From NCBI GenBank assembly GCA_030706735.1, contig JAUZNZ010000002.1, positions 62,001 through 126,000 of the forward strand: a stretch of 64,000 nt of DNA, given 5' to 3'. The stretch comes from Bacteroidota bacterium (GTDB lineage: Bacteria; Bacteroidota; Bacteroidia; Chitinophagales; Chitinophagaceae). Position 1 is the first letter of the stretch, and every line of letters begins with the position of its first letter. The notes beneath the pieces were generated by a model. It was not told the origin of the DNA and did not search any database. It was given only the letters and a program-made list of their open reading frames with translations. The translations under genes were made by a program, and so were the position numbers. Positions 1 through 64,000 of the stretch are shown here, in pieces.

Positions 1-515
1 GTGGTATGATAATGGGCCTTCCAGTTATTCGGATTCTTATACTGATCGGCATAGAAGTATGCGGATGGGTTTTCCAGGGCCATGGCTTTTGCCGTCTGCT
101 GCGCCCCATCCGTGCCCTCGAACCGCGAAGTAAGAATGAGGCGCACCCCCAGGGATTGCAGGATGTCCTTGCGCTCCCGGGAAGCGTTCTCCGGCAGGCA
201 AAGCGCCACCGGGATATTCAGTAAACGGGCAATATGCGCATAGGCGATCCCGGTATTGCCGCTGGTCGCATCCAGTAGTGTGGTTTGCCGGTTGAGCTCG
301 CCGCTTTCAATCGCTTTGCGGATGATCTGGTAGGCAGCACGGGCTTTCACGCTGCCGGACAGCTGCATCCATTCTTTTTTGGCAAACAGCTGCACGTTCC
401 TCCTTTGGAACAAGTGCGTGACCGCATGCAAGGGCGTATGCCCGATCCGCTTTTCGAGGGCCTGGACGGCAGGAAGAAGGTCTGTATCTATTCGATGATG
501 AACGGTCGTTTCCAT
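1..515 (-). CDS. Cysteine synthase family PLP-dependent enzyme (5' part; gene runs off the left edge)
   Basis: The first 171 residues are visible, reading leftward from an ATG at 515-513. The fold type II PLP signature is clear: the lysine motif SGSVKARAA with the Schiff-base lysine at about residue 57, and the phosphate-binding loop TSGNTGIAY at about residues 84-92. These match the CysK/CysM/cystathionine beta-synthase superfamily, which makes cysteine from O-acetylserine (or a related activated serine) and sulfide in the cytoplasm. The exact substrate cannot be fixed from half a protein. No in-frame ATG is seen close upstream. The gene is preceded by a terminator hairpin and a short reading frame with six Cys codons, which points to control by cysteine supply and supports the cysteine-synthase assignment. 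Threonine dehydratase was considered because the fold is shared, but the motifs fit less well. Confidence 0.85.
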   Translation of the reverse strand, partial: METTVHHRIDTDLLPAVQALEKRIGHTPLHAVTHLFQRRNVQLFAKKEWMQLSGSVKARAAYQIIRKAIESGELNRQTTLLDATSGNTGIAYAHIARLLNIPVALCLPENASRERKDILQSLGVRLILTSRFEGTDGAQQTAKAMALENPSAYFYADQYKNPNNWKAHYHT

Positions 516-549
516 GATGTCGATTTGTGTCTGAACCGGCCATGGCCGG

Positions 550-581
550 AAAATAAAAAAGCCCCACATCAGGTGGAGCTT
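550..581 (-). terminator. Intrinsic terminator acting as attenuator before the cysteine synthase gene
   Basis: On the minus strand the arms AAGCTCCAC (581-573) and GTGGGGCTT (567-559) form a 9-bp stem with one G-U pair and a five-base loop, followed directly by TTTTTTATTT. It lies about 35 bases upstream of the cysteine synthase start and just after the leader peptide stop. No other gene ends here, so it most likely works as an attenuator. The segment CTCCACC (578-572), shared between the 5' arm and the loop, is also perfectly complementary to GGTGGAG at 633-627 inside the leader peptide frame, giving an alternative 7-bp antiterminator. Confidence 0.85.
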
Positions 582-611
582 CTTAATATTGTTTGTTTAC
601 AGTTAATCAGC

Positions 612-698
612 CTATAAGAGGTCATCCTCCACCAAAATAACCATGCCTTGCCGACAACAGCAACAACAACAAGTACTATTTGAGAATGCCTGGTTCAT
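612..698 (-). CDS. Cys-rich leader peptide (28 aa), attenuator control peptide
   Basis: A 28-codon frame starts with ATG at 698-696 and ends with TAG at 614-612. Codons 10-15, at 671-654, are six consecutive cysteine codons (TGT TGT TGT TGC TGT TGT). The second half holds the antiterminator segment GGTGGAG. The spacing fits classical attenuation. A ribosome stalled on the Cys codons leaves 633-627 free to pair with 578-572 and so disrupts the terminator. A ribosome that reaches the stop covers 633-627 and lets the terminator form. Cys-codon leader peptides before cysteine genes are known in Actinobacteria; this example is a Bacteroidota one. Translation itself is inferred, since there is no strong Shine-Dalgarno, as usual in this phylum. 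Confidence 0.75.
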   Translation of the reverse strand: MNQAFSNSTCCCCCCRQGMVILVEDDLL

Positions 699-722
699 CT
701 GGTTTGAATGACAACTGTACAG

Positions 723-758
723 CAAATGTAAGATAATAGTTTTATATTTCCTACAAAA
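723..758 (-). promoter_or_regulatory. Probable promoter of the cysteine leader/cysteine synthase transcript
   Basis: On the minus strand TACATTTG (730-723) matches the Bacteroidota -7 consensus TAnnTTTG. TTTTG lies at 758-754 with a 23-bp spacer, longer than the usual 19-21. A start 5-7 bases below the -7 element would leave about 20 bases before the leader peptide ATG. The sequence also lies upstream of the divergent rpiA. Confidence 0.5.
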
Positions 759-768
759 TTAGGGGCCA

Positions 769-1458
769 ATGGAGCAGCCGGTGGCAAACATTAAGAAAAT
801 AGCCGCAGACAAGGCCATGAGCCATATTCAGGATGGCATGATCCTGGGCCTCGGGACCGGATCCACAGCCTACTGGGCCATTCGCGGGGTGGGAGAACTG
901 GTGAAACAGGGCCTGCAGGTGCGGGCCGTTGCGACTTCCCTGCAGTCGGAAGGATTGGCAAGGGAAATGAATATCCCGATCGTATCTTTTTCCGATATCG
1001 ATCATATCGATCTGACGATCGACGGCGCGGACGAAGTAGATAAGGAATTGAACCTGATCAAGGGAGGCGGGGGCGCCCTGCTTCGGGAAAAGATAGTCGC
1101 TGCCGCCACGCACACCTATATTATCATAGTGGACGAGACCAAACTGGTCGACTGCCTCGGGAAATTCCCCCTGCCCGTGGAAGTTGTTCCGTTCGGTTGG
1201 GAAATGACGCAGCGTAAACTGATCTCCCTGGGTTGTACTGCCCGTCGGCGCATGGCAGAAGACAACAGCATCTTTCTGACGGATAATAACCACTATATCA
1301 TTGACTGCTTCTTCGGCAGGATTCCCGATCCCGGAAGTCTCGACGAGGCAGTGAATAACATTATCGGCGTGATGGACAACGGTCTCTTTGTCAATATGAC
1401 CGATTTCGTCATCGCCGGATTTTCCGACGGCAGCACGAAAGTGATAAAGAAAGGCTAG
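769..1458 (+). CDS. rpiA: Ribose-5-phosphate isomerase A
   Basis: A 229-residue protein of normal family length that interconverts ribose 5-phosphate and ribulose 5-phosphate in the non-oxidative pentose phosphate pathway. The RpiA signatures are all present: the phosphate-binding loop GLGTGST at residues 27-33, DGADEVD at 85-91, and KGGGGALLREK at 98-108 with the catalytic acid and lysine. The start at 769 is followed four codons later by a GTG that could also serve. The next gene follows after ten bases and is probably co-transcribed. It is divergent from the cysteine attenuator region. Confidence 0.95.
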   Translation: MEQPVANIKKIAADKAMSHIQDGMILGLGTGSTAYWAIRGVGELVKQGLQVRAVATSLQSEGLAREMNIPIVSFSDIDHIDLTIDGADEVDKELNLIKGGGGALLREKIVAAATHTYIIIVDETKLVDCLGKFPLPVEVVPFGWEMTQRKLISLGCTARRRMAEDNSIFLTDNNHYIIDCFFGRIPDPGSLDEAVNNIIGVMDNGLFVNMTDFVIAGFSDGSTKVIKKG

Positions 1459-1468
1459 CCGGCAAAGC

Positions 1469-2497
1469 ATGGATTCGATCACACATATCGTGCTGGGCGC
1501 GGCGATCGGCGAAGCGGTCGCCGGACGAACCCTGGGCAAAAGGGCGATGCTCATCGGCGCCATTGCCCAGAGCCTCCCCGACATCGATTTCATCACTTCA
1601 TTCGGCTGGGACACTTCCCGCGACTTGCTCTCTCATCGGGGTTTTACGCATTCTTTTTCTTTTGTCGTCCTGGCAGCCGTACTGCTGACATGGGGAGTGA
1701 AGCGATGGTTTAACAAGGAGGGACAAGGGTTAGGCTCCGCGTTGTCTTTTCGGGGATGGACCCTTTTTATCGGCCTGCAACTCTTCGTGCACATCTTCCT
1801 GGACGCATTCAATGTCTACGGCACGGGTTGGTTCGAGCCGTTTAGCCACTACCGCGTCTCGTTCAGGACCTTATTCGTGGCCGACCCTTTCTTTTCTCTG
1901 TTCCCCGGTATGGCCTTCCTCGCCCTGCTGGTCCTCCCCAAACATAGCAGGGCCAGAAAATACTGGATACGTCTGGCCCTGATCATTCCATGCCTCTATC
2001 TGTCATACGGGGTAGTTAACAAATCCCGGATCGATGCCCGTGTCGAGGGCGAACTGGCGCGCCAGGGAATCTCTTACAACCGGTATTTCAGTACACCGAC
2101 GCCGCTGAATGAATGGCTTTGGTATATCGTCGCAGAAAGCCATGACGGATATTATATCGGCTATGGGTCCGTTTTCGATAGGCGTCCGGAATTATCCTTC
2201 CGGTTTATTCCACGGAATGATTCGCTGCTTTGGCCTGTCCGGGATCGAAGCGACCTGCGCCGCTTGTTGCGTTTTAGCCAGGGCTATTATGCCATCGATC
2301 GGTGGGAGGGCGCTCTGGTCTTTAATGACCTTCGTTTCGGGGAGATACGGGGTTGGGACGATCCGCACGCGAGAAGCGTGCTCCATTACTTCCTGGAACG
2401 CCCGGAGAACAATGCCGCGGTCGTGCAGAGAGGACGCTTCGCGGGATGGAATGCTGCCTCCCTGAAGGCCTTCATCAAAAGGATCAGGGGCGATTGA
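1469..2497 (+). CDS. Membrane-bound metal-dependent hydrolase (YdjM/DUF457 family)
   Basis: A 342-residue protein with the N-terminal pattern of the YdjM family: His6 in the first segment, then DID at about 38-40, and SHRGFTHS at about 55-62. These resemble the metal ligands of phospholipase C/P1-nuclease-like inner membrane hydrolases. Several hydrophobic stretches follow (about 63-75, 96-115, 130-155, 167-185), then a soluble C-terminal part of roughly 150 residues. The substrate is unknown. It sits ten bases after rpiA and its 3' end overlaps the convergent phospholipase D gene by 14 bases. Confidence 0.8.
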   Translation: MDSITHIVLGAAIGEAVAGRTLGKRAMLIGAIAQSLPDIDFITSFGWDTSRDLLSHRGFTHSFSFVVLAAVLLTWGVKRWFNKEGQGLGSALSFRGWTLFIGLQLFVHIFLDAFNVYGTGWFEPFSHYRVSFRTLFVADPFFSLFPGMAFLALLVLPKHSRARKYWIRLALIIPCLYLSYGVVNKSRIDARVEGELARQGISYNRYFSTPTPLNEWLWYIVAESHDGYYIGYGSVFDRRPELSFRFIPRNDSLLWPVRDRSDLRRLLRFSQGYYAIDRWEGALVFNDLRFGEIRGWDDPHARSVLHYFLERPENNAAVVQRGRFAGWNAASLKAFIKRIRGD

Positions 2498-3740
2498 CCG
2501 CACCGGCGGCTCGCCCCCGGGAAGATCGAGGCTTATGCGGTCGCGTGACGGCCGAGAGCTCATTTTCCTGCCTGAAATAAAAGGTGAATAGAAAGAACAA
2601 CACGCGAATGAGCTGGTAGGCGAGGCGTTGCAGGATCTTATGCCAAAGATTGTTGTGCGAAAAGAACGACTCCGGCGTGACCCGGACGCAATGCTTCCGG
2701 ATGATGGCATCCAGTTCTTCCTGCACGCCCCCCGCAAAGGCCTTGTTCCGGACATCGAGGTTTAATTCCACGCTGGCATAAGCGCTTATCCTGTTCACGT
2801 TATACGAACCGACCGTCGCCCACAACCCATCATAGACGGCTATCTTTCCGTGCAGGACGGTCTCCTGGTATTCGTAAATCTCAATCCCGTTCCGGAATAG
2901 CCAGCGATACATGTATCGCTCGGCCAGCCTGGCCACCTTTACGTCCGAGACCGCTCCCATGATGATCCTGATCTTCACGCCCCTCTTGGAGGCCTGAGCC
3001 ATTTTCCTGCGAAAGAGCTCCCCTGGCAGGAAATAGCTGGACATGATGGTGATCCGGTGGCTGGCATAGCGAAACATCTGTAAATAGCTTCTTGAGATCT
3101 CCGCCTTGCGTTGCACCCAGTCATTCCGCCGTACCCTGACCATGCACTCTTCTCCGGCCGTGATGCCCGGCATCCAGGGGATGACATCCGCATTAACGCC
3201 GGTCTTCCAGTAGGCCTTCCTCCACATGTCGTTGCAGATTACATGCAGCCTGAGCGCGGCCTCCCCCTCGACATAGATACCCCAATCCAGCCATCCCTTG
3301 GCATCGCCGATATCATTGTATTTATCGCTGATGTTCACTCCGCCGGTAAGCCCATACGAGGCGTCGGTGACCAGGATCTTATGATGCATTCGCCGGCCCA
3401 GATAAAAATGGCGGCTTCTGAACAAGGGCCAGAACCAACGGAACCGTACACCCGATTGCTTCAACTCCCGGATAAAAGGCTTGGAAAGATCCTGTGACGC
3501 ATATCCATCCAGCAGCACGAAGACGCTGACCTGCCGGCGCGCAGCGTCCATCAGGGCATTGGCAACCATCCGTCCCGTTTCATCCTCGGTGAAGATATAG
3601 GTCTGCAGGTGGATCGTGGTCCGGGCCCGATCGATCAGGTCCTTCAGCCGGGAAAAATACTCATGCCCGCCATGCACAAGCCTGACCTTATTGTGATGGG
3701 TATAACCGGCCAATATTTTCGGTGTCCTTTTTTTGCGCAT
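2484..3740 (-). CDS. Phospholipase D-family protein, cardiolipin synthase-like
   Basis: About 418 residues from the ATG at 3740; an in-frame TTG 13 codons upstream (3779) is less likely. Two HKD motifs are intact: H-x-K-x4-D at about 119/121/126, followed by the GG typical of the family, and again at about 297/299/304, followed by GSYN. Two HKD motifs in one chain are typical of bacterial cardiolipin synthases, which condense two phosphatidylglycerols. The N-terminus lacks the usual pair of strong transmembrane helices, while the C-terminus has a hydrophobic stretch (about 380-395). A soluble or peripherally bound PLD-type transferase or nuclease is therefore also possible. Confidence 0.8.
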   Translation of the reverse strand: MRKKRTPKILAGYTHHNKVRLVHGGHEYFSRLKDLIDRARTTIHLQTYIFTEDETGRMVANALMDAARRQVSVFVLLDGYASQDLSKPFIRELKQSGVRFRWFWPLFRSRHFYLGRRMHHKILVTDASYGLTGGVNISDKYNDIGDAKGWLDWGIYVEGEAALRLHVICNDMWRKAYWKTGVNADVIPWMPGITAGEECMVRVRRNDWVQRKAEISRSYLQMFRYASHRITIMSSYFLPGELFRRKMAQASKRGVKIRIIMGAVSDVKVARLAERYMYRWLFRNGIEIYEYQETVLHGKIAVYDGLWATVGSYNVNRISAYASVELNLDVRNKAFAGGVQEELDAIIRKHCVRVTPESFFSHNNLWHKILQRLAYQLIRVLFFLFTFYFRQENELSAVTRPHKPRSSRGRAAGAVNRP

Positions 3741-3892
3741 GAATGGGAAATGACCTGGATTATCCTCCCCGGGCAACAAAGATTGAAAAACCCATCAAGA
3801 TCGGTCAAAAAAGATTTGCACGATCATTAAGAAATTGTTAACTTAATGTAGCTTTGGCCCCCTCGGACCGAAACCCCATTAAAACTTTTCCC

Positions 3893-4456
3893 ATGCAACA
3901 TCGATTTCTTGCGTTCCTCTTACTTACTACCCTCCAGGCCAACGCCCAATTCACCGTCAGCGCCTCCTCAACGACCGGTTTTGACGGCGCCTCGACCCTC
4001 AAGGCTTCGACTTCTTCAGGTTACGACGCGACGAACCCCGGGGCGACAGAAAATAAGGTGCGCAGCAATGTGCCGATGAACGAGATCAGCCCCCGCGCCT
4101 TCCGGCATTTTCGTAGGAATTTTCGTGCAGTTGCTGACGAGAACTGGTATAAATCCGAGCAGGGCTACTTGGTTTCCTTTATGGTCGGTCCCTTCCGGCA
4201 GCAGGCCTGGTATCACCCAGATGGGTCGTTCATGTGCTCGGTAAAATATTATTCCGGTAAGGAGTTGGACGAACAGACAGACCGCCAGGTGCACCGGCAG
4301 TTCCCGGGCTACCAGGTCAAGGTGGTCACGGAGATCACCGACGACTGCCACAAGAATTTTTACCTGGTAACGATCGAAGATCCGGCGACGGTCAAAACGC
4401 TGTTCATCTGCGATGGAACGATCGAGGTCCGCGAGGACCTGGTCAATGCCGGTTAG
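3893..4456 (+). CDS. Secreted PepSY-like domain protein
   Basis: 187 residues from an ATG at 3893; an upstream in-frame TTG lies inside a -7-like element, TAGCTTTG at 3849-3856, so the ATG is preferred. The first 18 residues form a signal peptide ending ANA before QFTV. After a Ser/Thr-rich linker, the rest resembles the PepSY-like (beta-lactamase-inhibitor-like) periplasmic domains common in Bacteroidota. It has the pattern of an aromatic-rich strand, a DGS turn, a helix beginning VHRQFPGYQV, and a final strand. Function unknown; members are usually small exported proteins without catalytic residues. Confidence 0.65.
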   Translation: MQHRFLAFLLLTTLQANAQFTVSASSTTGFDGASTLKASTSSGYDATNPGATENKVRSNVPMNEISPRAFRHFRRNFRAVADENWYKSEQGYLVSFMVGPFRQQAWYHPDGSFMCSVKYYSGKELDEQTDRQVHRQFPGYQVKVVTEITDDCHKNFYLVTIEDPATVKTLFICDGTIEVREDLVNAG

Positions 4457-4470
4457 TTCAGAAGGGCCGA

Positions 4471-5043
4471 TCAATCATCGACCTTCCTCCCCTTTAAGGT
4501 GCGGCTCTTACGTTCGAATTTGTCGATCTCGCTCTTGCGAACGACCAGTGTGGCCGAGGCCACATCGGGGCAGGTTCCGCAGCTGGCCCTGAATTTATTC
4601 GAGTCGAAAGTGACGGCAGCCGTTCCATTCTTCCATTCCGTGCCATACAATACATATTCCGAAAAGGCAGTACCACTACCCTGGCCAAAGGCCAGGTCAT
4701 TATTTCCTCTCTCGAAGCTGATCATCATCCGGTCGTTGAGAATCGTGTCACATACCCCCGGCGTAAATGCAGGGATGATCACCTCATTGATATATTTGCC
4801 GTTCTCCAGCCTCACCACGCCCGACGTGACCTGCACTTTCTGATCGCCTATGTTCCGGGAAAGGATCAATTTCTGATCGACATAGAACTGTACCTGCTTC
4901 AGATCGATATTGTCCCGCTCCAGGCGCTGCTTCAGATCCTTTGTAAAGGGCACAAAGCCGTTCGCGGCCCTCCTGGGAGAGGTGCAACTGAATAAAAAAA
5001 GGAAGGAGGTCAATGAAAAAATTGCGGTTGAAATTCGTCTCAT
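4471..5043 (-). CDS. Hypothetical lipoprotein
   Basis: 190 residues from the ATG at 5043, six codons below another ATG. The N-terminus is a lipoprotein signal: basic MRR, a hydrophobic core and the lipobox LFSC at about residues 17-20, so it should be anchored to a membrane facing the periplasm. The mature part is mostly beta-strand-like with no catalytic motif that I recognise and one late Cys pair (CGTC). It is convergent with the PepSY-like gene and stands apart from the flavin reductase upstream (89 bases). Confidence 0.6.
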   Translation of the reverse strand: MRRISTAIFSLTSFLFLFSCTSPRRAANGFVPFTKDLKQRLERDNIDLKQVQFYVDQKLILSRNIGDQKVQVTSGVVRLENGKYINEVIIPAFTPGVCDTILNDRMMISFERGNNDLAFGQGSGTAFSEYVLYGTEWKNGTAAVTFDSNKFRASCGTCPDVASATLVVRKSEIDKFERKSRTLKGRKVDD

Positions 5044-5132
5044 AATATGGTTTTGATCCATTAGACCCCATTCAAACGCAATAGTTTTTTGGGCCGGCTG
5101 GCCAGGTTGTTATTATTATGTTAAGAAAGCCA

Positions 5133-5813
5133 TTATTTCTCAAAGACTACAGACTCGGGTTTAGCCCCCAAAGCCGTCAGCGCGGATGCCAGGTCGCTTA
5201 CCATCTTATCAGGACCGCAGATATAGAAGGGCTGGGAAAAGTCGCTTATGGTCGCTCGCAGAAAGTCCCTATCGATATGCAGGTTGCCCGTTCCTCCTGC
5301 TTTCTCTCTCTTGCCACCTTCCTGGGTGAGGATAAAGTGCGCGTCTGCGCCGAGCATTTGGGTCAGTTCGTCATGCAGGATGATATCGGCTGCCGTCTTG
5401 TTGGAAAAGAAGAGTTGGTTTCCCTTGATCTTGTTGTCCTTATACAACCGCCGGAAAATGGCCAGAAAAGGAGTGATGCCCGCACCTCCCGCTATGAAGG
5501 TTCCGGCGCCATGATAGGCAATAGCTCCCCAGGCATCGCCAATGATCAATTCGTCGCCCTCCCGGAGTCTGCCCAATTCATCGGTCACGCCATGGTGGTC
5601 TCCATAGCTTTTGATCGTGAACTCAAGATGTGGCCATTCCGCAAGACCGGTAAATGTGAACGGTCGCTTTTCGTTCTTCCAGCCTTCTTTGTTGATGGAC
5701 ACATCCGTGGCCTGTCCGGGCTCAAAGGAATATCCGGCCGGCTTGGTCACGCGATAGGCCCTGACGTCATGCGTGACCTGGGCGATAGTAAGGATCCTGA
5801 CGATTTCTTCCAT
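5133..5813 (-). CDS. FAD-binding ferredoxin reductase-type flavoprotein
   Basis: A 226-residue, single-chain member of the ferredoxin-NADP reductase superfamily. The FAD motif RPFTF is at 50-54, the NAD(P) motif GGAGITPF at 109-116, and the C-terminal CGP at 199-201 followed by the aromatic-containing tail SVVFEK. It lacks an iron-sulfur domain, so its electron partner is separate or it reduces free flavin. It is 41 bases downstream of folE and reads in the same direction, so both may be in one transcript from the ECF-type promoter at 6900-6930. Confidence 0.85.
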   Translation of the reverse strand: MEEIVRILTIAQVTHDVRAYRVTKPAGYSFEPGQATDVSINKEGWKNEKRPFTFTGLAEWPHLEFTIKSYGDHHGVTDELGRLREGDELIIGDAWGAIAYHGAGTFIAGGAGITPFLAIFRRLYKDNKIKGNQLFFSNKTAADIILHDELTQMLGADAHFILTQEGGKREKAGGTGNLHIDRDFLRATISDFSQPFYICGPDKMVSDLASALTALGAKPESVVFEK

Positions 5814-5854
5814 GTCTTTTTGATTGGTGCTCCTTGCGGAGCCGGCTCCATGCT

Positions 5855-6499
5855 TTATCTGATCCCGCTCCCATGTACCATATGCAGCAATTCATTCTTT
5901 TTTTCCTGTTCCTCGAATAGGCCGTGATAGCTGGCTGTGAGCGTGGTGCTTCCCATGTCCTTTACCCCTCGCGAAGCGACACATAAATGCTCCGCCTCGA
6001 TGATGACCGCAACATCGTCCGTCTCGAGTTTTTCTTTGAGGAATCCCGCGATCTGGAGGGTCAGGCGTTCCTGCACCTGCGGCCGTTTGGAAAAATAGCG
6101 CACCACCCGGTTCAGCTTGGAAAGGCCGGCGATCTTTGCCCCGGCAATATACGCCACATGGGCCTTGCCGATGATCGGCACGAAATGGTGTTCGCAATAC
6201 GAATATAGGGGAATATCTTTTTCCAGGATGATCTCCTCATACCGGTATTTGTTCTCGAATAGCGTGACGGAAGGCTCGTTCAGGGGATCCAGGCCGCTGA
6301 AGATCTCGTTCACGTACATCCGGGCGACGCGTAGTGGCGTGTTTTTCAGGCTGTCGTCCATGATATCGAGCCCCAGTGCCAACATGATCTCTCTGAAATG
6401 GCGCTCGATCAGGTGGATCTTTTCGCTCACCGGCAGGGTTGGGTTGACGGCTGGCGGCGCATAGGCTCCGCTCATCGGTTGTGGCTTTGCAGCTTCCAT
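5855..6499 (-). CDS. folE: GTP cyclohydrolase I
   Basis: 214 residues, usual family length. It converts GTP to 7,8-dihydroneopterin triphosphate, the first step to tetrahydrofolate. The zinc site is visible as C102 in YCEHHF, H171 and C173 in EAEHLCVASRG; the substrate loop SKLNRVVRYFSKRPQVQERL (127-146) and MGSTTLTASY near the C-terminus are also intact, so this is the zinc-dependent FolE-I form. It begins four bases after the upstream membrane protein gene ends, indicating one operon. Confidence 0.95.
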   Translation of the reverse strand: MEAAKPQPMSGAYAPPAVNPTLPVSEKIHLIERHFREIMLALGLDIMDDSLKNTPLRVARMYVNEIFSGLDPLNEPSVTLFENKYRYEEIILEKDIPLYSYCEHHFVPIIGKAHVAYIAGAKIAGLSKLNRVVRYFSKRPQVQERLTLQIAGFLKEKLETDDVAVIIEAEHLCVASRGVKDMGSTTLTASYHGLFEEQEKKNELLHMVHGSGIR

Positions 6500-6502
6500 C
6501 GT

Positions 6503-6877
6503 CTACGCCCCCGCAGATTTGATCCTCGTAAGCTGTGCCAGGGAATAGGCCCCGACGGCCATGACCAGGTCGCGAACGGCAACGTCGAAGTAATGCCCGC
6601 TGAAGATCAGCTCGATGGCGATGGCGATCAGCCAGACCATTACAATGAAGGCGCCGATCAGGGGCCTGATCAGAACGATGATGCCCGCAACGATCTCGAT
6701 AACGCCGACGATCTTCATGAAAACAAGGGCGTCGAAGGGCAGCATTCCCTTGAAACCGGCTCCCAGGTAATCGGACCAGTTTGTAAGAAGATTGGTAAAT
6801 TTGTCGAGCCCCGCGACGATCGGAACTACCCCGAAAGTGATCTTCAGGACATTTTGTAACTGATTGGTGGTTGCCAT
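6503..6877 (-). CDS. Small four-helix membrane protein, DoxX-like
   Basis: 124 residues with about four hydrophobic helices (roughly 9-25, 48-70, 72-95, 97-115) and a pattern reminiscent of DoxX/DUF417-type inner membrane proteins. No catalytic motif is visible. It is first in a leftward group with folE (3 bases between the genes) and the flavin reductase. An ECF-type promoter lies just above it (6900-6930), facing away from the sigma factor gene, so it is a likely member of that sigma factor's regulon. Confidence 0.6.
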   Translation of the reverse strand: MATTNQLQNVLKITFGVVPIVAGLDKFTNLLTNWSDYLGAGFKGMLPFDALVFMKIVGVIEIVAGIIVLIRPLIGAFIVMVWLIAIAIELIFSGHYFDVAVRDLVMAVGAYSLAQLTRIKSAGA

Positions 6878-6899
6878 AAACCAGGAGTTTTAGTATATC

Positions 6900-6930
6900 G
6901 GTTAGAGAACCCGCCGGCCAAAAGGTTACA
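6900..6930 (-). promoter_or_regulatory. ECF-type promoter for the DoxX-like/folE operon
   Basis: On the minus strand TGTAACC (6930-6924) followed by TTTT is separated by exactly 17 bases from TCTAACC (6906-6900). The arrangement and spacing match the element before the divergent sigma factor gene. TSS would fall about 20 bases before the ATG at 6877. Confidence 0.55.
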
Positions 6931-6969
6931 AGGGAACATCCGGAATAGTTTTTTCCGGAAATTGTAACC
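6924..6969. repeat. Nested inverted repeats between two divergent ECF-type promoters
   Basis: GGTTACAA (6924-6931) and TTGTAACC (6962-6969) form a perfect 8-bp inverted repeat. Inside it CCGGAA (6940-6945) and TTCCGG (6953-6958) form a second perfect one. The outer arms are the two -35-like boxes of the divergent promoters. The inner palindrome lies upstream of both and could be an operator or just symmetric promoter architecture. Confidence 0.7.
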
Positions 6970-6993
6970 AACGGCCCAAATACATATCTAATA
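6963..6993 (+). promoter_or_regulatory. ECF-type autoregulatory promoter of the sigma factor gene
   Basis: TGTAACC (6963-6969), 17 bases, then TCTAATA (6987-6993). It has the same boxes and spacing as the divergent minus-strand promoter. A start point six to nine bases downstream would be at or just before the ATG at 7002, giving a very short or absent leader. Confidence 0.55.
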
Positions 6994-7001
6994 CGTATCA
7001 G

Positions 7002-7652
7002 ATGAAGGGAACTGTCGTTTTGCCGCCTGACGGCCTCTCCGAGGGAGAGGTGATCAACCGCATTCTTGCGGGGGAAAAGCAGCTGTTTGAATGGATCGTA
7101 AGGCGATATAATCAACGGCTCTTCCGGATCGGCATGTCGCTGTTGAAGGACGAAACGGAGGTAGAGGACGCCATGCAGGCCACGTATGTCAAAGCCTACG
7201 AGCACCTTCGGCAATTCGAGCGGCGATCCTCCGCCGGCACCTGGCTTGTAAGGATCCTGTTGAATGAATGCCTGGCCCAAAGGAAAAGGCGGCAGAAATT
7301 GCAGACGCATCACAATACCGAAGAAATGGAAACCAAACCAGCCATACATACCCCGTCGAATATTCTTCTCAATAAGGAGCTGGGAAAGGTTCTCGAAAAT
7401 GCGCTGGCGCAATTGCCGGAGAAATACAGGGTGGTCTTTGTCTTGCGCGAGATCGAGGAAATGAGCACCCGCGAGACCGGGGATGCGCTGGGCATCGAAG
7501 AGCCGAATGTAAAGGTCAGACTGAACAGGGCCAAGACCATGCTCCGCGACAATCTGAACGGATATTTTAAAGAGACTGCCTATCCATTTCACCTTACGCG
7601 CTGCGATCTCATGGTGGAGCGCGTATTCCGCGGGATCGCCTCCTTGCCCTGA
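7002..7652 (+). CDS. ECF RNA polymerase sigma factor (sigma-70 family)
   Basis: 216 residues. Region 2 runs from about 25 to 75 (LFEWIVRRYNQRLFRIG, then the acidic ATYVKAYEHL segment); region 4 from about 140 to 190 with LPEKYRVVFVLREIEEMS and the helix-turn-helix TRETGDALGIEEPNVKVRLNR. A C-terminal tail with the FHLTRCD motif follows, as in many Bacteroidota ECF factors. No anti-sigma gene lies beside it. It faces away from the DoxX-like gene, with matching promoter boxes on both sides, suggesting autoregulation. A GTG 16 codons in is an alternative start. Confidence 0.85.
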   Translation: MKGTVVLPPDGLSEGEVINRILAGEKQLFEWIVRRYNQRLFRIGMSLLKDETEVEDAMQATYVKAYEHLRQFERRSSAGTWLVRILLNECLAQRKRRQKLQTHHNTEEMETKPAIHTPSNILLNKELGKVLENALAQLPEKYRVVFVLREIEEMSTRETGDALGIEEPNVKVRLNRAKTMLRDNLNGYFKETAYPFHLTRCDLMVERVFRGIASLP

Positions 7653-7685
7653 TCTCACAAGCCGGGCCGCCGCCAGGTCTCACCG

Positions 7686-9515
7686 CTACCGGCCGATCTC
7701 TTCAGCCATTTCCGACACGATCTGCCTTGCCTGCTCCAACTGCCTCCTCTTTCGTTCGAAGACTGTTTTCAATCCCGCCAGCGTTTGAAGCTGACGTTTG
7801 TTGTTCTTCGATTTCTTCGCCGCCGCCGCTCCCTCCTTCACCGGCCCGATCAACTCCAGATCGATCGATTTGATGAAAAAGGAGGCCGCCGCTTCCACCC
7901 GCAGTTGCAGGGTCTGCTGTCCTTCGCCGCCCAGGGTATCCAGCAGCAAGTCGAGTTGCCTGAAGAATTTGACTGCCGTCTCCCGATGGCGGGACAGCAC
8001 GCCGGCAAGTTGCCCGGGAAGATCGAGGGATAAAGAATGCTGCCCGGGTGCTCCTTCGTCTCCCCGGGTAAGGAGGGAAAATTCCTCCTCCACGGCATCC
8101 CATGCAAACGCCCGGGTAAGGACTTGCTTGATGTACGCCTGCTGCTCGCCCAGTAGTTGGTTCTGCCAGGCGGTCTCCGCCAATACACTCTCCGTGAAGG
8201 CCACCACCCGTTCGTCGGTGCTGATGCTGGCCGGATGGATCCGCGAATGCAGGATCAGTCCATCCAGATTGGTCAGCCTGCTCAGGGCGACATAGACCTG
8301 GCCCGGCGCAAAGGAGGCGCCCGCATCGATGACCGCCTTGTCGAAGGTCAGACCCTGGCTCTTGTGAATGGTGATGGCCCAGGCGAGCCGCAGCGGATAC
8401 TGCGAAAAGCTGCCAAGCTCCTCCTCCTCGATCTTGTCCTTTTCCCGGTCGTAGTTATAGCGGATATTCTTCCAGACCTCCTTCTCGACGACCAATTCCT
8501 CCTTTTCGCCCGGGAAGCATACCATGATCTTGTCCCCAGAGATCCTTTCAATACGGCCGATCTTGCCGTTGAAATACCGCCTCGTTTCGCCCTTATCATT
8601 TTTAATGAACATGACCTGAGCCCCCTCCTTCAGGTGCAGGGTCTTTTCGGCAGGGAAGGAGCGTTCGTTGAATTCTCCGGTGACGGAAGCTTCGAAGGAG
8701 TGGGACTTGCCGCGCAATCCGTCCAATTCGGCCTGGTTGATATGGGCGGCTTTCGCATTGTGCGAGGTAAGGATGATATAATTTTCCGCTGCCGAAGGCT
8801 GGAAATCGGGCTGATAATGGAAATGCAGCTGTTCCAGGTCATCTTCGGTGGCCCGGTTATTACGGATATTATTAAGGATATCGATAAAGCTGGCCTCTTT
8901 CTGCCGATAGACTTTTCTTAATTCCAGACACACCGGCGGCGAAGAGCGGATGCACTGCGCGTCAAAAAAAAAGGGGCTGTCATAGTACTCCCTGAGAAGT
9001 TCCCATTCTTCCCTTGACACGACCGGAGGCAGCTGGAACAGGTCGCCGATATACAGCACCTGTACGCCGCCAAATGGGGTCTGGGGCTGCTGACGAAAAT
9101 GCCGGAGGATCGTATCGACAGCGTCTAACATGTCCGCGCGGACCATGCTGATCTCATCGATGATGAGCAATTCCAACTCCTGCAGGAGATCCCGCTTGTT
9201 GGCTGACAGACGGATATTCTTGAACAGGCTGTGGGGATCGCTGATGGTCCCGCTTTGATCCCATCCCTTGAAGGTCCTGGGTATGAACGGGCCGAACGGC
9301 AACTGAAAGAGCGAGTGCAGGGTGACTCCCCCCGCATTGATCGCAGCTACCCCCGTGGGAGCGGCAATAGCCATTTTCTTCTGGCAGGTATCCCGGATGG
9401 TTCTTAGAAAGGTCGTCTTGCCGGTGCCGGCCTTCCCCGTTAGAAAGACATGCCTGCTGGTTTGATTGACAAACTGGGAGGCGAGCCGGAAGGTCGTATT
9501 GTCGTCGAAGGGCAT
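7686..9515 (-). CDS. PIF1-family AAA helicase
   Basis: A 609-residue superfamily 1B helicase. Walker A GKAGTGKTT at 27-35, motif Ia AAPTGVAA at 51-58, Walker B DEIS at 120-123, motif III GDLFQLPPV at 157-165, and late motifs TIHKSQGLTFDKAV and VYVALSRL at roughly 382-412. This order is that of PIF1/RecD2-like 5'-3' DNA helicases. About 170 C-terminal residues beyond the helicase core are rich in Leu/Glu and end in a basic coiled-coil-like stretch; their role is unknown. Related proteins unwind R-loops and G-quadruplexes; the bacterial role here is inferred only. Confidence 0.88.
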   Translation of the reverse strand: MPFDDNTTFRLASQFVNQTSRHVFLTGKAGTGKTTFLRTIRDTCQKKMAIAAPTGVAAINAGGVTLHSLFQLPFGPFIPRTFKGWDQSGTISDPHSLFKNIRLSANKRDLLQELELLIIDEISMVRADMLDAVDTILRHFRQQPQTPFGGVQVLYIGDLFQLPPVVSREEWELLREYYDSPFFFDAQCIRSSPPVCLELRKVYRQKEASFIDILNNIRNNRATEDDLEQLHFHYQPDFQPSAAENYIILTSHNAKAAHINQAELDGLRGKSHSFEASVTGEFNERSFPAEKTLHLKEGAQVMFIKNDKGETRRYFNGKIGRIERISGDKIMVCFPGEKEELVVEKEVWKNIRYNYDREKDKIEEEELGSFSQYPLRLAWAITIHKSQGLTFDKAVIDAGASFAPGQVYVALSRLTNLDGLILHSRIHPASISTDERVVAFTESVLAETAWQNQLLGEQQAYIKQVLTRAFAWDAVEEEFSLLTRGDEGAPGQHSLSLDLPGQLAGVLSRHRETAVKFFRQLDLLLDTLGGEGQQTLQLRVEAAASFFIKSIDLELIGPVKEGAAAAKKSKNNKRQLQTLAGLKTVFERKRRQLEQARQIVSEMAEEIGR

Positions 9516-9586
9516 GGGGCAGATGCAATTTAGCTAAAACTTGTTATATTTATTGCCGCCTGTCCCGGCCAAAAAAATCTGTTGTC

Positions 9587-10993
9587 ATGAGAAAAGATCC
9601 CAGGTACCTGTTGCTTGCCGCTATTTTTTTGCTTTCCTCCCTGAATTCGACAGCCACGGTACGCTTGCCTTCGATCATTTCCAGTAATATGGTGCTGCAG
9701 CAGGGATCGACTGCCAAATTATGGGGCTGGTGCGATGCCCATGAGAAGATCTACGTATTCACCTCCTGGAATAATAGGACCGACTCCGTAACAGGTACCC
9801 GCGATGCCAACTGGCAGATCGGCGTCCCGACCCCTGCAGCCGGAGGTCCCTATACGATAACCATCAAGGGAAGCAATACCATCCTGCTGGAGAACGTCAT
9901 GATCGGAGAGGTCTGGGTCTGCTCGGGCCAATCCAATATGGAAATGTGCGAGACCTGGGGATTGCCGGATGTGCGTGCGGAATTGCCCGAATGCAACACC
10001 AATAATATTCATTTTTTCCATGTCCCGAGAACCACTTCCATCTACCCGCAGGAAGACTGCCATGCACAATGGACCCCTTGCGATTCCGTGGCCCTGAAGA
10101 GCTTTTCGGCCGTGGCATATTTCTTTGGCAAAGAACTGAACCGTAAGCTGAACGTTCCCATCGGCCTGATCGAATCCTCCTGGGGCGGTACGCCTGCCGA
10201 GGTTTGGACCCCGGCAGCTCTCATCGAGGGAGATACCATCTTGAAACGGGCTGCTGCAACCTTGCATCCCAGTACGGGCTGGCCTTATCTGCCGGGATAT
10301 TGCTACAATGGCATGATCGCTCCGCTCACTAATTATCCCGTTGCCGGCGCCATCTGGTACCAGGGAGAGGGCAATACATCGGGGCCCGCCACCTACGGCC
10401 GCCTCCTGCAAACGATGATCGGCGCCTGGCGACAGGCCTGGAACAAAGAGCTGCCGTTCTACTACGTACAGATCGCCCCATATACCTACGGTGCAAAGAA
10501 TGTCGCCGGCGTCCTCCGCGAGCAGCAGGCCTCCTGTATGAGCATGGACAAGACAGGCATGGTGGTGGTCAGCGATATCACGGGAGACACCACGAACATT
10601 CATCCCAAAAATAAACACGACGTGGGTCTTCGGCTGGCCAACTGGGCGCTGGGAGATACCTACCATCTTTCTGGGATCAACTACAAGGGTCCTCAGTACA
10701 AGAGCATGGACGTGAAGGCAGACAAGGTCGTTTTGACCCTGGATAATGTGCCGACAGCGCTCGAAATTAAAGGCAGGGACGTGCGCGAGCTTTCCATTGC
10801 CGGCGACAACAGGGTCTTTTATCCGGCCCAGGCCAGGGTGGAAGGGAATAAGCTGATCGTCTCTTCGGCTCAGGTCAGGCACCCCATGGCCGTTCGCTAT
10901 CAATTCGACAATGCAGGTATTGGCAATATATTCAGCAAGGAAGGACTGCCGGTGGCCCCCTTCCGCACGGACCATTGGAACGTCGATCTCTAG
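9587..10993 (+). CDS. Sialate O-acetylesterase-type SGNH hydrolase, secreted
   Basis: 468 residues with a signal peptide (about 1-23, ending STA). Domain order follows the sialic acid 9-O-acetylesterase family: an N-terminal beta domain, then the SGNH block I GQSNM (Ser116) and the block IESSWGGTPAEVW at about 196-208, then IWYQGEGNT around 257-265, and IHPKNKHDVG around 344-353 with the catalytic Asp/His region. It probably removes acetyl groups from sialic acid or plant glycan sugars in the periplasm. Its 3' end overlaps the convergent terC by four bases. A -7-like TATATTTA lies at 9545-9552. Confidence 0.85.
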   Translation: MRKDPRYLLLAAIFLLSSLNSTATVRLPSIISSNMVLQQGSTAKLWGWCDAHEKIYVFTSWNNRTDSVTGTRDANWQIGVPTPAAGGPYTITIKGSNTILLENVMIGEVWVCSGQSNMEMCETWGLPDVRAELPECNTNNIHFFHVPRTTSIYPQEDCHAQWTPCDSVALKSFSAVAYFFGKELNRKLNVPIGLIESSWGGTPAEVWTPAALIEGDTILKRAAATLHPSTGWPYLPGYCYNGMIAPLTNYPVAGAIWYQGEGNTSGPATYGRLLQTMIGAWRQAWNKELPFYYVQIAPYTYGAKNVAGVLREQQASCMSMDKTGMVVVSDITGDTTNIHPKNKHDVGLRLANWALGDTYHLSGINYKGPQYKSMDVKADKVVLTLDNVPTALEIKGRDVRELSIAGDNRVFYPAQARVEGNKLIVSSAQVRHPMAVRYQFDNAGIGNIFSKEGLPVAPFRTDHWNVDL

Positions 10994-11781
10994 GCCGGCC
11001 CTTCCTCGCCTTCGGTTGATTCGCTTTTTTTAGGGATATTGAACAGGAGACTGGTAAATATCGGCACAAAAAAGACCAGCACCGTCAATATCGAGGTACC
11101 GATGTCGGCCGTCCGGCTGTCCAGGAATGTGCTGAGCCGATCTTCCGGGAAAAAATGCGCATATAGAGAGAGCATCAGCTTGACGCCAAGGATCCCGATC
11201 ACTATAAAGGCGGCCGTTTCTAAAAAGCTGTATTTCTCCATCAATTTTACGAACCACTGCGCGATAAAGCGCATCGCCAGGATTCCTATGAACACCCCGA
11301 CGCATACGAGGATGATATTGGGTGAAAAAGCGACGGCGGCGAACACATTGTCTATCGAGAAGGCCATATCCATCAATTCGACCAGCGCCACGGTAGCCCA
11401 GAAGGCGCCCATCCAGCCTACAGTCGCGCGGTATAACCAGTTCCTTTTCTTATCGATTCCCTCATTTTCCCCCGATTCGTCCTGCTTTCCTTTCCAGAAA
11501 CCATAGACGAGGTATAGGAGGTAGAGCCCGCCAAGGGGCTTCAGCCACCATATCCGGATGATGAAGGCGGCAAAGATCATCGCCGTGCCCCGGAACACGT
11601 AAGCGCCGAGAATGCCGTAACGGAGCGCCTTCTTGCGGTTCTTCGGCTCCAGGTCCATGACGATGGTGGCCAGAACGGCCGCATTATCGACGGAAAGCAG
11701 GCTTTCGATGATGATCAGGTTCCCGATTATGGCCAGGGAGGGCAACGGATTATCGATGATCTGTTGGATGAGTTCGCGCAT
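10990..11781 (-). CDS. terC: TerC family integral membrane protein
   Basis: 263 residues with seven or more hydrophobic segments. The diagnostic acidic motifs are LLSVDNAAVLATIV (about 27-40) and ELMDMAFSIDNVFAAVAF (about 135-152); these intramembrane Asp/Asn residues are conserved in TerC, which is linked to metal-ion (Mn/Ca) homeostasis and tellurite resistance. It is the last gene of a leftward operon after the unknown protein at 11813-12772 (31 bases). Its company with TelA and two TerD proteins makes the Ter assignment firm. Confidence 0.9.
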   Translation of the reverse strand: MRELIQQIIDNPLPSLAIIGNLIIIESLLSVDNAAVLATIVMDLEPKNRKKALRYGILGAYVFRGTAMIFAAFIIRIWWLKPLGGLYLLYLVYGFWKGKQDESGENEGIDKKRNWLYRATVGWMGAFWATVALVELMDMAFSIDNVFAAVAFSPNIILVCVGVFIGILAMRFIAQWFVKLMEKYSFLETAAFIVIGILGVKLMLSLYAHFFPEDRLSTFLDSRTADIGTSILTVLVFFVPIFTSLLFNIPKKSESTEGEEGPA

Positions 11782-11812
11782 GAAACGAGTTTAGTCTGTT
11801 AAGGAGTCTATT

Positions 11813-12772
11813 CTATATGATATCGGTATTTAGCATCGTCTTCAATATATTAGCTTGAACTTCGAACTCGCTGCTTTGCAGGAAATTGATGTCGGCTATC
11901 TTCTTGTAGGATTCGGCAAGCAGGTCCCGGATGCCGTCCGGCATGAACGTTTTGGCCGCGCCGACCGCGGCGGCCAATTTATTGTTTTTCTCCGTGAGTT
12001 CACGGATGATCCTGGTCTTTTTTGACAGCGTGCTCGACCAATCCACGCCTGTTATTTTTGCCAGGTCGCACAATAGAAAGACGTTGCCCGCAGGGGAGAA
12101 CAGGAAATACCGGTCTTCATCGGTCAGTTTATACACTTCGATCACCGCGACGCCGGCCTTGAGACCTTCATAAAAAACGGCCCTGAAATCGTATTTACAC
12201 AGCAGCCCCATCAGCCGCTTATGGATCGTTGCATGGGCATTCGAATAGACCTCATTGGGATTATACAGCAGGAGCTGATCCAACACGGAGGGTGTAATGT
12301 CATAGAAGTAATCTTCGCAATAGCGGGCGCCAAAGGCATTCAGGTTCCGCGAGAAAGGATAGTCGGGTGAATCGTTGGAGAGCGCTTCATAAAGCTTTCG
12401 TAGCGACAGGCTCATCTTTAACGACTGCCGCTGCTTGTCCAGACTGAATTCCTGCTCGGTATGGACAGACCCGCTGAGCTTATCGATAAGGTCGCGGTTG
12501 AGCTGGATCTCGTCATATAACAGGCTCTCGTTCTTCTCATTCCCCCGCTTGATCTTTTTCAACAGCGAAATGACACTGTCGGTGAACTGGACATGGAAGA
12601 GTTCCAGCTTATTGATATCCAGGTCCGGGTTGCTTTCGAACAGGGTATGGATGACCTGGGTGCGCAGGTAGATCTTATATACGTTCTCGTCGCCGAAGAA
12701 GGCGGAAAGCACCTGTAGCTTGCTGATTATTTTCGTCGAGTCATCTAATATTTTTTTGGCGTTTTCATCCAT
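11813..12772 (-). CDS. Unknown protein in the Ter/TelA operon
   Basis: 319 residues, mainly charged helices with no signal peptide, membrane helix or catalytic motif I can name. Long coiled-coil-like stretches (about 1-20, 75-125, 250-300) resemble the style of TelA partners. The gene lies between telA (9 bases upstream) and terC (31 bases downstream), so it is almost surely part of the Ter response. A role as a scaffold or regulator of TelA is a guess from position only. Confidence 0.7.
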   Translation of the reverse strand: MDENAKKILDDSTKIISKLQVLSAFFGDENVYKIYLRTQVIHTLFESNPDLDINKLELFHVQFTDSVISLLKKIKRGNEKNESLLYDEIQLNRDLIDKLSGSVHTEQEFSLDKQRQSLKMSLSLRKLYEALSNDSPDYPFSRNLNAFGARYCEDYFYDITPSVLDQLLLYNPNEVYSNAHATIHKRLMGLLCKYDFRAVFYEGLKAGVAVIEVYKLTDEDRYFLFSPAGNVFLLCDLAKITGVDWSSTLSKKTRIIRELTEKNNKLAAAVGAAKTFMPDGIRDLLAESYKKIADINFLQSSEFEVQANILKTMLNTDII

Positions 12773-12781
12773 CTTTCAGCA

Positions 12782-13954
12782 TCACTTGATGTTGGTTACG
12801 TTCTTCTTCAGCTCCGTCTCCAGATTCTGCAGGTCGGCATTCAGGGCTACCCGGTTCTGTGCGCCTTCGTCGTGGATGCGCTTGACCTCCGTCAGTGTTT
12901 CGATCAGCGACTGCGTCGTCCTCTTTAAGGTGTCGATGGAAACCACGGTCTTTTCATTTTCCCGGGCGACGTCGATGCTGTTCTGTTTGAGCATGTCTGC
13001 GTTCTTTTGCAGGATCGTATTGGTCGTATCCGAGATCTTCTTCTGCATCTCCACATTGGCCTTTTGCCGCTGCAAGGCGACGGCAATGGTCAGCTGGTTC
13101 TTCCAGACGGGTATGGTCGTCGATACGATGGATTGTGCCTTTTCAGCGATCGAGGTATTGTTGTTTTGCACGACGCGGATCTGTGCCAGGGATTGCATCA
13201 TGATGAACCGGACGGTCTTCATGTCCGCCAGGCGCTTGTCCAGCCTGCCTACGAAATCACGGAGGTCTGCGATCTCATAGTCGTTATAGTTCGCGGCATT
13301 GGCCTCCATTTCGGTCAGCTTCTGCTGAAGCTCGTTGTATTTCAGGCGACCGGCAATGATCAGGTCCTCCATCTGCTTGATGTAGTTGACATTGCTGTCG
13401 AACATGGTCTGGAGCGAACTGTTGTCCTTTATGGAATTGAGCCGGCCTGTCTTGATCTTGGTCGTGATCTTGTCGATATTGCCCACGACCGTATCGTATT
13501 TCGCGAAGAGCTTCTTCGCGTCAAAAACGAGCGTCTTGATAAAGGGTATCCGGGACAGAAAGGACTTGATCCCGCTTTGGTTCAGCTCATCGACGTCGAT
13601 CATATTCAGCTGCATCAGCAGGTCATTGATCAGCCCGCCGACCTCCCCGGAGTTGAAGGTCCGCACCGAGACCAGGAAGTCGTTGCTGTATTTTTCCATC
13701 GAGGACTGAGCGTCATTGCCGAAATTCAGGATCGAATTGGAGTCCGCCGGATTAAGGGTCTTGCTGATCGCACCGTATTTTTGCGCGTCGTCCGGAGTGA
13801 TCAGGGAGAGGTCCACATTCCCGTCCTTGTCCAGTTTGGGATGTGCAACCGCCGGCTCCGGAGCCGGCGGCACGGCAGATAATCCCGGCGTGGCGACGAC
13901 GGGTATTCCGGCGGCGGTTCCGTCCGGAGTGTTCGAAGGCGTGTTAGTCTCCAT
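12782..13954 (-). CDS. telA: Toxic anion resistance protein, TelA family
   Basis: 390 residues, close to the family norm. A Pro/Ala-rich N-terminal 60 residues lead into a long helical body with TelA-type features: a conserved region around LINDLLMQLNMIDVDELN (about 106-123), FLSRIPFIKTLVFDAKKLFAKYD (128-150) and repeating heptads to the end, where ISTTIPVWKNQLTIAVALQRQ-type residues occur. TelA proteins accompany TerD in tellurite, colicin and phage resistance loci; the molecular action is unresolved. It overlaps the end of the PRTase-like gene by 11 bases and precedes the unknown gene by nine, so translation is probably coupled. Confidence 0.9.
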   Translation of the reverse strand: METNTPSNTPDGTAAGIPVVATPGLSAVPPAPEPAVAHPKLDKDGNVDLSLITPDDAQKYGAISKTLNPADSNSILNFGNDAQSSMEKYSNDFLVSVRTFNSGEVGGLINDLLMQLNMIDVDELNQSGIKSFLSRIPFIKTLVFDAKKLFAKYDTVVGNIDKITTKIKTGRLNSIKDNSSLQTMFDSNVNYIKQMEDLIIAGRLKYNELQQKLTEMEANAANYNDYEIADLRDFVGRLDKRLADMKTVRFIMMQSLAQIRVVQNNNTSIAEKAQSIVSTTIPVWKNQLTIAVALQRQKANVEMQKKISDTTNTILQKNADMLKQNSIDVARENEKTVVSIDTLKRTTQSLIETLTEVKRIHDEGAQNRVALNADLQNLETELKKNVTNIK

Positions 13955-14786
13955 GTTGTATGCGTTTATTTTTTTTATTAAATAGATAGTTCCTCAGAAA
14001 ATCGAGATTGCGGGAATAGGCTTCGATAAGGTGATAGTTGTTCCCCAATGCCATATTGTACAAAAGATTCACGAAATCGTCGGACTGATTCTGGAGAAAG
14101 AGGCAGTAGGCGTCGAAATCGTAATTCAGGATATATTTGACGATCCGCGTATTGATCAGAAAAGTTTCGCTTCGGATGATCATTTCCAGGTCAAAGATCG
14201 ATTTGACAAAATGATAGTTCAGCCTGTTTTCGATATTCGGATGGATCCGCTCATCGGCAAGCTCGGCAAAATACAGCATGAATAGCTGGTTGGTCAGGCG
14301 ATGCTCACCGACCATCTTCAGGATCATCCGCTCATGACTGCCGGTGATCTTGATGTCGTCGAGGAACAGAAGGGTCTTCCCCTGCAGAAATCCGGCATCG
14401 ATATGAAAGGAGTCGTTGCCTATGAGCCGCATCCGCTCCTCGGCGCTTAGCTCCCCATAATCTTCTTTATACGTGATGGTACGATGCACTTTCGTCTCCT
14501 GGACGACGGGGAATCCGCCGGCGGCCAGCCACCTGTTCAGCCGGTATACGAAGTGGTTCTTCATCGCGAAGGTGGCGGTGGGAATATAGGAATATGGGCT
14601 GGGTATCACGACGATCTGTTCATCGATCGGGGCAAGCGCCATATGCCGCCGGATAAAGCCTTCGGCCAGACTGCTTCCGAACGCCGCCGCGGCGGTCCCG
14701 TCTCCGAATTTGAATCGGCTATATTCATCGGGGGAAAAGCCGAACCGGTCCGGATGGGTGATCTTGTGTAAGGAATAGGTCGTCAT
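13944..14786 (-). CDS. Phosphoribosyltransferase-like protein of Ter operons
   Basis: 280 residues. The segment LLFLDDIKITGSHE at 139-152 matches the PRPP-binding loop of type I phosphoribosyltransferases (four hydrophobics, two acids, then T-G), so PRPP binding is likely. The PSPY motif around 63-66 and the rest are less familiar. PRTase-like and HAD genes are known members of the biosynthetic module of Ter stress operons, for which a nucleoside-like product has been proposed. The HAD gene is 20 bases upstream and telA overlaps downstream. Substrate unknown. Confidence 0.72.
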   Translation of the reverse strand: MTTYSLHKITHPDRFGFSPDEYSRFKFGDGTAAAAFGSSLAEGFIRRHMALAPIDEQIVVIPSPYSYIPTATFAMKNHFVYRLNRWLAAGGFPVVQETKVHRTITYKEDYGELSAEERMRLIGNDSFHIDAGFLQGKTLLFLDDIKITGSHERMILKMVGEHRLTNQLFMLYFAELADERIHPNIENRLNYHFVKSIFDLEMIIRSETFLINTRIVKYILNYDFDAYCLFLQNQSDDFVNLLYNMALGNNYHLIEAYSRNLDFLRNYLFNKKNKRIQHGD

Positions 14787-14806
14787 CGGCAGGTCTTTAT
14801 CATTGG

Positions 14807-15505
14807 TTATGCCGGCTGTTCCAGCAAGGTTGAAATAGAGTTGTCGTTCGAATTGATCAGGTGGCCGTCGATTCCGATCGCCTTTGCACCAACGATGTCC
14901 GCGCCGGGGTTGTCGCCGACATGGACGATCTCACTCAGCCTGACATCCATTCTTCGTGCCATGACCTCGTCCGTCATGAGCCGGAAAAATTTTGAATTGG
15001 GTTTGGACCATCCTTCTTCATCGGAATAGAGCTGAAAATCGAAGAAAATGGCCAATCCCAGATCATCCAGTACTCTTCTGAGTACTTTTCCCTTTACGAA
15101 GGCAGTATTACTCAAAAGGCTGAGGCTTGCCTCACCCTGCTTCAATCTGCTCAACACACTCGCCGTCTCCCCGCTGAACAGGTCGGGTGGATATCGGAAT
15201 AACAGGTTGTCCATTTCCTGCATCAGCCACTTCATATCCATTTTCTCGCAGACCGCGGGGTCGTCGTCATTGATCTGGCAAAGGACCTTGAGGTACAGCT
15301 CTTCAGCGTTAATGTGCCCGCCGGTCATTTCGTTGCTGGCATTGGCCTCCAGGTCTACCGCCCGGAAAATAGCGGCGATCTCCGCCAGTGCCTTATCCTT
15401 ACTGTTGAAATGTTTATGAAACCAGGCATTCCGTTCCTGCTTGAAAGCGGGATTGCTCCTGATCAATGTCATCCACAGGTCGAATGAATAATGTTTATAC
15501 CTAAT
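14807..15505 (-). CDS. HAD-superfamily phosphatase of the Ter operon, probable ATT start
   Basis: The first ATG (15472) would give 221 residues but would leave out HAD motif I. Read upstream, the same frame encodes YSFDLWMTLIRS, with the nucleophile-like Asp nine residues after an ATT codon at 15505-15503, and opens only 4-5 codons further up after a TGA. No ATG, GTG or TTG exists in that interval. I therefore place the start at ATT, overlapping the last base of the terD TAG (ATTAG). Motif III lysine SKPNSKFF and motif IV HVGDNPGADI are intact. The second motif I acid is Trp, as in some HAD members. It probably acts with the PRTase-like protein. Confidence 0.75.
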   Translation of the reverse strand: MRYKHYSFDLWMTLIRSNPAFKQERNAWFHKHFNSKDKALAEIAAIFRAVDLEANASNEMTGGHINAEELYLKVLCQINDDDPAVCEKMDMKWLMQEMDNLLFRYPPDLFSGETASVLSRLKQGEASLSLLSNTAFVKGKVLRRVLDDLGLAIFFDFQLYSDEEGWSKPNSKFFRLMTDEVMARRMDVRLSEIVHVGDNPGADIVGAKAIGIDGHLINSNDNSISTLLEQPA

Positions 15506-16175
15506 AACTGTATTTTTTCAGGATCTCCACAAAGCTGTCGGTGGGATAGGGGTCGCCGATCGCCCTGAATTTCCAGGTGCCGTCCTTCCGATAAACTTCG
15601 GAAAAGACCAGGGAACACATGTTGCCATAGCTGGCATCTCCCGACAAACTGAACTTGGCGATCTCCCTTCCTTTATTGTCCACGGCCCGGATAAAGGCAT
15701 TCTCGACCATGCTGAAATGCTGATTGTTCTGACGGCCATGATATATACACACCAAAAAGACGATCTTCTGATAGCGCTGATCCAACGCATCGAGCTTGAC
15801 GATGATCTGTTCGTCATCCCCTTCGCCGGCGCCGGTGCGATTGTCGCCCGTCAGCCAGATGTTTCCGGACGGATGTTTCATCGAGTTGAAGTAAACGATA
15901 TCGCCTTCATACCACCCTATATTGCGTCCGTCGGAAGTCTGGGCGGTACGTCCGGGATTGGCCACCTTGTCATTGCTGTCGAGCAGAAAGGCAACGGCAT
16001 CCAGATCGTACTCTTCTTCTTCACCGCCTCCGAATAACCTCCCCAGCAGGCCGCCGCCCCCTTTTTTCCGGACGTCCCAGCCAAGGCCGATGGTGACCGA
16101 AGAGAGATCATAGCTTTCTCCTTTGTCATTCTTGCGGAGGTCGATGGTCTGTCCTTTGACCAAATTGATTGCCAT
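15501..16175 (-). CDS. terD: TerD domain protein (second of two)
   Basis: 224 residues; starts MAINLVKGQTIDL, the common TerD opening. GLGWDV is near 30-35, the acidic DLDAVAFLLD strand follows a Gly/Glu-rich insert (about 40-57), and the calcium-binding segment GDNRTGAGEGDDE lies near 110-122. TerD proteins bind Ca2+ and are thought to sense metal or envelope stress. The Gly-rich insert is absent from its upstream paralogue. It is ten bases after the first terD, and the HAD gene overlaps its stop codon. Confidence 0.92.
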   Translation of the reverse strand: MAINLVKGQTIDLRKNDKGESYDLSSVTIGLGWDVRKKGGGGLLGRLFGGGEEEEYDLDAVAFLLDSNDKVANPGRTAQTSDGRNIGWYEGDIVYFNSMKHPSGNIWLTGDNRTGAGEGDDEQIIVKLDALDQRYQKIVFLVCIYHGRQNNQHFSMVENAFIRAVDNKGREIAKFSLSGDASYGNMCSLVFSEVYRKDGTWKFRAIGDPYPTDSFVEILKKYSY

Positions 16176-16184
16176 ACGATAGAT

Positions 16185-16760
16185 TTATTTGATGATCTGT
16201 CCTTTGTAATATTTTGACAGAAAGAAGGACAGGTCTTCTTTGTAGCCAATTCCCGAGGCTTCGAATTTCCATTTTCCATCGCGCTTATAGAGCCGGCCGA
16301 ATTCGACGGCCGTTTCGATGGAAAAATCCTCACCCAATTCGTACTTGGCCACTTCCTGCCCCGTCGTATCGTCCACGATCCGGATATAGGAATTCCGCAC
16401 CTGCCCAAAGTTCTGCCTTCTGGCCGCGGAATCATATATGGTGACCACGAATAGGATCTCCTGGATGCGGCTGTCGATCTTTGTCAAATCCACCTGTATC
16501 ACCTCATCATCGCCTTCGGCGCTGTTTCCGCCCGTCGGGTCGTCGCCGGTATGGTGAAGGGCCTTGTCGGGGGAATCGGTATTGCTATAAAAAACGAAGA
16601 ATTCTTCTGCGGGGATCTGTCTGTTTGCATCGACCATGAAGGCGGATGCGTCCAGGTCAAAGTCGAACCCCGTGCCCTCATGCGGGGTCCACCCGAGCCC
16701 TACGCTCATTTTGGCAGGGCCGATGTCAATTTTTTGACCTTTTTGTAAGTTGATGGCCAT
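16185..16760 (-). CDS. terD: TerD domain protein (first of two)
   Basis: 191 residues, typical single-domain TerD length. MAINLQKGQKIDI, VGLGWTPHE, the DLDASAFMVD strand, and the acidic calcium loop GDDPTGGNSAEGDDE are all present. It heads the leftward seven-gene operon and has a good -7 element upstream (16839-16846). Its order before a second TerD, HAD, PRTase, TelA and TerC matches known Ter gene neighbourhoods. Confidence 0.93.
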   Translation of the reverse strand: MAINLQKGQKIDIGPAKMSVGLGWTPHEGTGFDFDLDASAFMVDANRQIPAEEFFVFYSNTDSPDKALHHTGDDPTGGNSAEGDDEVIQVDLTKIDSRIQEILFVVTIYDSAARRQNFGQVRNSYIRIVDDTTGQEVAKYELGEDFSIETAVEFGRLYKRDGKWKFEASGIGYKEDLSFFLSKYYKGQIIK

Positions 16761-16838
16761 GGTTCGTAATTTGCTGTTTTAATGCGGATTTTTGAGCGGA
16801 CAAGTTAGTGTTTTTATGAGTTTCCGGCAAGATTCCCC

Positions 16839-16846
16839 CAAAGTTA
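16839..16846 (-). promoter_or_regulatory. -7 element of the Ter operon promoter
   Basis: TAACTTTG on the minus strand matches TAnnTTTG exactly. I see no TTG at the usual upstream distance, so an activator or alternative sigma may be needed. The leader would be about 70 bases to the ATG at 16760. Confidence 0.45.
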
Positions 16847-16921
16847 GGTGGACGGGAGGTTTATGGAATGGGAAGTCGGGGAAGACCGGCCGATGATCGG
16901 GGAATGGCGGTTTTAGGGCGG

Positions 16922-17509
16922 TCAATCGATCCGGTATCCGATCGGTTTGAACGCGTAGTTGTTTGACATCTCTGCCGAGCAGGCGGTAAGGCCGACGAGC
17001 AAGTCCATCCTGGCCCGCAGGGTAACATGGTCGCCGGCCTTGCTTTTCGGGGGCAATACCGAAAGCTTGCCCGTGACGCCATTGACCGCGACATGCATAA
17101 AGATATTGAACGTAACAGGTATGTCGTCCGGGCCGATGTCAAATCCTTTCAGCGCGTCGCAAAGATTTCCGAAACAACCCCTATGCGGATGGGCATGGCC
17201 GTAAATGATCCGGAACATATCCGCGCTGCATGGTGTCAGCAGGAAATCATGCCGCCCGACGGTATCTTCGGTCATATCGAACATGACCCGGCTGCGATTG
17301 GAGTAAAAGGGATGACCCTTAGTGAGATAGATGGTTTCCGCATAGTCGATGGTCCGGCCCGAAGAAAGGTATTCCGCCTTGTCCTCCAGGTTAAAGCAAA
17401 TGAGGTCGGAGACTTGCTCGCCTTCCATATCCACGACGGTCAAATACTGTCCTTCTTTCCATATGAACGATACCCCGCTACGCGGGGGGATGATAGTTAG
17501 CTTTTCCAT
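16922..17509 (-). CDS. DUF1989 (urea carboxylase-associated) family protein
   Basis: 195 residues. The DUF1989 pattern is clear: PRSGVSFIWKEGQ near the start, EGEQVSDLICFN, MFDMTEDT around 76-83, HRGCFGNL around 109-116, then the run PVTFNIFMHVAVNG, PPKSKAGDHVTLRARMDLLVGLTACS. Members occur beside urea carboxylase or in amino-acid and guanidine-related operons; chemistry unsettled. It overlaps the 3' end of the YqcI/YcgG gene by 32 bases, so the two are surely co-translated and probably act on related molecules. Confidence 0.85.
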   Translation of the reverse strand: MEKLTIIPPRSGVSFIWKEGQYLTVVDMEGEQVSDLICFNLEDKAEYLSSGRTIDYAETIYLTKGHPFYSNRSRVMFDMTEDTVGRHDFLLTPCSADMFRIIYGHAHPHRGCFGNLCDALKGFDIGPDDIPVTFNIFMHVAVNGVTGKLSVLPPKSKAGDHVTLRARMDLLVGLTACSAEMSNNYAFKPIGYRID

Positions 17510-18170
17510 GTCGGATGTTTAACGGACATTGCCAGTCTTCGTCATAGATGCGCCCGCTGTATTGGTAAATTTCGGAAGATTGGCCGAAATCATCCAGCAT
17601 GGGATTGGCAGACCCGGAAAAGGCGATGTCCCGACGGCGGATGACCCCTTTCAACCGTTCATAACGTCCTGTTTCCCTGAGATTTTCAAACTGGGCATGC
17701 GGATTGAACGCCAGTACCGGATGGCTGAAATGGCGCGCACCCCGCTGACTGCCGGGATGCAGCCCAATGATGAACATCGCCTCTGCTTTCAAACTGAAGC
17801 TGAAGTTTGGGGAAAGAGGGTCCGCATCCACCCTTGGGTCATAGCCAAAATGCGCTGCATCCAGATCGGATAGTGCCTGAAGCCTTTGCCACATCAGGGA
17901 GTCGAACATTTCATCCGAATCCGTTACCGGCCCATCGAACAGGACGGCGGCACTATGGAATAAGGTTCCCTTGCTCCGGTAGGCATCAATGAAATCATAC
18001 AGGAATTGTAAAATCGAACGGTCATCGGCCGGACACCCCATATGCCCGGCTACCATGCAGGTGATATTCCCCTGCGAGAGGGCGGCCCTGGCCCCGATGC
18101 AGGGAAAATCCTTGTTGATGAGTGTCGACCGGTATTCCTCGATGATCGCTTGTTGTTCAGGTATTGTCAT
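17478..18170 (-). CDS. YqcI/YcgG family protein, GntA-like heme N-hydroxylase candidate
   Basis: 230 residues. The signature FPCIGARAAL (22-31) and the C-terminal block HFSHPVLAFNPHAQFE (147-162), with His150 a likely heme ligand, identify YqcI/YcgG. This family includes GntA, the heme-dependent N-hydroxylase of guanitoxin biosynthesis, and several other nitrogen-oxygenating enzymes. The substrate here is open; a guanidino or amino compound is a family-level inference. It overlaps the DUF1989 gene and lies 57 bases below the LysE/ATP-grasp fusion, all leftward. Confidence 0.82.
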   Translation of the reverse strand: MTIPEQQAIIEEYRSTLINKDFPCIGARAALSQGNITCMVAGHMGCPADDRSILQFLYDFIDAYRSKGTLFHSAAVLFDGPVTDSDEMFDSLMWQRLQALSDLDAAHFGYDPRVDADPLSPNFSFSLKAEAMFIIGLHPGSQRGARHFSHPVLAFNPHAQFENLRETGRYERLKGVIRRRDIAFSGSANPMLDDFGQSSEIYQYSGRIYDEDWQCPLNIRHGKANYHPPA

Positions 18171-18227
18171 ATTCCGCGCTGATGATCACAAATAGAACGA
18201 TCCGGGCTGGTTAAAGGTTGTCCCTTT

Positions 18228-19925
18228 TCATAATTGGGTCGTCTTGTCCAACTCCCTGAGCATTTTGAAGTGACGCTTCGCCTTGCGCAAAAATACCCAG
18301 CCACGCCGGAAACCCCAGTAAGGCACGCCCATTTTGTGGTTGTAACGGGATATCCGGGCAAGCATCTTCCAATGATGGAGCACGATCCCATAGGCCTGGA
18401 ACAGCGTATTGCCATTGCCGTAGATATGATGGGGTTCCGCTCCGCAACCATTATATTCCAGGATCGAGAAATTTTCCCCTCGCTTCAGCGCATCGATCGA
18501 GGCGCACTTGATATCATAGCGTCCATAGTAAAAATGCCCGGCATAGTGGCTGATCCCATCGAATACACCGAGCAGGCGTTCGTCTTTCTCATGCTCAAGG
18601 CTCACCAGCTTACCTCCCCGGCTCAGGTTTAGCGCATTGGATAGAATGAAGATCTCACGGGCAGGGATGATCTCATGTAGCCTGCTCTCATGCTTGGATC
18701 GCATTTCCTCCAGCCGGAACCGCACGCGCGGATAATCCAGCAGCAATTCCCATAAGGTGCGCACGCCGTCGCCTGTCACCTGGAGAAATTCTTTTCTGAT
18801 AAAGCCTGTAATGGCGCCCTTCTTTTCATTCGGCATCCGGTAATAAAAGACGCTCACCTCGAGCGGCCATCGCACCAGGTCCTGGATAATATAATCCACC
18901 GGCATCTTTTGATGGTATTCTATCAATTTTTCCAGGCTGTCGATCTTGCGGAACATGAATCCCATCATGCCCACGTCCGGCTTCACCGCCAACGGAAAGT
19001 TGAAGGCGCCGGCCGACAGCTTTATTTCCAATTCATGGATTGCCAGGGCATGTGGGATCAATACGCTCTTCGGATAGGTGCCCGCCGGCAACTGCTCGAA
19101 CATTTCCATTTTGCTCTCTCCTTCAAAGCCCCCAAAGGTCAGGCTGGGGTTCGAGGGCGTGAAGAACCAGGCCGAGCCGGAGCGGAGGCAATGCCAGAGC
19201 CAAACGGGGGCCAGCGGAATGTATTTGGCGAGGTAATGCCATGTTTCCCAATGGGCGAGACGGTAGGCCATGGCCCGGATACGCCCTCCTTTTTCCTTTC
19301 CTTTTACGCGCATTTTATATAGCTGGATGATCACCGTCAACAGCAGCACCGAGCCGATGATCCAGTTCAACAAATTCTGATTGGCGTTGAGCCGGTTTAC
19401 GAGGTATTCCCCACCGAAGATGAATACGAAATAACCCAGCAGGCTCCCTAATCCGATGCCGGCAATGTAGAGATTGTAGTTGTCCCTGCGCGGGCACAGG
19501 ATCCCTTTGTTCAATAGGACGGTACTCCATCCAAACCAGAACGAGATATGCAGGGGATTGGTTGCGCTCAGCGCCCCTCCGAGTAAAAAGGGATGCGCGA
19601 TATGGAGAGGGAGAGCCTTCCCCAATCCCGCTTGTTGAAGGGCGGCTATGAAACTGCCCGTGGCGAGGGCCAGCAGGATGAGGATGGTCAGCCATTCGAA
19701 CAGGCGGAAGAGCTTTTTTTGCCGGCTGATCCAGCTCATCGCAACCAGGGAGACCCGCACGTAGGCTATTTCGATCAGCGTAGCGGCAAGGCAAAATGCC
19801 ATGGCATCTGCAACCCCTTGCTGAACGGCAATATGGGTGGCGGCGACATTCATGGTGCCAAGCGGAAGGCTGCCTAGAAAGCTGATCAGCATTCCCCAGA
19901 AAAAAAGCCTGATTAATTGACCCAT
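18228..19925 (-). CDS. LysE-family exporter fused to a C-terminal ATP-grasp-like domain
   Basis: 565 residues. Residues 1 to about 210 are a LysE/RhtB-type transporter: about six hydrophobic helices, with SLPLGTMNVAATHIA near the start. After a linker (about 215-255) the rest has ATP-grasp character: LAVKPDVGMMGFMFRKI with the nucleotide lysine, IIQDLVRWPLEVSVFYYR as the second nucleotide strand, GRYDIKCASIDALKRGENFSI and ILEYNGCGAEPHHIY in the Mg/ATP site style of D-Ala-D-Ala ligase-like proteins. An exporter tied to a ligase suggests export of an amino acid or of a condensed amino-acid product. It is the first gene of a leftward group with the YqcI/YcgG and DUF1989 genes. Confidence 0.8.
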   Translation of the reverse strand: MGQLIRLFFWGMLISFLGSLPLGTMNVAATHIAVQQGVADAMAFCLAATLIEIAYVRVSLVAMSWISRQKKLFRLFEWLTILILLALATGSFIAALQQAGLGKALPLHIAHPFLLGGALSATNPLHISFWFGWSTVLLNKGILCPRRDNYNLYIAGIGLGSLLGYFVFIFGGEYLVNRLNANQNLLNWIIGSVLLLTVIIQLYKMRVKGKEKGGRIRAMAYRLAHWETWHYLAKYIPLAPVWLWHCLRSGSAWFFTPSNPSLTFGGFEGESKMEMFEQLPAGTYPKSVLIPHALAIHELEIKLSAGAFNFPLAVKPDVGMMGFMFRKIDSLEKLIEYHQKMPVDYIIQDLVRWPLEVSVFYYRMPNEKKGAITGFIRKEFLQVTGDGVRTLWELLLDYPRVRFRLEEMRSKHESRLHEIIPAREIFILSNALNLSRGGKLVSLEHEKDERLLGVFDGISHYAGHFYYGRYDIKCASIDALKRGENFSILEYNGCGAEPHHIYGNGNTLFQAYGIVLHHWKMLARISRYNHKMGVPYWGFRRGWVFLRKAKRHFKMLRELDKTTQL

Positions 19926-19979
19926 ACCTTATGGCCGGCCGCTGACCAGCTTGCGCAATTTATTCTTTAATTTCGGTCT

Positions 19980-21572
19980 ATGAACCTGAAAATGCTCCTT
20001 GCGCCCGCGACCCTGCTGTTCGCCGCGCTGTCTGTCCGCGCACAAAATACGCCGAACTGGAATAACAAATCCTGTGCAGTCGTCCTGACCTATGACGATG
20101 CGATCGACGTGGACCTGGATAATGTAGTGCCCGCCCTGGATTCTTTCCATCTCAAAGGCACCTTTTACCTCATCGGCTCCTCGCCCGCCATCGACAGACG
20201 CCTGAACGAATGGCGGCATGCCGCGGCAGAAGGTCATGAACTGGGTAATCACGCCCTCTTCCATCCCTGCGATGGGAGCATGCCGGGCCGCAGTTTCGTA
20301 ACGCCCGACAATGATCTCAGCAAGTATACGGTCAGCCGCGCCGAAAAGGAGATCCGGGTGAATAATACCCTGCTCAAAGCCATCGACGGCAAGCAGCTCC
20401 GGACCTTCGCCTATCCATGCGGCGACCGCAAGATCGGGGACAGCATGTTCTACAATGGACTGCGAAATGATTTTGCCGGCGCCAGGGGCGTCAATGGAGG
20501 CCTGCAAACAGCCGTACAGGTCGATCTGGATAATATCGAATGTTATGCGATCAACGGTCAGTCCGCTGACTATATGATCGACCTTGTGAACAAAGCCATT
20601 CAATCCCATACCCTGTTAGTCTTCCTCTTTCACGGGGTGGGGGGCGGACATAACCTCAATGTCAGTCTGGACGCTCATAGTCGTCTGCTCCACTTCCTGA
20701 AACAACATGAACGCGAAATTTGGAACGCCCCGATGGTGGACATCGCGGAGTATATAAGAAAGGTGCAACAGGGTCCTGGCCAAAATAACAAGGCCCTCTA
20801 TGAGGCTCCGCTTGGCGTGGAGGCATACACCTACCGCAAAAGCTTCCCGATCGACGTAGCCAGGACCCTGGATACGATCAAAATGATGGGATTTACCGAG
20901 ATGGAGGGCGGCGGGGGCCGGATGGCGCCTGAGGAGTTTCGCAGGCTATGCGATCAGCGAGGTATTGGCATTCCCGCTATCGGGGCGGGTTATGATGAAC
21001 TTGTCCGGTCCCCGGACTCCATCGTGGACAAAGCAAGGATACTCGGCGCGAAGTATGTCATGTGCGCATGGATACCGCATGCGAACGGCGTGCTGACCTT
21101 TGAAAACGCAAAACAGGCCGCGGAAGACTTCAACCGGATCGGCAAGATCCTCAAAGAGCATGGTCTGACCTTTTGTTATCACGCCCATGGATATGAGTTC
21201 CAACCCTACGAGGGAGGAACCTTGCTGGATTTCCTGTTTCAACACACCGATCCGCAATACGTCTCCTTTGAAATGGATATCATGTGGATCTGGTTCGGAG
21301 GCGGCGATCCGGTCGGACTCCTGAAAAAATATGGCGACCGCTGGAAACTGATGCACCTCAAAGATCTTCGCAAAGGTGCACCTAAAAATAAGACCGGACT
21401 GACGGGCCCGGAGAACGATGTCCCCCTTGGAATGGGAGAACTGGATATTCCCGCCATCCTGAAAGAGGCCAGGAAAGTAGGCATCCGGCACTATTTTATC
21501 GAGGACGAAAGCGACCATGTCAACGAGCAGGTGCCGCAAAGCATTGCCTATCTTAAGGGGCTGAAGGCTTGA
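19980..21572 (+). CDS. NodB-type polysaccharide deacetylase fused to a sugar phosphate isomerase/epimerase domain
   Basis: 530 residues. A signal peptide (1-21, ending VRAQ) precedes a NodB deacetylase domain, about 25-260: TYDDAID with D39/D40, and HELGNHALFH with H91/H95 as metal ligands. From about 275 a xylose-isomerase-like TIM barrel follows: GFTEMEGGGG, FCYHAHGYEF, FEMDIMW, LMHLKDL and FIEDES supply a typical acidic/His metal site. Each half resembles a stand-alone family. An exported two-domain enzyme that deacetylates and then isomerises or cleaves a sugar is a reasonable inference. It overlaps the next, convergent gene by 20 bases. Confidence 0.85.
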   Translation: MNLKMLLAPATLLFAALSVRAQNTPNWNNKSCAVVLTYDDAIDVDLDNVVPALDSFHLKGTFYLIGSSPAIDRRLNEWRHAAAEGHELGNHALFHPCDGSMPGRSFVTPDNDLSKYTVSRAEKEIRVNNTLLKAIDGKQLRTFAYPCGDRKIGDSMFYNGLRNDFAGARGVNGGLQTAVQVDLDNIECYAINGQSADYMIDLVNKAIQSHTLLVFLFHGVGGGHNLNVSLDAHSRLLHFLKQHEREIWNAPMVDIAEYIRKVQQGPGQNNKALYEAPLGVEAYTYRKSFPIDVARTLDTIKMMGFTEMEGGGGRMAPEEFRRLCDQRGIGIPAIGAGYDELVRSPDSIVDKARILGAKYVMCAWIPHANGVLTFENAKQAAEDFNRIGKILKEHGLTFCYHAHGYEFQPYEGGTLLDFLFQHTDPQYVSFEMDIMWIWFGGGDPVGLLKKYGDRWKLMHLKDLRKGAPKNKTGLTGPENDVPLGMGELDIPAILKEARKVGIRHYFIEDESDHVNEQVPQSIAYLKGLKA

Positions 21573-22542
21573 CCAGAGCTTCGATCCAGCGCATGATCTC
21601 CGCACCCTCCATTCCGCTGTCCGGATTCGGGCCTTCACCGAGAAAATAACGCACCGTGGCCTCGATCATGGGTTGCTGGACGTGGGGAAGGGGATCGAAG
21701 CGGAACACTTTCGATTCCCCTGCTGCTTCGACGAGCAGACTATCTCCGCTGAAGATCGGGAAACTGATCGTTCCTTCCGTGCCGATGATCACACAGTGAT
21801 CTTTCTCCGATTGACGCGACGCGTTGAAGCACCAGGTCCCGCTGAACGCAATCCCATTCTGGAAAAGGATACTCCCGGCGACGAGGTCCGGCACAGGGTA
21901 TTGATTTCCCTGGTTCACGGCGTGGCCCGCTATCTCTGCCGCGGGTCCGAAGAAATAATACATCAGATCCAGCTGATGAGTACCAAGATCGTGGAAAAGG
22001 CCGCCGCCGGCTATTTCGGGGACTACGCGCCATCCGTAATTAGGGTTCGCCCTTTCTTCCGGGGTCATCGGGGGCTTGGTCAATTCCAGACGGACGAGAA
22101 GCACCTTTCCGATAGCCGAATCATCGATTAGTTGCTTGACCTTTCGAAAACGCGGCTGCCTGCGGCGGTAGTGGGCAACCACGAGCTTGCCATTCGCGTC
22201 AGCCGCGGCTTTTGCCATTCGCCGGGCGGCGCCAAGATCGACGGCCATCGGCTTTTCGACATAAACGGGCTTACCGGCCCGGATCGCCGCCAGGGCATAT
22301 TGCTCATGGGACGAAGGGGGCGTGGCCACATATATGGCATTTACCTCCGGATCATTGATCAGTTGGCCGGCATCGGCATACCATCTGGGCACGCCATGCC
22401 TGTGCGCATAATCCTTCGCCTTTTCGGCATTCCTTCGCATCACGGCCACCAGCGAGGAGTTCTTTACCCTGTTGAATGCCGGCCCGCTCTTGACTTCGGT
22501 GACGTCACCGCAACCGATGATGCCCCAGTTGATCTTTTGCAT
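21553..22542 (-). CDS. Gfo/Idh/MocA family oxidoreductase
   Basis: 329 residues. Rossmann start WGIIGCGDVTEVKSGPAF, then the signature YVEKPMAVDL near 93-102 with the catalytic lysine, and a C-terminal beta-sheet domain with GGGLFHDLGTHQLDLM near 186-201. NAD(P)-dependent oxidation or reduction of a sugar or inositol-type substrate is expected. It is not preceded by a signal peptide, so it is cytoplasmic, unlike the paralogue at 25684. The VOC gene upstream is 20 bases away. Confidence 0.9.
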   Translation of the reverse strand: MQKINWGIIGCGDVTEVKSGPAFNRVKNSSLVAVMRRNAEKAKDYAHRHGVPRWYADAGQLINDPEVNAIYVATPPSSHEQYALAAIRAGKPVYVEKPMAVDLGAARRMAKAAADANGKLVVAHYRRRQPRFRKVKQLIDDSAIGKVLLVRLELTKPPMTPEERANPNYGWRVVPEIAGGGLFHDLGTHQLDLMYYFFGPAAEIAGHAVNQGNQYPVPDLVAGSILFQNGIAFSGTWCFNASRQSEKDHCVIIGTEGTISFPIFSGDSLLVEAAGESKVFRFDPLPHVQQPMIEATVRYFLGEGPNPDSGMEGAEIMRWIEALVKPSAP

Positions 22543-22562
22543 GGTAATTCAGATTTTGCCCT

Positions 22563-22955
22563 TTACGCGGGTTGCAACAGGTCCCATTGATGACCATACA
22601 GATCCTTGAATACGGCGACCGTACCGTAAGGCTCGACCTTCGGCGGCCTGACAAAGATCACCCCTCTGTCCTTATAGAGTTGATAATCCCTGTCGAAATC
22701 GTCCGTATAAAGGAAGAGAAAGACCCTCCCTCCGGATTGATTGCCGATGAATTTTTTTTGTTCTTCCGTTGCGGCTCTTGCCAGCAACAGCATGCAACCC
22801 CCGGTCGCCCCTTTCGGTCTGACAAGAACCCATCTTTTTTCAGGAGTAAGAGGCGTGTCTTCGACCAGGTCGAATCCCAGGACCTTCGTGTAGAAATCTA
22901 TCGCTTCGTCGTACTCTCTGACAAGAAGGCTGATATGTGCTAATCGCTGGTTCAT
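22563..22955 (-). CDS. VOC family protein (glyoxalase/bleomycin resistance fold)
   Basis: 130 residues, two beta-alpha-beta-beta-beta modules. His7 in LAHISLLVREYDEAIDFYTKVLGF and Glu-containing VEPYGTVAVFKDLYGHQWDLLQP at the end are in the usual metal-ligand positions. Substrate unknown. It lies eight bases after the response regulator gene, reading the same way, so it may belong to the two-component operon. Confidence 0.85.
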   Translation of the reverse strand: MNQRLAHISLLVREYDEAIDFYTKVLGFDLVEDTPLTPEKRWVLVRPKGATGGCMLLLARAATEEQKKFIGNQSGGRVFLFLYTDDFDRDYQLYKDRGVIFVRPPKVEPYGTVAVFKDLYGHQWDLLQPA

Positions 22956-22963
22956 ACGTTTTT

Positions 22964-23680
22964 TTACCGTTTGATCATGCGGTCTTTTACAATCTCGCCG
23001 ATTACCTTTTCGCGCAGGTTTTGGCTGATCGTTATCTTTTCATTCCCGATATCAAGAATATTGCCTTCTATGCTTTTTACTTTGTTCATATTGACAATAA
23101 AGGACTTGTGTACTTTGATGAAAATGTCCGAAGGCAGTTGTTCCTCAAGGCTCTTGATCGTGACGTAAACCATCATTTTCTTGGAGACAGTATAAAGCAT
23201 GACATAGTTCATCATCGCTTCTGCATATACCAGGTCATTATATAATATTTTTTCGATCTGGTTATTGCATTTGATAAAGAAATGGTCGCTTCTCATCGGC
23301 GGAGCGGCGACGGGTGATGCTTGCTTTCCGATTTCCTTAGCCCGGTTGCAGGCTTTTAAGAAGCGGTCAAAAGCGATCGGCTTGACCAAATAGTCCAATA
23401 CGGCCAGCCCAAATGCTTCAACCGCATGATCGGGATAGGCCGTAGTCATGATGATGCTCGCCTTCAATGCAGAAGTTCTCAGGAATTCGATGCCGTTTAA
23501 TTTGGGCATATTGATGTCCAGGAAAATGATATCGACGTCTTGGGCATTCAGGATCGACATGGCCTTAAGGGGATTCTCGGCCTGTCCGACGAGATCCAGG
23601 TAGTCAATTTCTTCTATGAATTCCCGCAATATCTTTCTTGCGACAGGCTCGTCATCGACAATGATGCATTTCATTTTCAT
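22964..23680 (-). CDS. LytTR-family response regulator
   Basis: 238 residues. The receiver domain has D9/D10 and phospho-acceptor D55 in IIFLDINMPKLNG; the C-terminal LytTR domain (about 135-236) contains FFIKCNNQIEKILYNDLVYAEAMMNYV and the ending FIKVHKSFIVNMNKVKSIEGN. It overlaps the histidine kinase gene by four bases (ATGA) and is its partner. Confidence 0.93.
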   Translation of the reverse strand: MKMKCIIVDDEPVARKILREFIEEIDYLDLVGQAENPLKAMSILNAQDVDIIFLDINMPKLNGIEFLRTSALKASIIMTTAYPDHAVEAFGLAVLDYLVKPIAFDRFLKACNRAKEIGKQASPVAAPPMRSDHFFIKCNNQIEKILYNDLVYAEAMMNYVMLYTVSKKMMVYVTIKSLEEQLPSDIFIKVHKSFIVNMNKVKSIEGNILDIGNEKITISQNLREKVIGEIVKDRMIKR

Positions 23681-24699
23681 GATAGATCAAGAATTAGGTT
23701 TGTCTCGTAATATTCCTTCCCGGCATTCGACGTGAGCGTATATTTTTCCGGATACAAAAGCTCCAGCCTCCTTTTCAGGTTGATAATTCCAATCCCATTG
23801 GAGCCGGATGCAGTGCAGGGTTCCTGAATGTCCTTTGTATTGAAAAAAGAACAGTGTAAGGTATTCTCCCGGGTGAACAAGGAAATAGCGATCCTGTTTT
23901 CTTTCTCATCGAAACTGCTTACAAACTTAAACGCATTCTCGATCAGAACAACCAGGAGAAGGGGAGCGATTTTCAGCCCCGCTTGTATGCTCCCGATATC
24001 GAAGCGTACCGATAGTTTCTCATCCTTGCGTAAGCGGTGGAATGCGATATAGTTCTGAAGGTGGGCGATCTCATTTTCCAGGTTCACCTTTTCTGCGCTG
24101 CAGTCGTAGATCTGGTATCGCAATAGTTCTGAAAATTGCAGTAAAATATCTCTCGCCGCCTGGTTGCCTTTGTCGATGTGCCCGTAAATGGCATTTAATG
24201 AATTGAAAAGCGCATGAGGGTTGATCTGGGCTTTCAGATAATCCAGTTCATTTTGAATTTTTTCTTTCTCCATGGTTTCCAATTGCCGTTGCGTCCGCAT
24301 CCTGTCGATCAGCATTTTTGCCGTTGTAACCGCCAGCACCCAAAGGGAAATATTGATGATCGAATTGACGAATAAGGTGGACAGGTCGTATACCCTGGCA
24401 GGCGTAAAATAATGCAGGTTCATTTGAAAAGCCAGGATCGCCCTGAGCCAGGCCGAAACAGCAATGACAGCGACGGTGCATGCGACAAAAAGTGCGTATT
24501 TCTTTCTCAGCAACAATTTGGGTACGACGACGTAACTGATAGCGTAATAATCCGCCGTGATGAAGAGCAGGTAGCAAAACTCAACGGTCATCGTCCTGGT
24601 AAGTGCGATCGTATAGCTTCTGAACAGGAGGACCCAGAGCAGATAGATGCCTGACCAAAATAGCAAGTGATATAAAAAGTCCCGCTTTTTCAAAAACAC
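23677..24699 (-). CDS. Sensor histidine kinase, LytS-type (HATPase/His_kinase)
   Basis: 340 residues from a GTG at 24699. Four to five hydrophobic segments fill residues 8-135. The H-box QINPHALFNSLNAIYGH places the phosphorylated His at 162, and a GHKL ATPase domain follows with LLVVLIENAFKF and SNGIGIINLKRRLELLY. This is the membrane sensor of the pair with the LytTR regulator below. A -7 element (24710-24717) lies 11 bases above the GTG, implying a very short leader. Confidence 0.9.
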   Translation of the reverse strand: MFLKKRDFLYHLLFWSGIYLLWVLLFRSYTIALTRTMTVEFCYLLFITADYYAISYVVVPKLLLRKKYALFVACTVAVIAVSAWLRAILAFQMNLHYFTPARVYDLSTLFVNSIINISLWVLAVTTAKMLIDRMRTQRQLETMEKEKIQNELDYLKAQINPHALFNSLNAIYGHIDKGNQAARDILLQFSELLRYQIYDCSAEKVNLENEIAHLQNYIAFHRLRKDEKLSVRFDIGSIQAGLKIAPLLLVVLIENAFKFVSSFDEKENRIAISLFTRENTLHCSFFNTKDIQEPCTASGSNGIGIINLKRRLELLYPEKYTLTSNAGKEYYETNLILDLS

Positions 24700-24709
24700 G
24701 GCGTTTTGA

Positions 24710-24717
24710 CAAAGATA
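24710..24717 (-). promoter_or_regulatory. -7 element before the two-component operon
   Basis: Minus-strand TATCTTTG is a full TAnnTTTG match about 11 bases above the GTG start. No clear TTG partner lies 19-21 bases further up. Confidence 0.45.
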
Positions 24718-24868
24718 ATATTACCCGGTGTTTTTTGGATCGATTCTCTGACGCTCCCGAACCGCTGGTAGACCGGCGGCCGCATTATGTCCTGCCACGA
24801 TGACCGATCGGTTACCGGCGCTGATCGGTATGCGCTGCCTGGCTATTTTTGCGGCTCAAATTAGGTAT

Positions 24869-25576
24869 ATGAGATCTCCGAAAGCCCTGTGCATGGTATT
24901 TTTGGCGTTGGCGATGAGCGTCGCATTCAGCGCGTGCAAAAAAGGGGCAGATAAAAGAAGTGACTGCAAGATAAGCGACGCGGCTATCGGCGGCGGCGGC
25001 GGCAATATTCACATTACGTACAATAGCGACGGTAGTATAAGCAGAGCGGCCGTTGGCGTCGGCAGCGTGTACAGTTTCAGCTATCACGGCGACACGGTTA
25101 TCGTGCTCAATACGGATTCGGGCGCGTTTCAGTCCAGCACGCTCTACGTGAACAATGCGGCAGGTTTGGCCACCTATGCCCGTACTGAATATGATCCGGC
25201 AGGGACTAACTGGAGCGAGGTCAAATATGAATATAACGGGGTGGAACTAAGTAAAGCGACCACCACGACCTCTGCCGGCGCCGGCCCGGACGTGAATACG
25301 TTCACCTGGTTCAATGGCAATCTGGCGGCACAAGTATCCTCCTCGGTTTCAACGATCTATGACTATTACACCGACAAACCCTCACAGTTCGGGGACTATT
25401 TCTCTTTTTTCCAGGCGATTTCCGGACCGGTAACGGTCAGGAATAAGAACCTGGTCAAGAGCGCAACGGGCACCGCATTTAATTATTCGTTCGGGCCCGA
25501 TGGAAAGATCGCTTCTCTGGAGATCGCCGGGTCAAACTTCGTTGCTGTGATAGATTATACTTATCAATGTAACTGA
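24869..25576 (+). CDS. Hypothetical lipoprotein
   Basis: 235 residues from the ATG at 24869, preferred because it starts directly before a lipoprotein signal: MRSPK, hydrophobic core, lipobox AFSAC at about 20-24, then KKGADK. An upstream in-frame ATG (24800) would put 23 extra residues before the signal. The mature part is rich in Ser, Thr, Gly and Tyr with repeating strand-turn units, and resembles Bacteroidota surface lipoproteins of unknown function with YD-repeat-like character. It is followed by a strong terminator and stands alone. Confidence 0.65.
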   Translation: MRSPKALCMVFLALAMSVAFSACKKGADKRSDCKISDAAIGGGGGNIHITYNSDGSISRAAVGVGSVYSFSYHGDTVIVLNTDSGAFQSSTLYVNNAAGLATYARTEYDPAGTNWSEVKYEYNGVELSKATTTTSAGAGPDVNTFTWFNGNLAAQVSSSVSTIYDYYTDKPSQFGDYFSFFQAISGPVTVRNKNLVKSATGTAFNYSFGPDGKIASLEIAGSNFVAVIDYTYQCN

Positions 25577-25598
25577 ATCCTTTTAGTTTGGTAGTAAG

Positions 25599-25624
25599 AG
25601 CCATCCGGTTTGGATGGCTTTTTC
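25599..25624 (+). terminator. Intrinsic terminator after the lipoprotein gene
   Basis: AGCCATCC (25599-25606), five-base loop, GGATGGCT (25612-25619), then a T run. Perfect 8-bp stem. Confidence 0.9.
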
Positions 25625-25683
25625 TATTCCCTAAATCCAGTATCTTTAATATATACTCCTTATTTAACGATAAATGCCTTGGT

Positions 25684-27249
25684 ATGGAAAAAGATGCTCC
25701 CCAAAACATTCCCGGGTCTGTTCGGCCCTCATCGATCGATCGTAGGAGATTCGTTGGAGTGGTTGGAACCGCTGCTTTAGGGTTTACCATTGTGCCGAGA
25801 CATGTGCTTGGAGGTAAGAATTATGTTGCCCCCAGTGATAAGATCACGTTGGCATATATCGGATTGGGCACGCAGGGGATAAGAGAGTTGTTGCCGCTGC
25901 TGGCTGTTCCCCAATTCCAGGTGATCGCGGTGTGTGATCCGAATAAACAGGCCATTGGCTATAAAGACTGGTCGAAGGACGAGATAAGGAATAATATCCG
26001 AAACGCGATCAGGAACCCGAATTGGGATCCGGGTGGCGACAATTCCATTCCCGGTGGCAGGGACAATGGCAAATCGATCGTGGACTCGTTCTATGCCAAT
26101 GTTCGTCCGGAGTTAAGATACGGCGGTTGCAGGGCCTATGCCGACGTCCGTGAACTCCTGGAAAAGGAAAAGGACCTGGATGCCGTTAAAATAATGACTC
26201 CCGATCATCTCCACGGCGTAATTGCCATGGCAGCCATGAAGAGGGGTAAACATGTCCTTGTCCATAAACCCCTGTCCAACCGGTTGCTGGAAGGAAAGAG
26301 GGTGATTGAGATGGCCAGGAAAAGCAAGGTGATCACCCACCTGATTCCCTGGGATTCCAACGGGTCCATGGAAACGGTCATGGCCTGGATCAATTCCGGG
26401 GCCATCGGGACACTCCAGGCGGTGCACAACTGGACGAATCGACCGGTTTGGCCGCAATACCCCACGCTGCCTTCCGATACGCCCCCCGTGCCGGATGGTC
26501 TCGATTGGGATTTATGGCTCGGCCCCGAAGCGTATCGGCCCTACCATCCCAACTATACGAATATGGTCTTCAGGGGTTGGTACGATTTCGGAGGAGGATC
26601 CATGGCCGATATGGGCCATTACAGCCTGTGGACCGTATTCAATGCGTTGCAATTGGGGTCGCCGACGGTCATTGAACCGCAATTAAGTCATGTCTGCGGC
26701 ATGCATGATCCCGTTCCTTTCCAGATCCGCAATGATTTCTCTTTCCCGATGGCCAGTACGGTCCGTTTTAAGTATCCGGCTAAGGGATCCAGGCCTCCGG
26801 TTGACCTGTGCTGGTATGACGGCGGCATGAGACCTCCCATACCCGCCGAACTGTTGAATGAGGGCAAAGAACTCCCTGCGGAAGGAATGATGTTTGTAGG
26901 CGACAAGGGAAAGATACTGGCAGGATTCAATGTGGAGAATCCGGTCCTCTTTTCCGAAAATAAAGCGGGAATGCAGGAAGGTCCGAAAACAGAACGACCC
27001 AACCAGGTAGAGAGAGGTGCGGCAGCCTTACAACTTTTTATAGACGCCTGCAAGAGCGGGAAACAATACCCGGGCAACTTTTCCGAAGCGGAACAGTTAA
27101 CCGAAGCGGTCAATTTGTACGCCGTGGCATTGAGGTGCGGCCGGTTGTTGACATTTGATGCGGTAAACTCAAAGATTACTAATCAGCCCGAGGCCAACAA
27201 ATACCTGGATAGGGAATACCGCGCCGGATGGGACCCTTCGTCTATTTGA
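25684..27249 (+). CDS. Exported Gfo/Idh/MocA family oxidoreductase (Tat signal)
   Basis: 521 residues from the ATG at 25684. A twin-arginine signal (DRRRFVGVVGTAALG) precedes the Rossmann motif YIGLGTQGIREL. The usual EKP motif reads VLVHKPLSNRL here, so the acid is His, as in the longer Bacteroidota subgroup. The C-terminal part contains a substrate-site block DFGGGSMADMGHYSLW. Folded, cofactor-loaded export is expected. Family members act on sugars or deoxy-inositols. A near-match -7 element TATCTTTA is at 25641-25648. The isomerase gene follows 35 bases later as a likely partner. Confidence 0.88.
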   Translation: MEKDAPQNIPGSVRPSSIDRRRFVGVVGTAALGFTIVPRHVLGGKNYVAPSDKITLAYIGLGTQGIRELLPLLAVPQFQVIAVCDPNKQAIGYKDWSKDEIRNNIRNAIRNPNWDPGGDNSIPGGRDNGKSIVDSFYANVRPELRYGGCRAYADVRELLEKEKDLDAVKIMTPDHLHGVIAMAAMKRGKHVLVHKPLSNRLLEGKRVIEMARKSKVITHLIPWDSNGSMETVMAWINSGAIGTLQAVHNWTNRPVWPQYPTLPSDTPPVPDGLDWDLWLGPEAYRPYHPNYTNMVFRGWYDFGGGSMADMGHYSLWTVFNALQLGSPTVIEPQLSHVCGMHDPVPFQIRNDFSFPMASTVRFKYPAKGSRPPVDLCWYDGGMRPPIPAELLNEGKELPAEGMMFVGDKGKILAGFNVENPVLFSENKAGMQEGPKTERPNQVERGAAALQLFIDACKSGKQYPGNFSEAEQLTEAVNLYAVALRCGRLLTFDAVNSKITNQPEANKYLDREYRAGWDPSSI

Positions 27250-27284
27250 TCATCTTCGGTTGGACCAGCTTAAATCAGTCGATC

Positions 27285-28151
27285 ATGAAATATCTAAGCA
27301 GAAGAGCATTTGTCCGTAAAAGTGCTATGGGACTCGGCGGAGCATGGGCATTATCGCAGATACCCGGTTTGCTCAGGGCCCGGACGCCGCCGGGATTTTC
27401 GGATTTTCCGATCGGATTTCAGACGTTTCCTGTTCGGGACAGGCTGGCAAAGGATTTTGCCGGCACCCTGCGTACGATGGCAGGCTTCGGATATCAGGTG
27501 CTGGAGATGTGTTCGCCGCCCGGCTATGTTGGAGCAGGTTTTGGCTTCCTGATCAATATGAAAACCGCTGAACTGCGCAGTACGATCAGCGATGCCGGCC
27601 TCACTTGCCCCAGCTGCCATTTTACCTTTACGGAACTTACCGATAAACTGGATGACAGGATCGAATTTGCGCAGCAACTGGGGCTTACCCAAATGATTTG
27701 CTCCAGCTTTTGGCTGCCTGCTACCGCTACCATCAAGGACTATCAGGATGCGTCGGACAAACTCAATATGTGCGCTGAAAAAATAAAAAAAGCGGGCATG
27801 CAAACCGGTTACCATAATCATGAAATGGAGTTTGCCACACGCGATGGCGAACTCATTTATGATGCCATCATGAGCCGCTTGGACCCGCAATTAGTTAAGA
27901 TGCAATTTCAAACCGAAGTGATCAACCTGGGCTATAAGGCCGCTACGTACTTTACTAAATATCCCGGAAGATTTATTTCCTCGCATTTGTCGGATTGGAC
28001 CGCTGAGAAAAAGGAGGTCCCGATCGGGCAGGGTATCATTGACTGGAAGGGATTCTTTGCAGCGGCGAAAACGGGTGGGGTGAAGAATATTTTTGTCGAG
28101 ATGGATTTTGACAAGTTCAAGGATAGCGCCGCATATCTTCGCTCGCTCTAA
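27285..28151 (+). CDS. Exported sugar phosphate isomerase/epimerase (Tat signal)
   Basis: 288 residues from the ATG at 27285. The Tat-type signal SRRAFVRKSAMG leads to a TIM-barrel epimerase/AP-endonuclease-2 domain: GFQTFPVRD, MCSPPGYVGAG, YHNHEMEF, FISSHLSDW, GIIDWKGFFAAAKTGGVKNIFVEMDF. The His/Glu/Asp residues for metal binding are in place. It partners the exported oxidoreductase upstream, a pairing common in Bacteroidota sugar-conversion operons (keto-sugar formation then isomerisation). The operon probably ends here. Confidence 0.87.
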   Translation: MKYLSRRAFVRKSAMGLGGAWALSQIPGLLRARTPPGFSDFPIGFQTFPVRDRLAKDFAGTLRTMAGFGYQVLEMCSPPGYVGAGFGFLINMKTAELRSTISDAGLTCPSCHFTFTELTDKLDDRIEFAQQLGLTQMICSSFWLPATATIKDYQDASDKLNMCAEKIKKAGMQTGYHNHEMEFATRDGELIYDAIMSRLDPQLVKMQFQTEVINLGYKAATYFTKYPGRFISSHLSDWTAEKKEVPIGQGIIDWKGFFAAAKTGGVKNIFVEMDFDKFKDSAAYLRSL

Positions 28152-28166
28152 ATTTGTCCCGCTGCG

Positions 28167-28535
28167 CTACTCGGCGCGAAATTCTCCAAAGCGCCAGAGA
28201 ATCCCGGATGGATCATGCAAATAGCACTCCCTTCCCCAATCCCAGTCGCGTATGGGAGATAATCTTACGGCTTGATATTTGGCGGTCAGGTTCAGTCCGG
28301 AAAGTTCGTTCCAGTATCTGCCGACATCCTCAACTTCTAAAAAGATCATTGAATTATCAATCCAATCCTTGACGTCGGCATCTTGTAAATAAAACCCCAA
28401 TCCTTGCGCTTTGAAAACAGACAGGTTGTTCGATAAGATCGTTTCCCGGAACCCCAGGTCTCTGTAAAAGCTCCTCGATATGTCAAAGTTCCTGGATCCA
28501 ATAAAGGGTCGGATGGATATGGCTTTATTTTTCAT
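28167..28535 (-). CDS. VOC family (glyoxalase-like) protein
   Basis: 122 residues. Two half-motifs of the VOC fold: SIRPFIGSRNFDISRSFYRDLGF at the start and REC-YLHDPSGILWRFGEF at the end. Metal ligands are not obvious, so it may bind rather than catalyse. It overlaps the tail of the upstream frameshifted membrane gene by 11 bases (ATGAAAAATAA), which suggests translational coupling. Confidence 0.75.
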   Translation of the reverse strand: MKNKAISIRPFIGSRNFDISRSFYRDLGFRETILSNNLSVFKAQGLGFYLQDADVKDWIDNSMIFLEVEDVGRYWNELSGLNLTAKYQAVRLSPIRDWDWGRECYLHDPSGILWRFGEFRAE

Positions 28536-28871
28536 GATTGTTCACTTTTTCATTGCATAAAGTAATTCCCGTCACAAGGATCCATGCTACGATGCTGGTG
28601 ACGAATATACGGAGCCGCGTACAGTATTGACGGCGGTACCGGCGAGAAAGACGACAGCAGTGAGGAGGGAAGAGGCGAGACCGAACCAACCCACCCATAG
28701 GGGTAGCCTTTTGGTCATCAATATCGCCATCGACCAGCATAGGATGGCCAAACAGGCGGCGCAAAGCATCATCATCGCGAAGCCGAGTGTTGATCCGGAA
28801 TGGTCAGTTCCTATTCTGCGTGATAGCCCAATTAATGCAATGCCGGCTTTTCTTTGAGATGAGTAGTTCAT
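28525..28871 (-). pseudogene. Frameshifted small membrane protein gene (DUF4386-like style)
   Basis: From ATG 28871 the frame encodes two hydrophobic helices (AMMMLCAACLAILCWSMAIL; VGWFGLASSLLTAVVFLAG) and stops at 28587. The other frame across 28525-28610 encodes a third helix, FVTSIVAWILVTGITL, which ends 11 bases into the VOC start. Restoring one base around 28604-28616 would join the parts. The N-terminus also looks short for the family. Either gene decay or a sequence error; the coupling with the VOC gene suggests it was once a functional operon member. Confidence 0.55.
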
Positions 28872-28915
28872 GGGACGAATCTACTATGGGGGAGAGAATT
28901 ATGGCTTGATTCAAA

Positions 28916-29479
28916 TCAAGAACTGATCTTCTTCCTGATCCGGCTTAGGGTCTCGGGCGTCATTCCAAGGTAGGAAGCGATGTACTTCAAGGGGAAACAT
29001 TGCAGTAGTTCGGATTTACTGTGCAAAAGGCGATCATATTTTTGTTCCGGGGAGAGCCTGTTATGCTGAAAATCCTGGTTCTGTATGGCAAGCTCTAAGA
29101 TGCGTCCAAGCTGGAAAAACGCATCGGACAATTTGAGCAACTGATGGAATTCAAGTACTTGTAAGGCTAAAACCTCGCTATCGGCTGCCGCTTGAATGAC
29201 ATTTTCAGCCGGTTGCCGGGTCATGAAACTTCTATATTCCAACAACCAGTCGCCCTGAATAAACAGATTAAGGGTAGCTTCCTCGCCATTGTCTTGTGTG
29301 GTGTAATGACGGAAACAGCCACGATTTATAAAATAGAATGTCCGGCACACTTGTCCTTCTTTGATCAGGTACTCGTCCTTTTTCAGGTGCAAAAGGCTGA
29401 GGCGATCGACTATGGCCGACACCTGTTCCGGAGCGAAATGGCCAAAGCTTTGTATAGATCCGATGACCTGCTGAAACAT
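28916..29479 (-). CDS. Crp/Fnr family transcriptional regulator
   Basis: 187 residues from the ATG at 29479. An N-terminal cyclic-nucleotide-binding-like jelly-roll (about 20-115: KKDEYLIKEGQVCRTFYFINRGCFRHY) is followed by a short dimer helix and a C-terminal winged helix-turn-helix: LKYIASYLGMTPETLSRIRKKI. It lacks the Cys set of FNR and the cAMP Arg/Ser pair, so the effector is unknown. Upstream is tRNA-Met on the same strand (160 bases). Confidence 0.9.
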   Translation of the reverse strand: MFQQVIGSIQSFGHFAPEQVSAIVDRLSLLHLKKDEYLIKEGQVCRTFYFINRGCFRHYTTQDNGEEATLNLFIQGDWLLEYRSFMTRQPAENVIQAAADSEVLALQVLEFHQLLKLSDAFFQLGRILELAIQNQDFQHNRLSPEQKYDRLLHSKSELLQCFPLKYIASYLGMTPETLSRIRKKISS

Positions 29480-29638
29480 GACACGTAACTTACACGAAAT
29501 ACTTGAATTCCGAGCGCTGCGACGATCCAAACGGCTGACGCCAGGCGGCGGAATCGAGCGAAGAGGATCGCCATAGAAAAAATAACCCCATTATACATTG
29601 ACGATCAATTTATAATGGGGTCTTAGCCTGTGAATGTG

Positions 29639-29712
29639 TAGCGCGATCGGGATTTGAACCCGAGACCTCAGGGTTATGAATCCTGTGCTCTAACCAACTG
29701 AGCTATCGCGCC
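29639..29712 (-). tRNA. tRNA-Met (anticodon CAU)
   Basis: The minus strand folds as a full cloverleaf. Acceptor GGCGCGA pairs with TCGCGCT (G1-U72 wobble), D arm GCTC/GAGC, anticodon loop TTCATAA with CAU, T arm TCGGG/CCCGA with TTCAAAT, discriminator A. The anticodon stem has one A-C opposition (positions 31-39). G1-U72 rather than C1-A72 argues against the initiator; an elongator tRNA-Met is likeliest, with a CAU isoleucine tRNA possible. CCA is not encoded. Confidence 0.95.
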
Positions 29713-29837
29713 ATAGATAACTACCAGCTCATAAATGGGTTGCAAAAATAGATAAAAGCAGGGGAAAGCTGAAATCGAATCGAAGAATCTCAAATAACCC
29801 ATCGTACCCCCGCCCGCGCAACCCGGCCGCAAAGGAC

Positions 29838-29869
29838 AAAAAAAAGGCCCTCTGTAGAAACAGAAGGCC
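29838..29869 (-). terminator. Strong intrinsic terminator with no adjacent gene
   Basis: Minus-strand GGCCTTCTG (29869-29861), loop TTTCTA, CAGAGGGCC (29854-29846), then eight T. One T-G pair in an otherwise perfect stem. The closest upstream coding gene, the aminotransferase, ends 400 bases above. Confidence 0.85.
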
Positions 29870-30268
29870 GTCTAACGATTGCTTGCCATATGAAAAATCT
29901 TAAAGTATCATTCTATATCGATTTTGATCTTTTCCCGACTTGAACCCCGATCACTGACAAAAGCATGCCAAAACCACGATCCCCAGATCAACAATTTGTC
30001 AATTTTCGGCTAACAAAGAACTTAGTGTATTATATTATTAAAATTGACAATTCGTCCTGCTAAATCCTTTTTCCAAAACGAAAAAATAAAAACTTCCGCG
30101 AGCAAATCCTTAACTAGTGCAATTTAGGCATTTCGACTCTTTTTTGGAAATATTTTTCGTGATTTTTCGCAAACGGCCTTGATTTGTGGACAAAAATTTA
30201 AATGTATATTTTAAGTAATATGATTTTTGAGGACTTTAAAGGCCAAAAATTGCCCATTTTTCCCTGTT
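29870..30268. other. Gene-free AT-rich stretch; possible small RNA or long 3' untranslated region
   Basis: 399 bases without a credible reading frame on either strand. On the minus strand it ends in the strong terminator at 29838-29869. A sigma-54-like sequence TTGGCATGCTTTTGTCA lies at 29971-29955; it has the GG box and a TTG where TTGCA is expected, but TC in place of the -12 GC, so it is a weak match. It would give an RNA of roughly 100 bases. Otherwise the stretch is low-complexity A/T and an 11-bp inverted repeat (29996-30050). Confidence 0.4.
29996..30050. repeat. 11-bp inverted repeat in the intergenic stretch
   Basis: TTGTCAATTTT (29996-30006) and AAAATTGACAA (30040-30050) are perfectly complementary, separated by 33 bases of A/T-rich sequence. 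It may be a paired protein-binding site; no function can be assigned. Confidence 0.6.
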
Positions 30269-31507
30269 CTAGGGCTGGATGGCGCTAGCAGCGGTAATAT
30301 TATCATTAATCGTTATTTCTTTCCCCGGGTATTCATCCAAGGCTCGTTCCAGGCAATCCATGGCCTTTTCCAGAGCGGCAACATTCAATACATAAGCAAG
30401 CCGCACTTCATGCTGACCCAATCCTTTCGTGCCATAAAACCCTCCCGCAGGGGCAAGCATCAGCGTTTGTTTGTTGAAACTGAATTTTTCCAGCAGCCAC
30501 TGACAAAAAGCCTCCGCATCATCTACCGGTAACCTGGCAATGGCATAAAAAGCCCCGCCGGGATTGGGACAATAGACGCCCGGCATGGCGTTCAATCTTC
30601 TCACCAGCGTATCCCGCCTCCGCAAGTACTCGGCTTTCGTTGCATTGAAATAGTCCGGAGGCAGGTCGATGGCCGCCTCGCCCAGGATCTGCGCAAAACT
30701 TGGAGGACTAAGCCGTGCCTGGGCAAATTTCAAGACGGTATCCAATACCGCCTGGTTCCGCGTTACCAATGCACCGATCCGTCCACCGCAGGCACTATAT
30801 CGTTTGGAGATGGTGTCCACCATGATAACATGCTGCTCGGCCCCCTTCAGGCCCATCGCCCCGACATGCTCGCCCGAATAACAAAAATCGCGATAGGCTT
30901 CGTCCGCGAAAAGATACAGGTTATGCTTCATCACGATCTGCTTCAGGGTTTCCATCTCCTCCCGGCTGTACAAATAACCCGTAGGATTATTGGGATTGCA
31001 GATCACGATCCCCCTTGTCCGCGCCGTGATCAGCTTCTCGAATTCGGCGGCGGGAGGCAACGCAAAGCCATTCTCTATATAAGAGGTCAGCGGCCGCACC
31101 GTAACATTGGCGGCAACCGCAAATCCATTGTAATTCGCATAAAACGGCTCCGGGATGATGACCTCGTCCCCGGCGTCCAGGCAACTCATGAATCCGAATA
31201 GTATCGCCTCGGAACCGCCCGTGGTAATAATGATCTGGCTGTAGTCCACATCAATGCCAAGCCGTTGATAGTATCCCGCCAGTTTCCGTCGATAGCTCTC
31301 ATTTCCGGCGCTATGACTGTATTCCAGCACTTTGAAATCGAAATGGCGAACCGCATCCAGCGCCGCTTTCGGCGTTTCGATATCCGGTTGCCCGATATTC
31401 AGATGGTAGACGGTAACGCCTCTTTTTTTCGCCGCTTCGGCATACGGGACCAGCTTGCGGATCGGCGAAGCCGGCATGAGCTGCCCACGATGGCTGATTG
31501 GTAACAT
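30269..31507 (-). CDS. Pyridoxal phosphate aminotransferase, class I/II (aspartate aminotransferase-like)
   Basis: 412 residues. YHLNIGQPDIETP opens the class I/II domain; ICNPNNPTGYLYSREE (about 171-186) and the PLP lysine in VDTISKRYSACGGRIG (about 233-248) followed by R-rich LVTRNQ are diagnostic. It probably transaminates an aspartate, alanine or aromatic keto acid. The ATG lies only five bases below a promoter -7 element, implying a leaderless mRNA. It reads leftward after the DUF1573 genes and their terminator. Confidence 0.92.
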   Translation of the reverse strand: MLPISHRGQLMPASPIRKLVPYAEAAKKRGVTVYHLNIGQPDIETPKAALDAVRHFDFKVLEYSHSAGNESYRRKLAGYYQRLGIDVDYSQIIITTGGSEAILFGFMSCLDAGDEVIIPEPFYANYNGFAVAANVTVRPLTSYIENGFALPPAAEFEKLITARTRGIVICNPNNPTGYLYSREEMETLKQIVMKHNLYLFADEAYRDFCYSGEHVGAMGLKGAEQHVIMVDTISKRYSACGGRIGALVTRNQAVLDTVLKFAQARLSPPSFAQILGEAAIDLPPDYFNATKAEYLRRRDTLVRRLNAMPGVYCPNPGGAFYAIARLPVDDAEAFCQWLLEKFSFNKQTLMLAPAGGFYGTKGLGQHEVRLAYVLNVAALEKAMDCLERALDEYPGKEITINDNITAASAIQP

Positions 31508-31511
31508 GGTT

Positions 31512-31541
31512 CAAAATTAGAATAAAAAATCCCCCCGGCAA
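31512..31541 (-). promoter_or_regulatory. Promoter of the aminotransferase gene (probably leaderless mRNA)
   Basis: Minus-strand TTG (31541-31539), 19 bases, TAATTTTG (31519-31512): a near-ideal Bacteroidota promoter. The ATG at 31507 begins five bases after the last G of the -7 element, where transcription itself should start. The -33 TTG falls in the loop region of the preceding terminator. Confidence 0.65.
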
Positions 31542-31554
31542 TAGGCGGAGGGAT
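31521..31554 (-). terminator. Intrinsic terminator after the DUF1573 gene pair
   Basis: Minus-strand ATCCCTCCG and CGGGGGGAT form a 9-bp stem with one T-G pair, then TTTTTATT. It overlaps the promoter of the next gene. Confidence 0.85.
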
Positions 31555-31580
31555 AGATTGAATATCGTCAGGAACCCGGC

Positions 31581-32015
31581 CTACCGGCTTCCGGGCTTGG
31601 CACCGCCTTGCCCGGACTGAAACTTGGCATAATCATCGGCAGACAGCACCATTCCGGTGATCCGTAGGGTCACCGGCAGATCGATGCCAGCGACCTTTAT
31701 CGCAATGGTCTTATTGAACGGGCCGGGAGCTGCAGCATTAAAGCCCGCAATGATCTTGTCATCCTTTCCTTTGGCAATCGCGCCCTCCGGCTTGACAGGG
31801 GTCGTACAACCGCAGGAAGGTGACGCCGATTCTATTACGACAGGCCCATCGCTGGTATTGGTAAATTCAAAATTATAGGTGACCGGCGTGCCTTGCTTGA
31901 TCTTCCCGAAGTCATGCGCAGTTTCCTTGAACTTCACCACGTCTTCCGCCTTTTTCTGCGCAAACAGGGATGCCGACAGGATAAGAGCGCCGGCAAATAG
32001 CAATACTCTCTTCAT
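31581..32015 (-). CDS. DUF1573 domain protein, exported (second of pair)
   Basis: 144 residues: signal peptide (about 1-19, ending LFAQ), then one DUF1573 Ig-like beta-sandwich (about 25-125) with HDFGKIKQGTPVTYNFEFTN and the motif ASPSCGCTTP. This domain is found in secreted or periplasmic Bacteroidota proteins of unknown role and may be an adhesion or scaffold fold. It starts two bases after its paralogue's stop. Confidence 0.88.
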   Translation of the reverse strand: MKRVLLFAGALILSASLFAQKKAEDVVKFKETAHDFGKIKQGTPVTYNFEFTNTSDGPVVIESASPSCGCTTPVKPEGAIAKGKDDKIIAGFNAAAPGPFNKTIAIKVAGIDLPVTLRITGMVLSADDYAKFQSGQGGAKPGSR

Positions 32016-32017
32016 GA

Positions 32018-32479
32018 TTATCGATTTATTTGTTTTAAGAATTGAATGGACTCATTCTCCGGAGCCGAGCTCGCGGGAGCCTTATAGACCTCGCCCGAGA
32101 TCGTGATCGTTTTTGTCCGGCTCGTATTATAAAATAGGGTCACTGTCTTCGTGAAGGGCCCCTCGGCATAGGCGTTATAACCCACCTTGATCTTCGCCGT
32201 ACCCCCCGCTGCGATCGGATCCCGGCTCCATTCCGGCGTAGTGCAACCACAGGACGCCTGCACGTTATCAAGCGTCATCGGGGTCGCGCCGGTATTCTCA
32301 ATCTCGAAAACATAAACGGCCGGCCTCCCCTGGGGGATCTTGCCGAAATTATGGGTGTTCTCGGGAAGCTTGAGATAATCCGCCGGCAAGGGGAGGGCTA
32401 CCCCATTGTTGGCCGCGGTCTGCGCATGAGCCATGCCCATACCCGCAAAAAGGGCGATCAAAAAGAGTATTTTTTTCAT
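32018..32479 (-). CDS. DUF1573 domain protein, exported (first of pair)
   Basis: 153 residues: signal peptide (1-19, ending AHAQ), then a DUF1573 domain with HNFGKIPQGRPAVYVFEIEN and VQASCGCTTPEW. It shares the domain plan and the CGC motif with the next gene, so the pair arose by duplication. A good promoter lies above it at 32503-32534. Confidence 0.88.
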   Translation of the reverse strand: MKKILFLIALFAGMGMAHAQTAANNGVALPLPADYLKLPENTHNFGKIPQGRPAVYVFEIENTGATPMTLDNVQASCGCTTPEWSRDPIAAGGTAKIKVGYNAYAEGPFTKTVTLFYNTSRTKTITISGEVYKAPASSAPENESIQFLKQINR

Positions 32480-32502
32480 CCGGATATTTTTAGTTCAGCT
32501 TA

Positions 32503-32534
32503 TAAAATTACGCACTTAACTCGAGGTTTTCCAA
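32503..32534 (-). promoter_or_regulatory. Promoter of the DUF1573 operon
   Basis: Minus-strand TTG (32534-32532), 21 bases, TAATTTTA (32510-32503), one mismatch to TAnnTTTG. A leader of about 25 bases before the ATG at 32479 would result. Confidence 0.5.
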
Positions 32535-32629
32535 TATTTTGTCAACAAATTAGGGGTCGATTTTATTATTTTTTTAACAATAAATCCAGCCTGTCCGCAT
32601 GGTTTGTTGGATAATCCTATTTTTGTTTC

Positions 32630-35050
32630 ATGGAAAATCTAGCTCCTAACGAAGTGACCGACCTCGAACAACTCTCCTTTGACAAATTCAGGGAAGAGGT
32701 TCTGAAGGATTACCGGACTGCTTGTGAAAGCAGGGAAGCCAGCCTGCTGGGCAGGAAGGAGGTATTGACCGGCAAGGCTAAATTCGGCATATTCGGGGAC
32801 GGCAAAGAGGTTCCGCAGGTGGCAATGGCGAAGTTCTTCCGTCCCGGCGATATCTATGCAGGGTACTATCGGGACCAAACCTTCGCCTTCGCTACCGGGG
32901 CGGCGACGATCGAAGAGTTCTTTTCCCAATTGTATGCAGATCCCGACCCTTCCCATGACCCCCATAGCGCAGGAAGGCAAATGAATTCCCATTTCGCTAC
33001 TCCGTTCATCGATGCCGACGGGACGACCCTTGACCTGGTGAACCGAAAGAATCTGACCGCCGGGTTGGCCCCGACAGCGGCCCAGATGCCCCGTGCTCTC
33101 GGACTCGCCTATGCTTCCAAAGCATTTCGGGAAGTGAACGTACTAAAGTCCTTCCCCGGGTTATCAAACAACGGCAATGAAGTGTGCTTTTGCACGATCG
33201 GTGATGCGTCCACCAGCGAAGGGCATTTCTGGGAGACGATCAATGCCGCCGGCGTATTGCAGGTTCCCCTCGCCATTTTCGTCTGGGACGACGGCTATGG
33301 CATTTCGGTCCCCCGTAAATACCAGACCACCAAGGGCTCGATATCCGAGGCTTTAAAAGGGCTGCAAAAGAAAGAGGGTACGAATGGCATCGATATCTAT
33401 CGGGTAAAGGCCTGGGACTATGCCGGCATGTGCGAAGTGTTCGAGGCCGCCATTCAGTCGATGCGGCTGACCCATACGCCCGTGCTCTTTCATGTCGAAG
33501 AAGTGACTCAACCTCAGGGACATTCTACCTCCGGCAGCCATGAACGATACAAATCTCCGGAACGCCTCGAATGGGAAAGGGAATGGGATGGTATTAAAAA
33601 AATGAAGGAATGGATCGTCGACAATTCGCTAGCCACCGAAGAGGAACTAAATGATCTGGCCACGGGAGCCAAGGAGTTCATCCGCGACAGCCGCAATAAT
33701 GCCTGGGAAAAATACCAGGGACCGATCAAACAGCAGGTGTCGCGGAGCGTCGGGCTGATCAATGAAATGGCCCGGGAATGGTCGGGAGAAACGGAAGAAT
33801 TGCAGGAGGTCGCCGCCCGGCTTGCCGCGGACCGTGAGCCCGGACGTAAGGAGGTCCTGCGCGCTCTACATCAGGCCCTCGACCTGGCTGCCAATAGCGG
33901 CGGCGGGTATTCGGCCCCGCATGGGAACGCTTTATCCCTGACCAGGGAGTATTACGATGAATTAAAGAAGGAAAATACGGCGCTATATAATTCGCATTTG
34001 ATCCATGAGGGGGCAAGGAACATCTTCCGCATCTCGTCCGTAGAGCCGGAATTCGACGAACTGGCGCCGCCGATCAATGGCTACGAAGTGTTGAACAAGT
34101 ACTTCGACGAGCTCTTCACGCACAATCCCAGTGTGATGGCCTTTGGCGAGGACCTGGGCAAGATCGGCGACGTCAACCAGGGATTTGCAGGCTTGCAGGC
34201 CAGACATGGGGCGGACCGCATTTTCGATACGGGAATTCGTGAACTGACCATCATGGGTCAGGGCATCGGAATGGCCTTCCGGGGACTTCGCCCGATCGCA
34301 GAGATCCAGTACCTGGATTACCTCCTTTATGGGCTTCAGCCACTGAGTGACGACCTGGCCAGTCTCCAATACCGCACCGCGGGAAAACAGACTGCACCTC
34401 TTATCGTACGCACCCGCGGGCACCGGCTCGAAGGCATCTGGCATAGCGGTTCCCCGATGGGTATGATCATCAATTCTTTGCGCGGAATGCATGTCTGTGT
34501 CCCCCGCAATATGGTGCAGGCGGCAGGCATGTACAATACGCTTCTGCAAGGGGTCGATCCGGCGCTGGTTATCGAATGTCTCAATGGTTACCGGCTGAAG
34601 GAAAAGCTGCCTCTCAATCTGCTCGATTTTTATGTCCCCCTTGGCGTGCCGGAGGTGGTCCGGGAAGGCGATGATGTGACCATTGTCTCCTATGGTTCCA
34701 CCCTGCGAATCGTACTGGAAGCGGCAGCTGTGCTGGATGGCTCGGGGATCCAATGTGAAGTGGTGGACGTGCAAACCTTATTGCCATTCGACATTCATCA
34801 CCTGATCCTCGCTTCCCTGCAAAAGACAAATCGCATCCTCTTTGTCGACGAGGATGTGCCGGGTGGCGCTGCGGGGTATATGTTCAATAAAGTGATGGAG
34901 GAGCAAGGCGGCTACAGATGGCTGGACACCGCGCCCCGAACGATCACCGGCAAGGCGCATCGCCCGGCATATGCCAGCGACGGCGACTATTTCAGCAAGC
35001 CCAATGCGGAAGACGTCATCGACGCGGTGAGGGAAATGATGCGGGAATAA
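32630..35050 (+). CDS. Branched-chain/2-oxo acid dehydrogenase E1, alpha and beta chains fused
   Basis: 806 residues. The first ~380 residues are an E1-alpha thiamine diphosphate domain (GDASTSEGHFWETINAAG ... DDGYGISVP; the usual GDG...NN reads GDA...DD, as in the fused Bacteroidota form). From about 485 an E1-beta transketolase domain follows (VMAFGEDLGKIGDVNQGF, MGQGIGMAFRGLRPIAEIQY, then a C-terminal domain with FVDEDVPGGAAGYM). It decarboxylates branched-chain keto acids or pyruvate and passes the acyl group to an E2, not encoded here. A -7 element TATTTTTG (32618-32625) lies just five bases before the ATG. Confidence 0.93.
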   Translation: MENLAPNEVTDLEQLSFDKFREEVLKDYRTACESREASLLGRKEVLTGKAKFGIFGDGKEVPQVAMAKFFRPGDIYAGYYRDQTFAFATGAATIEEFFSQLYADPDPSHDPHSAGRQMNSHFATPFIDADGTTLDLVNRKNLTAGLAPTAAQMPRALGLAYASKAFREVNVLKSFPGLSNNGNEVCFCTIGDASTSEGHFWETINAAGVLQVPLAIFVWDDGYGISVPRKYQTTKGSISEALKGLQKKEGTNGIDIYRVKAWDYAGMCEVFEAAIQSMRLTHTPVLFHVEEVTQPQGHSTSGSHERYKSPERLEWEREWDGIKKMKEWIVDNSLATEEELNDLATGAKEFIRDSRNNAWEKYQGPIKQQVSRSVGLINEMAREWSGETEELQEVAARLAADREPGRKEVLRALHQALDLAANSGGGYSAPHGNALSLTREYYDELKKENTALYNSHLIHEGARNIFRISSVEPEFDELAPPINGYEVLNKYFDELFTHNPSVMAFGEDLGKIGDVNQGFAGLQARHGADRIFDTGIRELTIMGQGIGMAFRGLRPIAEIQYLDYLLYGLQPLSDDLASLQYRTAGKQTAPLIVRTRGHRLEGIWHSGSPMGMIINSLRGMHVCVPRNMVQAAGMYNTLLQGVDPALVIECLNGYRLKEKLPLNLLDFYVPLGVPEVVREGDDVTIVSYGSTLRIVLEAAAVLDGSGIQCEVVDVQTLLPFDIHHLILASLQKTNRILFVDEDVPGGAAGYMFNKVMEEQGGYRWLDTAPRTITGKAHRPAYASDGDYFSKPNAEDVIDAVREMMRE

Positions 35051-35077
35051 ACCACCCGGGTGCAAACCTCCGGCTCC

Positions 35078-35479
35078 CTAGGACAAAAAGCGTCCTTCCC
35101 ACTCGGCCGACGGCACCGAACACTCGTCACGCCGCCCGAACCAACGGTAACGATTACGTGCTATCCAATTGTAGAGCCCGTCCCGGATAAAGGCTGGAAT
35201 GAACCGGAAAACATACAACAAGGCCCAGGGGCCGCCCAGTCCTTTCAAGACTCTTAAGGCCGCCATCGAGCGGGTATAGAGTTTCCCGCTCTCCAGTAAA
35301 ACAAAGGAATCGAAATACATGCCCGGGGCCGATCCGGCCTTCTTCAACAGATCCTGTCCGGCAACGCTTTGTAAAGAGGCAAATCGGAATTTCCCGGCCT
35401 TGTCGTGTTTCAGGACGAACTGGACCGATCGGTTGCAAAGATTGCAAACGCCGTCAAAAAATAATACAGGCCCCGTCAC
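35078..35479 (-). CDS. Thiol-disulfide oxidoreductase DCC family protein
   Basis: 133 residues. FDGVCNLCNRSVQFVL carries the C12-x-x-C15 pair that names the family, with DxxC context, and the conserved ending IPAFIRDGLYNWIARNRYRWFGR. Probable thioredoxin-like redox role, partner unknown. It begins two bases after yebC ends, so the two are in one operon from the promoter at 36223-36254. Confidence 0.9.
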   Translation of the reverse strand: MTGPVLFFDGVCNLCNRSVQFVLKHDKAGKFRFASLQSVAGQDLLKKAGSAPGMYFDSFVLLESGKLYTRSMAALRVLKGLGGPWALLYVFRFIPAFIRDGLYNWIARNRYRWFGRRDECSVPSAEWEGRFLS

Positions 35480-35481
35480 CC

Positions 35482-36204
35482 CTATTTCAGATTATGGAAT
35501 ACCTTTTGGACATCGTCATCCTGCTCCAGGCGGTCGACAAGCTTGAGCACATCCTGGGCCTGATCTTCCGGCAGTTCCACGGTAGTGGTGGGTATCCACT
35601 CCACCTCGGCGCTGATCGGTGTAATGCCCTTTTGCTCGAGCGCCTTCTGCATCGATCCGAAATCGCCGAAGGCCGCCCGCAGCACCACCACCGGTTCCCC
35701 GTTCTCTCCGGTACCCTCGCCCATCTCGTCCAGGCCGTGATCGATCAATTCCAGCTCCAGGTCCTCGAGGTTGAGCGACTCTGGTTTCAGCTTGAATACG
35801 CCCATTTTGGTGAATTGAAAGCTTACGCTCCCGCTATTGCCGAGAGTGCCGCCCCCCTTATTGAAATGTGATTTCACATTGGCGACGGTCCGCACGTGAT
35901 TGTCTGTGGCCGTCTCGACCAGGATCGCCACGCCATGCGGCCCATAGCCTTCATAGAGGATCTCTTCGAAATTCTCCATCTCTTTTCCGCTGGCCCGCTT
36001 GATGGCGGCTTCCACCCGATCCTTGGGCATATTGACGCTCTTCGCATTCTGAAAGCATCGGCGCAAGGCAGGATTGGTGGCTGGGTCGGGGCCGCCGGCC
36101 TTGACGGCGATCGCAATTTCCTTCCCGATCCTCGTGAATTGTTTGGCCATCCGGTCCCAGCGGGCGAACATCGTATGCTTGCGAACTTCAAATATGCGAC
36201 CCAT
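35482..36204 (-). CDS. YebC/PmpR family probable transcriptional regulator
   Basis: 240 residues, usual length. [30 protein letters not shown] at the N-terminus, [14 protein letters not shown], and [19 protein letters not shown] are family hallmarks. Related proteins bind DNA upstream of quorum-sensing or stress genes; a YebC-like translation role at polyproline stalls has also been reported for some. Precise role here is open. It has a strong promoter just upstream. Confidence 0.92.
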
Positions 36205-36222
36205 ATTTTAATTGATTGGCTG

Positions 36223-36254
36223 CAAATTTAGCTCAACTGGCCTTCGTTACAAAA
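36223..36254 (-). promoter_or_regulatory. Promoter of the yebC-DCC operon
   Basis: Minus-strand TTTTG (36254-36250), 19 bases, TAAATTTG (36230-36223). Both elements match well and the spacing is ideal. The -33 element overlaps the U run of the permease terminator. Confidence 0.75.
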
Positions 36255-36284
36255 CAAAAAACCCGCCCCCCTTGAGAGACGGGT
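36251..36284 (-). terminator. Intrinsic terminator after the amino acid permease
   Basis: Minus-strand ACCCG (36284-36280) and CGGGT (36265-36261) close a stem that continues through the C/T- and G-rich arms with mismatches, followed by TTTTTTGTTTTG. The T run merges into the next promoter. Confidence 0.8.
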
Positions 36285-36302
36285 CAATTATAAGGGTCAT
36301 GA

Positions 36303-37787
36303 TCAGACCTTAAGCTTGCTGTGGTTCTTACTGTAGCTAAAATAGATCATCAACCCGATGATCATCCAGATAAACGCGCTGAGCAAGGTGGTTCCCCAGA
36401 GGCTGACGATCATGGCCGTGCACACCAGCATACCCAGGATCGGTACGAGAGGTACTAACGGCGTCTTGAAAGGCCTGTGCAGGTTCGGGTCCTTCTTTCG
36501 TAAGATGATCACACCGACACAAACCAGGACGAAGGCCAGTAACGTACCGATCGACGTCAGATCGCCCGCGACGCTCTCCGGTAAAAAGCCTGCGAAAAGC
36601 CCGATGAAAATGAACAGGATCATATTGCTCTTGTAAGGCGTCCTGAACCTCGGATGGAGTTTGGAAAAAACCTTCGGCAGCAGACCATCGGACGACATGG
36701 TATAGAAAACCCGGCTTTGACCCATCATCATCACCAGGATCACAGAGGAAAAGCCCAGCAGGATCGCGATCGTCACAAGCGTCGACAACCACTGATAACC
36801 ATGCATGTAGGTATCGATGGCGTATGCCACGGAAGCCTCCTTGCCTGCCTTCACGAAGTCCGTATACGGCGCCACGCCGGTGAGCACCCAGGAAAAGAGG
36901 ATATAGAGGACCGTACAGATAGCCAGCGATCCCAGGATACCCATCGGCATATCCTTTTTGGGGTTCTTGGCCTCCTGCGCAGCCGTCGAGACCGCATCAA
37001 AACCGATGAATGCAAAGAAAACGACCGCGGCGCCCCGCAGTATCCCGCCCCATCCATGATTCAGGAAGGGTAGGTAAGAATATTCTTTTCCATTGGCCTG
37101 CAAGGCAGGTTTGGCGTCAGCCGGGATGGTATAGGGATGATGGTTCGCATCCTTTATAAAGTGCCACCCGATAAATATGAATACCAGAACGATCGAGACC
37201 TTGAGAAAGACGATGATCCCGTTGACGACGGCCGATTCCTGCATGCCTTTGATAAGCAGCAAGGTCAGGGCGGCCAGGATCACCAGTGCCGGGACATTGA
37301 TGATTCCCCGGTGCATAACGCCTGCCGCATCCAGCGCCGTTTGTAGCGGGGAATGGCTCCATTCGAAGGGGATCTTCCCCCCGAGAAGCTTGTTCATATA
37401 TTCACTCCAGGATATGGACACGGTGGCGGCGCCGAGAGCATATTCAAGGATCAGCGCCCATCCGATGATCCAGGCTATGAGTTCTCCCATGGTCGCATAG
37501 GCATAGGTATAGGCGCTGCCGGCGATCGGGATGATGGAGGCGAATTCGGCATAACAAAGCCCGGCAAAGGCGCAACCCACGGCGGCGATAATGAACGAAA
37601 CGGTAACGGCCGGGCCGGCATGCTCTCCGGCCGCGGCTGCAGTACGCACGAAGAGGCCTGCGCCGATAATGGCGCCGATCCCCAGAGCGATCAGGCTCCA
37701 GACTCCGAGCGTCCTCTTCAGGCCTTTCTCCGAATCCGCAGCCTGCGCCATCAGGATGTCCAATGATTTCTTTCTGAATAGGCTCAT
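36303..37787 (-). CDS. APC-family amino acid permease
   Basis: 494 residues from the ATG at 37787; a longer frame continues upstream but without a better start. Twelve or so hydrophobic helices. The APC signature GIGAIIGAGLFVRTAAAAGEHAGPAVTVSF is near 38-67, and FFAFIGFDAVSTAAQEAKNPKKDMP near 248-272 is typical of the cationic amino acid transporter (CAT/YfnA-like) branch. It is likely to import a neutral or cationic amino acid by proton coupling. A 180-base gap with the divergent symporter shows no clear promoter pair. Confidence 0.88.
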   Translation of the reverse strand: MSLFRKKSLDILMAQAADSEKGLKRTLGVWSLIALGIGAIIGAGLFVRTAAAAGEHAGPAVTVSFIIAAVGCAFAGLCYAEFASIIPIAGSAYTYAYATMGELIAWIIGWALILEYALGAATVSISWSEYMNKLLGGKIPFEWSHSPLQTALDAAGVMHRGIINVPALVILAALTLLLIKGMQESAVVNGIIVFLKVSIVLVFIFIGWHFIKDANHHPYTIPADAKPALQANGKEYSYLPFLNHGWGGILRGAAVVFFAFIGFDAVSTAAQEAKNPKKDMPMGILGSLAICTVLYILFSWVLTGVAPYTDFVKAGKEASVAYAIDTYMHGYQWLSTLVTIAILLGFSSVILVMMMGQSRVFYTMSSDGLLPKVFSKLHPRFRTPYKSNMILFIFIGLFAGFLPESVAGDLTSIGTLLAFVLVCVGVIILRKKDPNLHRPFKTPLVPLVPILGMLVCTAMIVSLWGTTLLSAFIWMIIGLMIYFSYSKNHSKLKV

Positions 37788-37967
37788 AATAAGTTTGTTT
37801 ATGGATGTATGTGTGACTGTTAAGTTTGTAAAATAAGTAAATATTCGATACCCGAATACCAATTCTTTGAGGGGGAGGACTGATTTTGAAGGAGTAAAGT
37901 TTTGTCAAGTCAATATTTTTCGATTGTTTGCAGGTTCAATGGCGGGTTGCTGGCCCGTCCGTCAACA

Positions 37968-39242
37968 ATGCCGCCTATGCAAAAGATGGGTCTTACGGGA
38001 TGGATCCTGGTCGCGATGCTCCTGGGAGTGGCCCTGGGATTATGGGTACATTATAATGCCGGACCATCCGGGATAGAAAATTTTTCGGGCGCCGCATCCA
38101 CTATTACGGATATTTTCCTCCGCCTGATCAAGATGATCATTGCCCCCCTGGTCTTTTCAACCCTTGTCGTCGGGATCGCCAAACTCGGGGATATCAAGGC
38201 AGTGGGCAGGATCGGAGGGAAAACCCTGCTATGGTTCATGGGCGCTACCTTCCTGTCCCTTCTCCTGGGAATGATCGTCATGAACGCATTGCAGCTTGGT
38301 TCCGGACTCAATCTCCCTGCTTCGCCCGGCTCCGCAACGGCAACCATCAGCGCCGCGGTGATCGACCAATCCACTCTTTCCGCCCGGAGTTTTATTACCC
38401 ATGTCTTCCCCACAAGCATATTCGAAGCGATGTCGGGCAACCTGATCCTGCAGATCGTCGTTTTTTCGGTTTTTTTCGGCATCTCGACGGCTTCACTTAG
38501 CGAAAGCGGAAAGATCATCATCAAGGCATTGGACGCATTGTCCCAGGTGGTATTGCGCATGACAGGCTATGTGATGTACCTCGCTCCGGTAGCCGCGCTG
38601 GCCGCCATAGCTTCCGTCATAGCGGTAAAAGGGCCGGAACTGCTTTTCACCTACGGAAAATTCATCATTAGCTTTTACCTCACGATCCTGGCGCTGTGGC
38701 TTCTACTGCTTCTCATCGCCTCTATTTTCGTTGGCCGCCGGGTGATCGATCTGGTGGTCAGCATCAAGGATATGATCCTCCTGGCCTTCAGTACGGCCAG
38801 CTCCGAAGCCGCCTTTCCGAGGCTGATCCCCGAATTGGAGAATTTCGGCTGCCCCCCAAAGATCGCCAGCTTCGTTCTCCCGCTGGGATATTCATTCAAC
38901 CTCGACGGCAGCATGCTCTATATGACCTTCGCTTCGCTGTTTATCGCCCAGGCCTATGGCGTGCCCCTCACACTGGGACAACAGCTCTCCATGCTCCTTG
39001 TGCTGATGCTTACCAGCAAAGGGGTTGCAGGCGTGCCGAGAGCCGCCCTGGTGGTGATCGCCGGGACATTGTCCTTATATAATATCCCGCAGCAGGGGCT
39101 CCTCCTCTTGCTCGGGATAGATCAGATCCTCGACATGGCTCGCAGCGCAACCAATGTGCTGGGCAATAGTATCGCCTCGGTGGTCGTTAGCAAGTGGGAA
39201 GGTGAACTGGGCGCGGCCGCTGTCGACGTAAATAAAGTTTAA
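37968..39242 (+). CDS. Dicarboxylate/amino acid:cation symporter (DAACS family)
   Basis: 424 residues from the ATG at 37968; a longer in-frame TTG start is less likely. Eight hydrophobic helices and two re-entrant loops are visible, with the diagnostic AFSTASSEAAFPRLIPELENFG near 277-300, GYSFNLDGSMLYM near 308-320 and TSKGVAGVPRAALVVIAG near 344-361. Substrate probably glutamate, aspartate or a C4 dicarboxylate with Na+ or H+. Three bases separate it from the DedA gene, which begins a run of four closely packed genes with it. Confidence 0.92.
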   Translation: MPPMQKMGLTGWILVAMLLGVALGLWVHYNAGPSGIENFSGAASTITDIFLRLIKMIIAPLVFSTLVVGIAKLGDIKAVGRIGGKTLLWFMGATFLSLLLGMIVMNALQLGSGLNLPASPGSATATISAAVIDQSTLSARSFITHVFPTSIFEAMSGNLILQIVVFSVFFGISTASLSESGKIIIKALDALSQVVLRMTGYVMYLAPVAALAAIASVIAVKGPELLFTYGKFIISFYLTILALWLLLLLIASIFVGRRVIDLVVSIKDMILLAFSTASSEAAFPRLIPELENFGCPPKIASFVLPLGYSFNLDGSMLYMTFASLFIAQAYGVPLTLGQQLSMLLVLMLTSKGVAGVPRAALVVIAGTLSLYNIPQQGLLLLLGIDQILDMARSATNVLGNSIASVVVSKWEGELGAAAVDVNKV

Positions 39243-39245
39243 CCC

Positions 39246-39971
39246 ATGATCATGCATGACTTATTAGCCATAACCCTAAAAGACCTTATAAACCCCGAGT
39301 TCTATATCAATAACGGAGGCCTTTGGGTTCTTTTGTTCATTGTCTTTGCCGAAACCGGTCTGATGGTCGGCTTTTTCCTTCCCGGTGACAGCTTATTGTT
39401 CGTAGCAGGCATTTATAGCGAAAAACTGGTGGCCAGCCTGCCCACAGGCGGGACTGGCCTCGCCTTCGTGGACCTGATGATCCTCTTTATCATGGTTTCT
39501 GTCTGCGGTATCATTGGTAATACAGTTGGTTATTGGGTCGGCTACAAGAGCGGTCCTTTTCTCTTCCATCGCAAAGACAATTTCCTTTTTAAAAAAAGGT
39601 ATTTATACCAGGCCAAAGAGTTCTATGAACTCCATGGCGGGCAGGCCATCGTCTTCGCCCGCTTCCTGCCGATCATCAGGACCTTTGCTCCCATTATTGC
39701 GGGGATCGTCGCTATGGACCGCAGAAAATTCACCGTATACAATATAGTGGGCTGCCTCGCCTGGGTTTTCCTTATGCTATCAGCCGGCCACTACCTGTGG
39801 AGGTTATTGCTGGTCAAATTTAATTTCGATCTTAAACAGCATCTCGAGGTCCTCGTCATCGGCATCGTCGTCATCACCACCTTTCCGGTCATTTATAAAA
39901 TATTCTTCGGCAAGAAAAGACAATATCAGGGCGGCGATCCCTACCGGCAGGATCCGCCAAAAAACGAATAA
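39246..39971 (+). CDS. DedA/SNARE-associated family membrane protein
   Basis: 241 residues from the ATG at 39246 (another ATG follows at 39252). Re-entrant-type glycine motifs, GFFLPGDSLLFVAGIYS near 39-55 and RFLPIIRTFAPIIAGIVAMDRRKF near 138-161, are DedA signatures. Related proteins flip undecaprenyl phosphate or phospholipids and affect envelope pH and drug sensitivity. It lies in a tight run with the symporter, an MFS transporter and a GT9 glycosyltransferase. Confidence 0.9.
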   Translation: MIMHDLLAITLKDLINPEFYINNGGLWVLLFIVFAETGLMVGFFLPGDSLLFVAGIYSEKLVASLPTGGTGLAFVDLMILFIMVSVCGIIGNTVGYWVGYKSGPFLFHRKDNFLFKKRYLYQAKEFYELHGGQAIVFARFLPIIRTFAPIIAGIVAMDRRKFTVYNIVGCLAWVFLMLSAGHYLWRLLLVKFNFDLKQHLEVLVIGIVVITTFPVIYKIFFGKKRQYQGGDPYRQDPPKNE

Positions 39972-39977
39972 AGAGGT

Positions 39978-41225
39978 ATGGAGCAAAAGAATCATTCGAT
40001 TTTCAACCTGGCCGTCGTCGTCGGCGCCCTGGGATATTTTGTGGACGTCTACGATCTCTTATTGTTCAGCATCGTACGGGTACCTTCGCTAAAGGCAATG
40101 GGTCTTTCAGCACAGGATATTGCCAGCAAAGGCTCGGAAATCCTCAATATTCAAATGCTTGGATTGCTGATCGGGGGCATCCTTTGGGGAGTCCTGGGTG
40201 ACAAGAAGGGCAGGCTGAGGGTGCTGTTTGCCTCTATCATTCTTTATTCCCTGGGCAGCATCGCCAATGGTTTCGTACACACGGTCGGTCAATACGCAGC
40301 GGTACGCTTCATCACCGGACTGGGCCTGGCCGGCGAGCTGGGCGCGGGCATCACGCTGGTTAGCGAACTGATGAGCAAGGAGAAAAGAGGGATCGCCACA
40401 TCCCTGGTGGCTGGTATCGGCTTGAGCGGCGCTGTCTTTGCGTATTTCGTCCGGGTCAATTTTGTGACGGCGGACGGGGAAGGCTGGCGAACCTGTTATT
40501 ATATTGGCGGGGGGCTGGGCATCCTTCTGCTCCTGCTTCGCGTCGGCGTGCTTGAATCCGGCATGTACAAAAGCATCCAGGACAGTACGGTATCCAAAGG
40601 GAACTTCTTTATGCTGTTTACCAATGGGAAAAGGTTAAAAAAATACCTCACGGCCATCCTGATCGCGCTGCCAAACTGGTATGTCATCGGCATCCTGATC
40701 ACCTTCTCGAACAATTTCGCCGCGAAGATGAATATTACCGGGCCAGTGGATCCAGGCAAGGGCATAATGGTCAGCTATGTCGCGATCTCCGTCGGTGACG
40801 TGGCGATCGGCTTTATCAGCCAATGGTTCAAGAGCCGAAAAAAATCCTTATGGCTCTTCCATATCATCACGATCATTTCAGCGATCTGGTTCTTTAATCT
40901 GCAGGGGAAGTCCCCTTCGGCAATGTACTGGGTTTGCGTATTCCTCGGGCTGGGTACCGGATTCTGGGCTATGTTCGTGACGATGGCCGCAGAGCAGTTC
41001 GGGACAAATATCCGCGCGACGGTGGCCACTACCGTACCCAATATGGCCAGAGGCTCGCTTGCGGTGATCGTCAGCCCTATCTTCAGCCTGATGCAATCCT
41101 GGACGGGCGATTATTTCAAGAGCGGCTGGATCACGGGGATCATCGTATTTGGCATCGCTTCGGTCGCCCTGTTCATGACCGAAGAGACCTTTGGCAAGGA
41201 CTTGAATTATCTCGAACCGGCATGA
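39978..41225 (+). CDS. MFS transporter (sugar phosphate/metabolite:H+ type)
   Basis: 415 residues, twelve hydrophobic helices. Motif A-like GVLGDKKGRLRVLFAS near 65-80 and the helix 4-5 segment RFITGLGLAGELGAGITLVSELMSKEKRG near 107-136 fit the proton-driven major facilitator family, sharing features with metabolite/H+ symporters. The substrate is not deducible. The stop overlaps the ATG of the GT9 gene (ATGA), so the two are coupled. Confidence 0.88.
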   Translation: MEQKNHSIFNLAVVVGALGYFVDVYDLLLFSIVRVPSLKAMGLSAQDIASKGSEILNIQMLGLLIGGILWGVLGDKKGRLRVLFASIILYSLGSIANGFVHTVGQYAAVRFITGLGLAGELGAGITLVSELMSKEKRGIATSLVAGIGLSGAVFAYFVRVNFVTADGEGWRTCYYIGGGLGILLLLLRVGVLESGMYKSIQDSTVSKGNFFMLFTNGKRLKKYLTAILIALPNWYVIGILITFSNNFAAKMNITGPVDPGKGIMVSYVAISVGDVAIGFISQWFKSRKKSLWLFHIITIISAIWFFNLQGKSPSAMYWVCVFLGLGTGFWAMFVTMAAEQFGTNIRATVATTVPNMARGSLAVIVSPIFSLMQSWTGDYFKSGWITGIIVFGIASVALFMTEETFGKDLNYLEPA

Positions 41226-42211
41226 AATTTCTCATCATCCGCTTCAGCTCGATCGGTGACATCGTGCTCACGACGCCCGTGATCCGCTGCCTCAGGCAAC
41301 AGATCGCTACGGCGGAGATCCATTATCTGACCAAGAAGGCCTTCACACCCATCCTGACTGCGAATCCCTATATCGATAAGCTCCATGTGCTGGAGGATGA
41401 CCTCGCTACGGTACTCGACACGCTGCGGCAGGAAGATTTCGACTATGTGATCGACCTGCATCATAATCTCAGAACGCTTCGCGTCAAGCGGGGCCTGGGA
41501 AAGCAAGCCTTTTCTTTCGACAAGCTCAACGTCGGAAAATGGCTCTACACGACGTTCAAATGGAATCGCCTTCCGGCAAAGCATATTGTGGACCGCTATC
41601 TCGATACGGTCGCGGGTTTCGGAGTACGCAATGACGGCGCGGGCCTGGATTATTTTATTCCTCCCTCCGAACTGGTCAAAGAGGAGGACATTCCCACTTC
41701 TCACCAGGCCGGATATATCGGGCTGGTGATCGGCGCCGCCCTGGCGACCAAAAAACTGCCACTGCATAAGCTGAAGGAATTCTGCACGCTGCTGGCGCAT
41801 CCGGTCATATTGCTCGGAGGTCCTGAGGATGCAGCGACCGGCGCCGAATTGGCTGCCATCGATCCGATTAAGATCTATAACTCCTGCGGCCGGTTCTCGC
41901 TGAATGAATCCGCGGACCTGGTACGCCGCGCCAAGCTCATTGTTTCGCATGATACCGGGCTGATGCATATCGCCGCTGCATTCAGAAAACCGGTCATTTC
42001 GGTTTGGGGTAATACAGTGCCGGAATTCGGCATGTCTCCATACTATGGGGCGATCCCCGTCGCGGGTCAGTTCATGGAAGTGCACGGATTATCTTGTCGC
42101 CCCTGTTCCAAGATCGGGTACAAAAAATGCCCTCGCGGGCATTTCAAATGTATGGAATCCCAGGATATGGGAAGGCTCGCTGAGGCAGCCAATCCCGCCA
42201 GCCCGTCATAA
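41222..42211 (+). CDS. Glycosyltransferase family 9 (heptosyltransferase-like)
   Basis: 329 residues from the ATG at 41222 (ATGA overlap with MFS). GT9 signatures: FLIIRFSSIGDIVLTTPVIRCLR at 3-25 and the C-terminal LIVSHDTGLMHIAAAFRKPVISVWGNTVPEFGMSPY near 238-273 with the sugar-nucleotide site residues. It probably adds a heptose or similar sugar to lipopolysaccharide core. A late Cys cluster (SCRPCSKIGYKKCPRGHFKCM) is common in this branch. Its 3' end overlaps convergent mdh by six bases. Confidence 0.92.
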   Translation: MKFLIIRFSSIGDIVLTTPVIRCLRQQIATAEIHYLTKKAFTPILTANPYIDKLHVLEDDLATVLDTLRQEDFDYVIDLHHNLRTLRVKRGLGKQAFSFDKLNVGKWLYTTFKWNRLPAKHIVDRYLDTVAGFGVRNDGAGLDYFIPPSELVKEEDIPTSHQAGYIGLVIGAALATKKLPLHKLKEFCTLLAHPVILLGGPEDAATGAELAAIDPIKIYNSCGRFSLNESADLVRRAKLIVSHDTGLMHIAAAFRKPVISVWGNTVPEFGMSPYYGAIPVAGQFMEVHGLSCRPCSKIGYKKCPRGHFKCMESQDMGRLAEAANPASPS

Positions 42212-43135
42212 GGTTTTCAGCACGTCATTCATGCTCCTTACCGCCGCTGCACTCTTGGCAAACAAAGCCTGCTCATCGGCGTTCAGGCCGAAGTCCAGGA
42301 TCTTTTCCCATCCGTTGCGACCGATGACGACCGGCACGCCAAGGCAGATATCTTTCTGCCCGTATTCCCCGTTCAGGGATACGCAGCAGGTAAATAGTTT
42401 CTTCTCGTCACGGACGATGGCCTCTACCATGGCTGCACCGGCCGCACCGGGCGCATACCATGCGGACGTGCCGATCAGCTTGGTCAGGGTCGCGCCGCCT
42501 ACCATCGTATCCGCGACGACCTGTTGTTGCTGCGCTTCGCTCAAAAATTTGGTCACGGGGACACTATTCCAGGTGGCTAGACGGATCAATGGGATCATGG
42601 TGGTATCCCCATGTCCACCCACCACTACGGCGTTCAGATCGGCCGGGCTGCAACCCAACTGTTGGCTCAACTGATAACGAAAACGGGCGCTGTCCAGTGC
42701 GCCCCCCATGCCGATGATCCTGTTCTTCGGCAAACCGGTGGAGGTCAGCGCGAGATAGGTCATCGTGTCCATCGGGTTGCTGATGATGATCAGGATGGCA
42801 TTCGGAGAATGCTTCAGGATGTTTTCGGTGACGCCCTTGACAATGCCGGCATTCGTCCCGATGAGCTCTTCCCGGGTCATGCCCGGCTTGCGGGGCAGGC
42901 CCGAAGTGATGACGACCACGTCGCTGTTCGCGGTTTTGGAATAATCATTGGTGCTGCCTGTGATCCGGGTATCGAATTCGAGCAAGGCGGCAGTCTGCAT
43001 CATATCCTGTGCCTTGCCTTCCGCCAATCCTTCCTTGATATCCAGCAGAACCAGCTCCTCAGCCAGCGCCGCACGCGCGATATTATCGGCACAGGTAGCC
43101 CCTACGGCGCCCGCGCCTACAACCGTTACTTTCAT
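42206..43135 (-). CDS. mdh: Malate dehydrogenase
   Basis: 309 residues from the ATG at 43135 (a 47-codon longer frame has no good start). LDH-like MDH: NAD site VTVVGAGAVGATCAD, ITSGLPRKPGMTREEL with the substrate arginines near 79-94, and VGGHGDTTM near 173-181 with the catalytic His. It converts malate and oxaloacetate in the citric acid cycle. It is alone in its transcript, with a strong promoter at 43176-43206. Confidence 0.95.
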   Translation of the reverse strand: MKVTVVGAGAVGATCADNIARAALAEELVLLDIKEGLAEGKAQDMMQTAALLEFDTRITGSTNDYSKTANSDVVVITSGLPRKPGMTREELIGTNAGIVKGVTENILKHSPNAILIIISNPMDTMTYLALTSTGLPKNRIIGMGGALDSARFRYQLSQQLGCSPADLNAVVVGGHGDTTMIPLIRLATWNSVPVTKFLSEAQQQQVVADTMVGGATLTKLIGTSAWYAPGAAGAAMVEAIVRDEKKLFTCCVSLNGEYGQKDICLGVPVVIGRNGWEKILDFGLNADEQALFAKSAAAVRSMNDVLKTL

Positions 43136-43175
43136 CGGTAAATAGTTTATTGAGCGTGATGAATTATTTGCCCGG

Positions 43176-43206
43176 CAAAGGTAGGGCAGCGTGATGAACT
43201 TTTCAA
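43176..43206 (-). promoter_or_regulatory. Promoter of mdh
   Basis: Minus-strand TTG (43206-43204), 20 bases, TACCTTTG (43183-43176). Both elements match the Bacteroidota consensus and give a leader of about 35 bases. Confidence 0.75.
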
Positions 43207-43217
43207 GGCAAATTCTC

Positions 43218-43784
43218 TTAACCTTTTTTATAGTTGAAGGCGCCCGTGAGGGTTTCGACCTTCTGCGTTCCCTCAAAAGTAGTGATCAGGTTGCCATTCT
43301 TGTCGTATAGCGCCAGGTATGGGAGATTGTGAATGCGATAGAATGGAACAAAGAAGAATTTCTCATCTCTTCCGATCTTGATATTGGGGTGCTTGGCCAG
43401 GTGGTAATGCTCGTAAAAATCCTTCATCTCGCCGAATGGCTGGTAAGTGGCCATGACGATCTCGATATTCTTGAACTTGGAAAAACTGCCCAGGATACTT
43501 TCAGTCTGGTGCTTGCAATGCTCGCAGTCGGGACTGAAGAACATGACCAGGGTTTGGTGATGCTTCTTCAGATCCTCTTTTGTGACATAGCTCGCGCTAT
43601 CCACTTTCAACAGGTGAAAAGGCGGGATCGTCGGAAATCGTTGGAAAGGGGCCTTTTCAGCTTCAGGCGTCGGCTGGGCCGGCTGTACCGTAGGTGACTG
43701 CGCCGGCGGATTGGTTTGGGCTTGTTGCGAACTGGCAAACTGGTAACCGATCATCATCAATAAAGCGAGCGTTGTCTTTTTCAC
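43218..43784 (-). CDS. Exported thioredoxin-like protein (TlpA type)
   Basis: 188 residues: signal peptide (about 1-20), Pro/Gln-rich linker (about 22-48), then a thioredoxin-fold domain with CEHC at 87-90 in MFFSPDCEHCKHQ and a cis-Pro region LPYLALYDKNGN. Membrane-proximal thiol reduction or a redox role is expected. The next gene upstream, the BlaI-type regulator, faces the other way. Confidence 0.82.
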   Translation of the reverse strand: MKKTTLALLMMIGYQFASSQQAQTNPPAQSPTVQPAQPTPEAEKAPFQRFPTIPPFHLLKVDSASYVTKEDLKKHHQTLVMFFSPDCEHCKHQTESILGSFSKFKNIEIVMATYQPFGEMKDFYEHYHLAKHPNIKIGRDEKFFFVPFYRIHNLPYLALYDKNGNLITTFEGTQKVETLTGAFNYKKG

Positions 43785-43868
43785 GTCTTGGGATTTTCAA
43801 TATAAGGATGCTGAAAAATAAGTGTAAAACTATACTGTTTAACGAAAAAAAGAATTTTTTATTTGTTA

Positions 43869-43904
43869 TTACGAATGTTTCGTAGGTTTACGAAAACTTC
43901 GTAA
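43869..43904. promoter_or_regulatory. Twin palindromic operators before the BlaI-type regulator
   Basis: TACGAA-TGT-TTCGTA (43870-43884) and TTACGAA-AAC-TTCGTAA (43888-43904) are two near-identical dyads, with centres 19 bases apart. TAGGTTTA (43883-43890), a close match to the -7 element, sits between and over them, and TTTG is at 43862-43865. Binding here would block transcription of the regulator gene 4 bases downstream. Confidence 0.75.
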
Positions 43905-43908
43905 TAAT

Positions 43909-44268
43909 ATGGAAAAACTAACCAGGCAAGAGGAAGAAGCCATGCAGGCCATCTGGAGAACGGGGGAGGGTAATGTTAAGCTCTTCCTCGATGATATGGA
44001 TGAGCCCAGACCCCCCTACACCACGCTGGCCTCCACGATCAAGAACCTCGAAAAAAAAGGGTACCTCGGGAGCCGGCTCCTCGGCAATGCTTACCTGTAT
44101 AAGCCGCTGGTGTCGGAAGAAGAATACAAAAAGAAGTTCATGAACGGCTTCGTAAAGGACTATTTCGACAATTCGTATAAAGAGCTGGTGAATTTTTTCG
44201 TCGAAGAAAAAAAACTCAGCGCACGCGAACTCAGGGAGATCATCGCCATGATCGAAGGAAAGAATTAA
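43909..44268 (+). CDS. BlaI/MecI/CopY family transcriptional repressor
   Basis: 119 residues. Winged helix-turn-helix with LTRQEEEAMQAIWRTGEGNVKLFLDDM, TTLASTIKNLEKKGYLGSRLLGNAYLYKPLVS, and a C-terminal dimer helix. Such repressors normally work with a membrane metalloprotease sensor of the BlaR1/M56 type encoded next to them. Here only a deletion remnant of such a gene follows (44279-44411), so the repressor may be constitutive or sense through another protein. Self-regulation at the twin operators upstream is likely. Confidence 0.9.
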   Translation: MEKLTRQEEEAMQAIWRTGEGNVKLFLDDMDEPRPPYTTLASTIKNLEKKGYLGSRLLGNAYLYKPLVSEEEYKKKFMNGFVKDYFDNSYKELVNFFVEEKKLSARELREIIAMIEGKN

Positions 44269-44278
44269 AATATTCATT

Positions 44279-44411
44279 ATGCCTTTTTTCGCCCTCTACC
44301 TGATCAAATGGTCATCAGCCTCGGCCTCGCCCGGACAGCCTGGTCAATATCTATGGAAATAAAGCGCGAAATGGAGTGATATTTATCACGACGAAGGATC
44401 GAAGTCGCTGA
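44279..44411 (+). pseudogene. Deletion remnant of a BlaR1/M56-type or plug-domain gene
   Basis: An ATG ten bases after the repressor gene opens MPFFALYLIKWSSA, which resembles the N-terminal first helix of M56 sensor proteases. After about 40 bases, in another frame, comes NIYGNKARNGVIFITTKDRSR-stop, a close match to the NVYG-ANGVVIIT C-terminal plug motif found in Bacteroidota M56 proteins and TonB receptors. So both ends of a gene of the expected kind are present in under 140 bases, which indicates a large internal deletion with frame change. Confidence 0.6.
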
Positions 44412-44452
44412 GGTTCAATGATTGATTGCGTCCATTCGACCCCAAAGAACTC

Positions 44453-44483
44453 TTTGCCGGCTGCTGATTTTGCCTTAGATTTG
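44453..44483 (+). promoter_or_regulatory. Promoter of the efp-accB-accC operon
   Basis: TTTG (44453-44456), 19 bases, TAGATTTG (44476-44483): a full match in both boxes. Leader of about 65 bases to the efp ATG at 44558. Confidence 0.8.
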
Positions 44484-44557
44484 CACCCCGCCTGTGTCTT
44501 GGCCCTACCGGGAACAGGTCTCATCTGAAAATTAGCAGGTAAAATCGCGTTGGGTTT

Positions 44558-45121
44558 ATGGCAAATACAGCAGATATCAGCCGTGGAATGATCATTAAAC
44601 TGGATGGAAGCCTTTATTCAGTAATCGAATTCGGCGAGAACAAGACGGCCAGGGCAGCCGCAAAAGTATGGGCGAAATTGAAAGGCGTGGACAACGCCCG
44701 CTCCATCGAAAAGACCTGGAATAGCGGAGACACGATCTTCCCCGTCCGGGTCGAAAGAAAGTCCTACCAATTCCTTTATAAAGACGATACCGGATACAAC
44801 TTCATGGACAATGAGACCTTCGAGCAAATTGCCCTGGAAGAACGCCTGATCGACGCACCCCAATTTCTCAAGGACGGACAGGAAGTATCCGTGTTGATCA
44901 ACACCGACACCGACCAACCAATGAGCGTCGAGTTGCCGGATAAGATCGTTGTCCAGGTCACCTACTCCGAACCGGGAGTAAAAGGAGATACCGCCACCCG
45001 CACGCTGAAGCCCGCGAAGGTCGAGACAGGCGCCACAGTGAATGTACCGCTGTTTGTCAATGAAGGTGAACTGATACGCATCAATACCAAGACGGGCGAA
45101 TACGTCGAAAGGGTGAAATAA
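44558..45121 (+). CDS. efp: Elongation factor P
   Basis: 187 residues, three-domain EF-P length. ISRGMIIKLDGSLYSVIEFG opens the KOW-like first domain; the other domains follow with LPDKIVVQVTYSEPGVKGDTAT and the final EGELIRINTKTGEYVERVK. EF-P relieves ribosome stalling on polyproline. The domain I tip loop reads GENKTARAAAK rather than the common KPGKG type; Lys29 is the candidate tip residue. Genes for accB and accC follow, a gene order common in bacteria. Confidence 0.95.
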   Translation: MANTADISRGMIIKLDGSLYSVIEFGENKTARAAAKVWAKLKGVDNARSIEKTWNSGDTIFPVRVERKSYQFLYKDDTGYNFMDNETFEQIALEERLIDAPQFLKDGQEVSVLINTDTDQPMSVELPDKIVVQVTYSEPGVKGDTATRTLKPAKVETGATVNVPLFVNEGELIRINTKTGEYVERVK

Positions 45122-45184
45122 TTGGTCCATTTTACGGTAGAATCCCTATTTTAGTCCCCCAAATAAACCTGTAAATTCATCTAT

Positions 45185-45673
45185 ATGGATTTCAAACAGA
45201 TTCAGGAATTGATCAAGATGATCAATAAATCGAACATCGGAGAGGTATGCATAGAAGAAAAGGGGTTTAAACTGACTATCAAACAAAAGGAAGAACCAGC
45301 CACCCAGGTCATTTCTGCACCGATGCAGGCGCCGTCCCTGGCAGGTTCTGCACCACAGGCCTCGGTTCAGAGCGCCGCCCCGGCCCCCCAGGCGGAGAAA
45401 CCGGCAAAACCGGCGGAAGCGCCAGCCGGCAATACGGTAACCATAAAGAGTCCGATGATCGGCACATTTTACAGGAGTTCCTCACCCGATAAAGCCCCAT
45501 TTGTAAATATCGGCGACGATATCGAGCCCGGCAAGGTGGTATGCATCATCGAGGCTATGAAGCTTTTCAATGAAATAGAGAGCGAAATAAAGGGCAGGAT
45601 CGTAAAAGTGCTGGTTGAAGATGCCTCACCCGTTGAATACGACCAGCCCTTATTCCTCGTTGAGCCGGTTTAG
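45185..45673 (+). CDS. accB: Biotin carboxyl carrier protein of acetyl-CoA carboxylase
   Basis: 162 residues. A helical N-terminal half, an Ala/Pro-rich flexible linker (about 45-84), then the biotinyl domain with EAMKLFNE; K126 is the biotinylated lysine. It carries the carboxyl group from biotin carboxylase to the transferase. It sits between efp and accC (18 bases). Confidence 0.95.
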   Translation: MDFKQIQELIKMINKSNIGEVCIEEKGFKLTIKQKEEPATQVISAPMQAPSLAGSAPQASVQSAAPAPQAEKPAKPAEAPAGNTVTIKSPMIGTFYRSSSPDKAPFVNIGDDIEPGKVVCIIEAMKLFNEIESEIKGRIVKVLVEDASPVEYDQPLFLVEPV

Positions 45674-45691
45674 TCAACTCAAATCTCACGA

Positions 45692-47029
45692 ATGTTTAAA
45701 AAGATACTAATTGCCAACAGAGGAGAGATCGCCCTGCGCGTCATTCGTACCTGTCGCGAGATGGGTATCAAGACGGTTGCGGTTTATTCCACTGCCGACA
45801 AGGATAGCCTGCACGTTCGGTTTGCCGATGAGGCGGTATGCATAGGAAAGCCCGCGAGTTTTGATTCCTACCTGAATATTCCCCATATCATGGCCGCGGC
45901 CGAGATCACCAATGCCGATGGCATACACCCCGGATACGGTTTTCTCGCTGAGAACTCCCGCTTCGCGGAGATCTGCGGGGAACATGGTATTAAATTCATA
46001 GGGCCGACGCCCGCCATGATCAATTCCATGGGGGATAAGATCACGGCTAAAGAGACGATGATCAGGGCCGGCGTACCTGTGGTGCCCGGAGGGCAAGGGT
46101 TGCTCGATAGCCTCGATCACGCTAAAGGGGTGGCCAGGGAGATCGGTTACCCGATCATCCTCAAAGCCACAGCCGGCGGTGGCGGAAAAGGGATGCGGGT
46201 GGTATGGGAAGAGTCCGAGATGGAGCGTGCCTTCACCACCGCCAAGGCGGAGGCGGCAGCCTCGTTTAAGAACGACGGCGTATACATGGAGAAATTCGTG
46301 GAAGAACCCCGTCACATCGAGATACAGGTGGCCGGCGACCAGTATGGCAAGGTTTGTCACCTCAGTGAAAGAGATTGCTCGATCCAGCGCCGGCACCAAA
46401 AGCTGGTGGAAGAATCGCCTTCCCCATTCATGACGCCCGAACTCAGGCGACGCATGGGCGAGGCGGCCATCAAGGCCGCTTCGGCGATCAACTATGAGAG
46501 CGTCGGTACCGTCGAGTTCCTGGTCGACAAGCACCGCAATTTCTACTTCATGGAGATGAATACCCGCATCCAGGTGGAACATTGCGTGACGGAGGAGGTA
46601 GTAAATTTCGACCTCATCAAGGAACAGATCAAAATAGCTTCGGGTGAATCCATCAGCGGCCAGAACTATGAGCCCCAGGGCCATGCCATCGAATGTCGGA
46701 TCAATGCGGAAGATCCCTATAACGACTTCCGGCCCTCGCCCGGTAAGATCACCGTCCTGCATCAGCCCGGCGGCCATGGCATTCGCGTGGACTCTCACGC
46801 CTACGACGGCTATACCATTCCCCCATACTACGATAGCATGATCGGCAAGATCATCGCCACCGCCCGCAGCCGGGAAGAGGCGATCAATACCATGCACCGG
46901 GCTCTCAGTGAATACGTGATCGAAGGGATCAAAACGACCATTCCCTTTCACCTGCAACTGATGAAGGACGAACGGTTTCGCAGCGGAGACTTCAATACCA
47001 AATTCCTGGAAGGCTTCAAAATGATCTAG
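45692..47029 (+). CDS. accC: Acetyl-CoA carboxylase biotin carboxylase subunit
   Basis: 445 residues, normal length. [22 protein letters not shown] start, ATP-grasp [10 protein letters not shown] near 165-174, SLDHAK... and the metal/bicarbonate site with [20 protein letters not shown] near 226-245, [16 protein letters not shown] near 286-301. It carboxylates the biotin on AccB using ATP and bicarbonate for fatty acid synthesis. Carboxyltransferase genes are elsewhere. Confidence 0.97.
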
Positions 47030-47033
47030 TTTC

Positions 47034-48254
47034 TCAGCTCCATTTTTTCACCAACTCGTTCAGCAGGTTTTCCGCTCCATAGTAGCCGGCCAGCTTCCGG
47101 ATAACCGCTTCGACCAGCGAATCCGGGCAGGACGCCCCACTGGTGAGCAATATACGGACAGGCTTGATCTGCGGCAGCCAGTCCACCCCTTTCTCCTCCC
47201 TTTTCTTATGCAGGTCATAATGCAGGATCTCCGTGCGCGAGAGGATCTTTTCTTCGGAATTGATGAACCAGGTCGGTAATTTCTCCTCACAGAGTTCCAC
47301 GAGATGCGAAGTGTTCGAAGAGTTATAACCGCCGACGACGATCGCCAGGTCCGCCGGCATGTCCAGCATTCCGGTCACGGCCGACTGATTATCAAGGGTA
47401 GCATAACAAAGCGTGTCGCGCGTATCGGCAAAATGGTCTTCAATGGCTTCATTGCCGTATTTTTCGATCATGGTTTGCTTCAGGAAGTCCGCGATGGCCT
47501 GCGTATCGCTGGCAAGCATGGTGGTTTGATTGACCACGCCGATCCGCTGAAGGTCCTTTGCCATGTCGAAACCAACGCTGAACCGCCCTTTGAACCCGAA
47601 ATAAAAAGGATCGGCCGGTAAGGCACCCTTAATATATTGCGCGAGGACCCTGGCTTCACGCATATCCTCGATGACGAGGGCGGCGGTATGGGCTGCGGCA
47701 TGCGAGAACGTCGCACGCGTCTCTTCATGCCCGGGTTTGCCATGGATTATAACGGTATACTCATTCCCGGCGATTTGCGCGCTCCGCTTCCAGACTTTTT
47801 CTACGAAGGGACAGGTCGTATTATATCGTTCAGTCAGCACTCCATATGAACGCAATTTCGCCTCGATCTCCAGGGTCGTCCCAAACGCGGGTATAATGAC
47901 GATGTCGCCTTCATGAAGGTTCCCGAACGGGATGAGCTGGTTGCCATGCGTATCCTGAAGGAATTGAACGCCCCTTGATCTCAGGTCGGCATTGACACGC
48001 GGATTGTGTATCATTTCGCTCAGCAGGAAAATGCGCTTGCCCGGATTCTCATCGATGGTTCGGAATGAACGCTCGATCGCATTTTCTACCCCGTAACAAA
48101 AACCGAAATGCCGGGCCAGATAGATACGCAGCTCGCCCAGTTCCAGCAAGGCAGGGGTGAAATCCTTCTTCATCCTGTCCTCCTGGCCGCGCTTATTCTT
48201 GATGGCGCTGATCAGCGGGCTGCGATAAGTGATTGGAATATCGAAGGTCTTCAT
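47034..48254 (-). CDS. ispH: 4-hydroxy-3-methylbut-2-enyl diphosphate reductase
   Basis: 406 residues. The three iron-sulfur cysteines are visible: C53 in HFGFCYGVENAI, C148 in TTCPFVEKVW, and about C376 in SGASCPDSLVEAVI, along with the active-site H near HGKPGHEET. It performs the last MEP pathway step to isopentenyl and dimethylallyl diphosphate. It is longer than the E. coli enzyme (316 residues) because of an N-terminal extension of about 40 residues and insertions, as in the Bacteroidota form. Confidence 0.95.
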   Translation of the reverse strand: MKTFDIPITYRSPLISAIKNKRGQEDRMKKDFTPALLELGELRIYLARHFGFCYGVENAIERSFRTIDENPGKRIFLLSEMIHNPRVNADLRSRGVQFLQDTHGNQLIPFGNLHEGDIVIIPAFGTTLEIEAKLRSYGVLTERYNTTCPFVEKVWKRSAQIAGNEYTVIIHGKPGHEETRATFSHAAAHTAALVIEDMREARVLAQYIKGALPADPFYFGFKGRFSVGFDMAKDLQRIGVVNQTTMLASDTQAIADFLKQTMIEKYGNEAIEDHFADTRDTLCYATLDNQSAVTGMLDMPADLAIVVGGYNSSNTSHLVELCEEKLPTWFINSEEKILSRTEILHYDLHKKREEKGVDWLPQIKPVRILLTSGASCPDSLVEAVIRKLAGYYGAENLLNELVKKWS

Positions 48255-48274
48255 ACTGATGTCTATAAGACCCC

Positions 48275-48298
48275 CAAAGGTACAAACTTGTATGTTTG
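48275..48298. promoter_or_regulatory. Back-to-back -7 elements between ispH and the GH13 gene
   Basis: Minus-strand TACCTTTG (48282-48275) precedes ispH; plus-strand TATGTTTG (48291-48298) precedes the GH13 gene. Both match TAnnTTTG, separated by eight bases. Neither has a clear TTG at -33, so these are tentative. Confidence 0.4.
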
Positions 48299-48342
48299 GG
48301 ATGGGAATATAGTTTATCTTGCCGGCTTTAAGTTCTGAAATT

Positions 48343-49626
48343 ATGAGCGCTGCTTTTCCCGCGTTGGATTGGGTTCATACCGCTAATATCTATGAAGTCA
48401 ACCTTCGCCAATATACCCGCGAAGGAACGTTCGACGCCTTTTGCCGGGAGATGCCCCGGCTAAGAGATATGGGCATCGATGTATTATGGTTCATGCCCAT
48501 CACTCCCATCAGCGTGGCCAGGCGCCTTGGCACGCTCGGCAGTTACTATGCCTGCTCCGATTATACATCGACCAATCCCGAATTTGGTTCGGTAGACGAT
48601 TTTAAACGACTCGTCGCCGAAGCGCATGGACTGGGTCTAAAGGTCATGATCGATTGGGTCGCCAACCATACGGGTTGGGATCACAAGTGGACGACCGGAC
48701 ATCCGGAATATTATCGCAAAAATGCCGATGGCGCCTTCTTCGACTCTCACGGATGGGAAGATGTGATCGACCTGAACTATGATAGTTCCCTTCTTCGACA
48801 GGCCATGATCGATGCGATGATGTTCTGGGTGAGCGAATGCGATATCGACGGCTTCAGATGCGATATGGCCATGCTGGTGCCGCTGGATTTCTGGCGGACC
48901 GCAAGAACCCAGGTGGATAATGTGAAAAAATTGTTCTGGCTCGCCGAATGTGAAGAGATCAATTACCACGACGTATTCGATGCTTCTTACACCTGGAAGT
49001 TCCTGCACCGCATGGAAGCCGTATGGAAACGGGAATTTGCCGCCGACGGCCTGGATGAAGTACTGCAATATTACGATAGGATGTTCCCCGCTGATGGGTT
49101 CCGGACCTACTTTACCTCCAATCATGACGAGAATTCGCACAGCGGCAGCGAATACGAAAGGCTGGGGGACGCAGCCCGGGCTTTTGCCGTTCTCTGCTGC
49201 ACCTGGAACGGGCTGCCCCTGATCTATAGCGGGCAGGAACTGCCGAATACCAAACGCCTTCTTTTCTTCGATAAAGATTATATTCCCTGGACGGGCACCT
49301 GTCAACTGCATGAGTTCTACAAGGCGCTGTTAAGCCTCCGAAAGTCCAACCCGGCATTACGTACGGCCGATCCCACCGTTACGACCCACCGCCTGCATTC
49401 AAACGGATTGGATGACCGTTGCTTCGTATTCCTGCGCAGAAAGGATGACGATGAAGTACTGGTGGCGCTGAATTTATCCACCGACCCCGTCCTGCTCCCG
49501 GCTGCTGATCTCTTGCTGCACGGATCGTTCCGGAATATATTTACCGGGGAGGTCGCGGACTTGACCGGAATGCCTCCGGTGCTCGAAGCCTGGGGCTATG
49601 CCGTCCTGGAAAAAAAGAAGGGCTGA
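48343..49626 (+). CDS. Alpha-amylase family (GH13) glycoside hydrolase
   Basis: 427 residues from the ATG at 48343, preferred to an in-frame TTG 8 codons upstream. GH13 regions: MIDWVANHTGWDH (I), DGFRCDMA (II, with the nucleophile Asp), WLAECEE (III, acid/base Glu), and FTSNHDEN (IV). No signal peptide is visible, so it is probably cytoplasmic and processes maltodextrins or trehalose-type sugars. Domain C is short, ending VLEAWGYAVLEKK. Its final codons contain the terminator of the convergent htrA gene. Confidence 0.88.
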   Translation: MSAAFPALDWVHTANIYEVNLRQYTREGTFDAFCREMPRLRDMGIDVLWFMPITPISVARRLGTLGSYYACSDYTSTNPEFGSVDDFKRLVAEAHGLGLKVMIDWVANHTGWDHKWTTGHPEYYRKNADGAFFDSHGWEDVIDLNYDSSLLRQAMIDAMMFWVSECDIDGFRCDMAMLVPLDFWRTARTQVDNVKKLFWLAECEEINYHDVFDASYTWKFLHRMEAVWKREFAADGLDEVLQYYDRMFPADGFRTYFTSNHDENSHSGSEYERLGDAARAFAVLCCTWNGLPLIYSGQELPNTKRLLFFDKDYIPWTGTCQLHEFYKALLSLRKSNPALRTADPTVTTHRLHSNGLDDRCFVFLRRKDDDEVLVALNLSTDPVLLPAADLLLHGSFRNIFTGEVADLTGMPPVLEAWGYAVLEKKKG

Positions 49627-49647
49627 CCTTCGTCGCCGGCCAGCCCT
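49608..49647 (-). terminator. Intrinsic terminator of the htrA gene, inside the GH13 3' end
   Basis: Minus-strand AGGGCTG (49647-49641) with GG nearby and CAGCCCT (49625-49619) form a stem of seven pairs extended by CC/GG, then TTCTTTTTTTCC. The T run is templated by the last Lys codons (AAAAAAAAGAAG) of the convergent GH13 gene. Confidence 0.8.
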
Positions 49648-49689
49648 GTTCATATGGAAAAAATAATGTGTCTTTCGTCTTTCCGCAAA

Positions 49690-51198
49690 TTATTCGCCGC
49701 TTGAAAGGCGCAATGGATAGGTGTAAAGGCCTTCGTAACCTGAAAATACCCCTTCCAGCTTGACAGTCCCGGACGCTTTCGACAGAATGCCTTCCAGTTC
49801 CTCCTTGGTTCTCACTTCCTGGCCGTTGGCCTTGAGGATAATGAAACCTTCCTGTATCCTGGACTTATCCATCAGCCCATTCTCCGTCACCGATTTTACG
49901 ATAACGCCGCCCTTTACGTCCAGGTCCGTCGACTCTTTCTTGCTAAGCGTTTGCAGTTGCGCGCCAAGCTTATCCAACACGGACGTCTTTACCATCGCGA
50001 TCGTACCGGAATTATTGCGCAACTGGATCGTAACATTGTTCTCCTTCCCATCCCTCTTATAGGTGACCGTGATCTTATCGCCGGGACTGTATGTGGCGAT
50101 CTGTCCCACCAGTTCTGCGCCCGTGAAGACCGGCGTGCCATTTAGCTTCGTGATCATATCTCCTTTCTGAATGCCCGCATGGGAGGCGGCGCCATCCGCG
50201 GTAACATCCATCACATACACGCCTTCGCCGTCCTTGATCCCTTGCTCCTTCTTCTGATCGTCGCTCATATCGTCCCTCGGGTATTGTATGCCCAGATAGG
50301 CCCTCTGCGGCGTCCCGAATTTCATGATATCATTAACGATCTTTTTGACAATATTGACGGGGATGGTGAATGAATATCCCGCGTACGATCCGGTCGGGGA
50401 CGCGATGGCCGAATTGATGCCGATCAATTGTCCTTCCGGGTTGATAAGCGGACCGCCGCTGTTGCCTGGATTCACGGCGGCATCCGTCTGGATGAACGAC
50501 TCAAGGGGAGTCTGGCTCTGGCGCCGGTTGATGTCGAGCGTCCGCCCCTTGGCGCTGACGATCCCGGCAGTCACGGTTGTCTCGAGGTTCAGCGGATAAC
50601 CCACCGCTAACACCCATTGCCCGATCTTAACATCGTCTGAATTACCATACAACAGAAAAGGCAATCCTTGGGCATCGATCTTGATCACGGCCAGATCACT
50701 GCTCGGATCGGCGCCGATCACCTTTGCCTTGAAGGATTTCCGGTTGCTCAGCGTAACGGTGACCTCATCGGCCCCATCCACTACATGATTATTGGTAACG
50801 ATATACCCGTCATTGCTGATGATCACTCCCGAGCCCGATGCCATTTCCGGCAGGGAACGCAAACCGTTGCCATTGCCGAAGAAGTCGTCGGGGTCTATCC
50901 CGAATAGGTCCGAGAAAGGGTTGTGTTTGGGTAGATTATTGCTGACTGTGCGGACGGTCTTGGTCTTGATATGCACAGTCGCCGGGATGGCTGCACTGGC
51001 CGCATCCGTGAAATCCAGGGGGCCGGCGCCGCCGGACCGCTCACCTTCAAAGAATTTGGCATAGTTCACGGGGATCTTCGAAGAGTCCTGCGCATAAAAA
51101 TAAGTCTTGCTACCGTTGATGCGGTTATAGCCCCACATGGTAGCGACTGCGGTCGACGCACTGATCAGGATGACAGTTACTACTTGTTTTGCTTTCAT
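49690..51198 (-). CDS. HtrA/DegP-type serine protease with two PDZ domains
   Basis: 502 residues. A hydrophobic N-terminal anchor or signal (about 6-22), then the trypsin-like domain with His138 in TNNHVVDG, Asp168 in DLAVIKID and Ser247 in GNSGGPL, and two C-terminal PDZ domains (about 300-385 and 405-495). It degrades or refolds damaged envelope proteins. A Gly/Pro-rich stretch and a long insertion before the catalytic domain may form the LA-like loop. It reads from its own region; the terminator lies inside the next gene. Confidence 0.93.
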   Translation of the reverse strand: MKAKQVVTVILISASTAVATMWGYNRINGSKTYFYAQDSSKIPVNYAKFFEGERSGGAGPLDFTDAASAAIPATVHIKTKTVRTVSNNLPKHNPFSDLFGIDPDDFFGNGNGLRSLPEMASGSGVIISNDGYIVTNNHVVDGADEVTVTLSNRKSFKAKVIGADPSSDLAVIKIDAQGLPFLLYGNSDDVKIGQWVLAVGYPLNLETTVTAGIVSAKGRTLDINRRQSQTPLESFIQTDAAVNPGNSGGPLINPEGQLIGINSAIASPTGSYAGYSFTIPVNIVKKIVNDIMKFGTPQRAYLGIQYPRDDMSDDQKKEQGIKDGEGVYVMDVTADGAASHAGIQKGDMITKLNGTPVFTGAELVGQIATYSPGDKITVTYKRDGKENNVTIQLRNNSGTIAMVKTSVLDKLGAQLQTLSKKESTDLDVKGGVIVKSVTENGLMDKSRIQEGFIILKANGQEVRTKEELEGILSKASGTVKLEGVFSGYEGLYTYPLRLSSGE

Positions 51199-51399
51199 AT
51201 TCGTTCTTTTATTGTTTTGTTACCGGCGTTGCACCTGACGGCCGCCGTGGAGTAACAAATTAACGTCAAGGTCCTCAAACTGTTCTTACCGCCAATTCAG
51301 TTTAACAAATTATTTACTAAGCTCTTCGTAGATGAGCGACAAGCAAGGAATGAAGCCCCTCGTGCAGGGCATTGCCCCGGACAGATAAATTTACGAAAT

Positions 51400-52404
51400 T
51401 TATGGCGTTAAAGAAAGGAGAAATTGAAGGGTGTCGACCCCATCGGCATAGTCGTCCAACGCGGGACGCTGAGCCCTCCCGAATGGGACTAGTCCCTGTC
51501 CGACAATGCATTGGACGTCCGGATTGCTCTTCAGACCCGATAAAGCCGTTCCGGATTCTTTATAGTACTCATAATGGAGAACGCCGATCGGTGAAAAGAG
51601 CGAACGCTCTTCTGCCAGCAGGATGGAGCCATTGGTCATATATAATTTCTTGTTCAGGATGAGCAAGGCCAGATTGTAGTCGTAATTATTCCGGTATTTA
51701 TGCTGGTCCGCCAGGTAATCATATTTGCGAAAGGCCTGCAACAGGGGAATGAAATCATAGTTTTCAGGCACGTATAGCTTGGTTACGCTCCTGCATCCAA
51801 GCCCGAAATATTGATTTACGTCGTCCGCCAGCCCCCCGAGGTCTTCCTCGCTTTCTTCCCCGCTCAATATGGCCACGGATGTGCGGTTTCGCCTGATGAT
51901 ATGAGGGTACTTGCCAAAATAGTAATCGAAGTAACGCGCGGAATTATTGCTGCCGGTACCTATAAAGACCTCGCAGCCTTTCAGACGGTCTGCAAACGAC
52001 ACGAGTTGCCGGGTTTCAGGGTCTAGTTCCGCCAGCTTGTCCGCCAGGCGCCTGATCAGGATCTCGTCCCGGGAAGAAGGTTTGATCGTCTGGCGATGGC
52101 CTGTTATGAAGGTGCATAAGAAGTCGTGGAATCCGACCAGGGGTATATTCCCGGCCATGATGACCCCGACATGACGGGGATTGGGATTTTCCGACGGCAA
52201 GGAATATTTTTCGGTCCAGCTTCTCAACGGGCCTTCAGCAAGATATTCCTGCGCGATCTGCCCGACGGCCAACTCGATAAATTCGGGGGTGAACCAACGG
52301 TTGGCTTCCGAAGCCCGGTCCTTCGAAGCACGCCAGCCTTCATCACCGGATAGAACATAATGGCCCAAATTCACTAATAAATCGATCCGTTGCTCCAAGT
52401 TCAT
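51400..52404 (-). CDS. LuxC-like acyl-CoA reductase
   Basis: 334 residues from the ATG at 52404. A slightly longer TTG start is excluded because it falls inside a promoter -7 element (52429-52436). Features: ANIPLVGFHDFLCTFITGHRQTIKPSSRDEI near the front, VFIGTGSNNSARYFDYYF, and RRNRTSVAILSGEES, which match the LuxC aldehyde dehydrogenase-like fold. It likely reduces an acyl-CoA to an aldehyde. The catalytic Cys cannot be assigned with certainty; GLGCRSVTKLYVPE is the candidate. Paired divergently with a 2[4Fe-4S] ferredoxin. Confidence 0.8.
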   Translation of the reverse strand: MNLEQRIDLLVNLGHYVLSGDEGWRASKDRASEANRWFTPEFIELAVGQIAQEYLAEGPLRSWTEKYSLPSENPNPRHVGVIMAGNIPLVGFHDFLCTFITGHRQTIKPSSRDEILIRRLADKLAELDPETRQLVSFADRLKGCEVFIGTGSNNSARYFDYYFGKYPHIIRRNRTSVAILSGEESEEDLGGLADDVNQYFGLGCRSVTKLYVPENYDFIPLLQAFRKYDYLADQHKYRNNYDYNLALLILNKKLYMTNGSILLAEERSLFSPIGVLHYEYYKESGTALSGLKSNPDVQCIVGQGLVPFGRAQRPALDDYADGVDTLQFLLSLTP

Positions 52405-52415
52405 AAATCCGTTAT

Positions 52416-52436
52416 TATATTTGGAGTGCAAAATTA
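52416..52436. promoter_or_regulatory. Overlapping divergent -7 elements between acyl-CoA reductase and ferredoxin
   Basis: Plus-strand TATATTTG (52416-52423) with TTG 23 bases up serves the ferredoxin; minus-strand TAATTTTG (52436-52429) serves the acyl-CoA reductase. The two elements are separated by five bases, so polymerase bound to one should exclude the other. Confidence 0.55.
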
Positions 52437-52465
52437 ACTTTAATCAACCCTTATTTGTAAAAATT

Positions 52466-52813
52466 ATGGCTATCAAGATAACCGAAGAGTGTATCAATTG
52501 CGGGGCCTGCGAGCCTGAATGTCCCAATAATGCGATCTATGAAGGCGGGGTCGAATGGGCCATTACCGACGGTACTACGGTAAAAGGCCAGTTCACCTTG
52601 CTGGACGGCAGCGTGGTAGACGCCACCCAGCGGAATGCGCCCATCAGTGTCGACACGTACTATATCGTTCCCAATAAATGCACCGAATGCCAGGGTTTTC
52701 ATGAAGAACCGCAATGCGCGGCCGTCTGCCCCGTAGATTGCTGCGTTCCGGACGAAATGTACAGGGAAACCGTCGAGGAACTGCTGGCAAAAAAAGAAAA
52801 GTTGCATATCTGA
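52466..52813 (+). CDS. Ferredoxin with two [4Fe-4S] clusters
   Basis: 115 residues from the ATG at 52466. The first cluster uses C9, C12, C15 and a Pro-following C19 (CINCGACEPECP); the second uses C72, C75, C84 and C88 (CTECQGFHEEPQCAAVCP), with extra Cys92/93. The two clusters are separated by a 50-residue insertion. Cytoplasmic electron carrier, perhaps for the acyl-CoA reductase or a 2-oxoacid reaction. Confidence 0.92.
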   Translation: MAIKITEECINCGACEPECPNNAIYEGGVEWAITDGTTVKGQFTLLDGSVVDATQRNAPISVDTYYIVPNKCTECQGFHEEPQCAAVCPVDCCVPDEMYRETVEELLAKKEKLHI

Positions 52814-52970
52814 CCGGCAGGGTCCGGACGCTGTGGATAAATTTTTCTTATTTCACCGGCTTCGCTTGGCAAAATTGAGAAAAAGCACTAACTTAACGGA
52901 AGTTAAAGAGTTTGTTAATGTAGCGACATGCTACATAAAAATAGGCGGGTGATATTTCCCGTCATAAAAG

Positions 52971-53007
52971 GGTGAAGAGTAACAGTACCTTCACCTTTCT
53001 TATTTTT
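52971..53007 (+). terminator. Terminator hairpin upstream of ddl
   Basis: GGTGAAG (52971-52977), eleven-base loop, CTTCACC (52989-52995), then TTTCTTATTTTT. Seven-pair perfect stem. It ends either the ferredoxin transcript or a leader RNA that includes smaller dyads at 52920-52940 (TGTAGC-GACAT-GCTACA) before ddl. Confidence 0.75.
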
Positions 53008-53074
53008 GGCCCCCCGCTCCGTGGCCAAAAATAATCCGGCGGCCTTTTCGTTTATTTGCAATAAACTATCACGG

Positions 53075-54085
53075 ATGCAACCCATCATTGCCTTCCTTAC
53101 CGGCGGCTACTCCGGGGAGGCGGTCATCTCCTACAAGAGCGCCATCACCATTATGAACAACCTTGATCTGACCCGCTATACGGTCTATAAGATCGATATC
53201 ACCAGGGAAGGCTGGCTCTACGAAGGCAAAAATGGCCGCAAAACAGAGATCGATCGCAACGATTTTACCCTCACCCTGGAAGGTCGCAAGGTTCATTTCG
53301 ACGCCGTTCTCATTGGCATCCATGGCGAGCCGGGGGAAGATGGCAAATTGCAAGGTTACTTCGATCTGCTCAATATACCCTATAGCGGCTGTGATGCCGC
53401 CACATCGGCCCTTACCTTCAACAAGCGATTCACCGTGGCTGTGGCGGCCTTCAACGGAATAATGGTGGCCCGCTCGGAGATCCTCATCCGGAACCGCTTC
53501 GAAAACCCGGAGCAGATCACCTCGCGCCTGAATTTCCCCGTATTTGTCAAGCCCAATAACGGCGGCAGCAGCATCGGCATGTCCAAGGTCAACGAGCCTT
53601 CCGAAGAACTGGGCGCGGCGATCGAACGGGCTTTTGGGGTTGACGATCAGATCCTCATCGAAGAGTTTATCACAGGCCGCGAGTTTACCGTTGGCGTTTT
53701 TCGGAATAAGGACGAGGTCATTACCCTGCCGCTCACGGAAGTAAAGAGCAAAAAGGAATTCTTCGATTTTGAGGCGAAATATACTGCTGGCCTCAACGAA
53801 GAAACGACCCCGGCCATCGTGGACGAGGCGATCGCAAATAAAATAAGGGCGGCGGCTAAAAAGATCTACCTGGTATTTAATTGCGGCGGTGTGATCCGGA
53901 TCGATTTCATCTATAACGAGCGTGAGGGCGAGCCATTCATGCTTGAGATCAATACCGTGCCCGGACAGAGCGAAGCCAGCATCGTGCCCCAACAGTTGCG
54001 GGCCGCCGGTTGGACGCTGAAAGACTTTTATTCAGCCCTCATCGAGGAGGCGCTGGAGAAGGGCAGGAGAAAGGCGCAGAAATGA
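53075..54085 (+). CDS. ddl: D-alanine--D-alanine ligase
   Basis: 336 residues from the ATG at 53075. FLTGGYSGEAVISYKSA at the start, IGIHGEPGEDGKLQGYFDLLNIPYSGC, VFVKPNNGGSSIGMSKV and VIRIDFIYNEREGEPFMLEINTVPGQSE carry the ATP-grasp and Mg sites. It makes the dipeptide for peptidoglycan. A PASTA gene follows 68 bases later. Confidence 0.95.
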   Translation: MQPIIAFLTGGYSGEAVISYKSAITIMNNLDLTRYTVYKIDITREGWLYEGKNGRKTEIDRNDFTLTLEGRKVHFDAVLIGIHGEPGEDGKLQGYFDLLNIPYSGCDAATSALTFNKRFTVAVAAFNGIMVARSEILIRNRFENPEQITSRLNFPVFVKPNNGGSSIGMSKVNEPSEELGAAIERAFGVDDQILIEEFITGREFTVGVFRNKDEVITLPLTEVKSKKEFFDFEAKYTAGLNEETTPAIVDEAIANKIRAAAKKIYLVFNCGGVIRIDFIYNEREGEPFMLEINTVPGQSEASIVPQQLRAAGWTLKDFYSALIEEALEKGRRKAQK

Positions 54086-54153
54086 CCAAAATGTTTTATT
54101 TTAGGGCCGCCTGCAGGTCGCAGTCGGTAGCTTTATCATATAAATCTTAAGGC

Positions 54154-54987
54154 GTGTTCAAATCTCTCACCAGTAAACCCCTTTGGGTCAATATAGTAGC
54201 CGCGATCGCCCTCTTGTTACTGCTTTTATTGCTCTTCCTTGCCTCGCTGGCCCTCCTGACGCGGCATGGGAAAACGATGAAGATCCCCGCGGTGACCGGT
54301 ATGTCCTTTGCTGATGCCAAAAAAACGCTCGAGTCCCAGGGCTTCGACGTGCAGATCCAGGATTCGGTGTATTCCGATACCATGCCTCCCATGCAGGTGA
54401 TCAAGCAATTTCCCGAATCAGATGAATTGGTCAAGGTCAATCGCACGGTATTTCTGACGATCAACCGCGCGCAGGCCCCATTTGCCCCTATGCCGAACGT
54501 CGTGAGCATGAGCTTCCGAACGGCGCTGATGATATTGCGGCAATATGGATTGAAATTGGAGGACACGATATTTAAGCCGGACTTTGCCCGCAATTCCGTT
54601 CTTCAACAGATGTATAAGGGCGAGGATATCAAACCGGGCACCCAGATCCAGCAGGGGAGCGCCATTACGCTCGTGCTCGGCAGCGGTATCGGTGGGGCGG
54701 CCTTACCCGTGCCTGACTTGTTCGGGCTGACCTATCAGCAGGCCAAATCACGCCTGGATTCGATGGGACTCATTCTGGGCGCGGTCATCCCTGATGCAGG
54801 CACACGCAGTGACACGATAAATCTCTTCGTGTATAAACAGCGGCCGGAGCAATTCGACGAGGAAAGGAGACCCAATCCGATCCACCCCGGGCAGACGATT
54901 GACATATTTCTGGGAATCCGCACCAAGGTGGACAGCATCGTCGCGGCACAGAGCGGCACACCCCCGACACCACAACCGGGTCCTTAA
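54154..54987 (+). CDS. Membrane-anchored PASTA-domain protein
   Basis: 277 residues from a GTG at 54154. One hydrophobic N-terminal helix (about 12-34) anchors three PASTA domains (about 42-105, 110-175, 183-255) followed by a Pro/Thr-rich tail. PASTA domains bind muropeptides or beta-lactams. Without a kinase domain, it may act as a scaffold or sensor of wall precursors; it lies directly after ddl, fitting a cell-wall role. Confidence 0.85.
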   Translation: MFKSLTSKPLWVNIVAAIALLLLLLLLFLASLALLTRHGKTMKIPAVTGMSFADAKKTLESQGFDVQIQDSVYSDTMPPMQVIKQFPESDELVKVNRTVFLTINRAQAPFAPMPNVVSMSFRTALMILRQYGLKLEDTIFKPDFARNSVLQQMYKGEDIKPGTQIQQGSAITLVLGSGIGGAALPVPDLFGLTYQQAKSRLDSMGLILGAVIPDAGTRSDTINLFVYKQRPEQFDEERRPNPIHPGQTIDIFLGIRTKVDSIVAAQSGTPPTPQPGP

Positions 54988-55011
54988 CAATAAAAAAAAT
55001 ACGAATCGACT

Positions 55012-55326
55012 ATGCAACTTATCTCCGTTGAACAGGTCAAGGCCAGGTTGGATGCCGGCGAATCACTTCATCTGATCGATGTTCGCGAACCGATGGAGCA
55101 CGCAGAGTTTAATATCGGTGGGATACTCCTGCCCCTTGGCAAGGTCCGCAACATGGAAACCGACGAGATCGGGGACTGGAAGGAACAGGAAGTGATCTGC
55201 TATTGCCGGAGCGGCAACCGCAGCGGCATGGCCTGCCAGATGCTCGAGATGGCAGGGTTTACCGACGTGAAGAACCTCACCGGCGGCATGCTCGCCTGGC
55301 AGGATAGGATTGCCCGGACGTCCTGA
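55012..55326 (+). CDS. Rhodanese-like domain protein
   Basis: 104 residues. LIDVREPMEHAEFNIGGILLPLG and the active loop CRSGNRSG with Cys65 are typical single-domain rhodaneses (sulfur transfer or thiol redox). Close packing with the PASTA gene (24 bases) suggests one transcript. Confidence 0.92.
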   Translation: MQLISVEQVKARLDAGESLHLIDVREPMEHAEFNIGGILLPLGKVRNMETDEIGDWKEQEVICYCRSGNRSGMACQMLEMAGFTDVKNLTGGMLAWQDRIARTS

Positions 55327-55358
55327 ACGCCCGCCCCGCTCAACGCATTGTCCGTAGT

Positions 55359-57830
55359 TCAGAGCTTTATATTCACTGCCATCATGAAGTTTCTCGTCGC
55401 CATGGGAAATAAGAAATTTTCTGTGACGAACCTGCCTCCGTAAATGGAACTATAGGTATACCCATTGGCCACATACTTCCCGTTAAAAATATTATTGAGC
55501 TGAAAGATCAGGTCGATCGAGTTGAAAGGGCGTGGTTTTAGGATATATACCGCGCGCAGATTCCCGACAAAATAGCCGTCCAACCGCCGTCCCTCTTGCT
55601 GCGCATTGTCCAGGTACTCTTTGCTTACGTATTTGTTCAGGAGGCTGAATCGGGTGCGCGGCAGGGGAGTAAAGTTCAGCGTGGCCGCGCCGATAACGGA
55701 TGGCGAAAAGGCGATATCCGTCTTCCTGTATGCAAAGCTCACTTCTTCGTTGATATCATAGTTGAAGTCGTACTCGGTATAGTTCAACACCTTGTTCTGG
55801 CTCAAGGTAAGGTTCGCCTCAGCGGAGAACCAATTGGCCGGCGTGACGGTTCCCTGCAATTCGATGCCGAGGCGATAGCTGTTCGGGATATTGGTTCGGG
55901 TATATCCGCCCACATCGTTGATCTTTCCGGTTAATACCAGTTGGTCCCTATAGAGCATGTAGTAGGCCGTCGCCCCCCAGGAATACAGGTCTCCTTTCTT
56001 TTTGAGGCCTAACTCGAAATCATGCAGCCTCTCGGGCCTCGGTTGGTCGCTGGCGCCGGCTTCGAAGTCGTCCCGGCTGGGCTCGTGATTCGACTGGGAA
56101 TAAGAGAGATAAGCCTCCAGATCGCGGTTACTGTACGTGATGCCCAACTTGGGATTCACAAAATGATATGGCGTATGGACGAACAAGCCGGGATTGTCGT
56201 CAAAGCCGTCGATCCGGTAATCGATCCCCCGGTATTGCAGGTCCGCAAACGCCGTCCAGTGTGCGGATATTTGTTCCTGCAGCTTGGTATATACATTATA
56301 ATCGGTCTTATACGCCGGTTCATAATAATACCGGTAGTCGTCAGGGAACCCCCCATTCGCAGCCCAGACGACACGTCCATAATGCTTGTTATAGAAATGA
56401 TCCCAACCGCCGCCAATCGTGAATTGCGTTGGGCCGCCCTTATATTGTAACGAGAAAATCCCGCCGTAGAAATAATTGTCGAGCCATCGCTGCCGGATCA
56501 GGTCGGTGCTTTGCAACGTGTCTGCACCCACAATATAGGGCTGCAGGCCATAGTTCACATATTTGGCATTGGAGGAGTCGCCCTGGTCGTGATATTCCTG
56601 ATAGTATCCCAGGCCCCTTGTCAAAAAAGCGGCCGTATTCAGCGCCAGGCCCGGACTAAACTGGTGGTTGAAAAAAAGTTGGTAATGGTTTTGCAGGTAA
56701 TTGTCCGTCTGATCCTTGTACGTGAAGTAGTTATATTTCCTGTTGGACGATTGGAACAGGTTCGCCGAATCCTGCGCCGTGAAATACAATGATCCGGCAT
56801 TGTCCCCGTAGTGCTGCTGAAGGGCTGCTGCATTTCCACTCAATTTGGCCTCCGGAATGCCATTCCACGCCTGGTAGGTTTTTTCATCGCCCAAAAGGAG
56901 ATTGAACCGGAGGGATGATCGATGGCCATACCAGGCCGTCGAAAGATAGAGCGATCGCAAATTGCTGAACGCCCGATCGATATACCCGTCGCTACTGATG
57001 CGGGACGCCCGCAGGTCAATGGTGAAATGGTCGTCGATCAACCCGGAACCCGCTTTCACGGTACTCTTCCACGTATTGAAGGAGCCATAACTGTTATTGA
57101 ACTCGGCATACGCCTTGTCGTTGAATTCATTGGTGGAGAAATTGATGCTGGCGCCGAAGGCACCCGCCCCGTTTGACGAGGTGCCAACCCCCCGTTGGAT
57201 TTGTATACTGTTGACCGATGAGGCCAGATCCGGCAGATCGACGAAGAACAGGGTCTGTTCTTCCGGGTCATTGTAGGGTATCCCGTTCAACGTCATATTG
57301 ATGCGCGAGTCGTCCGTACCGCGCAGGTGAATACCGGTATATCCCACGCCATTGCCGGCATCGGAATTGATCACTACCGATGGGGTTTGATCCAGGAGGT
57401 AAGGCAGGTCCTGTCCCAGATTAGACTGTTCGATCTGCCGTTTGCTCAGGTCGGTCTTGGTAAAGGGCGCCAGTGCGCCCGCCCGGAGGGCCCTCACTTC
57501 GACCGGTTGCATGAACAACTGGATCCGCTGCAAGAGAATCCGTATTCCCGAACCTTCGGCAAGGAACATCCGGCCCTGGAAACTGGCATAATCGACATGC
57601 GAAACCCGGATCGTATAAGTACCCGCTCTCATCCGGGGAAAAAGGAAGGTTCCGGCTTCGTTGGTCTGCACACTGCCCCCGGGGCTTATTTCAACGGTCG
57701 CCCCCGCCAGAGGTTGCCCCGTAAGCGAATCGATGATCTCCCCTTTCGGATGGATGAATCCGGCAGCGCCGGTTTGCGCGGCGGCGATCCGGACGGCCGC
57801 CAGCAGGCAGCATACCAGGAAATACTTCAT
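55359..57830 (-). CDS. TonB-dependent outer membrane receptor, probable thiamine transporter
   Basis: 823 residues. Signal peptide (about 1-18), a carboxypeptidase-like regulatory domain (about 25-110), a TonB plug (RQIEQSNLGQDLPYLLDQTPSVVINS; LRGTDDSRINMTLNGIPYNDPEEQ) and a 22-strand beta barrel ending in Leu. Directly upstream is a TPP riboswitch, so the ligand is probably thiamine or a precursor. The barrel's final residues, NFMMAVNIKL, fit the outer-membrane signal. No inner-membrane partner gene is adjacent. Confidence 0.88.
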   Translation of the reverse strand: MKYFLVCCLLAAVRIAAAQTGAAGFIHPKGEIIDSLTGQPLAGATVEISPGGSVQTNEAGTFLFPRMRAGTYTIRVSHVDYASFQGRMFLAEGSGIRILLQRIQLFMQPVEVRALRAGALAPFTKTDLSKRQIEQSNLGQDLPYLLDQTPSVVINSDAGNGVGYTGIHLRGTDDSRINMTLNGIPYNDPEEQTLFFVDLPDLASSVNSIQIQRGVGTSSNGAGAFGASINFSTNEFNDKAYAEFNNSYGSFNTWKSTVKAGSGLIDDHFTIDLRASRISSDGYIDRAFSNLRSLYLSTAWYGHRSSLRFNLLLGDEKTYQAWNGIPEAKLSGNAAALQQHYGDNAGSLYFTAQDSANLFQSSNRKYNYFTYKDQTDNYLQNHYQLFFNHQFSPGLALNTAAFLTRGLGYYQEYHDQGDSSNAKYVNYGLQPYIVGADTLQSTDLIRQRWLDNYFYGGIFSLQYKGGPTQFTIGGGWDHFYNKHYGRVVWAANGGFPDDYRYYYEPAYKTDYNVYTKLQEQISAHWTAFADLQYRGIDYRIDGFDDNPGLFVHTPYHFVNPKLGITYSNRDLEAYLSYSQSNHEPSRDDFEAGASDQPRPERLHDFELGLKKKGDLYSWGATAYYMLYRDQLVLTGKINDVGGYTRTNIPNSYRLGIELQGTVTPANWFSAEANLTLSQNKVLNYTEYDFNYDINEEVSFAYRKTDIAFSPSVIGAATLNFTPLPRTRFSLLNKYVSKEYLDNAQQEGRRLDGYFVGNLRAVYILKPRPFNSIDLIFQLNNIFNGKYVANGYTYSSIYGGRFVTENFLFPMATRNFMMAVNIKL

Positions 57831-57895
57831 AAAATAGAATTAATCGTTCGGTCGATCTGGAGAAATGCTGCGAAATGGAGGGATCGTAAAATCTG

Positions 57896-57986
57896 ACTAC
57901 CTTCCCTGCGCAGGCATTACCCTGTTCAGGTTCTACGGGTATTATCTCAGCCATTCCGCCCCTGGCGGAACAGCACCCCGAGGAAT
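57896..57986 (-). ncRNA. TPP riboswitch (THI box)
   Basis: On the minus strand GGGGTGC ... GGCTGAGA ... ACCC ... GAACCTGA ... CAGGGTAATGCCTGCGCAGGGAA follows the THI-box consensus, including CTGAGA (57950-57945), the ACC/GGT pairing and the pyrophosphate-binding GCAGGGA region. It ends about 60 bases above the TonB receptor ATG and likely controls its transcription or translation. A -7-like TATCTTCG is at 58031-58024. Confidence 0.92.
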
Positions 57987-58136
57987 CTGAGAACATGCCG
58001 GAAGTACGACTGCCGGCACAGAACGAAGATAGCGCTTTTTTCGAAGGGTTCGCCCGGCACGTGTAACTTTTATCCGGGTCAACCGTTCTATGCAACAAGT
58101 TCAGGTTCCCGGAGTCTTTATTAAAACCAACTAATC

Positions 58137-58862
58137 ATGATACGTTCATTATTGCTCGCCACCTTGCTCGCGACCAGCATCCTTTCTTTTGCCCAAAACA
58201 CCCGGTTGGTCGCCGATGCGAACGCCCAAAAGCGCAGTGTATCGGGTTTTCATGCTATCAGGATCTCCGGAGGTATCGACCTCTATCTGAACCAGGGAGG
58301 AGAAGAGGCGGTCGCCATCAGCGCTTCCGACCCGGAAATCCGGGACCAGATCCGGACAGAGGTGGAAAACGGCGTGCTGAAGATCTATCTCGAAAGAAAG
58401 GATTGGCATTTCCGCGATCATTTCAGGAATGTAAAGATGAAGGCCTATGTTTCGGTTAAACAATTGGATGCCATGGATGCATCGGGCGGCTCGGACATTT
58501 TTATCCAGGATGTGCTCAGGTCCGATCGCCTCAAGGTCGGCCTTTCCGGGGGCAGTGAACTAAAAGGCCAGGTCGCGATCGGCGATCTCTCTCTCGATCA
58601 GAGTGGCGGGGCCGATGTATTTATCAAGGGAACGGCGTCCAACCTCTCCATTCAGGCAAGCGGGGGAAGCGACCTCCATGGTTATGACCTGAGCTCGGAA
58701 GTCTGCAAGGTCCACAGCAGCGGCGGCAGCGACGTCCAGATCACCGTCAACAAAGAACTTGACGTCAGCGCCAGCGGCGGCAGCGACGTCTATTATAAAG
58801 GAGCTTGCTCGGTACGCCAGTTGAGCGCCAGCGGTGGCAGTGATGTCGTTAAAAAAGGATAA
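58137..58862 (+). CDS. DUF2807 (head GIN domain) exported protein
   Basis: 241 residues: signal peptide (about 1-19) and a right-handed beta-helix-like DUF2807 domain. Seven turns carry S/G-G-G-S/A-D/E motifs from GGSDIFIQDV through GGSELKGQV, GGADVFIKG, GGSDLHGYDL, GGSDVQITV, GGSDVYYKG to GGSDVVKKG. Secreted or surface function unknown. Duplicated by the next gene. Confidence 0.88.
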   Translation: MIRSLLLATLLATSILSFAQNTRLVADANAQKRSVSGFHAIRISGGIDLYLNQGGEEAVAISASDPEIRDQIRTEVENGVLKIYLERKDWHFRDHFRNVKMKAYVSVKQLDAMDASGGSDIFIQDVLRSDRLKVGLSGGSELKGQVAIGDLSLDQSGGADVFIKGTASNLSIQASGGSDLHGYDLSSEVCKVHSSGGSDVQITVNKELDVSASGGSDVYYKGACSVRQLSASGGSDVVKKG

Positions 58863-58886
58863 TTTAGCATACGCAAATCCTGCTGT

Positions 58887-59624
58887 ATGAAATGGAGTAC
58901 ATTGCCGGTCGCCGCCGGACTGCTCATCCTGAACCTGTCTGCGCTGGATCTGTCCGGGCAGCAAACCATCATTCATGATCCCAATGCCGAACTTCGTTCC
59001 ATAACTGGTTTCCATGCGATCGACGTATCTGATGCGATCGACCTGTATTTGAGCCAGGGCGAGAAGGAGACCGTGGTAGTCAGCGCATCGGATGCAAAAT
59101 GGCGCAACAGGATCCACACGGAGGTCCGGGAAGGCATTCTGAATATCTCTCTCGCCCTTCCCCATAAACGCGCCCTGGAAGGGGCCAACCATAAATTGAA
59201 GGTCTATATTTCATTCACCGCCCTGGATAAATTGGTCGCCTCCGGAGAGAGCGACGTGTATGTCGACGGGGTTATTTCCGGAAAGACATTATCGATCAGC
59301 CTGTCGGGGTCAAGCGATTTCAAAGGGGCAGTGCATATTGATGAGCTAAGGCTGGATCAAAGCGGCGCCTCCGACGCGGTGATCACAGGCAATGTAACCG
59401 GCATGACCAGCATCAACGCGGGCGGAGCCAGCAATCTGAGGGCCTACGACCTGGCCACGGGCAGCTGTGATGCCCGCGCTTCGGGGGCTTCGGAGATCCG
59501 CATAACCATCAATAAGGAATTGACAGCCCATGCCAGCGGGGCCAGCCGCGTCTACTACCACGGACCTGCCATCATACGCGAAATGCACTCCAGCGGCGCC
59601 AGCAGCATCTCAAAAAAAGGATAA
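58887..59624 (+). CDS. DUF2807 (head GIN domain) exported protein, paralogue
   Basis: 245 residues with a signal peptide (about 1-23) and the same seven-turn layout as its neighbour 24 bases upstream, except that the turn motifs read SGAS/SGSS/SGES rather than SGGS. The positions of turns align one for one, so it arose by duplication followed by a systematic change of the second turn glycine. Function unknown. Confidence 0.87.
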   Translation: MKWSTLPVAAGLLILNLSALDLSGQQTIIHDPNAELRSITGFHAIDVSDAIDLYLSQGEKETVVVSASDAKWRNRIHTEVREGILNISLALPHKRALEGANHKLKVYISFTALDKLVASGESDVYVDGVISGKTLSISLSGSSDFKGAVHIDELRLDQSGASDAVITGNVTGMTSINAGGASNLRAYDLATGSCDARASGASEIRITINKELTAHASGASRVYYHGPAIIREMHSSGASSISKKG

Positions 59625-59644
59625 GCAGGTTGGTTGAAGAATCC

Positions 59645-59652
59645 TATATTTG
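59645..59652 (+). promoter_or_regulatory. -7 element of the 59671 gene promoter
   Basis: TATATTTG is a full TAnnTTTG match. Transcription starting six or so bases on would fall just before the TTG start at 59671; this supports that start. Confidence 0.5.
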
Positions 59653-59670
59653 GAATGCCAAACACACGTT

Positions 59671-60228
59671 TTGAGAAAAGCGGCTGCCATATTCTTACTG
59701 CTCATCCTGTCATTCAATATCATTGGGTACAGGGCCTGGTTCTACTTCGCGGAAAAAAAGGCGGACCGGCATATGGAGGCCCTGTTGGATAAGGATCAAT
59801 ACGACGAACGCGACCTGGTCACCCTGACGATCCCCATGAACATGCCCTATCAGCTCGATAGAGATCGGTTCGAGAGGACCAATGGCGAAGTGATCATGAA
59901 CGGCCGGCTCCTGAAGTATGTCAAACGTAAGGTGGTGGATGGCAATCTCATTTTACTCTGCCTGCCGGATGCCAAAAAAATGCAGTTGAAAAAGGCAGTA
60001 ACGGAATTTGGGAACAGTGTAAACGGTCTCGCCTCATCTTCTGCAAACAAAAAGCTGCCCGCTGATCCGCTTAAAACAACGTTCTCCGGCGAATATGTGC
60101 CGGCACCTGATCAGATCGGCATAGTTCCCCCATCCCTTCCCGGTCTCCGCTGGGCCCATCGTCCCTTTGCACCCCTTCCGGAAGCATGGATCGCCTTCCC
60201 CGGCAAGCCCCCGGAAAACCTTGCCTGA
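59671..60228 (+). CDS. Membrane-anchored hypothetical protein
   Basis: 185 residues if it starts at TTG 59671, where RKAAAIFLLLILSFNIIGYRAWFYF gives a signal-anchor helix. An upstream TTG at 59650 is part of a promoter element. The mature part is about 150 residues: a strand-rich region with DRDRFERTNGEVIMNGRLLKYVKRKVVDGNLILLC, then a Pro-rich tail. No catalytic motif. Situated between DUF2807 and the AhpD-like array, no clear functional link. Confidence 0.6.
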   Translation: MRKAAAIFLLLILSFNIIGYRAWFYFAEKKADRHMEALLDKDQYDERDLVTLTIPMNMPYQLDRDRFERTNGEVIMNGRLLKYVKRKVVDGNLILLCLPDAKKMQLKKAVTEFGNSVNGLASSSANKKLPADPLKTTFSGEYVPAPDQIGIVPPSLPGLRWAHRPFAPLPEAWIAFPGKPPENLA

Positions 60229-60277
60229 TCTTCCCCCATTTTTTTGAGGACAATTCTGAACATTCAACAATCAGGTC

Positions 60278-60850
60278 ATGGCATATATTGAACTTAATAA
60301 TCAATTGCCGGGCATCACGGGGCTTTTAGAAAATCGACCCGATACCGGCGCCCCCATCCGCGAACTGACGCAGATCCTCTTGCGCGGCGAAAGCACATTA
60401 ACCGAGCTTGAACGCGAGCTGATCGCAACGCTTGTCTCCTACAGAAATGAATGCAGGTATTGCACCAGCGCACATGCCGCGACGGTCAGGGCACTGGGCG
60501 GAACGGAGGACCTGCTCGAGAAGGTCTTTCATGATCCGGGCGAGGCGCCCGTCAGCGAGAAGATGCGGGCATTATTGGCCATCGCCGCCAAAGTGCAGCG
60601 ACTCGGAAAAGAAGTAACCGCGTCGGATATTGAAAAGGCCCGGGCGTCGGGCGCATCCGATATTGAAATTCATGATACGGTACTCATCGCAGCCCTGTTT
60701 TGCCTGTACAACCGGTATGTGGATGGTTTGGGAACCTACCGTCCCGAGGATCCTGCTTATTATCAACGGCTGGCTTCGCGCCTGGTGACCATTGGTTATT
60801 CAAGACCGAAGGATGGACTGGCGAGAAAAGGCGAAGAATTGTACAAATGA
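60278..60850 (+). CDS. AhpD/carboxymuconolactone decarboxylase-family protein 1
   Basis: 190 residues. The CMD core contains E58-C59-x2-C62-x3-H66 (ECRYCTSAH), the AhpD disulfide-reductase motif; HDTVLIAALFCLYNRYVDGL is the second half. AhpD-type proteins reduce peroxides, using lipoyl or thioredoxin partners. It starts a run of four paralogues and overlaps the MFS gene by ATGA. Confidence 0.87.
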   Translation: MAYIELNNQLPGITGLLENRPDTGAPIRELTQILLRGESTLTELERELIATLVSYRNECRYCTSAHAATVRALGGTEDLLEKVFHDPGEAPVSEKMRALLAIAAKVQRLGKEVTASDIEKARASGASDIEIHDTVLIAALFCLYNRYVDGLGTYRPEDPAYYQRLASRLVTIGYSRPKDGLARKGEELYK

Positions 60851-62085
60851 GAAATAAACGATTTTTATTCTGCATTTGCTTCTTCAGCAGCATGCTCGGT
60901 GGAACAGTCTCGACACTGATGGCAGTCTATTTGCCGGCGGCCCTGAAGGATCTCTTTCTCCATTCCGGCACGATCAGCTCCGACAATATCGGCGCCTCGA
61001 TCAGTGCGATATTTATTTTCGGGTGGATGGCGGGAGGCATCGTCTGGGGCATTCTTTGCGACACGATCGGAAGGAGGCGCTCTTTCATTTATGCCACAGC
61101 CGGCTACGGCCTGTTTACACTGCTCACGGCAATTGCTCCATCATGGCAATTCGTGCTGATCAGCCGTCTGCTTTCAGGCTTCGGTATTGGAGGCGTCCTG
61201 GTGATTACAACGATGCTCGTTTCGGAATCATACCGGGAGGGACGGCGCGCCGTCCTGCTTGGTATCTTATCCATCTCGATTCCGCTTGGGATCTTTTCCG
61301 CGGGACTGATCAATTACCTCGTTCACAACTGGCGTCTGGCATTTGCGGTCGGTGTCATTCCCATGATCCTTGCTGCACTGGCGGCCCGATATCTCAGAGA
61401 GCAGGGAAGGGAAGAAGTACGCGAGTCTGCCGGACATCGGGCGGCAGTGGATCTTCCCGGGCTGTTCAGTGGACCGAATGGAAAGAATATCCTGATCGGA
61501 TCGCTCATATTTGGCGCTGCGCTTATCGGTCTGTGGGCTGCTTTCTCCTGGCTGCCTTCCTGGATACAAAGCCTCATCCCGGGAGCTGACGGACAAAAGG
61601 AACGCGGGATAGCCATGATGCTGATGGGTACCGGCGGGCTCGCGGGAGGATTTGTTTCAGGCTGGATCGTGAACGCGATCAATGTCAAAAGGACCTTGCT
61701 GGCCTGCTTCGGGATCTGCTTCGTCCTTTCGTTCCTGCTGTTTAAAGTGAGCGACCGGCTTACGCCTGCGGTTTTTCTCCAGATCGGCATAATCAGCATT
61801 TTCTTTGGGGTTAGCCAGGGGGCGCTGTCCGTATACATCCCGGACTTGTTCCCATCATCCGTAAGCGCAACGGGCACCGGGTTTTGTTTCAATTTAGGCC
61901 GCCTGTTTACTGCCATTGCCGTATTCTTTGTCGGATCGCTGGTGGATCTGCTGGGAGGCTACGGGAACGCCATTTTTTGCTTCTCTTTTGTTTTTTTGAT
62001 CGGCCTGTTCCTTACCCTTTTTACCAAAGCGGCGCGACGGCCCCCCAGGACCGACCCCTCTTTTTCACCATCAACAACACCTTAA
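60847..62085 (+). CDS. MFS transporter in the AhpD-like array
   Basis: 412 residues from the ATG at 60847, overlapping the previous stop (ATGA). Twelve hydrophobic helices; motif A-like GILCDTIGRRRSFIYA near 65-80, and RLLSGFGIGGVLVITTMLVSESYREGRRA near 108-136. Sugar or metabolite-type MFS; substrate unknown. Coupled translation with the AhpD-like proteins suggests transport of their substrate or product. Confidence 0.86.
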   Translation: MRNKRFLFCICFFSSMLGGTVSTLMAVYLPAALKDLFLHSGTISSDNIGASISAIFIFGWMAGGIVWGILCDTIGRRRSFIYATAGYGLFTLLTAIAPSWQFVLISRLLSGFGIGGVLVITTMLVSESYREGRRAVLLGILSISIPLGIFSAGLINYLVHNWRLAFAVGVIPMILAALAARYLREQGREEVRESAGHRAAVDLPGLFSGPNGKNILIGSLIFGAALIGLWAAFSWLPSWIQSLIPGADGQKERGIAMMLMGTGGLAGGFVSGWIVNAINVKRTLLACFGICFVLSFLLFKVSDRLTPAVFLQIGIISIFFGVSQGALSVYIPDLFPSSVSATGTGFCFNLGRLFTAIAVFFVGSLVDLLGGYGNAIFCFSFVFLIGLFLTLFTKAARRPPRTDPSFSPSTTP

Positions 62086-62088
62086 AAA

Positions 62089-62652
62089 ATGGCATATATA
62101 AATGTACCCGACGGAGTGCCGGGAATCAGGAGTCTGGTCATGTTCCGGCCCGAGACAGGCAAGCCTTTGTACGAACTCGCGCAGGTCTTGTTGCGGGGAC
62201 CTTCTCCCCTGAGCCCGGCCGATCGGGAACTGATCGCGGCCTATGTCTCCCATCGTAACGAATGCGTCTTTTGCCGCAATAGCCACGCTGCCGCCGCTCG
62301 TTGTTTGTACGGCGACGGCAAGGGTATCGTGGACGAATTGTTGAAGGATTCGGATCCCGGCCGGTTATCGGAGAAGATGCAGGCCCTCCTGCGCCTCGCG
62401 GGCAAGGTACAGCGGGGAGGCAATCAGGTTACGCCTGATGATATTACGGCGGCGCATGCGGCCGGTGCTACTGATGTCGATATCCATGACACGGTACTTA
62501 TCGCGGCAGCGTTCTCGATGTTCAACCGGTATGTCGACGGGCTCGCTAGTTATACCCCGGCTAACGAATCGGAATATGATGAAATGGGCAGGCGCATGAG
62601 CCAAAATGGCTATGTTTTGCCTTCCAGGCCAACTCATTCAACTAACCAATAA
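62089..62652 (+). CDS. AhpD/carboxymuconolactone decarboxylase-family protein 2
   Basis: 187 residues. ECVFCRNSHAAAA preserves E58, C59, C62 and H66, and HDTVLIAAAFSMFNRYVDGLAS is the partner helix. It starts three bases after the MFS stop. Very similar in length and layout to paralogue 1; a hydroperoxide or lactone role is possible. Confidence 0.86.
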   Translation: MAYINVPDGVPGIRSLVMFRPETGKPLYELAQVLLRGPSPLSPADRELIAAYVSHRNECVFCRNSHAAAARCLYGDGKGIVDELLKDSDPGRLSEKMQALLRLAGKVQRGGNQVTPDDITAAHAAGATDVDIHDTVLIAAAFSMFNRYVDGLASYTPANESEYDEMGRRMSQNGYVLPSRPTHSTNQ

Positions 62653-62662
62653 ATCATCTTAT

Positions 62663-63214
62663 ATGGCATACATCGATCTGCAAAACGACCTTCCCGGCAT
62701 CAGGGGACCAATGGCCTATCGCCCCGATACCGGCAGAGCGTTAAATGTCCTGGCCGAGTTATTATTGCACGACGACGCCAATACGCTCAGTCGCGGGGAG
62801 CGGGAGCTGATCGGAGCGTATGTTTCTTCCGAAAATGACTGTTTCTTTTGCCAGAATGTGCATGGCGCACTGGCGCAACACTATTTCGGCTGGGATATGC
62901 CCTTTCTCGACTCCATTAAGAAGGATTACCTGTCGGCGCCGATCCCGGATAAACTCAAATCACTGTTATCCATCGCGGGCAGCGTTCGCAAAGGCGGTAA
63001 GTACGTGACATCGGAACAGATCGCCCACGCGAAGAGGCTGGGCGCCACGGACAGAGAGATCCATGATACCGTGCTGATTGCGGCGGCCTTCTGCATGTTC
63101 AACCGTTACGTGGACGGGTTGAATACCTGGGCGCCCCAGGACCGGCAGGTTTACGTGGACCGCGCGTCGATGCGGGCAAAAGACGGGTATGCCGATATGA
63201 ACCTGTATAAGTAA
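62663..63214 (+). CDS. AhpD/carboxymuconolactone decarboxylase-family protein 3
   Basis: 183 residues from the ATG at 62663, chosen because MAYIDLQNDLPGIRG aligns with the start of the paralogues. The redox motif reads DCFFCQNVH (C60, C63, H67), with Asp in place of the Glu before the first Cys. HDTVLIAAAFCMFNRYVDGL is conserved. Ten bases follow paralogue 2. Confidence 0.86.
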   Translation: MAYIDLQNDLPGIRGPMAYRPDTGRALNVLAELLLHDDANTLSRGERELIGAYVSSENDCFFCQNVHGALAQHYFGWDMPFLDSIKKDYLSAPIPDKLKSLLSIAGSVRKGGKYVTSEQIAHAKRLGATDREIHDTVLIAAAFCMFNRYVDGLNTWAPQDRQVYVDRASMRAKDGYADMNLYK

Positions 63215-63239
63215 TTTTTTCACTAAAACGATCTTTACC

Positions 63240-63809
63240 ATGCCTCATATTCTTGTTGACCTAAGCCTTCCCGGGATAAGGTCTTTAATGGCTTTCCGGC
63301 CAGAGACCGCCCAACCCATGTGCGACCTCGCGGAAGCGCTGCTGCGCGACACCGAAGGCCTGTCGCCCGTGGAACGGGAACTGATCGGGACCTACGTCTC
63401 CTACCTGAACGATTGTTTTTATTGTCACCATTCCCATGCCGCCGTAGCAGCTTGTTACCTGGATGGAAATACGGCCATTCCTGACGCGGTCAGAAAGGAT
63501 TTCAGCCGGGCCGACATATCGGATAAGCTAAAAGCCCTCTTGCAGATCGCCGCAAAAGTTCAACAGGGTGGGAAAGCGGTGCGTCCGGAAGATATTGAAA
63601 ATGCCAGGCGCCATGAGGCTACGGACCGGGAGATCCACGATACCGTGCTGATCGCCGCGGCATTTTGCATGTTCAACCGCTATGTCGACGGGCTCGCCAC
63701 CGTGGCGCCCACCGATATGAGCTCTTATCCTGTTCGCGCAAAACAGGTCGCGGAACAAGGCTATGGCAGCCATATCTATTCGAGCCGGCAACCCATAGCG
63801 ACCACATGA
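63240..63809 (+). CDS. AhpD/carboxymuconolactone decarboxylase-family protein 4
   Basis: 189 residues. DCFYCHHSHAAV has C59, C62 and H66; the acid before Cys is Asp. HDTVLIAAAFCMFNRYVDGL again matches, though the N-terminus PHILVDLSLPGIRSL lacks the MAYI opening. It lies 25 bases after paralogue 3 and 46 bases before the SusC-like gene. Confidence 0.86.
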   Translation: MPHILVDLSLPGIRSLMAFRPETAQPMCDLAEALLRDTEGLSPVERELIGTYVSYLNDCFYCHHSHAAVAACYLDGNTAIPDAVRKDFSRADISDKLKALLQIAAKVQQGGKAVRPEDIENARRHEATDREIHDTVLIAAAFCMFNRYVDGLATVAPTDMSSYPVRAKQVAEQGYGSHIYSSRQPIATT

Positions 63810-63855
63810 ACCGGCAAGGCCTGAAAAATTATTAATAACCAACTTATTAAAAGTC

Positions 63856-64000
63856 ATGAGAAAATTCATCTTTTTCATACAGTTCCTGCTGCCCGCCATG
63901 TTCATTCCGGCGGCTCTGTCAGCACAAAAGGCCATAACCGGAACGGTTATCGACCCGAGCGGAAGAGGCATACCCGCGGCCACTATTCTGATCAATCACA
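63856..64000 (+). CDS. SusC/TonB-dependent receptor-type protein (5' end only)
   Basis: The first 48 residues are visible: a signal peptide (about 1-24, ending ALSA before QKAITG) and the start of a carboxypeptidase-regulatory-like domain (GTVIDPSGRGIPAATILIN). This combination opens SusC-type outer membrane receptors and other plug-containing proteins; the rest lies outside the window. It directly follows the AhpD-like array (46 bases). Confidence 0.65.
   Translation, partial: MRKFIFFIQFLLPAMFIPAALSAQKAITGTVIDPSGRGIPAATILINH

Follow-up and report, generated by a model that had tools for sequence, protein, structure and literature searches.

Does a short open reading frame with six consecutive cysteine codons, lying upstream of a cysteine-synthase-family gene in a member of the Chitinophagaceae, sense cysteine, and by which mechanism? 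We have addressed this question in a stretch of 64,000 nucleotides from assembly GCA_030706735.1 (contig JAUZNZ010000002.1, positions 62,001 to 126,000; hereafter the window, whose numbering is used throughout) and in the genomes of related bacteria. The initial annotation had suggested that the geometry of the site fits ribosome-stall attenuation, a proposal that the anatomy, spacing, conservation and lineage-specific co-variation presented here support. By far the best explanation, and in our view a very probable one, is a ribosome-mediated (leader-peptide) transcription attenuator that would sense charged tRNA-Cys.

Organization of the leader region and of the downstream operon

The elements of the putative attenuator are located between rpiA and the cysteine-synthase-family gene, in the order promoter-like box, ORF, stop codon and terminator (Table 1). 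Re-reading of the sequence confirmed three earlier observations: the 28-codon minus-strand frame with six Cys codons at 671-654, the position of GGTGGAG (633-627) inside this frame, and a 9-bp terminator with a U run (581-550) whose CTCCACC (578-572) is complementary to GGTGGAG. No run of six Cys codons occurred on either strand in 50 mononucleotide shuffles of the window. As rpiA is divergent, the terminator closes no gene except the leader. The folding energy of its hairpin is -12.3 kcal/mol, and the pairing of the leader tail with the 5' arm of the terminator amounts to -14.0 kcal/mol. For the transcript start, the sequence offers a single clue, the box at 730-723, a match to TAnnTTTG, which we take to be the Bacteroidota -7 promoter consensus; it would place the start above both the leader ATG and the Cys run. 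Of the 86 leaders found in relatives (see below), 31 have the same motif no more than 60 nt above them, as against 108 of 4300 random windows. An Rfam search of the leader region returned no family at gathering score, Trp_leader (18.7 bits, threshold 41) and Phe_leader (18.3 bits, threshold 55) both remaining below their gathering thresholds. The small local hairpin at 629-618 was considered as a conserved anti-antiterminator and rejected in that role (76.7% of cells paired, covariation not above shuffles); we list it as a possibility. Elsewhere in the window, an ordinary TPP riboswitch is present on the minus strand (57886-57990, 72.8 bits).

Table 1. Features of the leader region, of its operon and of related loci. 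Positions refer to the window unless a locus is named.
Feature	Position	Strand	Remark
TAnnTTTG promoter-like box TACATTTG	723..730	minus	match to the Bacteroidota -7 consensus
Leader ORF, 28 codons, MNQAFSNSTCCCCCCRQGMVILVEDDLL followed by a stop	612..698	minus	ATG 698-696, TAG 614-612; conserved in orthologues
Regulatory codons, six consecutive Cys codons TGTTGTTGTTGCTGTTGT	654..671	minus	
Antiterminator 5' segment GGTGGAG	627..633	minus	part of the leader tail; ends 12 nt upstream of the stop codon
Possible small local hairpin GAGG-ATGA-CCTC	618..629	minus	would compete with the antiterminator; weakly supported
CTCCACC	572..578	minus	partner of 633-627 (antiterminator) or, mostly, part of the terminator stem
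Intrinsic terminator AAGCTCCAC/CTGAT/GTGGGGCTT plus T run	550..581	minus	covarying pairs in a 29-sequence alignment
cysM-like gene (PLP-dependent enzyme)	1..515	minus	ATG at 515; crosses the window edge; full length 312 aa
rpiA	769-1458	plus	
ThiS-ThiF-rhodanese ORF	L141:2705-4126 = G000:C13 59704-61125	minus	just beyond the window edge
Two leaders plus terminators in series above cysM	L094, L096, L098, L100, L103, L106, L113, L120, L121, L122, L123, L126		
Cys leaders with terminators, L087 (Saprospiraceae)	7256-7440 and 2792-2990		before a PAPS-reductase (cysH-like) gene and a peroxiredoxin gene

The product of the first gene is a PALP-family enzyme, with CysM and CysK as its nearest models (scores below their cut-offs), and further operon products match a Prok-JAB protein and a ThiS-ThiF-rhodanese protein. 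The previous assignment to the cysteine-synthase family thus holds; family models and gene order indicate that the gene opens a CysM-JAB-ThiS/ThiF-rhodanese operon and is not an ordinary cysK. In mycobacteria, cysteine is made by a CysM-CysO-Mec-MoeZ pathway, and the gene order and families seen here resemble this CysO-type route. By family models, the operon below the leader is predicted to make the cognate amino acid, and the functions of its genes (cysteine synthase family, JAB peptidase, ThiS-ThiF-rhodanese) match cysteine sensing. Of 396 genomes sampled from the order, 68 carry this cysM (E ≤ 1e-90). In the source organism, the ThiS-like sulfur carrier is fused with ThiF and rhodanese domains in one ORF of 474 aa, so that its Gly-Gly is internal; the neighbouring JAB peptidase might release the carrier. 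Relatives such as L016 and L017 have separate ORFs in place of this fusion.

From this arrangement we infer a transcript start near 720, translation of the leader, stalling and read-through, as follows. RNA polymerase would start and a ribosome would follow it through the leader. With ample Cys-tRNA, the ribosome would reach the stop codon (614-612) and cover GGTGGAG (633-627); CTCCACC would then pair with the downstream arm, and the terminator (581-550) would end transcription before cysM. With scarce Cys-tRNA, the ribosome would stall in the Cys run (671-654) and leave GGTGGAG free to pair with CTCCACC, so that the polymerase would read on into the cysM operon.

Conservation of the leader upstream of cysM

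Leaders were sought with a strict detector requiring ATG, GTG or TTG, at least three consecutive Cys codons, a stop, and a terminator with its 5' arm -15 to 80 nt past that stop. A search of 58 relatives gave 30 loci, 24 of which pass (L001-L024, the window included); one of these (L023) has its leader about 1 kb upstream, before another gene. In a further locus, L026, a CC-PT-CC leader and a terminator can be recognized by eye, the contigs of L025 and L027 end inside the gene, and the more distant CysK-type genes of L028-L030 (38-40% identity) have no leader within the stretch read. A second search, with one genome per species, was read for its best 80 loci, the window's own genome not being represented among them, from Chitinophagaceae, Saprospiraceae, Cytophagales and a few Flavobacteriales. 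The strict detector found 86 leaders in 73 of these best 80 loci, and the leader starts at most 450 nt from cysM in 69 of them. The remainder of the 80 loci (both strands, about 1.17 million bases) held a single match, located before a PAPS-reductase (cysH-like) gene and itself a Cys leader that has its own terminator. Among the detector-negative loci, L105, L114 and L139 have just 59, 175 and 33 nt of upstream sequence, L092 has a seven-Cys leader whose terminator has an offset U run and which is followed by a peroxiredoxin-like gene, L080 and L135 have CC-type leaders in a looser scan, and L140, with another gene just upstream, has no leader in 1.5 kb. Conservation in orthologues of the Cys run and of the two pairings, on which the initial reading depended, is therefore observed: the detector is passed in the two sets as counted, and the pairing co-varies between lineages (see below), all of these loci being related by descent.

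The leader frame and its TGY codons are conserved in relatives, with Cys runs of 3-8 codons across the 86 leaders (TGT 330, TGC 102), and in both the window and the relatives an intrinsic terminator is present between the leader and the first structural gene. Some members might also sense methionine, the signal then being starvation for sulfur amino acids; this is compatible with attenuation by charged tRNA-Cys, and we regard it as doubtful. Eight leaders from seven loci (L093, L094 twice, L100, L116, L118, L134, L137) do have MM or MMM directly at the Cys run or no more than one residue away, but no Met run occurs in the window leader or in 78 of the 86 leaders of relatives, and the tails of L134 and L137 do not outperform shuffled ones in pairing. 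Met runs placed before or one residue from the Cys run, such as MMMWCCC and MMMCCC, are seen among L134, L137, L094 and L100, which possibly read both sulfur amino acids; the L134 and L137 leaders lie some 1.1-1.2 kb above cysM.

Alternative pairing of the leader tail and the terminator

Across the 86 leaders, the tail pairs with the 5' arm of its own terminator at a mean of -13.4 kcal/mol, compared with -8.5 kcal/mol for base-shuffled tails (Wilcoxon p 6e-15) and -9.7 kcal/mol for tails taken from other loci (p 6e-10). Individually, 49 of the 86 beat their shuffles at p≤0.05, while for 20, including L134, L137, L125 and L097, many shuffles pair equally well (p>0.2). An alternative antiterminator pairing that excludes the terminator is found in the window and in the relatives, the window's own leader taken alone giving p 0.06, 0.085 and 0.04 against shuffles in three runs of the duplex test. 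Because the loci are related, the leaders were grouped into 7 clusters by terminator sequence (one cluster holding 70 of the 86), one representative was drawn from each, and tails were permuted among them; each of 20 random draws favoured the own pairs over the permuted ones (p 0.00005-0.021, median 0.0005). Terminator and leader tail thus change together between lineages. By eye, the pairing is kept with changed letters: GGTGGAG/CTCCACC in the window, TTTCAGCG/CGCTGAAA in L024, CCGGGAG/CTCCCGG in L026 and GGAAAGG/CCTTTCC in many others.

When 29 Chitinophagaceae sequences are aligned, the terminator shows compensatory changes beyond those of any shuffle. The antiterminator is nearly invariant in these sequences (93.6% of cells paired, compared with 42-63% after sliding), and its covariation is not above shuffles; since this helix hardly varies among close relatives, covariation there is uninformative, and support comes from the comparison between lineages. 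Two further approaches were set aside. A partition-function model of the stalled versus the terminating ribosome was not retained as main evidence, since the smaller amount of free RNA by itself produces part of the difference and pairing occurred with shuffled tails as well: mean arm pairing was 0.90 for real and 0.71 for shuffled tails, and in the window itself 0.79 for the real and 0.82 for shuffled tails. Pairing of the Cys run with a CAA-rich spacer exceeded shuffles in 28 Chitinophagaceae leaders (p 5e-5) and not in the other 58 (p 0.15), and was rejected.

These results bear on whether the hairpin is incidental and the Cys leader acts instead by translation attenuation or through Rho, as proposed for the Cys leaders of Actinobacteria. 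Such leaders do exist without obvious terminators (PMC1262725, in part of its text), and cysteine genes of M. smegmatis are described as under translation attenuation (PMC13236596, likewise in part). Here, however, a U-tailed terminator is kept 19-62 nt past the leader stop in all 86 leaders, within the -15 to 80 nt that the detector allowed, its 5' arm co-varies with the leader tail, and it carries compensatory changes in close relatives; we thus consider this alternative highly improbable. Less probable still is a role for the Cys-rich peptide in its own right, as a small protein with a function or with metal- or thiol-sensing activity, or as an arrest peptide that responds to a signal different from Cys-tRNA. 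Close relatives do have similar VIxVEDDLL tails, and poly-Cys could bind metals or thiols, but outside these relatives little besides the Cys run is kept by eye, RNA pairing could account for the conservation of the tail, and genes for cysteine and sulfur assimilation lie downstream.

Transcription attenuation by a stalled ribosome also makes demands on spacing. In the 86 leaders, the antiterminator segment starts at a median of 14.5 nt past the Cys run and ends at a median of 11 nt before the stop, and the terminator starts at a median of 28.5 nt past the stop. With assumed footprint values, a ribosome that pauses on the second Cys codon covers no part of the segment in 85 of 86 leaders; for a ribosome positioned at the stop, the overlap with the segment is 4 nt or more in 58 of the 86, the segments of the other 28 not being within the assumed footprint. 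The window segment, ending 12 nt before the stop, falls inside this footprint, a spacing suited to such a switch. The parts, their spacing, their conservation and the lineage-specific co-variation of the two alternative pairings, all read from sequence, together argue for the proposed mechanism.

Serial leaders and Cys leaders before other genes

Two strict leaders occur in 13 of the best 80 loci. In L083, a peroxiredoxin-like gene separates them; in the other twelve, both are in one leader region (Table 1). A promoter box is found above the first leader in 6 of these 12 loci and above the second in none (Fisher p 0.014), and its restriction to first leaders is suggestive of a single transcript with two attenuators in series. 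In six loci (L100, L103, L106, L120, L122, L123), the tail pairing of both leaders reaches p≤0.1, and in the remaining six one of the two is weak. A similar pair is seen by eye in L022, whose first leader alone passes the detector.

Cys leaders also precede other genes. They are found before peroxiredoxin genes in L116 and L087 (family model; the L087 leader by eye only), before peroxiredoxin-like genes in L106, L092 and L083 (by likeness), and before an EamA transporter in L134 (model) and L137 (likeness), the tail pairing of these last two being unsupported. The further leaders of L087 (Table 1) suggest a regulon.

Scans beyond cysM were made at two scales. The source genome contains 45 matches to four Cys codons, read in 44 loci (L176-L219), of which the window site alone passes the leader detector. 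The longest run in this genome, eight Cys codons in L178, was rejected as a leader, since it lies antisense to a poly-Gln segment of a long frame. Two phylum-wide DNA pattern scans matched 67 and 66 of 392 genomes; these matches look mostly like chance, several genomes giving matches to a backward control as well. Among the 30 loci kept from the first scan, four pass the detector: the window, L032 (a cysM leader like that of the window), L047 (whose would-be terminator overlaps the frame) and L058. In the last (genome G197), a CCCC leader and terminator precede a possible outer-membrane protein gene, which may be chance. The 30 loci kept from the second scan gave one pass, again the L032 site. 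Four additional matches of the 67-genome scan were picked by eye. L142, with a Cys leader before cysK (own pairing -15.7 kcal/mol), and L143, with one before a uroporphyrinogen-III methyltransferase/siroheme operon (-28.2 kcal/mol), are convincing, 0 of 200 shuffles being as good in either case; L144 and L145 were not convincing on reading and detector check, and were rejected. There is, in our estimate, an even chance of a widespread Bacteroidota cysteine regulon controlled by ribosome-stall attenuators (cysM operons, cysK, cysH, siroheme and peroxiredoxin genes), in which the tandem leaders of some Saprospiraceae and relatives would need two independent stalls and give a steep, AND-type response to Cys-tRNA, and some leaders with Met codons would read both sulfur amino acids.

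Comparison with known attenuators

Classical leader-peptide attenuators control the trp, his, phe, thr, leu and ilv operons, and Rfam holds Trp_leader, Phe_leader and Thr_leader families. The system described here shares with them a leader ORF with regulatory codons, competition between antiterminator and terminator, and a cognate biosynthetic operon; it differs in its amino acid (cysteine), in its host (Bacteroidota) and in matching no Rfam family at gathering score. Within the open-access literature (titles and starts of abstracts, among the matches listed, most subscription journals being outside this scope), no Cys-leader attenuator is described in Bacteroidota, as the initial annotation had supposed; predictions could be held by Canestrari 2020, which is said to deal with Cys leaders in mycobacteria, by Lopatovskaya 2010, reportedly a comparative survey of attenuation, by a 2017 study that reportedly lists 224 RNA motifs, or by supplements. 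The Bacteroid-trp motif (RF01692), which we take to be an attenuator, belongs to the same phylum and to the same suggested kind of mechanism, as do two suggestions that already extend leader-peptide attenuation in general to Bacteroidota: amino-acid operons of Flavobacterium psychrophilum (PMC9723704) and B. thetaiotaomicron sORFs reminiscent of leader peptides (PMC7366714). The passages covered from these two papers and the table entry for RF01692 (PMC2864571) contain no cysteine case.

Control by Cys leaders was correctly attributed to Actinobacteria, where, in part of the source text, the leaders of Mycobacterium, Propionibacterium acnes and Bifidobacterium longum are reported without obvious terminators (PMC1262725); the attribution has to be widened, a Cys-codon ribosome-mediated transcription attenuator, uORFC-8-2, being also predicted before cysS in Rhodobacterales (PMC8632094, in part). 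The Actinobacterial leaders have in common with ours Cys-codon runs in a short ORF before cysteine genes (PMC1262725), and those of mycobacteria are described, in a portion of the text, as leaderless short ORFs under translation attenuation (PMC13236596), whereas here an intrinsic terminator is accompanied by a matching antiterminator. Likewise, uORFC-8-2 shares Cys codons in a uORF, a U-tailed terminator and proposed ribosome-mediated transcription attenuation; as presented in part of that article, it has two tandem Cys codons in a stem and occurs only before cysS and only in Rhodobacterales (PMC8632094), while in the Bacteroidota leaders the Cys run has 3-8 codons and the operon that follows is one for cysteine biosynthesis, its first gene being cysM-like, not cysS.

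Significance for the Bacteroidota

Amino-acid attenuators are a known kind of regulator; the combination of amino acid, operon and phylum, together with the serial leaders, looks new within the literature searched. The leader is a candidate cysteine-synthesis sensor for Bacteroidota. Because leader-peptide attenuation depends on a ribosome that closely follows RNA polymerase, a conserved, co-varying family of such leaders would be evidence for transcription-translation coupling in this phylum, whose members largely dispense with Shine-Dalgarno pairing. The serial leaders, finally, would offer a natural test of how such switches combine.
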